DNA of 20,698 nt from a virus, in IMG/VR virus record IMGVR_UViG_3300046820_000672, positions 1-20,698 of that record, one strand, 5' to 3'. Below, piece by piece: positions 1 through 20,698 of this stretch; within the stretch, counting starts at the first letter, position 1, and each line of letters starts with the position of its first letter. The notes under the pieces were generated by a model. That model had not been told where the DNA came from. It saw only the letters and a list, made by a program, of their open reading frames with translations, and did no database searches. The translations under genes and the position numbers were made by a program.

Positions 1-1
1 G

Positions 2-1102
2 CGAAGTGTACGTCGACGCATGATGGCCGGAGAAACCTTACCTGAGTGCGAAGTATGTAATGATAAACTGTTGAATACTTCAGTTTACCGTAGCTATTTT
101 AACAGCCTGTTTGGGCATAAGTATTTACAAGCTATGGAACAAACTACTAGCGATGGCTACACTGAAATGAAGCCGGTTAGTTGGGACTATAGATTTAGTA
201 ACTTGTGTAATTTTAAATGCCGTATGTGCGGCGACATGTTGTCGAGTTCTTGGGAAAGTGAACAGCGACGGCACAATATGGTTGACTGGACTAATCCAAA
301 AAATAATTGGATGAAACCGGAGATCAAAAAACAAATTGAGCAATTTCAAGATACACAAGTAGAGCAAGAGTTTGCCCAAGCAGTTGAGGACCACAGAGTG
401 GAAGAAGTTTACTGGGTGGGCGGCGAACCGTTGATGTATGAACAGCACTGGCGATATATGAAACGGATTGTTGAATTAGGAGATGGGCCACGTGTATATG
501 CAAGATACAATACTAACCTTAGTCGTGTGGACTATCGTGGCGTTAATTTGTATCGTGATATCTTATCTAAGTTACGCGATTGGCAAGTCTGTGCGAGCCT
601 CGACGGAACAGGAAAAACTGGAGAATACATTAGAACAGGTCTCGACTTCGATCGTTTTGTTGAGAACTTCTCTCAAGGAGTATCGTACGCAACTCATCCT
701 AGACAGATGCGACTCGACTTCACCCTTACCCTGCCAGGAATGTTTGAAGTTGAACGTATTAGACGACTGTCCACAACCCACTCAGTACAAGTACTGGCGA
801 AAGTAATTTTTAGCTTTAGCCCGGACATAGTTATGTCTCCGCTGGCACTGCCCCAAGAATTATTACATCCTTGGATAGATGAAACGCTGTTAGAAATCCC
901 TGACGGATCATTGCACGACATACTTGTCCAGCTAAAAACTAGACCCACATTTCAAGAACAATGGCCTGATCAATGGCAATCAGGATTAAAGCGTGGCAAG
1001 TCTAGAATTTTAGAACTTGAGCGTATTCGCAATGATACATATACTATGCAAGACATACTTGCACAGCGTCCTGAAATTTTAACATGGTGGAATTCGATAT
1101 AA
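2..1102 (+). CDS. Twitch-type radical SAM protein, 5' partial
   Basis: The frame is open from the window edge, so the true start lies outside; the first in-frame ATG (20) need not be the start. The radical SAM signature CNFKCRMC (CxxxCxxC, about 206-229) should bind the 4Fe-4S cluster that cleaves S-adenosylmethionine. It is followed by a GGEP-type motif (VYWVGGEPLMYE), as expected for SAM binding. An upstream CxxC pair (CEVC) near the start fits the extra cysteines seen in twitch/SPASM-like members. Proteins of this kind are common in marine T4-like phages, but their substrates are unknown. It heads a + strand run with SGNH and carbamoyltransferase genes, which hints at a modification pathway. 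Its stop overlaps the next start (TAATG). The family call is secure; the substrate is not known. Confidence 0.85.
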   Translation, partial: RSVRRRMMAGETLPECEVCNDKLLNTSVYRSYFNSLFGHKYLQAMEQTTSDGYTEMKPVSWDYRFSNLCNFKCRMCGDMLSSSWESEQRRHNMVDWTNPKNNWMKPEIKKQIEQFQDTQVEQEFAQAVEDHRVEEVYWVGGEPLMYEQHWRYMKRIVELGDGPRVYARYNTNLSRVDYRGVNLYRDILSKLRDWQVCASLDGTGKTGEYIRTGLDFDRFVENFSQGVSYATHPRQMRLDFTLTLPGMFEVERIRRLSTTHSVQVLAKVIFSFSPDIVMSPLALPQELLHPWIDETLLEIPDGSLHDILVQLKTRPTFQEQWPDQWQSGLKRGKSRILELERIRNDTYTMQDILAQRPEILTWWNSI

Positions 1103-1230
1103 TGACTATACCTATTTTAATAATGCTATTAGTGATTGTGATTTACATTGCTGGTATTATAATAGCATGCAAGTATTACCCTGAGTTATTTGATCATAAT
1201 GATCATTTACCGCCACCTCCTGGATTTTAA
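1102..1230 (+). CDS. Small single-pass membrane protein (42 aa)
   Basis: This short ORF starts inside the stop codon of the radical SAM gene (TAATG) and ends 3 bases before the next start, so it exactly fills the space between two real genes. The protein is MTIPILIMLLVIVIYIAGII, then a short polar tail KYYPELFDHNDHLPPPPGF. Residues 3-23 form one hydrophobic helix, and the tail ends in a run of four prolines. No Shine-Dalgarno is obvious; translation is probably coupled to the upstream gene. I do not recognise a family. The exact fit and membrane-like composition argue for a real gene. Confidence 0.6.
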   Translation: MTIPILIMLLVIVIYIAGIIIACKYYPELFDHNDHLPPPPGF

Positions 1231-1233
1231 TCA

Positions 1234-2304
1234 ATGATAGTTAAAGTAGTTTTACGTAATCCTTTAGAAAAAACGCAACAAGTAGAATATAAAATAGCAG
1301 TCAATGACTCGCCAATTGGCAAGTTATGGTACCGTGCTCTAGTAGATCTACTAAAGCAAAACAAATACTTAGAAAAGAATTTTTGTTTTCTGGGATTTCC
1401 TAAGAGCCAACGTAACCTAGAGTATATTTGTAAAGAGTTAGCTTGGGCCAAGAGTGAAATTAATAATTTTTTCCGCGGTGAATATGTCATAGAAGAAAAT
1501 TATTCTCCTTACGACCTACGTCCCGATGGCATTAATCCTAATCAGGATTTAATGAATAACTTGCACAATCACTTTGAGCATCTTCAGGGTACAGTATGGG
1601 GATTAAGTGATTGGTATAAACGTGCAGACTACACAACCAAGTTTGCAATCAGGCAATTGAATAATCTCTGCCACGAAGCAGAAAGTCTAATGCTAAGTCA
1701 GAGAAAAGAAATTCAAGCACCCGAGTGGGTACGTCCTAGTCAGATTACCACATTCTTAAATGCACAAAGAATAGAATTTCCCTACGAGCTAAAACAAACA
1801 TTCAGCGAAGAGAGATACGATCGTGCGTTTGGCGCGGTATATTTGCATTGGGCTCAGATTGGTAAAACCATATACGAAGTCTACAATGATGAACAGGGCG
1901 TAGATATAGATCAAGCAACCTGCGATGCTATTACACATTTACGTTATTATAGCGGAGAGTTTGACATTGAATGGGGGCAGAATATTTGTTATGGCGGGTC
2001 ACATCCGTGGCATAACAAACGTATGAGCAACTTTAGAAACTGGTTAAACAGAAATAATTTTAATACAGAAGATCCAGAATACAACTACGGCTATCACAAA
2101 GTAGGGCAAGTACAGTTAACAGAAAGTTTTAGTACAGATAATCCGCAACAAGTTTGGGATATTTTAAGTAACCATTTAGATATATACAAAATTGTCACAG
2201 ACGAAATAGAATGTACATATGATTATTCTTGGTCCGATCAAGATTACTATAGTCAACAAATTGAAAGATTAAAGCCCGGGTATGATTACAGTAGCAGGGG
2301 GTGA
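1234..2304 (+). CDS. Conserved phage protein of unknown function (356 aa)
   Basis: No catalytic motif or known domain is recognisable. The protein is soluble and rich in aromatic residues and Asn/Gln. Striking segments are HWAQIGKTIYEVYNDE in the middle, LRYYSGEFDIEWGQNICYGG further on, and a Tyr/Asp-rich C-terminus. I recall similar proteins in marine T4-like phages only as hypotheticals. It starts 3 bases after the 42-aa membrane ORF. Its last 23 bases overlap the first SGNH-like gene, so the genes are probably co-transcribed and translationally coupled. A link to the neighbouring modification genes is inferred from position alone. Confidence 0.75.
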   Translation: MIVKVVLRNPLEKTQQVEYKIAVNDSPIGKLWYRALVDLLKQNKYLEKNFCFLGFPKSQRNLEYICKELAWAKSEINNFFRGEYVIEENYSPYDLRPDGINPNQDLMNNLHNHFEHLQGTVWGLSDWYKRADYTTKFAIRQLNNLCHEAESLMLSQRKEIQAPEWVRPSQITTFLNAQRIEFPYELKQTFSEERYDRAFGAVYLHWAQIGKTIYEVYNDEQGVDIDQATCDAITHLRYYSGEFDIEWGQNICYGGSHPWHNKRMSNFRNWLNRNNFNTEDPEYNYGYHKVGQVQLTESFSTDNPQQVWDILSNHLDIYKIVTDEIECTYDYSWSDQDYYSQQIERLKPGYDYSSRG

Positions 2305-2830
2305 TAGTTTCATTTTTGGCAGTGAGTTAGCCGACTGTCCAAACGGTGCACCTAGCAGTTACAGTCGAAATACGTTTACTGCATTATTAGCTAATGGTTG
2401 TTATGTATGCACAGCATATCCTGGTAACAGCAATAGTCAAATTGTTGTTGCAGTTAAGCAAGCATGTGAGCGATTAGTTGATGTTGGTGTAATAGTTTGT
2501 TGGACATGGCCCACTAGAGATAACAAAATAGACAGCGACAGCGAAATTATTGATTTAGAAACATATCTAAAATTTCATAATATACCTTACTTGTTTACCT
2601 GTGCAGATAATTGTGTAGTAACAGGCAAGTTAGATTACTCAAATTGGTTTATGTTTCCGCCAGCTGTAGAAGAATGGAACACAACAAGCCCGAGAGGTTT
2701 TTACCAATGGGCAGTTGAAAATAAGTATACAGTAGGGCCAGACAATCATCCGCTGGAACAAGCTCATTATGATGCGGCTCAATTAATAAAGGAAAAATTC
2801 AATGAAGTGGTTAAAAAGCATTTACAATAG
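2282..2830 (+). CDS. SGNH/GDSL hydrolase-like protein, short form
   Basis: The N-terminus carries a GDSF block I (residues 7-10; Ser9 would be the nucleophile), followed by FGSEL. GNSNSQ near residue 48 fits the Gly/Asn oxyanion blocks. The C-terminal GPDNHPLEQAH places Asp and His for a triad. SGNH enzymes act as esterases, acyl or acetyl hydrolases, often on lipids or O-acetylated sugars. The 182-aa length is shorter than the related protein encoded 70 bp downstream (212 aa), so part of the middle may be missing. It overlaps the previous gene by 23 bases and the next small ORF by 29. The substrate is unknown, and activity is not proved by the motif alone. Confidence 0.7.
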   Translation: MITVAGGDSFIFGSELADCPNGAPSSYSRNTFTALLANGCYVCTAYPGNSNSQIVVAVKQACERLVDVGVIVCWTWPTRDNKIDSDSEIIDLETYLKFHNIPYLFTCADNCVVTGKLDYSNWFMFPPAVEEWNTTSPRGFYQWAVENKYTVGPDNHPLEQAHYDAAQLIKEKFNEVVKKHLQ

Positions 2831-2903
2831 AATCATGCTAGAAATTCGATATCGCAAAAAGCTCAAAGAGTTGCGTAAAAGAGATCCGTTTATCTATAAA
2901 TGA
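2802..2903 (+). CDS. Small basic protein (33 aa)
   Basis: This tiny ORF starts inside the 3' end of the first SGNH gene and overlaps the second SGNH gene by ATGA (its TGA is 2901-2903; the next ATG is 2900-2902). A GGA-containing ribosome site (AATAAAGGAAAAATTCA) lies just upstream. The protein begins MKWLKSIYNRIMLEIRYRKK and ends with LKELRKRDPFIYK; it is strongly basic and probably helical. The C-terminal KLKELRKRDPFIY pattern matches small proteins I recall from marine T4-like phages. Its function is unknown. Exact coupling on both sides supports a real gene. Confidence 0.65.
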   Translation: MKWLKSIYNRIMLEIRYRKKLKELRKRDPFIYK

Positions 2904-3538
2904 AAATACTGGCAGTAGGAGATAGCTTTACCTACGGGTATGAGATGCAAGACACTGGTGATGCTTGGCCTTGCGTGTTAGCACGTAAATTAAATGCCAC
3001 AGTAACTAACTTGGCTAAACCCGGCGGCGGCAACACACAAATAGTACGCAACATAGTAGAACATGCTGATCAATACGATTTAGTTGTAATTGGATGGACC
3101 AGCCCCGGAAGAATAGAGTTTTCGGATCAAATTGGTACATATGATATTTGGCCTGGCTGGAATGGAAAACAAAGAGTATCTCATAGAGTTGAAATAGCCA
3201 AGCAATTAACTATAGCACACAACGATCAATACCTATTTCGGCAGTTTCTAATAAACATTATTTTGGTACAATCTTTTTTAAACTTTAAAAACATTCCTTA
3301 TGTAATGGCCAGTACACAAGGCGAAAGTGAGCATTACTATTCTAGTTGCAAACAAAATAACGTTGACTTATTAAACAAAATAGATTATAATACATTTATA
3401 GAATGGCCAAAAAATGGCATGGCAGAATGGACGTTTGGCTGTAGGCAAGGTCCCGAGCATCACTTTTTAGAAGACGGGCATGAACGAGTTGCAGAAAAAT
3501 TTTATGAACATTATAGGCATATCCGCGGGATTTCATGA
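2900..3538 (+). CDS. SGNH/GDSL hydrolase family protein
   Basis: The 212-aa product opens with MKILAVGDSFTYG, a clear block I with Ser9 as predicted nucleophile. PGGGNTQ (about 41-47) fits the Gly and Asn oxyanion-hole blocks. The C-terminal HHFLEDGHERVAEKF supplies the Asp/His part of a triad (about 187-200), although DGH spacing differs from the textbook DxxH. No signal peptide is seen, so the protein should be cytoplasmic. SGNH domains often remove or transfer acyl groups on sugars or lipids. It lies between another SGNH-like gene and a carbamoyltransferase, so a role in editing a carbohydrate or small molecule is plausible but not shown. Its 3' end overlaps the next gene by 35 bases. Confidence 0.8.
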   Translation: MKILAVGDSFTYGYEMQDTGDAWPCVLARKLNATVTNLAKPGGGNTQIVRNIVEHADQYDLVVIGWTSPGRIEFSDQIGTYDIWPGWNGKQRVSHRVEIAKQLTIAHNDQYLFRQFLINIILVQSFLNFKNIPYVMASTQGESEHYYSSCKQNNVDLLNKIDYNTFIEWPKNGMAEWTFGCRQGPEHHFLEDGHERVAEKFYEHYRHIRGIS

Positions 3539-4985
3539 CGCGGCACTGAGCGTCATTGACTATCAAGGCAACATCAAGTTTGCTGGCCATAGCGAACGTT
3601 ACAGTAAAATTAAAAACGATCCTAATCTGCATCCTAGATTACTTGCCGAAGTAATTGGCTATCGTGTTGACCATGTGGCATACTACGAGCGTCCTTGGAA
3701 TAAACAGCTACGTCAGTGGTACAGTGGCCAAGGCATTGAGTGGAACAAGTTAACTGCTAGACAAGTATTGACTCAGCAAATAGGTGCAGAGTTTGCTAAA
3801 TTCCCTTTTAAGATCAGCACACATAATCATCATCTAAGCCATGCGGCCGCAGGCTTTCAAACCAGTCCCTATGAACGTGCTACTGTAGTTGTTATTGATG
3901 CCATTGGCGAATGGGATACTATCAGTATCTGGGGCGCCGAATATAAAAATGGTCGTGCTACGTACAAACGCTTATGGGGACAGAAATATCCGCATAGCCT
4001 TGGCCTATTCTATAGTGCAATGACACAGCGTGTAGGTCTAAAGCCTAATGAGGATGAATACATTCTAATGGGCATGAGTGCATATGGCGAACGTGGGTTT
4101 GGTGATTTAATGAAAATGAATCTCATTGACAATGAATGGGAAATTAAATTTAAAGAAAACTTGCATACTGGCCTAGAACAAAAGTATCTTAGTTACATTG
4201 GAGACATGGATATTGCCGCTGGGGCTCAGGAACTAGTGGAAAATTTGATATACAATGTTATTCGCCGTGCCCGGAACTTTAACTGGAGCAACAATCTGGT
4301 TTATATGGGCGGTGTTGCTTTAAACTGTAGTGCCAATAAGCATCTAGGAGACTACTTTGAGAATATTTGGATTATGCCTAATCCTGGTGACGCCGGTTCT
4401 AGCCTTGGTGCTGCCGCTTTGGCTTATGGGGGTAGAATTAACTGGACCAGTGCTTTTCTCGGGCATGATATACCTGGTGCTTATCCTGTTAATGACTTGC
4501 TTGATGAGTTACTTAGTCGGCAGATTGTGGGAGTGGCATCCGGACGAGCAGAGTTTGGTCCACGTGCATTCGGAAACCGTAGCCTCCTTGCAGACCCTAG
4601 AGGCGGCACGATTAAGGAACGAGTCAATGAGATTAAACGTCGCCAACAGTTTAGGCCGTTTGCTCCAGTAATACTAGAAGAACAAGCTAACGAATACTTT
4701 GAAATGCCCAAGGGATTTGAAACTAGTCGCTATATGCAGACTATTGCAAAATGCCGACATCCTGATCAATTCCCTGCTATTGTTCACTATGACGGAACCA
4801 GTCGTGTTCAAACTGTGCCCAAAGATGGGTCAGGTATTAGAGAATTGCTAGAGAAGTGGTATGTAATGACCGGCTGTCCTATGTTGCTTAACACTAGTTT
4901 AAACATCAAAGGTGAACCAATGGTCAATGATAGATCGGATGCAGATCGATTTGAATCACGCTACGGCGTTAAGGTTTGTAGTTAG
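3504..4985 (+). CDS. Carbamoyltransferase (NodU/CmcH family)
   Basis: I chose the ATG at 3504, giving MNIIGISAGFHDAALSV, which matches the family N-terminus; an in-frame ATG at 3480 adds eight unlikely residues. The protein is about 493 aa. The histidine-rich HNHHLSHAAAGF (about 107-118) and DAIGEWDT fit the Kae1-like N-terminal domain that makes carbamoyl-adenylate from carbamoyl phosphate and ATP. GGVALNCSAN, FGPRAFGNRSLLADPR and LLNTSLNIKGEP mark the remaining conserved core and C-terminal domain. These enzymes O-carbamoylate sugars or antibiotics. The short C-terminus after RFESRYGVKV looks complete for the phage form. It ends the + strand block and overlaps the opposing glycosyltransferase gene by 30 bp. 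The acceptor is unknown. Confidence 0.9.
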   Translation: MNIIGISAGFHDAALSVIDYQGNIKFAGHSERYSKIKNDPNLHPRLLAEVIGYRVDHVAYYERPWNKQLRQWYSGQGIEWNKLTARQVLTQQIGAEFAKFPFKISTHNHHLSHAAAGFQTSPYERATVVVIDAIGEWDTISIWGAEYKNGRATYKRLWGQKYPHSLGLFYSAMTQRVGLKPNEDEYILMGMSAYGERGFGDLMKMNLIDNEWEIKFKENLHTGLEQKYLSYIGDMDIAAGAQELVENLIYNVIRRARNFNWSNNLVYMGGVALNCSANKHLGDYFENIWIMPNPGDAGSSLGAAALAYGGRINWTSAFLGHDIPGAYPVNDLLDELLSRQIVGVASGRAEFGPRAFGNRSLLADPRGGTIKERVNEIKRRQQFRPFAPVILEEQANEYFEMPKGFETSRYMQTIAKCRHPDQFPAIVHYDGTSRVQTVPKDGSGIRELLEKWYVMTGCPMLLNTSLNIKGEPMVNDRSDADRFESRYGVKVCS

Positions 4986-6080
4986 TTCTTTCCAGCAATA
5001 GTCCAAGAACTCTTTGCTGTAGAAATGATTGTAGTTATACTCTAACACAGATTCCATATCCGCTAACATAGCAGTAAGCTCGTCTAAACTGTAGTTACAA
5101 ATTTCTTGTAGTAGTTTTCTAATTGCTTGTAGACGTAGCACGGGATCTTCAATTGAATCGTAACTTTCATCCCACCAACGATCGAAAGTTTTAAATCCGT
5201 AGCTTTTTAAGTATTCCAAGTTATGTGCAGATCCAGCTAATATAAAAGGCTGTCTGGCCACAACGGGTTTAAAGATCTTTTCAGTTAAATGTTGTTTGCG
5301 TGGCCAGAATTGTGTTTCGCTTACCACGTGAACAAAGCTAGACATCATAGCATCAATGGGACCCAGTACCATGCTTTGGTTAGGAATAGATCCTTGAACA
5401 AAGTCTATGCGTAAGTCGTCTTCTAGTTTATCCAAATTGGCTGTTGCTCGATGTACTATGCTAACAGGTATTTTAAAATCTGTGTAGCCAGACATTAAGT
5501 TTTCTCGATAGTGCCGATGGTTGTCTGGGCACACTCTACTAAAACTTACATAGCCGTCGTTAAGTAAGTTATGCTCAACTAATTCGCTGACCAACAATGT
5601 ACGATATATTCTATGATTGCTGGTAATACGATTCAGTGAAATGTATTTCTTTTTCAGTGTTCGTTGTTTTACTGGTACTAGTTGTGATTGATATTGATAA
5701 CCTCTATACCAGTCAGCTGCCGCAAAAGCGTGAAAGAAATAGTAACAAGATTTATAGCCGTGCTCATTTAAGATCTTATCCAGTTCTACGCTGTTGCGTT
5801 CACTGTGTAGTAAAATTTTAATTCCAGCGTAATTTTGGTTTATGTGATTTAGCAGATTTCGGTTGTAGCCCGTATCCAATGGCTCTTGATCGTGACAAAT
5901 TAATAACGGACTGGATCTGCGTAGGTCTCTGGCCCAACCAGTGGCTTGGTTGTTGCTCATAAATTCTATGTTTTCTGGTTGAGTTGATCCAAAAGGGTGT
6001 AGATATACCAGGCGAGGATCTGCTATAATAGTATGTGCAAGATGCCACACATAATCATAGTGGGTAGTTAAATTATACAT
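4956..6080 (-). CDS. Probable glycosyltransferase
   Basis: The 374-aa product has HDQEPLD near residue 63, SFVHVVSET near 248, then LTEKIFKPVVARQPFILAGS (about 265-284) and GFKTFDRWWDESYD (about 295-308). The TEKIFKP...QPFI core resembles the nucleotide-sugar donor site of GT-B transferases such as the fucosyltransferase/exostosin types. I recall the GFKTFD..WDESYD tail from phage proteins of this class. The donor and acceptor sugars cannot be named. Its start codon shares CATG with the divergent gene at 6079, so its promoter must lie inside that gene. Its 3' end overlaps the carbamoyltransferase by 30 bp. The family call is moderately sure. Confidence 0.6.
   Translation of the reverse strand: MYNLTTHYDYVWHLAHTIIADPRLVYLHPFGSTQPENIEFMSNNQATGWARDLRRSSPLLICHDQEPLDTGYNRNLLNHINQNYAGIKILLHSERNSVELDKILNEHGYKSCYYFFHAFAAADWYRGYQYQSQLVPVKQRTLKKKYISLNRITSNHRIYRTLLVSELVEHNLLNDGYVSFSRVCPDNHRHYRENLMSGYTDFKIPVSIVHRATANLDKLEDDLRIDFVQGSIPNQSMVLGPIDAMMSSFVHVVSETQFWPRKQHLTEKIFKPVVARQPFILAGSAHNLEYLKSYGFKTFDRWWDESYDSIEDPVLRLQAIRKLLQEICNYSLDELTAMLADMESVLEYNYNHFYSKEFLDYCWKELTTNLNAVA
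6021..6029 (+). promoter_or_regulatory. Candidate extended -10 promoter
   Basis: TGCTATAAT (TG, one base, then a perfect TATAAT) lies 50 bases upstream of the 6079 start, inside the opposing glycosyltransferase gene. An extended -10 can work without a -35 box, and no good -35 is present. The + strand gene at 6079 has no upstream non-coding DNA, so some internal promoter is needed. The match may still be chance. Confidence 0.35.
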
Positions 6081-7737
6081 GTTTGACGTATTTTATTATG
6101 GGCCCAAGCCCAACTTATTCGAATTTGAGAAACCTGCTACCAGTTTAGAGGATGCTAACCAACAGGCTCGTACTAGATACTACTGGTATATTTATGGGGG
6201 TAATGATTACACAAACTTCAACTTTGACTTTGTACCTGCTCCTTGGGAGGCAGACTTTACTCATGTGTGGCCTAGCCAGTGGCAAAAGAATAGCGGAACT
6301 ATACTAGCACCCAAGGACGTACAAGAACACAAGTGGCACTGGCTAGAAGATCCTGTGGTGCCAAGAACGCATATAGCACCTATCTATTACATGGATATGT
6401 ACAATGCCGAAAGTACACTGGGATACCAAGATCTATTAGAACGATATGGCTTTGACGTAAAACGCACTCGCTATGTTGACAGTCATTTAAATGTATTCAA
6501 ACGTATTATAGCACAAGCCACTACAGAATATGTTTGGATAGTATCCAGTGTATGTGATTACACTAACTTTGACTTTACCTGGCACCCAGGACAGTGGCAA
6601 GAGCAAATGATTCACTGCTTTCCTTCTGGTACAGAAAAGCGTGGAGATACCTTTTTACTACATGTAGAATCATTTAAACAGCAAATGGTTGAGCTAGAAC
6701 TATTGGATTGGTTTAATGTTATTAACTATTGCGAAGATCAGCATGTAGTTAGATACCAAATACCCGTACATGTATATGAGTCAGATAATCTAGTTAAAGA
6801 AATACTAAATTATGATTTTACTGGACCGTATGCTATGTTCACAAATCAACCAGACATGCGTTTTATTGCAAGTCCTTGTTTGTGGACAGAAAAGGATCGT
6901 ACAGTAGAACGTTGTAGTATCAGCGGAGCTACATGTATAGTACCTCGTGATATTAAGACGCATTTGCGTACACAAATCTACGATTATCCGCACCTTAGCA
7001 CGTCAGTTTACCAGGTTAACGAGTACTACAGGAACAAAGATTTCCCGGGGTTGGACATAGTATACATCAGCAACGGCGAACCCGACGAACAAAAGTGGTA
7101 TGAACATACCTGTTACCAAACCAACAGCGATGTAAAATGGGTACGTGGTATAAATGGACGTGTAGCCGCTTATCAAGAAGCCGCACGTCAAAGTACTACA
7201 CCTTGGTTCTTTGCTGTGTTTGCTAAACTAGAAGTTGTGGGCGGAAACTTCCCCTGGTATGATTGGATGCCCGATTACTGGCAAGAACCCAAGCATTATA
7301 TCTTTAATGCACGTAATCCTGTAAACGGATTAGAGTATGGGCACATGGGTGTGATTGCTTATAACAAGAATCTAGTGTTAGCTAATAACAATCCTGGCAT
7401 TGACTTTACACTAAGCCAACCACATGAGTCAGTGCCTATACTCAGTGCTATTGCACACTACAATCAAGATCCCTGGACCACGTGGCGCACTGCTTTCCGT
7501 GAAGTTCTTAAATTGCGATTGTTTATGGATCAACAGCCAACACTAGAAACCGAATATAGACTTAAAGCCTGGTTTAAACACACAGATGCCAAGTTTGGAG
7601 AATGGTCAGTGCGTGGTGCTCAAGATGCACAAGACTATTATGATCTAGTCAGCGGTAACTACAACGACCTAATGAAAAGTTTTGAGTGGGATTGGTTACG
7701 CAACCATTTTAATCGCCTGCATAATATTCAACAATAG
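6079..7737 (+). CDS. Three-segment repeat protein, possibly degenerate GT-A-like
   Basis: The 552-aa product contains three related segments, at about residues 34-80, 151-205 and 385-430. Segments 1 and 2 share DYTNFnF followed by a P-x-x-W/Q and a W/H-rich strand (DYTNFNFDFVPAPW and DYTNFDFTWHPGQW). Segment 3 is more diverged (FPWYDWMPDYWQEPKHYIF). Segments 2 and 3 are each preceded by a helix ending in a Thr/Thr-aromatic strand (QATTEYVWIV, QSTTPWFFAV). Before segment 3, VYISNGEPDEQKW and a basic helix recall the nucleotide-binding half of family-2 glycosyltransferases, but a clear DxD is missing. It lies beside a probable glycosyltransferase. I do not recognise a named family. Its 3' end overlaps the DegT gene by 29 bp. 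Confidence 0.7.
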   Translation: MFDVFYYGPKPNLFEFEKPATSLEDANQQARTRYYWYIYGGNDYTNFNFDFVPAPWEADFTHVWPSQWQKNSGTILAPKDVQEHKWHWLEDPVVPRTHIAPIYYMDMYNAESTLGYQDLLERYGFDVKRTRYVDSHLNVFKRIIAQATTEYVWIVSSVCDYTNFDFTWHPGQWQEQMIHCFPSGTEKRGDTFLLHVESFKQQMVELELLDWFNVINYCEDQHVVRYQIPVHVYESDNLVKEILNYDFTGPYAMFTNQPDMRFIASPCLWTEKDRTVERCSISGATCIVPRDIKTHLRTQIYDYPHLSTSVYQVNEYYRNKDFPGLDIVYISNGEPDEQKWYEHTCYQTNSDVKWVRGINGRVAAYQEAARQSTTPWFFAVFAKLEVVGGNFPWYDWMPDYWQEPKHYIFNARNPVNGLEYGHMGVIAYNKNLVLANNNPGIDFTLSQPHESVPILSAIAHYNQDPWTTWRTAFREVLKLRLFMDQQPTLETEYRLKAWFKHTDAKFGEWSVRGAQDAQDYYDLVSGNYNDLMKSFEWDWLRNHFNRLHNIQQ

Positions 7738-8824
7738 TTTCAGCTACTGTTTCGACTTCGGCGTCAGTCATTTCAGGGTATATAGGCAAGCTCAGAGATT
7801 CTTTGCTGTGCATGGTGCCTAGTCTAAATACATCTCTAGCATAGTTATAATAGTCATATGCAAGTTCGTGCTCAAACAACGGAACTTCATAATGCACTTT
7901 AGTTTGTATTCCACGTTTGGCCAAGAATGTTTGTAAGTTATGACGATCATTTAGTCTAATAACATATTTGTGCCATGCATGATCTACACCTTTGTTTGGT
8001 AGTATAGGATCAACATAACTAAGCAGGTGCTCTGTGTAAAAGTCGGCAATCTCTGCTCTGCGTCTTTGCCACTCATCAAAATACTTTAACTTGACTAGCA
8101 TATGAGCACAATCTACTTCGCTCATTTTACTGTTGGTTCCAGGTGTAACGTGGTTACTGATCTTGCCGTTGTCGCGTAGGTTATAACAGATACTAGCGAT
8201 TTCTTCATTGTCTGTGAGTATCATTCCGCCTGACCCATAGTTGGGTAAGTTCTTGGTAGGGTCAAAACTTAACACACTTACATCGCCTAGCTTGCCGCTA
8301 GGAATACCGTTATAACTAGCACCAAATGACTGTGCGGCATCTTCAATAATTTTGATATCGCCGTTGGGGTTAAAAAAGTTTACTACTGTTCTAAACTTGT
8401 CGTAGTCTAGTATATTGCCAAACAAGTTTACATACATGATGCCTTTGATATCTGCTTCAGTTAAACCGAAACTTAACATTTCGAGATCCATTAATGCTTG
8501 CTCGTCTATGTCGCAGAACACAGGAGTATTGCCGGCCATAATTACACTATTTAATGTGGCCACAAAACTGGTAGTGGGAATTAAAACTTTGCCATCTATG
8601 CCGGTGGCACCCTGGGCAAATACAAGAGCCTGTGTACAGGAGTTTACTGCAATAGCGTATTGTCTATGGCAACGTCTTGCTATTTGTCTTTCAAAATAAT
8701 TAACGTATTGGCCGTCAAGAACCTGACCGGAAGCAAGCACTCGGTCAGTTGCATCTAGCAATTCTTGTTTAAGATTTTGGTACTGTCTTTGAAGACCAGT
8801 AAATGCTATTTCGGAACCATTCAT
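7709..8824 (-). CDS. DegT/DnrJ/EryC1/StrS-type PLP aminotransferase
   Basis: The 371-aa product matches the family in length and motifs: an N-terminal IAFTGLQRQYQNLKQE, then NSCTQAL (phosphate-binding), EDAAQSFGA (Asp162 contacts the PLP ring nitrogen) and SFDPTKNLPNYGSGG, where Lys191 should form the PLP Schiff base. These enzymes transfer an amino group from glutamate or glutamine to a keto-sugar nucleotide. The start at 8824 gives the expected family N-terminus, even though it lies 56 bases inside the upstream epimerase gene. The pairing with an epimerase/dehydratase suggests amino-sugar nucleotide synthesis. Which sugar is made cannot be read from the sequence. Confidence 0.92.
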   Translation of the reverse strand: MNGSEIAFTGLQRQYQNLKQELLDATDRVLASGQVLDGQYVNYFERQIARRCHRQYAIAVNSCTQALVFAQGATGIDGKVLIPTTSFVATLNSVIMAGNTPVFCDIDEQALMDLEMLSFGLTEADIKGIMYVNLFGNILDYDKFRTVVNFFNPNGDIKIIEDAAQSFGASYNGIPSGKLGDVSVLSFDPTKNLPNYGSGGMILTDNEEIASICYNLRDNGKISNHVTPGTNSKMSEVDCAHMLVKLKYFDEWQRRRAEIADFYTEHLLSYVDPILPNKGVDHAWHKYVIRLNDRHNLQTFLAKRGIQTKVHYEVPLFEHELAYDYYNYARDVFRLGTMHSKESLSLPIYPEMTDAEVETVAETIVEYYAGD

Positions 8825-9749
8825 AATATCTCTTAAAGCCTTCGTCTACGTCAACTTGTGGATTGTAACCAAAATCTCTACGTGCGGCATCAATGTTTAA
8901 TGCACCACGCGATGGGAAATCTGCATCTTTATCGCGAACCTGTACAGAACCTGAGCCTGCTATACTGACGGCTAAATTAGCGGCGTCTAACAAGCTCCAA
9001 CTGTGCGATTTTGTAATGTTATAGGTCTTATTTCGTGCATTTTCACTAAGCGTGGCGCCTACAATACCTGCGGCAGCATCTTCGACGTATGTAAAGTCCA
9101 ATGTTTCAGTAGCACCGTTGACCTTAAGAGTTTCGCCACGCATAGCACTTAGCATGAACTTACTAACCACTCGATCTTCTACATCGTATTCACCGTAGAC
9201 AGCACTAGGACGAATAATAACATGATCGAAACACCCTCGACGAGTGTAATCTTTAACAAGATGTTCGCCCATTAGTTTCATAATACCATACTGCCCCTGT
9301 GGCGTACATACAGCATCTTCGGTTACTTGATCGTTAAAGTCTCCGTATACCATACTTGAACTAATGTAAACAAACTTTGGAATTTTATATTGTTTAGTTA
9401 GTTCAAGTAAGTTAACCAGTGCAGTGCTCATAACCTCACTGCCCCAGACCGGATTCTGTCCAACAACTTTTTGCCTAGGAAAGCTGGCTAGGTGTATAAC
9501 AGCATCTGCATCAAAGCTAAAATTTGAAAAGAAATCTTTTACTTTGTTGTGCTCTCTCAGATCGATATGATGTACAGCGGCACGAATACGCGATCTTCGT
9601 TCGCTGTTTAAATATTCAAGTTCTTGCTGGTTTATAAAACCGTAGTCTGTTACGTTGTCGAGTATAAAACACTCGTGGCCTTGTGCTTCTAATAGACGCA
9701 CTACGTTGTGTCCGATAAAGCCGGCACCGCCTGTTACTAAAAACTTCAA
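8769..9749 (-). CDS. NAD-dependent epimerase/dehydratase (extended SDR)
   Basis: The 326-aa product has a Rossmann N-terminus with TGGAGFIG (residues 6-13) for NAD(P), VIHLASFPR, a catalytic SSSMVYG serine region (about 120-126) and the YxxxK pair Tyr144/Lys148 in QYGIMK. DFTYVEDAAAGIVGA is typical of nucleotide-sugar epimerases and dehydratases. It probably acts on an NDP-sugar that the downstream DegT aminotransferase then aminates. Its start overlaps the thyA stop (ATGA), and its 3' end overlaps the DegT gene by 56 bp, so the three genes are likely one transcript. Epimerase and 4,6-dehydratase cannot be told apart safely. Confidence 0.92.
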   Translation of the reverse strand: MKFLVTGGAGFIGHNVVRLLEAQGHECFILDNVTDYGFINQQELEYLNSERRSRIRAAVHHIDLREHNKVKDFFSNFSFDADAVIHLASFPRQKVVGQNPVWGSEVMSTALVNLLELTKQYKIPKFVYISSSMVYGDFNDQVTEDAVCTPQGQYGIMKLMGEHLVKDYTRRGCFDHVIIRPSAVYGEYDVEDRVVSKFMLSAMRGETLKVNGATETLDFTYVEDAAAGIVGATLSENARNKTYNITKSHSWSLLDAANLAVSIAGSGSVQVRDKDADFPSRGALNIDAARRDFGYNPQVDVDEGFKRYYEWFRNSIYWSSKTVPKS

Positions 9750-10645
9750 ACTGCCATCTCCGCTTTGATTGCACCGTGGGATTGATAATTGTCCAAGCGA
9801 ATATCTGCCATGGTAAATTGTGTAATATCTTTAATGTCTGGATTAAGCCAAAGAGTTGGCTCAGGTAATGGTTCACGAGATAATTGTTCTTTTACCTGTT
9901 CAACATGATTCAAGTAGATGTGTGCATCGCCGAGTACATGAACGAACTCACCGACCTGAAGGCCGCACACTTGAGCTATCATGGCCGTTAGCAGGCTGTA
10001 GCTAGCGATATTAAATGGGACTCCGAGAAACATGTCGCAACTTCTTTGATACATTTGACAGCTTAGTCGGCCGTCTTTGCTTACATAAAACTGAGCTAAG
10101 ATATGACACGGTGGGAGTGCCATCTGGTCTAAATCAGATACATTCCATGCTGATAATATATGTCTTCGTCCATGCGGGTCTTGTTTAATTCCGTTGATAA
10201 GATTTAATAGTTGATCAACTTCATGCTTGTCGCAAGCTACCCTGGTTCCGCCTAAATGTGCAGGACCCATATCTTTTTGTTCTACATACTGATTCCAATG
10301 GCGCCACTGAACTCCGTATACACGGCCTAGGTCTCCCTCAAATTTAGCCTTTGGCTTCCAGTAAGAAGCCAGGGCATTTGGAGTCCAGATAGTTGTTTTA
10401 CCTTCTGCGGTGCCATGTGTTAATTCAGCAAGTCTACGTTCATTCCCGGAGCCCTCGATCATCCACAGTAGTTCACCTACACAGGCCTTCCATGCTAGCT
10501 TTTTAGTTGTTACTGCGGGAAATGACGTAGATAAATCATATCGTTGTTGCATACCAAAGTAACTAATGGTACCAACTCCGGTTCGATCATCTTTTACTTG
10601 GCCTTGTTCAAGTACTTGGCGTAATGCGTTTAAATAAGTTTTCAT
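9746..10645 (-). CDS. thyA: Thymidylate synthase
   Basis: This 299-aa protein converts dUMP to dTMP using methylene-tetrahydrofolate. Visible landmarks are DDRTGVGT with Arg21, the Arg160-Arg161 pair in DPHGRRH, catalytic Cys180 in LPPCHILAQF, and QRSCDMFLGVPFNIAS. The Asn in PFNIAS matches the residue that selects dUMP; an Asp there would suggest a dCMP hydroxymethylase. The C-terminus ends in MAV, as expected for the loop that closes over the active site. It is longer than E. coli ThyA (264 aa) because of an insertion around residues 120-145. Its start overlaps folA by 38 bases, a dTMP-supply pair as in T4 (frd-td). No intron is seen. Confidence 0.97.
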   Translation of the reverse strand: MKTYLNALRQVLEQGQVKDDRTGVGTISYFGMQQRYDLSTSFPAVTTKKLAWKACVGELLWMIEGSGNERRLAELTHGTAEGKTTIWTPNALASYWKPKAKFEGDLGRVYGVQWRHWNQYVEQKDMGPAHLGGTRVACDKHEVDQLLNLINGIKQDPHGRRHILSAWNVSDLDQMALPPCHILAQFYVSKDGRLSCQMYQRSCDMFLGVPFNIASYSLLTAMIAQVCGLQVGEFVHVLGDAHIYLNHVEQVKEQLSREPLPEPTLWLNPDIKDITQFTMADIRLDNYQSHGAIKAEMAV

Positions 10646-11114
10646 ATTTTACTAGTGTAAAGCTACAATCTTTAGCAACATCGGCACGTACCGGTTGCCA
10701 CCCAATTAAGAATGTTTTTAAGTTTAGCTTAGTATCTACTTTATACGAACCTTTGAAGTGTGTCAAGTATAAATTGTCAAATATACCAGAACATTGTTCC
10801 AATAAATTAGATCCGCCAATAACCCAAATAATTTTATCTGGATGTTGCTTTTCTAGTTTAAGCAAGCCTTCGTTTACATCGCCTGATATGTTTACAGCAT
10901 GTTCCAATGGCTTGTTGCTGAATACATAGGTAGTACGTCCGGGCAAGGGTTTAGGCATTTTAGGGTCTTGCCATGTTTTGCGACCCATAACAACCACATG
11001 ACCTTCTGTGAGTCGTTTAAAGTTAGCCATATCTTCGGCGTTATGAGGCCAAGGCAATGTGCCATTGAAACCCATACCGCCGTAGTGGTCTACGGCGAAT
11101 ATAGCATTTATCAT
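10608..11114 (-). CDS. folA: Dihydrofolate reductase
   Basis: The 168-aa product regenerates tetrahydrofolate with NADPH, which the ThyA reaction consumes. GGMGFNGTLPW is the N-terminal substrate loop; AEDMANFKRLT carries the acidic active-site residue (Asp28). VVMGRKTW and VIGGSNLLE are the cofactor-binding motifs. The length is typical of bacterial DHFRs. The start overlaps the upstream gene by ATGA, and the last 38 bases lie inside thyA, so the C-terminal tail FKRITPST is encoded by the shared stretch. Co-expression with thyA by translational coupling is likely. Confidence 0.96.
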   Translation of the reverse strand: MINAIFAVDHYGGMGFNGTLPWPHNAEDMANFKRLTEGHVVVMGRKTWQDPKMPKPLPGRTTYVFSNKPLEHAVNISGDVNEGLLKLEKQHPDKIIWVIGGSNLLEQCSGIFDNLYLTHFKGSYKVDTKLNLKTFLIGWQPVRADVAKDCSFTLVKYENLFKRITPST

Positions 11115-11452
11115 AAATCTTTAAGTAAATTGTCTGTGATTGGTTGAACTGTTTTAGCTACAGATTCAACACTGATGTAAAAGTCGACGTCGTCGATAAT
11201 GTTGTCTAGTGCTTCAAGTTTTTGGTTAATCTCTTGTTCCAGAGCATCTGGGTCATGTCCTTCAGCTAATAGCTGTTTGATATCTACATTAACACTGGTA
11301 CCATCTTTTAAATTAACACAAATTGATTCTAAGCAAGTAATGGGAACTTGTTCTTTTTTAACTTCTTTTAACAATCGTTCCCATTGTGACTTTTTATTTA
11401 AATTAAGCCGTTTGCTTTTTCTTTGTCGTGGTTTTTTTGGTAGTTCTGACAT
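11111..11452 (-). CDS. Small conserved phage protein with basic N-terminus (113 aa)
   Basis: I chose the ATG at 11452 (MSELPKKPRQRKSKRLNL); the frame also has a TTG at 11464, which is less likely. The N-terminus is strongly basic, and the C-terminal half is acidic with a probable helix (DALEQEINQKLEALDNIIDD). No domain is recognised. A basic tail plus an acidic helix could bind nucleic acid or a partner, but that is speculation. The gene starts 50 bases inside the previous one and ends with an ATGA overlap into folA. Confidence 0.7.
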   Translation of the reverse strand: MSELPKKPRQRKSKRLNLNKKSQWERLLKEVKKEQVPITCLESICVNLKDGTSVNVDIKQLLAEGHDPDALEQEINQKLEALDNIIDDVDFYISVESVAKTVQPITDNLLKDL

Positions 11453-12053
11453 TTTTAGGTGCAAGTTCCTTAGCTTCTTGTTCTAGTCTTTTTGCTTCGG
11501 CTAATAATTGTTCTGCTTGACGTTTCATGTCAGCGGCTTGATTTAAGCGTTGGTTTGCTAAATCTGCATCTGTCAGAACACCTGCATCAGCAGGCACATC
11601 TACAGCACCAGCTCGGCTGTTTGGTGGTGAAAATAAATCTTTCTCTGCATTGCCTCTCATACCGCGTTGTGCGTCAAGATCGGCTAAGCGTTTAACTGCC
11701 TCTTCGCCTTGTTCCATTTCAGTAAGCATCTTGTTTAATTCGTCTAGACGAATACTTGCATTAACGGATGGTGTAACGATAACTTGATTACACGGAACTT
11801 TTTTTAACCAACCATTTGCGTGTAGACTTTGTAAAATGCCTTCTCCGTTGCCCATTAGTGTACGGAATAATACATCCGCAACATCTTTGGTGTTTTGTGC
11901 AACCACGCCTTCAACACATTTCATTAGTTCGTCATGAACTAATCTTGGCAATACGTCGCTGTATGTAATCAACGACATATGGTCTTCCCCTGGTACTTGT
12001 CTATAGACAATAACAATTTTGCGGTTATTGTGCTTTCCGACGTGCTTGATCAT
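11403..12053 (-). CDS. Conserved T4-like phage protein, coiled-coil C-terminus (216 aa)
   Basis: A strong Shine-Dalgarno (AAAAAGGAGAATAACT before the ATG) overlaps the stop of the preceding gene and fixes the start. Residues 1-95 (MIKHVGKHNNRKIVIVYRQV, VPGEDHMSLITYSDVLP, LHANGWLKKVPCNQVIVTPS) look like a compact domain I recall from many marine T4-like phages without a known function. A Gln/Ala/Leu/Glu-rich coiled-coil follows (about 165-195), then a Lys/Thr tail (TTKKTTTKKKQTA). The coiled-coil suggests self-association; the basic tail may bind nucleic acid. The tail is encoded within the 50-bp overlap with the next gene. Confidence 0.75.
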   Translation of the reverse strand: MIKHVGKHNNRKIVIVYRQVPGEDHMSLITYSDVLPRLVHDELMKCVEGVVAQNTKDVADVLFRTLMGNGEGILQSLHANGWLKKVPCNQVIVTPSVNASIRLDELNKMLTEMEQGEEAVKRLADLDAQRGMRGNAEKDLFSPPNSRAGAVDVPADAGVLTDADLANQRLNQAADMKRQAEQLLAEAKRLEQEAKELAPKNVRTTKKTTTKKKQTA

Positions 12054-12055
12054 AG

Positions 12056-12292
12056 TTATTCTCCTTTTTCAGCAGGCTCTTGATCTTGTTCTGCTGGTTT
12101 TAGTGCACCGCTAGCTTGTAAAAATGCTATTAGGCGTGTATAAACACCACCAACTGTTTCCATCTCATCTGCACGGATAGCACCGCGTTGACTTACTACT
12201 TGAATAGTTTGAACTACAAGAAGCAAGTCTTGCAGGCTTAAGCCTGGCATCTGAGTTTCTGGTTGAGGTGTTGTATTTGATACTTCTGACAT
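12056..12292 (-). CDS. Small conserved phage protein (78 aa)
   Basis: I start at the ATG at 12292 (MSEVSNTTPQPETQMPGLSL) because TGTGGAGAACAACA supplies a Shine-Dalgarno at good spacing; the longer frame from a TTG at 12307 would run through it. The core SLQDLLLVVQTIQVVSQRGA with RADEMETVGGVYTRLIAFL is probably two helices, a pattern I recall from marine T4-like phages. The C-terminus is acidic. It lies between a hairpin-bearing leader (12302-12343) and the 216-aa gene, 2 bases away. Its function is unknown. Confidence 0.75.
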   Translation of the reverse strand: MSEVSNTTPQPETQMPGLSLQDLLLVVQTIQVVSQRGAIRADEMETVGGVYTRLIAFLQASGALKPAEQDQEPAEKGE

Positions 12293-12301
12293 TGTTGTTC
12301 T

Positions 12302-12343
12302 CCACAATTAACTATAGTTATTTACAGTATAGTTAATCTGTGG
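12302..12343 (-). repeat. Long inverted repeat (hairpin) in the leader of the 78-aa gene
   Basis: Arms at 12302-12316 and 12328-12343 (CCACAATTAACTATA against TATAGTTAATCTGTGG, one bulge) surround an 11-base loop. On the - strand the 3' arm ends in TGTGG and runs directly into the Shine-Dalgarno GGAG of the 78-aa gene. No T-run follows in either direction of transcription, so it is not a typical terminator. It could be a translational control element, an RNase site or a DNA operator. The loop holds TGTAAATA, a near match to a T4-like late element. Confidence 0.5.
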
Positions 12344-12353
12344 AAAAATTTTC

Positions 12354-12641
12354 TTACCATTCTGGGTGAGAATTTATAGTATCAATAATTAACGAAAAAT
12401 AACTAGCTTCACCGGGTATTTCGAAACTAGCAACCTTGTCAAACTGCAAGTGCCCGTGTTCGTTTTCGGTGTAATCATCACCGAGAAAAAATCTGCCACT
12501 GAGGTTTTCCCAAATCCAATCAGTAATATTTTTTTCGTTGGTGCGTAAACTAAATTTAATGGAAGTAAAATGCGGGGGGCAATGTTCTACCCTCCGCAAT
12601 TGAAATACATTTAATGGATTTGCTTCGTTATGCTTTAGCAT
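12354..12641 (-). CDS. Conserved small phage protein (95 aa)
   Basis: The product has the run NITDWIWENLSGRFFLGDDY in its middle, preceded by HFTSIKFSLRT and ending with a Phe/Ser/Ile-rich strand (ASFEIPGEASYFSLIIDTIN). I recall the WI.ENL.GRF..GD pattern from T4-like phage hypotheticals. It starts 14 bases inside the previous gene with only a weak AAAGAAG ribosome site, so translation is probably coupled. Its function is unknown. A 60-base non-coding stretch follows before the next gene. Confidence 0.75.
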   Translation of the reverse strand: MLKHNEANPLNVFQLRRVEHCPPHFTSIKFSLRTNEKNITDWIWENLSGRFFLGDDYTENEHGHLQFDKVASFEIPGEASYFSLIIDTINSHPEW

Positions 12642-12924
12642 CTTCTTTGTCGTTGGTTACAATAGTAACTTTAAACTCACCCATGTCAGGTTGTTCGATT
12701 TGAACTTTATTTTTAAGATACTCGTCAGCACTATTTCGGAAGCCTTCTACAAGATTGAACTGTCCTGTAATTTGTGCAATCTCAACAGCACGGCTAAGAT
12801 CCTCTAACAGCATCTCAACTTGGAGCAAACGCTGTACAGCTTCTTCAACAGTAGCAGGTGCATTTACGTAAGTTGGCTCGGGAATAGCCGGCAAGTCTTT
12901 TTCATTAACAGCAGTATTACTCAT
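12628..12924 (-). CDS. Small phage protein, probably helical (98 aa)
   Basis: The N-terminal 30 residues are Pro/Ala-rich and probably disordered. Residues 27-75 form likely helices (VEEAVQRLLQVEMLLEDLSR), followed by a short strand-rich end (GEFKVTIVTNDKED). No domain is recognised. The gene overlaps the large acidic gene upstream by 8 bases and the next gene by 14. It could be a structural accessory or a scaffold-type protein, but nothing in the sequence shows this. Confidence 0.7.
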   Translation of the reverse strand: MSNTAVNEKDLPAIPEPTYVNAPATVEEAVQRLLQVEMLLEDLSRAVEIAQITGQFNLVEGFRNSADEYLKNKVQIEQPDMGEFKVTIVTNDKEDAKA

Positions 12925-13945
12925 CTTTAAATTCCTCTTTCAAACCACGCCATTGTTTAATTCCTTTAACTGTTTTGCCTTCTGAATCTTTCCAAGCACG
13001 ACCAGACCATTCATAACGATTAATAGCGGGCCAAGGCCAGGTAGCAATAAGCAGTTCGCATTCGTATGTACCTTTATGCACAGGTTTAACGTCTACAGGG
13101 AACCATTCAGTTAGTAAATGTTCTTCGATAATTTTATCAAGCTCTGCGGCTGGGTCCCATTCGTCGTCGGCACTACCAAATTGTTCTTGTAATTCTCCTA
13201 CAGCTTGTTCAAGAGCCGCTACACCATCTGTTGCCGGATCCCACTCTTCGTTTTCGTCTTCATCATCATCTTCGCTTCGCTCTTCACCCTGGTATACTTC
13301 TTCGCCATTGCAAAGCACCCACTTGTTTTCATTCCACTTGCCTGTGGTACTATAACCACCTGTGCCGTCGATCTCAACACCGTCGTATTCAACATAGTTA
13401 ATGATCCACCATCCATCACAGTTCTCGTAGTTGACAGTGAGTTTCTTTGGATCAAATGGTGCTTTGAGTTCAAGCTCGCCATCAAAGAATGTGCCTTTCT
13501 CACCTTGTCCACCCCAGTGTACCACAGTATCTTCTGGCAAGTCATCAAAGTCGCAACCACCGTGTTCGTTTACTGTGACTCCAGCATCTTCTAATTCGTT
13601 TAAGCCTGCGGCACAGGTCCAGTGCTGATTGCCATGCTCATCGTTGACAACAATTTCATTCAAGTTAGATAGCTCTGCACCTGATGCATGAAACAAGCCA
13701 TCGCAATCATAAGGACTGCCCGGACTGAATGGTTGCATGTCACGTGGAACATCACCAAACAAGTCATCCCAGTCTGTGGCATACTGTTCAATATCAATTC
13801 GCTTTTGTTTGAAGTAATCGTATATGGCACGATCTACTTTGCCAGCATAAGCTTCGCCACCGTAGCCACCAATGTAAATTTGATAGGTGCGTGGTGTAAA
13901 CTTTAAAGTTGCTAACAGTTCGTTTTTTTCTTTTTTAGTTGCCAT
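12917..13945 (-). CDS. Acidic phage protein with a conserved Trp-rich C-terminal module (342 aa)
   Basis: Residues 1-200 look globular, with GGYGGEAYAGKVDRAIYDYF near the start and several Trp/Cys-containing segments. Residues 211-236 form a Glu/Asp tract (EERSEDDDEDENEEWDPATD). A separate module, about 280-336, has EWFPVDVKPVHKGTYE and WSGRAWKD ending in QWRGL; similar tails occur in marine T4-like phage proteins and resemble short DUF551-like domains. The layout suggests a globular domain, an acidic linker and a C-terminal binding module. Its role is unknown. It overlaps the previous membrane gene by 11 bp and the next gene by 8 bp. Confidence 0.75.
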   Translation of the reverse strand: MATKKEKNELLATLKFTPRTYQIYIGGYGGEAYAGKVDRAIYDYFKQKRIDIEQYATDWDDLFGDVPRDMQPFSPGSPYDCDGLFHASGAELSNLNEIVVNDEHGNQHWTCAAGLNELEDAGVTVNEHGGCDFDDLPEDTVVHWGGQGEKGTFFDGELELKAPFDPKKLTVNYENCDGWWIINYVEYDGVEIDGTGGYSTTGKWNENKWVLCNGEEVYQGEERSEDDDEDENEEWDPATDGVAALEQAVGELQEQFGSADDEWDPAAELDKIIEEHLLTEWFPVDVKPVHKGTYECELLIATWPWPAINRYEWSGRAWKDSEGKTVKGIKQWRGLKEEFKDE

Positions 13946-14159
13946 TTTTTAATTGCCCTATTTTTGCCTTACGACATTCTTCTTTAGCCCAAACTGGAAT
14001 GTCTGGACTAACTTCTGCAATACTACAATCAATTCTAACAGTACGCGGACTAGGATTTAGTACATCCGGAATCCGGTTGCCTAGTATAACTAGTCCAATA
14101 GACAAGCCTACTGCAACACCGCACAAAACTACATACCCGCACACTTGCAAAAATTTCAT
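13935..14159 (-). CDS. Small membrane protein (74 aa)
   Basis: An N-terminal hydrophobic stretch (GYVVLCGVAVGLSIGLVIL, about 8-26) is a single membrane anchor or an uncleaved signal. The rest is a soluble tail with two cysteines: TVRIDCSIAEVSPDIPVWAK and EECRKAK. The DCSIAEVSPDIP pattern is one I recall from marine phages. If exported, the two cysteines could form a disulfide; this is inference. Its ATG overlaps the stop of the metallopeptidase gene (ATGA), so the two are probably translated together. It may act at the host membrane, but no lysis motif is visible. Confidence 0.7.
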   Translation of the reverse strand: MKFLQVCGYVVLCGVAVGLSIGLVILGNRIPDVLNPSPRTVRIDCSIAEVSPDIPVWAKEECRKAKIGQLKNGN

Positions 14160-15391
14160 CGTTTCTTAGCCTCTTCTTCGTAGTGGGCCCAAATACCCCA
14201 TGGTGGTTCGCAACCTGGGTTGCCTTTAATGATCCATACTGTATCACAGTAGTTCTCATCGCCCCACTCTCCACATGGCATACCGTCGGTAAACATGATG
14301 AACTTTTTAGGTTCAATTCCATTAGCTTTCATGTATTCCCAGTTAGCCATAAAGTCCGTGCCACCGCCGCCCATTGGCTCGTACTCTTCAATACTACGCA
14401 TGTTATCGCTATTAAAAGTTTGATCGTTATAGATCTCTGTATCAAAGCACCATAGACGAATATTGTACTCGTCATATGATTCCATAATGCCCTTAATCTC
14501 ACTCAAGAATGCCTTGCTGTCTTGACTGGTAATGGACCCAGACTGGTCAATTGACACAGCCACATCAATGGTTTCACCGGGCTTCATACCGGGCAAAATA
14601 GCATCCATGTGCCAACCTCTACGGCTAGGACGTGCCCATGTAAAGTCACTCTTAATAGTACTTTGGATCTGTTGCTCTAGCAGTTCTTTCCAACCAATCT
14701 GCGGTTGTGTAAGATCTTTAACAAGACGCTTAACACCTGCGGGCAAGTTACCTGCACCTACAGCCTGTGCGGCATTGAGTACAGCTTCTTTGATCTCATC
14801 GCGGATCTGACGTTTTTCTTCTTCGCTGAGTTTAGGGCGACCTTTGCCATCTTTATCGCCCTCGCCCTCACCTTCGCCATCTAAATGTTCGTCTAACAGT
14901 TGTTTTGCTAACTGCTCAATATTGATTTTGTCAGCGTTTTTCATCAAGTCGTCGTAGACTTCTTCGCCACTCATGCCACGATATTTCGGATCGTACAGCA
15001 TACCGCAGACAGTAATCTTCTCGCCAATACGTTGATCAATCAAATCTGCATTAACGCAAAAGTCAACGGCAATGTTCCAGATTTTAGGATCGCGATCACC
15101 ACGTCGGCCCATGTGGTCGTAAACAGCATGGAGTACTTCGTGACCGACAAGGAATTCCACTTGCTTGAGTGGCATCTTGTTAACGAATTCAGAATTGTAA
15201 TAAAAACGACGTCCGTCGGTAGCGGCAGTAGGCAACCAGTCGTCGCCATTCATTAGTTGCATGCGAGTAGCGAGGTTACCAAAGAAAGGAGCACGAAGCA
15301 AAAGTCCAATTCGGGCAGTGATTAGTTTTTCACGTGCCGCGGCATCTACTTTGGGATCTGTCTTGGGTTTAGTTTGTTCAATTACAGTCAT
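14156..15391 (-). CDS. Putative metallopeptidase with VWA-like domain (DUF2201-type)
   Basis: The N-terminal domain has HEVLHAVYDH (His84, Glu85, His88), a zinc-metallopeptidase signature, with conserved AVDFCVNADL after it. A Gly/Glu/Asp-rich linker (about 170-185) leads to a C-terminal VWA-like domain with a complete MIDAS: DQSGS (282-286), GGGGTD (about 341-346) and FTDG (367-370). This layout matches the DUF2201 pair: putative metallopeptidase then VWA-like. In bacteria these proteins usually work with a MoxR-type AAA+ ATPase, and one is encoded just upstream. A sigma70-like promoter (15417-15445) and the ribosome site AAAAGGAG drive the gene. Its target is unknown. Confidence 0.85.
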   Translation of the reverse strand: MTVIEQTKPKTDPKVDAAAREKLITARIGLLLRAPFFGNLATRMQLMNGDDWLPTAATDGRRFYYNSEFVNKMPLKQVEFLVGHEVLHAVYDHMGRRGDRDPKIWNIAVDFCVNADLIDQRIGEKITVCGMLYDPKYRGMSGEEVYDDLMKNADKINIEQLAKQLLDEHLDGEGEGEGDKDGKGRPKLSEEEKRQIRDEIKEAVLNAAQAVGAGNLPAGVKRLVKDLTQPQIGWKELLEQQIQSTIKSDFTWARPSRRGWHMDAILPGMKPGETIDVAVSIDQSGSITSQDSKAFLSEIKGIMESYDEYNIRLWCFDTEIYNDQTFNSDNMRSIEEYEPMGGGGTDFMANWEYMKANGIEPKKFIMFTDGMPCGEWGDENYCDTVWIIKGNPGCEPPWGIWAHYEEEAKKR

Positions 15392-15416
15392 TGCATACTC
15401 CTTTTACTATTCTTAT

Positions 15417-15445
15417 ATTATACATTTAATTGAATTATTGGTCAA
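15417..15445 (-). promoter_or_regulatory. Sigma70-like promoter before the metallopeptidase gene
   Basis: On the - strand a TTGACC -35 box (15440-15445) and a TATAAT -10 box (15417-15422) are separated by exactly 17 bases. The spacer AATAATTCAATTAAATG shares its core with three other promoters on this strand. It lies in the 61-base gap after the 99-aa gene. This is a strong host-RNA-polymerase promoter by sequence. Confidence 0.8.
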
Positions 15446-15452
15446 GTTTGGC

Positions 15453-15752
15453 CTAATTGCGTTTCCACTGGAATATAAAAGCGGATAATGTAGCATCGTC
15501 TTTAAAGTACAGCCTTTTATGGCCGAACTCAGTTTGCCAAGCCCAAGTGGTAGGTAACTCAATTGGTAGCACACTAAGAACAGCATGATCGTCTATGGCA
15601 AATCGCAATTCAATACCTGGACCAAATGATTCCCAACACCATGCTCGCCAAGTGTGGAATAGTTGTACATTACCTAATCTAAGATTAGGCTCAACATGAT
15701 ACTTGTATTTTTCGTTACCAGTATGTCGTTTGTCAAGTTCGGTTATTTTCAT
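15453..15752 (-). CDS. Small unknown phage protein (99 aa)
   Basis: Notable segments are VQLFHTWRAWCWESFGPGIE in the centre and FGHKRLYFKDDATLSAFIFQ near the end; it is rich in Trp, His and Phe. I recall HTWRAWCWE.FGPG in marine phage hypotheticals, without a function. The ATG lies directly after a terminator-like T-run, and no Shine-Dalgarno is present, so how the gene is expressed is unclear. It lies between the ATPase and the metallopeptidase genes, and the promoter of the latter follows its stop. No later in-frame Met offers a better start. Confidence 0.65.
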   Translation of the reverse strand: MKITELDKRHTGNEKYKYHVEPNLRLGNVQLFHTWRAWCWESFGPGIELRFAIDDHAVLSVLPIELPTTWAWQTEFGHKRLYFKDDATLSAFIFQWKRN

Positions 15753-15791
15753 AATAAAAAGGAGGACTTACGGTATTGCTACCAGCCTCCT
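15753..15791 (-). terminator. Intrinsic terminator-like hairpin after the AAA+ gene
   Basis: On the - strand AGGAGG and CCTCCT (15786-15791 and 15760-15765 on the + strand) form a stem, with an inner GGTA/TACC pairing around a GCAA loop. TTTTTATT follows directly (15753-15760). It begins 20 bases after the stop of the ATPase fragments, where a rho-independent terminator would be expected. The stem is imperfect, with bulges. Confidence 0.6.
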
Positions 15792-15811
15792 GTCCGTGAC
15801 TAGCGAACTCT

Positions 15812-16279
15812 TTACTTACCGCTTGCCGCGATAATGTACTTGCCAAAGCGGCTGTGGAATTCGTCAAAGCTCTTCATCTTACCTGGAACCATTGGCAGGT
15901 TGTAAGTAGTAAGAGCAACACGAGCACCCATAACAACCAGCTCAGTGGTAAAGTTATCCATCATAAAGCGAAGGAAATTGTCTGCTTGGGCGTGCCACTC
16001 AGAGATCTTCTCTTTGCCTAGCTTCTTGTACTGCTCTTGAAGCTCGTAGCACATGCTGATAGTAAGCGAGTACATGGCAGAGATTTCTTTAACCTTGAGC
16101 TCTTTTACTTCACCTTTCAACACTTTGCTAGGGTCAGGCATTTGGCTGGCAACCTTGCGGTGTGCCATAAACTTAACAGCAAGGCCCTCACCAACAGTAC
16201 CAGAAATCAAGTCTGTAAGCTCTGCATCAGTAGCATCTTCGTCATTCAAGAACTGCGAAACCAAAGGCTCGGCTTGCAC
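15812..16279 (-). CDS. C-terminal fragment of a MoxR-like AAA+ ATPase (frameshifted)
   Basis: This 155-aa ORF starts at a GTG with no Shine-Dalgarno and overlaps the N-terminal ORF by 38 bases in the +1 frame. From VSQFLNDEDATDAELTDL onward it reads as the natural continuation of the AAA+ protein: the lid and a conserved C-terminal region (KEISAMYSLTISMCYELQEQ). The first eight residues (from GTG to PLV) are probably not native. In relatives I recall, a segment like ATPRSWEF joins RAF to VSQ; here it is absent. The fragment therefore probably arises from a short deletion of about 23 bases. It is unlikely to function alone. A rejoined protein would be about 366 aa. Confidence 0.75.
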   Translation of the reverse strand: MQAEPLVSQFLNDEDATDAELTDLISGTVGEGLAVKFMAHRKVASQMPDPSKVLKGEVKELKVKEISAMYSLTISMCYELQEQYKKLGKEKISEWHAQADNFLRFMMDNFTTELVVMGARVALTTYNLPMVPGKMKSFDEFHSRFGKYIIAASGK

Positions 16280-16889
16280 TAACAGGATTGAACTCCATCA
16301 AGTCTTGCTTGCTAAAGCTCAAGAAACCAACCACATCCTGGTGGATTTGATTGTTAACAGCCCACTGGAACCAAGACTCAAAGTCTGCACGAACTTCTAA
16401 GTGAACAAAGCGGTTAGCCAGCGGGCTAGGCATACGATATGTAACACCTTTGTCGCTTTCGCGATTACCAGCGGCAACGATTACCACATTGTCGGGCAGT
16501 TTATACTTGCCTACACGACGGTTAAGAATCAGCTGATAACCAGCGGCCTGGACAGCGGGCGGTGCTGAGTTCATTTCGTCCAAGAACAGCACCACAACAG
16601 GATACTGGCTTGCAAATTCCTCATCGGGCAAGTCTACAGGAGGTGCCCAGTCCATAACTTCTTTGTTCTTGTTAAAAAACGGAATACCACGAATGTCTGT
16701 GGGCTCACATTGGCCCAGACGCAAGTCAATCATATAGCCACCGAGATCTTCGGTAACGCCAGCAATCAATTCAGATTTGCCAATGCCCGGAGGACCCCAC
16801 AGGAACACAGGACGTTTGGCTTTAAATGCTCGCAGAACACGGCTACGGGCTTCACTTGGGGTAACACTACGGTTTTCAGTCACGGACAT
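16242..16889 (-). CDS. MoxR-like AAA+ ATPase, N-terminal fragment (frameshifted)
   Basis: This 215-aa ORF has Walker A (WGPPGIGKS, 31-39), Walker B (VVVLFLDEMN, about 98-107), the sensor-1 Asn in AAGN (139-142) and a predicted arginine finger in SPLANRF (about 155-161), so the ATPase core is complete. It ends early: after NPVSASRAF the frame runs GFAVLE and stops, while the family sequence continues in the +1 frame. The sensor-2 arginine region (ATPR-type) is missing from both frames. The start has a good site (AAAGGAGTATTTT) and a sigma70-like promoter (16919-16947). Its expected partner is the metallopeptidase/VWA protein downstream. Confidence 0.9.
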   Translation of the reverse strand: MSVTENRSVTPSEARSRVLRAFKAKRPVFLWGPPGIGKSELIAGVTEDLGGYMIDLRLGQCEPTDIRGIPFFNKNKEVMDWAPPVDLPDEEFASQYPVVVLFLDEMNSAPPAVQAAGYQLILNRRVGKYKLPDNVVIVAAGNRESDKGVTYRMPSPLANRFVHLEVRADFESWFQWAVNNQIHQDVVGFLSFSKQDLMEFNPVSASRAFGFAVLE

Positions 16890-16918
16890 AAAATACTCCT
16901 TTAGTTGATAGTCTTTGT

Positions 16919-16947
16919 ATTGTACAATTAATTGAATTAACAGTCAA
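16919..16947 (-). promoter_or_regulatory. Sigma70-like promoter before the AAA+ gene
   Basis: A TTGACT -35 box (16942-16947) and a TACAAT -10 box (16919-16924) have a 17-base spacer, GTTAATTCAATTAATTG. The spacer core TAATTCAATTAA is shared with the promoter before the metallopeptidase gene. It lies between the stop of the 69-aa gene and the ATPase start. Confidence 0.75.
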
Positions 16948-16948
16948 G

Positions 16949-17158
16949 TTAAGCCAATTCAGCAACAATTTCGTCGTTGTCGATTAGTACTTGAATACTA
17001 GGTTCGGACCTCCAGCGGAATTGTACAGGTTGGCCCAGTTTAACATTATATTGCACTTTACCACCGTACTTGACACGGCTAGATTCTACAGTGCCATGGA
17101 CTTGTTGGCCCAAGTAATTTGCAACAATAGTTTTACCGTCTTTGATCCAATTGCTCAT
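16949..17158 (-). CDS. Small conserved phage protein, probably beta-barrel-like (69 aa)
   Basis: The sequence alternates short strands and turns: NYLGQQVHGTVESSRVKYGG, then KVQYNVKLGQPVQFRWRSEP and a Val/Leu/Ile end. The SSRVKYGG and RWRSEP motifs match a small protein I recall from T4-like marine phages. An SH3-like fold is possible, but this is inferred from composition. It has its own promoter (17189-17217) and an AAGG ribosome site, so it is probably an early gene. Its function is unknown. Confidence 0.75.
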   Translation of the reverse strand: MSNWIKDGKTIVANYLGQQVHGTVESSRVKYGGKVQYNVKLGQPVQFRWRSEPSIQVLIDNDEIVAELA

Positions 17159-17188
17159 TGCTGGCCCTTATTAGTTACTATACTTTGT

Positions 17189-17217
17189 ATTATAGATTAA
17201 ATGGATTTAACGAGCAA
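17189..17217 (-). promoter_or_regulatory. Sigma70-like promoter before the 69-aa gene
   Basis: TTGCTC (17212-17217) and TATAAT (17189-17194) are separated by 17 bases, GTTAAATCCATTTAATC. From AAATCCATTTAATC through the -10 box it is identical to the promoter before the 85-aa gene. The -35 box is weaker than in the other three. Confidence 0.7.
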
Positions 17218-17221
17218 CCGT

Positions 17222-17479
17222 TTAGTCCCATGACTTTTTGTCGCCGTGTAGCTCGTTCCAAGCATAACCTGCTAGGTATTCTGCACGTTCTTCGTCAGTT
17301 AAATTAGTTACTTTTTCACCGTTGTAACTGCCCTGCGGGAACCAATGTGGATCTTGTCCACGACTGTAGTAACTGTCTGCTGATCCACGATCAAACAAAC
17401 TACCGTGGCGATCACGTTCAAACTGTGGGCCCTTGAGGGCTCGCACAACCTGTTCTTTTTCAGTTATTTGGGAATACAT
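17222..17479 (-). CDS. Small conserved protein (85 aa)
   Basis: A short acidic and basic protein with the distinctive run DRHGSLFDRGSADSYYSRGQ followed by PHWFPQGSYNG and, near the end, EYLAGYAWNELHGDKKSWD. The FDRGSADSYY.R...PH.. pattern and the terminal GY..NE..GD.K.W match a family I recall from phages and enterobacterial plasmids, without a firm function. It has GGAG at good spacing (AAAAATGGAGCTAAT before the ATG) and its own promoter (17509-17537). Confidence 0.75.
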   Translation of the reverse strand: MYSQITEKEQVVRALKGPQFERDRHGSLFDRGSADSYYSRGQDPHWFPQGSYNGEKVTNLTDEERAEYLAGYAWNELHGDKKSWD

Positions 17480-17508
17480 ATTAGCTCCATTTTTATACTA
17501 TAACTGCT

Positions 17509-17537
17509 ATTATAGATTAAATGGATTTTTGGATCAA
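17509..17537 (-). promoter_or_regulatory. Sigma70-like promoter before the 85-aa gene
   Basis: TTGATC (17532-17537) and TATAAT (17509-17514) have a 17-base spacer, CAAAAATCCATTTAATC. It is nearly a duplicate of the promoter at 17189-17217 and lies in the 76-base gap after the DUF6165 gene. Confidence 0.75.
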
Positions 17538-17555
17538 CCAAAAATTCTGTTGTTT

Positions 17556-17939
17556 TTATGCAACGGTTTTGTGGCTTTTTTCTTCTATGATTGTGCTACC
17601 GCATAGCACATTGATTTCGCGTTTAATGCTGGCACGTTGATCGTTTTTAAGATATACTTGTCGAGCTTGTTCGATAAAGAATTCGTCAAACTGTTGTGTA
17701 CGCTCACACTCTCTTTTGGCATCTTCGATTTGCCAAAGTTCGTTGTTAATGGTTCTGAGCTTTTTTCTTTGTACCGTGATATTTGGTAATTCGAGATTAT
17801 TTAGGATTTTATTCAGCTCATCAAGTTCGCGATGAACATTTTCACGTTTGGTATTATCTGTGATAATGTCTAGTTTAATTTCTAAGATTGTGATCTTGTC
17901 TACAAGTTCGCCAACGCTGATAGGTGCTAGTACGATCAT
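17556..17939 (-). CDS. DUF6165 family protein (127 aa)
   Basis: The N-terminal ISVGELVDKITILEIKL (about 7-23) and the C-terminal FIEQARQVYLKNDQRASIKR region (88-107), followed by GSTIIEEKS, match the DUF6165 family closely; the middle is a long helical hairpin with NNELWQIEDAKRECE. In bacteria these proteins tend to be encoded in or near surface-glycan loci, but their activity is not known. That fits the sugar genes elsewhere in the window. The start overlaps the stop of the upstream gene by ATGA. Confidence 0.85.
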   Translation of the reverse strand: MIVLAPISVGELVDKITILEIKLDIITDNTKRENVHRELDELNKILNNLELPNITVQRKKLRTINNELWQIEDAKRECERTQQFDEFFIEQARQVYLKNDQRASIKREINVLCGSTIIEEKSHKTVA

Positions 17940-18313
17940 TGATTGCTTTCTAAGTTATTCAGGTAAGATGTTAAGTCTCCGGCATGTAGTTGTAACATTA
18001 CCGCATCGCGTTCGCCAAACACTACAATACTGGCCCGACCTTTGATGTAGTAAGGCTCTTCAAACAGTTTCTCTAATTGTAAGTAGTGCTTAGGTAAGAT
18101 TTTTTGATCTTCGGGTAGCTTAATCTCGTAGCTTTTTAATTTGGCATGCTGTGTAAACCACTTGAACCCAGTGTGGGTTAGTCTTAGGCTGTTGTGGTTT
18201 ATGGGATTATACCACCACTGATGTTCAACGCCAACAAACCTAGTTGGGTCATAACCCGCGAGGATTATAACTTCAACTTGTTTTTCGTGTTGCTTATGGG
18301 TATATGGTTTCAC
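17936..18313 (-). CDS. Unknown phage protein, GTG start (125 aa)
   Basis: The only workable start is a GTG at 18313, which overlaps the end of the upstream gene by 20 bases; no in-frame ATG follows in the N-terminal part. The product has LRLTHTGFKWFTQHAKLKSY in the middle and PYYIKGRASIVVFGERDAVM near the end, a late strand then helix pattern shared by marine phage hypotheticals I recall. It ends with an ATGA overlap into the DUF6165 gene. Its function is unknown. Confidence 0.7.
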   Translation of the reverse strand: MKPYTHKQHEKQVEVIILAGYDPTRFVGVEHQWWYNPINHNSLRLTHTGFKWFTQHAKLKSYEIKLPEDQKILPKHYLQLEKLFEEPYYIKGRASIVVFGERDAVMLQLHAGDLTSYLNNLESNQ

Positions 18314-18581
18314 CTTGGCTTAGTAAGACCACAGTGAACTTATCGGTCTTGAATAAGGTGTTTAATTTTTTTGCTAGATTAATAGCATGTCCCGGATTAC
18401 TGAAACTTACTTTCTTGTATTTGGGCCCTGGGTAACTCACAAGAATGTTGTGCGTTTTTAGATTAATTGGTTTGTTATCATAAAACACAGCCCAGATACC
18501 TTCAGAACTTAACACCTGATCACTTTTATAAGTGTTCTTGTTTACGTGCTCAATAATAACAGTTGGCTTTGGTCGACTCAT
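18294..18581 (-). CDS. Small unknown phage protein (95 aa)
   Basis: The product has SEGIWAVFYDNKPINLKTHN, then YPGPKYKKVSFSNPGHAINL and AKKLNTLFKTDKF. The PG(P)KYKK.SF.NPGHA..LA..LN run is one I recall in marine T4-like phages. A small alpha/beta fold is likely. It has an AAGGAAC ribosome site and a candidate late promoter element (18603-18610) in the 46-base leader. Its function is unknown. Confidence 0.75.
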   Translation of the reverse strand: MSRPKPTVIIEHVNKNTYKSDQVLSSEGIWAVFYDNKPINLKTHNILVSYPGPKYKKVSFSNPGHAINLAKKLNTLFKTDKFTVVLLSQGETIYP

Positions 18582-18598
18582 AACATTGTTCCTTGATA

Positions 18599-18621
18599 CA
18601 TTTATTTATCACCAATAAATG
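18599..18621 (-). promoter_or_regulatory. Candidate late promoter element inside a palindrome
   Basis: On the - strand GATAAATA (18603-18610) fits the T4-like cyanophage late consensus NATAAATA. It lies 22 bases upstream of the 18581 start. The element is part of an inverted repeat, CATTTATT with AATAAATG around a seven-base loop (18599-18621). No T-run follows, so it is not a terminator. Confidence 0.45.
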
Positions 18622-18627
18622 CGTAGT

Positions 18628-18846
18628 TTATTTAAATCCTCCGCCGTCCATAGATACCTGGATAGTTTCTTCAGAATTTGCTTGAAGTTTTCCTTCTAAT
18701 TCTGCTATTAGTGACAATAAAGCAAAGATATCTGCATGCAAATTACGAGCATCTTGTGCGGTTAGGGTTAAGTTAGTGGAATTACTTTGGTTCATGACTC
18801 TAACACGGTCATTGAACATTTTTACATAGATACTAAGCGTGTCCAT
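18628..18846 (-). CDS. Small helical phage protein (72 aa)
   Basis: The core SNSTNLTLTAQDARNLHADI and FALLSLIAELEGKLQ looks like two helices; a FNDRVRVMNQS N-terminal run and a Gly-rich C-terminus (DGGGFK) flank it. I recall similar LT..ARNLH.DIF.LL proteins in marine phages. No catalytic motif is present. The start lies 14 bases inside the preceding gene, so it is probably coupled. Its function is unknown. Confidence 0.7.
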   Translation of the reverse strand: MDTLSIYVKMFNDRVRVMNQSNSTNLTLTAQDARNLHADIFALLSLIAELEGKLQANSEETIQVSMDGGGFK

Positions 18847-19306
18847 TTAATTTCCTTAATTCCAGTTGTTGCTGTTCTTGTGATTTGTAAGGACCAGCAT
18901 ATTCGTATCTGTTTAATGTAATAAGTTTAGGGCAATAGGCCTTGACCCAAGTATTGCTGAATCTCACAGCATAGTATCCTGCACAGAAATAACTTTTTGA
19001 CTTTGAGCTTTTGGTATAGATAGGCAATTTGCGTTGCACATCATAAATTTCATTGTGCGGCCTATTGCTACACGGGTATCCATAAACTTCATGGTCTTCT
19101 GACTTAACAGACTTTTCGGCCTTAACAAATTCAATGTTATATTTTTTAGTCAACAGTTTAATACTAGGAAACGATTCACGTTCATTGTCGTGTACATAGA
19201 CCACGCCTCCTTCTTCAACTGCTTGTATAGTTGCAATCTTTTGACCATCAGATTCAACAATCCAAAACTTATTTTTTACTACAGGTTTTGCAATAACCTC
19301 GCTCAT
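18833..19306 (-). CDS. Conserved phage protein with paired Cys/aromatic motif (157 aa)
   Basis: The N-terminal half is strand-rich (KFWIVESDGQKIATIQAVEE). The C-terminal half has YGYPCSNRPHNEIYDVQRKL and then SYFCAGYYAVRFSNTWVKAY followed by CPKLITLNRYEYAGPYK. Three cysteines lie in conserved-looking places and could bind metal, but no classic zinc knuckle spacing is seen. I recall the CAGYY...W.KA.CPKL pattern from marine T4-like phages. It is joined to the upstream gene by ATGA. Confidence 0.75.
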   Translation of the reverse strand: MSEVIAKPVVKNKFWIVESDGQKIATIQAVEEGGVVYVHDNERESFPSIKLLTKKYNIEFVKAEKSVKSEDHEVYGYPCSNRPHNEIYDVQRKLPIYTKSSKSKSYFCAGYYAVRFSNTWVKAYCPKLITLNRYEYAGPYKSQEQQQLELRKLNGHA

Positions 19307-19581
19307 GATTTTAAGATCTCCATTGATACAATTTGACCAATGCGTTCAGCATATGGTTCGTCGTCTGTGATAATGTAAGTACTGCAATCGCTTTCGTCAC
19401 GTCTGCGATCGTACTTACGTGATTGTAGAATAATCCCGCCGTTGGCCTTCATGATAGTAAATCGCATGCCGTCAACGTCTGGTTCGTCCGATACCCTTAT
19501 TTTACTGCTACTGTTAGTTATTGCTACTGGATAGTCGTCGCTGTTGATCCAGTTGCGTAATTTATTCTTTAACCATCTCAT
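19303..19581 (-). CDS. Small unknown phage protein (92 aa)
   Basis: I chose the ATG at 19581 (MRWLKNKLRNWINSDDYPVA) because AGAGGAGAAAAAACA gives a Shine-Dalgarno at good spacing; an in-frame ATG at 19605 would place it inside the gene. The product has a short amphipathic N-terminal helix, then strands (MRFTIMKANGGIILQSRKYD, STYIITDD) and a final helix. No domain is recognised. It overlaps both neighbours by ATGA. Confidence 0.75.
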   Translation of the reverse strand: MRWLKNKLRNWINSDDYPVAITNSSSKIRVSDEPDVDGMRFTIMKANGGIILQSRKYDRRRDESDCSTYIITDDEPYAERIGQIVSMEILKS

Positions 19582-19949
19582 TGTTTTTTCTCCTCTTGCT
19601 CGCATAATGCGGCAATTACTATAAGTTGCTGTTCTGCTTCACGCACACGATTTAGTGCGTCAGCTACAGTAACATTGGTCAAGGCCATAGCCTCGGCCTT
19701 TTGCCTTGCGGCACGTTCTTCTCTGGCCCATTGTAAAAGAGATTCAGCTTCGCCAGTAAGGCCAATTGACGCATGACTCATATTAAGCATTACCCACGAA
19801 TTACCATCAAACACTTCAAGATTTTGATTGGTAGTGTTGAAACGTACATTACCTACCCCTTGAGCTCCACCGTATGCATTAACGTAGGTGCTTGAACTTC
19901 CATTAGATACAGTAACAAATTGTCCACTGCCGGTAATACCTTTAATCAT
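19578..19949 (-). CDS. Probable phage structural or fibre-associated protein (123 aa)
   Basis: The ATG at 19949 follows an ATGA overlap; a TTG at 19961 was rejected. Residues 1-60 are Gly/Ser/Thr/Asn-rich with GSGQFVTVSNGSSSTYVNAY and VRFNTTNQNLEVFDGNSWVM. The V(R)FNTTNQNLEVFDG.W run resembles head or fibre-associated strands of phage tail proteins I recall. Residues 65-120 form a helix (ESLLQWAREERAARQKAEAM). The role in the virion is inferred from this motif only. Confidence 0.65.
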   Translation of the reverse strand: MIKGITGSGQFVTVSNGSSSTYVNAYGGAQGVGNVRFNTTNQNLEVFDGNSWVMLNMSHASIGLTGEAESLLQWAREERAARQKAEAMALTNVTVADALNRVREAEQQLIVIAALCEQEEKKQ

Positions 19950-20311
19950 ACAAACAACCAATACATAAAAATAATGTAAGTAAGCTGATGTACCATTTGA
20001 TCAAGACCCAAATGATTCCAGAATAAAGGATCGTTGATATCACGGTTTCCCCAATTCATTTTTGCCCAATCCACGTGATAGTGAACAGCAAAGTCAACTA
20101 GTCCAACAAGTATAGCAACAGGGATAGCAACAAATCCGCCAACAATCCATACTGCCATAGCAGTACCAATGCCATGCTTGGCACTGTGCCAAAGTCCTAA
20201 TCGATCTCCGTACTGTCCTTTACTTTTTACTTCTTCCATGGTTTGATTGACAAAGTCAACATACCAATGTTTAAGTTGCAACAATGCTAGGAAGAATACA
20301 AGGTCTTTCAT
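19946..20311 (-). CDS. DUF3307-like membrane protein (121 aa)
   Basis: LKHWYVDFVNQTMEEVKSKG near the N-terminus, the HSAKHGIGTAMAV turn, VDFAVHYHVDWAKMNWG and the closing LGLDQMVHQLTYIIFMYW give the His/Asp pattern of DUF3307 membrane proteins (H..DF..Q...K, H....H, H...D, DQ..H). Two or three membrane segments are likely: residues about 2-15, 47-75 and 104-120. Conserved His and Asp residues near the membrane suggest a metal-dependent activity, but none is known. It overlaps both neighbours by ATGA. Confidence 0.8.
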   Translation of the reverse strand: MKDLVFFLALLQLKHWYVDFVNQTMEEVKSKGQYGDRLGLWHSAKHGIGTAMAVWIVGGFVAIPVAILVGLVDFAVHYHVDWAKMNWGNRDINDPLFWNHLGLDQMVHQLTYIIFMYWLFV

Positions 20312-20697
20312 TTTGTTTTGTATGCCTTTGATAAAAAGTCAACATAATTTTGAACATTGTCGCTTATGCGATTTAGTTCGTATTTTCCGCAGAATTTCAT
20401 AAATTGTGCTCCGATCATTGGAACACTTTTAACAGTACTAGCAGTGGCAATAGTTTCTGCAATTTGCACTTTAACATCGTCTGGCTGTGCAGTAAGATCT
20501 ACTAGCACACGATTGCGTTCATAGTCGTCCAACACACGATGTTCAATACCGTTATGGTCAGTCCAACGCTGTAGCATTAGATTATTCCACGCAAAGCCTT
20601 TACTATCGCGGTCGGCATAGGCTTCTTGGAGTCCAACTTTATTCTTAGTCCCCTTTGTCCTGACACCAGGGTAGGCTGAAAAGATATTGTCAGAGGT
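20308..20697 (-). CDS. Unknown phage protein, 5' partial
   Basis: The frame is open to the right edge of the window. An ATG at 20577 exists, but the coding-like sequence continues upstream of it (KVGLQEAYADRDSKGFAWNN in the same frame), so the real start is probably outside the window. The visible part has WTDHNGIEHRVLDDYERNRV and a helical C-terminus ending LSKAYKTK. No domain is recognised. Its stop overlaps the DUF3307-like gene by ATGA. Confidence 0.65.
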   Translation of the reverse strand, partial: TSDNIFSAYPGVRTKGTKNKVGLQEAYADRDSKGFAWNNLMLQRWTDHNGIEHRVLDDYERNRVLVDLTAQPDDVKVQIAETIATASTVKSVPMIGAQFMKFCGKYELNRISDNVQNYVDFLSKAYKTK

Positions 20698-20698
20698 G

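Follow-up and report, generated by a model that had tools for sequence, protein, structure and literature searches.

Four promoters in a 20.7-kb virus fragment (IMGVR_UViG_3300046820_000672; "the window" is the whole of this stretch of DNA) are probably copies of one cassette, a host-RNA-polymerase (sigma70-type) promoter unit of a T4-like phage lineage. As we read the sequences, the cassette would extend from the −35 box through the ribosome-binding site, with one cassette ahead of each small gene giving that gene its own, probably early, transcript; in some copies of the lineage a predicted terminator-like stem-loop would lie just before the promoter or overlap it. The repeated cassettes would offer short stretches of homology for the swapping of genes, and recombination among the copies, together with selection for a strong promoter, would keep them alike within a lineage, the expected outcome being a lineage-specific consensus in the spacer, a stretch of the promoter normally held unimportant.

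Four window promoters share one spacer motif

The four minus-strand sites with exact 17-bp spacers reported by a first-pass annotation of the window are all present. P1 (15445-15417; TTGACC-AATAATTCAATTAAATG-TATAAT) lies 25 bp before the start codon of a DUF2201 metallopeptidase/VWA-like gene (phrog_1314; 14156..15391), and P2 (16947-16919; TTGACT-GTTAATTCAATTAATTG-TACAAT) stands ahead of a MoxR-like AAA ATPase gene (phrog_1297; 16242..16889), the frame of which is broken near 16270. P3 (17217-17189; TTGCTC-GTTAAATCCATTTAATC-TATAAT), with a weak −35 box, and P4 (17537-17509; TTGATC-CAAAAATCCATTTAATC-TATAAT) precede open reading frames of 69 aa (16949..17158) and 85 aa (17222..17479), both without a family match. 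All of these genes lie on the minus strand. Each promoter sits shortly downstream of the stop codon of the preceding gene, with 25–30 bp from the end of its −10 box to the start codon, and transcription is predicted to start, on the same strand, near 15410 (P1), 16912 (P2), 17182 (P3) and 17502 (P4).

The annotation had sorted the spacers into two related pairs; both prove to be variants of a single ungapped motif, nnWAAWTCMATTWAATS. The mean of the six pairwise spacer identities is 11.8 of 17 positions (ungapped), a value never reached in 100,000 trials with shuffled spacers (mean 5.8, maximum 10.0). Generic sigma70-like sites, by comparison, show no excess in this half of the window (25 found, 25.0 expected from shuffles), and the −35 box of P3 (TTGCTC) falls below listing strength in the generic promoter scan: P1–P4 stand out by their shared spacer only, not as generic promoter matches. 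The search pattern suggested with the annotation was too narrow, recovering P2 only, while a relaxed form finds all four, as well as four sites in each of the sibling contigs G001, G002 and G003, some of them outside the cluster.

The promoter class recurs in T4-like relatives

A Megablast search with the window gave no close relative in a set of 50,697 records of known phages; related viral contigs were gathered on the basis of its VWA-like, 85-aa and MoxR-like proteins. Six large relatives carry gp23, of the T4 major capsid family, and the group is therefore taken to be T4-like; the gene is not in the window, which is a fragment, and several of the T4-like relatives are of jumbo size. Many relatives retain a promoter ahead of the VWA-like gene, with a spacer that varies by clade.

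Relatives of 320–335 kb hold about 20 or more copies each, every copy ahead of an unrelated gene and nearly always with a 17-bp spacer, which favours the earlier suggestion that the window promoters represent a phage promoter class. Sites upstream of genes with 16-, 17- and 18-bp spacers number 1, 29 and 3 in the 320-kb genome G031 and 1, 25 and 1 in the 335-kb genome G030 (selection thresholds vary slightly between analyses, and site totals differ accordingly). In both genomes the sites are clustered, each small gene having a promoter to itself, an arrangement of host-type promoters that would fit early timing. Within G030 or within G031 the genes behind the promoters have no mutual homology, and the promoter repeats therefore do not stem from gene duplication. 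T4 late promoters were tried as a candidate and rejected, TATAAATA being no commoner in the relatives than a permuted control. A cultured relative by its VWA-like protein, PA5oct, has 17 TTGAC-N17 sites with no evident common spacer.

Spacers and 5′ UTRs are alike within genomes and differ between them

The consensus is particular to each lineage: tgg-TTGACc-aatAAaTccc.aTtTGc-TATAAT-Acttgtatagtaatta in G031, TTGACA-ATAAaT.gg..tgg.tg-TATAAT in G030, and different again in G029, where the spacer ends in taaAaTGa.TG. Eight gene pairs behind promoters are homologous between G030 and G031, and across these pairs the orthologous promoters agree at 5.3 of 17 spacer positions, as against 8.3 and 9.9 of 17 when the same promoters are compared with non-homologous ones in their own genome (exact swap test, 4/256). 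With a one-base shift allowed the values become 7.6 for orthologs and 8.8 and 10.1 within genomes, a narrowing due to a one-base offset of the AAWT core between the two genomes. Since orthologs match less well than non-homologous promoters of the same genome, spacer evolution within a genome is concerted. In a set of four large genomes, 70% of promoters can be assigned to the correct genome by their spacer alone, against a mean of 25% and a maximum of 40% with permuted labels.

The same holds for the 5′ UTR, and to a much lesser degree, in three of the four genomes, for the stretch upstream of the −35 box. In G030 (L241, L248, L249) two near-identical 5′ UTR types, agaatcttagacagttagataacggag and atacacatacactgagaaaacggag, recur after spacers that vary, a pattern suggestive of separate exchange of UTR and spacer. 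An AAWT core at spacer position 3–4 recurs in several genomes (55/83 sites); it is not universal, being nearly absent from G017, G027 and G029, and the form is absent from T4, KVP40 and Atu_ph07. If our reading is right, spacers constitute a lineage signature that could help to find genes of the class and to connect fragments from metagenomes. The spacer variants found in nature, which differ little in −35 box, −10 box and spacing, would provide a test of how the spacer affects RNA polymerase or a phage regulator.

A gene module replaced between promoter copies

Comparison with the sibling L083, the one case of exchange examined in detail, places the edges of a replacement at or near the promoter copies. 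The window aligns with L083 at 91.7% identity from 18600 to 17151 and at 92.5% from 16947 to 14001, with no homology between 17151 and 16947. The intervening module (16948..17150, minus strand), between P3 and P2, has no counterpart in L083, which carries about 0.57 kb of other sequence in its place. Homology with L083 restarts at 16947, the first T of the P2 −35 box; the other edge of the module falls a short way into the gene behind P3, and in a further sibling, L104, homology is lost at the P3 −10 box. By these alignments, a gene module is replaced between promoter copies P3 and P2. Promoter copies, if we are right, would be entry points for new genes.

Stem-loops at and within the promoters

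Terminator-like hairpins accompany 17 of 58 class promoters, compared with 2.9 in shuffles (maximum 8), and often end just before the −35 box or run into it; their activity as terminators is a prediction from their form. Folding energy around the promoters shows a mild rise near the −35 box only, the terminator-specific count being the clearer measure. Among the four window copies, P4 alone has a stem-loop nearby, an imperfect one upstream at 17547..17566 (minus strand; ACCGTTG-CATAAAAA-CAACAG region, with the inverted repeat scored on the plus strand). It is weaker than the structure at the same place in L083, a full terminator-like hairpin.

In a distant clade (L032–L081; for example L032:3639-3668) a hairpin lies within the 17-bp spacer of the VWA-like gene's promoter. 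It is perfect and GC-rich, and the ACA of TTGACA forms part of the stem. All eight pairs form in each of 14 distinct sequences, and four pairs have changed on both sides (16 cells; 0/500 shuffles); the evidence here is this covariation and not the presence of the hairpin, because the sequences were chosen for showing it. Terminator activity of this hairpin is doubtful because its stem is followed by TTATAATATA, with no T-run.

Alternative explanations for the shared spacer

The main rival account takes the spacer to be an operator, in which a lineage-specific and probably phage-encoded dimeric regulator binds a dyad between the −35 and −10 boxes and times the promoters, or shuts them off, together. 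We think this unlikely. In its favour, candidate dyads are present (TTAATT-C-AATTAA and AAAT-CC-ATTT), and their arms are in excess over composition shuffles for the clades of the window, L011 and L009 (0/500 each), with a weak excess in L005/L006, G031 and G029, in a test for which several spacer sets were compiled by hand. Such symmetry is not expected from cassette recombination alone, and we count it against the cassettes. A consensus peculiar to each lineage would also follow from an operator, because site and regulator co-evolve, as would spacers that agree within a genome yet differ between genomes at orthologous genes. Against this, G030 and G017 show no dyad excess, the dyad thus not being a feature of every lineage; the homogeneity reaches into the 5′ UTR; and the sites of one clade are not independent. 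PA5oct likewise gives no dyad excess, as an approximate control in which the set includes the sixth base of the −35 box and one entry is longer by a further base. That every lineage in this T4-like group has its own spacer-reading regulator, co-evolved with its site, has in our estimation a low probability. If it were true, the spacer would be a lineage-specific address through which a set of small genes is controlled together, and the GC-rich hairpin spacers would in addition act at the RNA level, as an element of the transcript from upstream.

A preference of the host RNA polymerase for A/T-rich sequence after the −35 box and TG before the −10 box, with lineages tuned to their hosts and with neither regulator nor cassette, seems to us improbable. 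The AAWT core, found in several genomes, fits such a preference, as does the TGC or TGT that is common ahead of the −10 box in some lineages, and the shared core may be explicable in this way; the lineage differences are not, for polymerase preference leaves the near-identity of the other spacer positions and of the 5′ UTR within one genome unexplained, does not account for orthologous genes having a different consensus in different genomes, and meets lineages in which AAWT is nearly missing. As for a chance likeness of AT-rich, promoter-like sites, it agrees with the lack of any excess of generic sites in the window, but spacer identity beyond all the shuffles and the recurrence of the class in relatives, with numerous copies in G030 and G031, refute it, and its probability is negligible. 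Recombining cassettes can, by contrast, explain much without a regulator, given the homogeneous 5′ UTR, the promoter-bounded exchange and the lineages lacking a dyad. Cassette recombination and a spacer operator may also both be true.

Relation to known phage repeats

Short repeats before many unrelated genes, differing between phage clusters, are familiar from mycobacteriophages, in which start-associated sequences are ribosome-site repeats and "stoperators" are repressor-binding sites; the repeat described here is, by contrast, a whole promoter. T4 early promoters resemble the class in being host sigma70-type and in belonging to a T4-like phage, but TTGAC-N17-TAYAMT is rare in T4 and KVP40 (2 and 3 sites). 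The closest description we consulted is that of PeSLs (promoter early stem-loops), composite promoter-terminator cassettes of T4-type phages that are reported to mediate gene-module exchange in T4-like phages (PMC4503421, citing Arbiol 2010 and Comeau 2014). As that paper presents them, PeSLs share with our promoters a T4-like setting, a host-type promoter that recurs at the boundaries of genes, and module exchange at the repeats, of which P3–P2 against L083 is the one case here; the stem-loop may be a further common element, with 17 of 58 class promoters having one but P4 alone among the four window copies. Relative to the same description, the present class differs in having its own spacer and 5′ UTR consensus in each lineage, with concerted spacers; in most window copies being without a stem-loop; and in one clade carrying a hairpin inside the spacer.

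Genes of the window

The phrog_1314 family carries the label HNH endonuclease, and in some phage records homing endonuclease. The Pfam match of the window gene is to a putative metallopeptidase with a VWA-like domain, and the HNH label looks like an annotation error. The broken frame of the MoxR-like gene (window 16242-16279, minus strand) traces to a 23-bp deletion relative to L118, a sibling of 99% identity that has an unbroken frame of 366 aa; the break is either a strain variant or an assembly error. Elsewhere in the window (20-1102 and 3480-11114), radical SAM, carbamoyltransferase, DegT aminotransferase and epimerase genes are clustered, along with genes for thymidylate synthase and dihydrofolate reductase.
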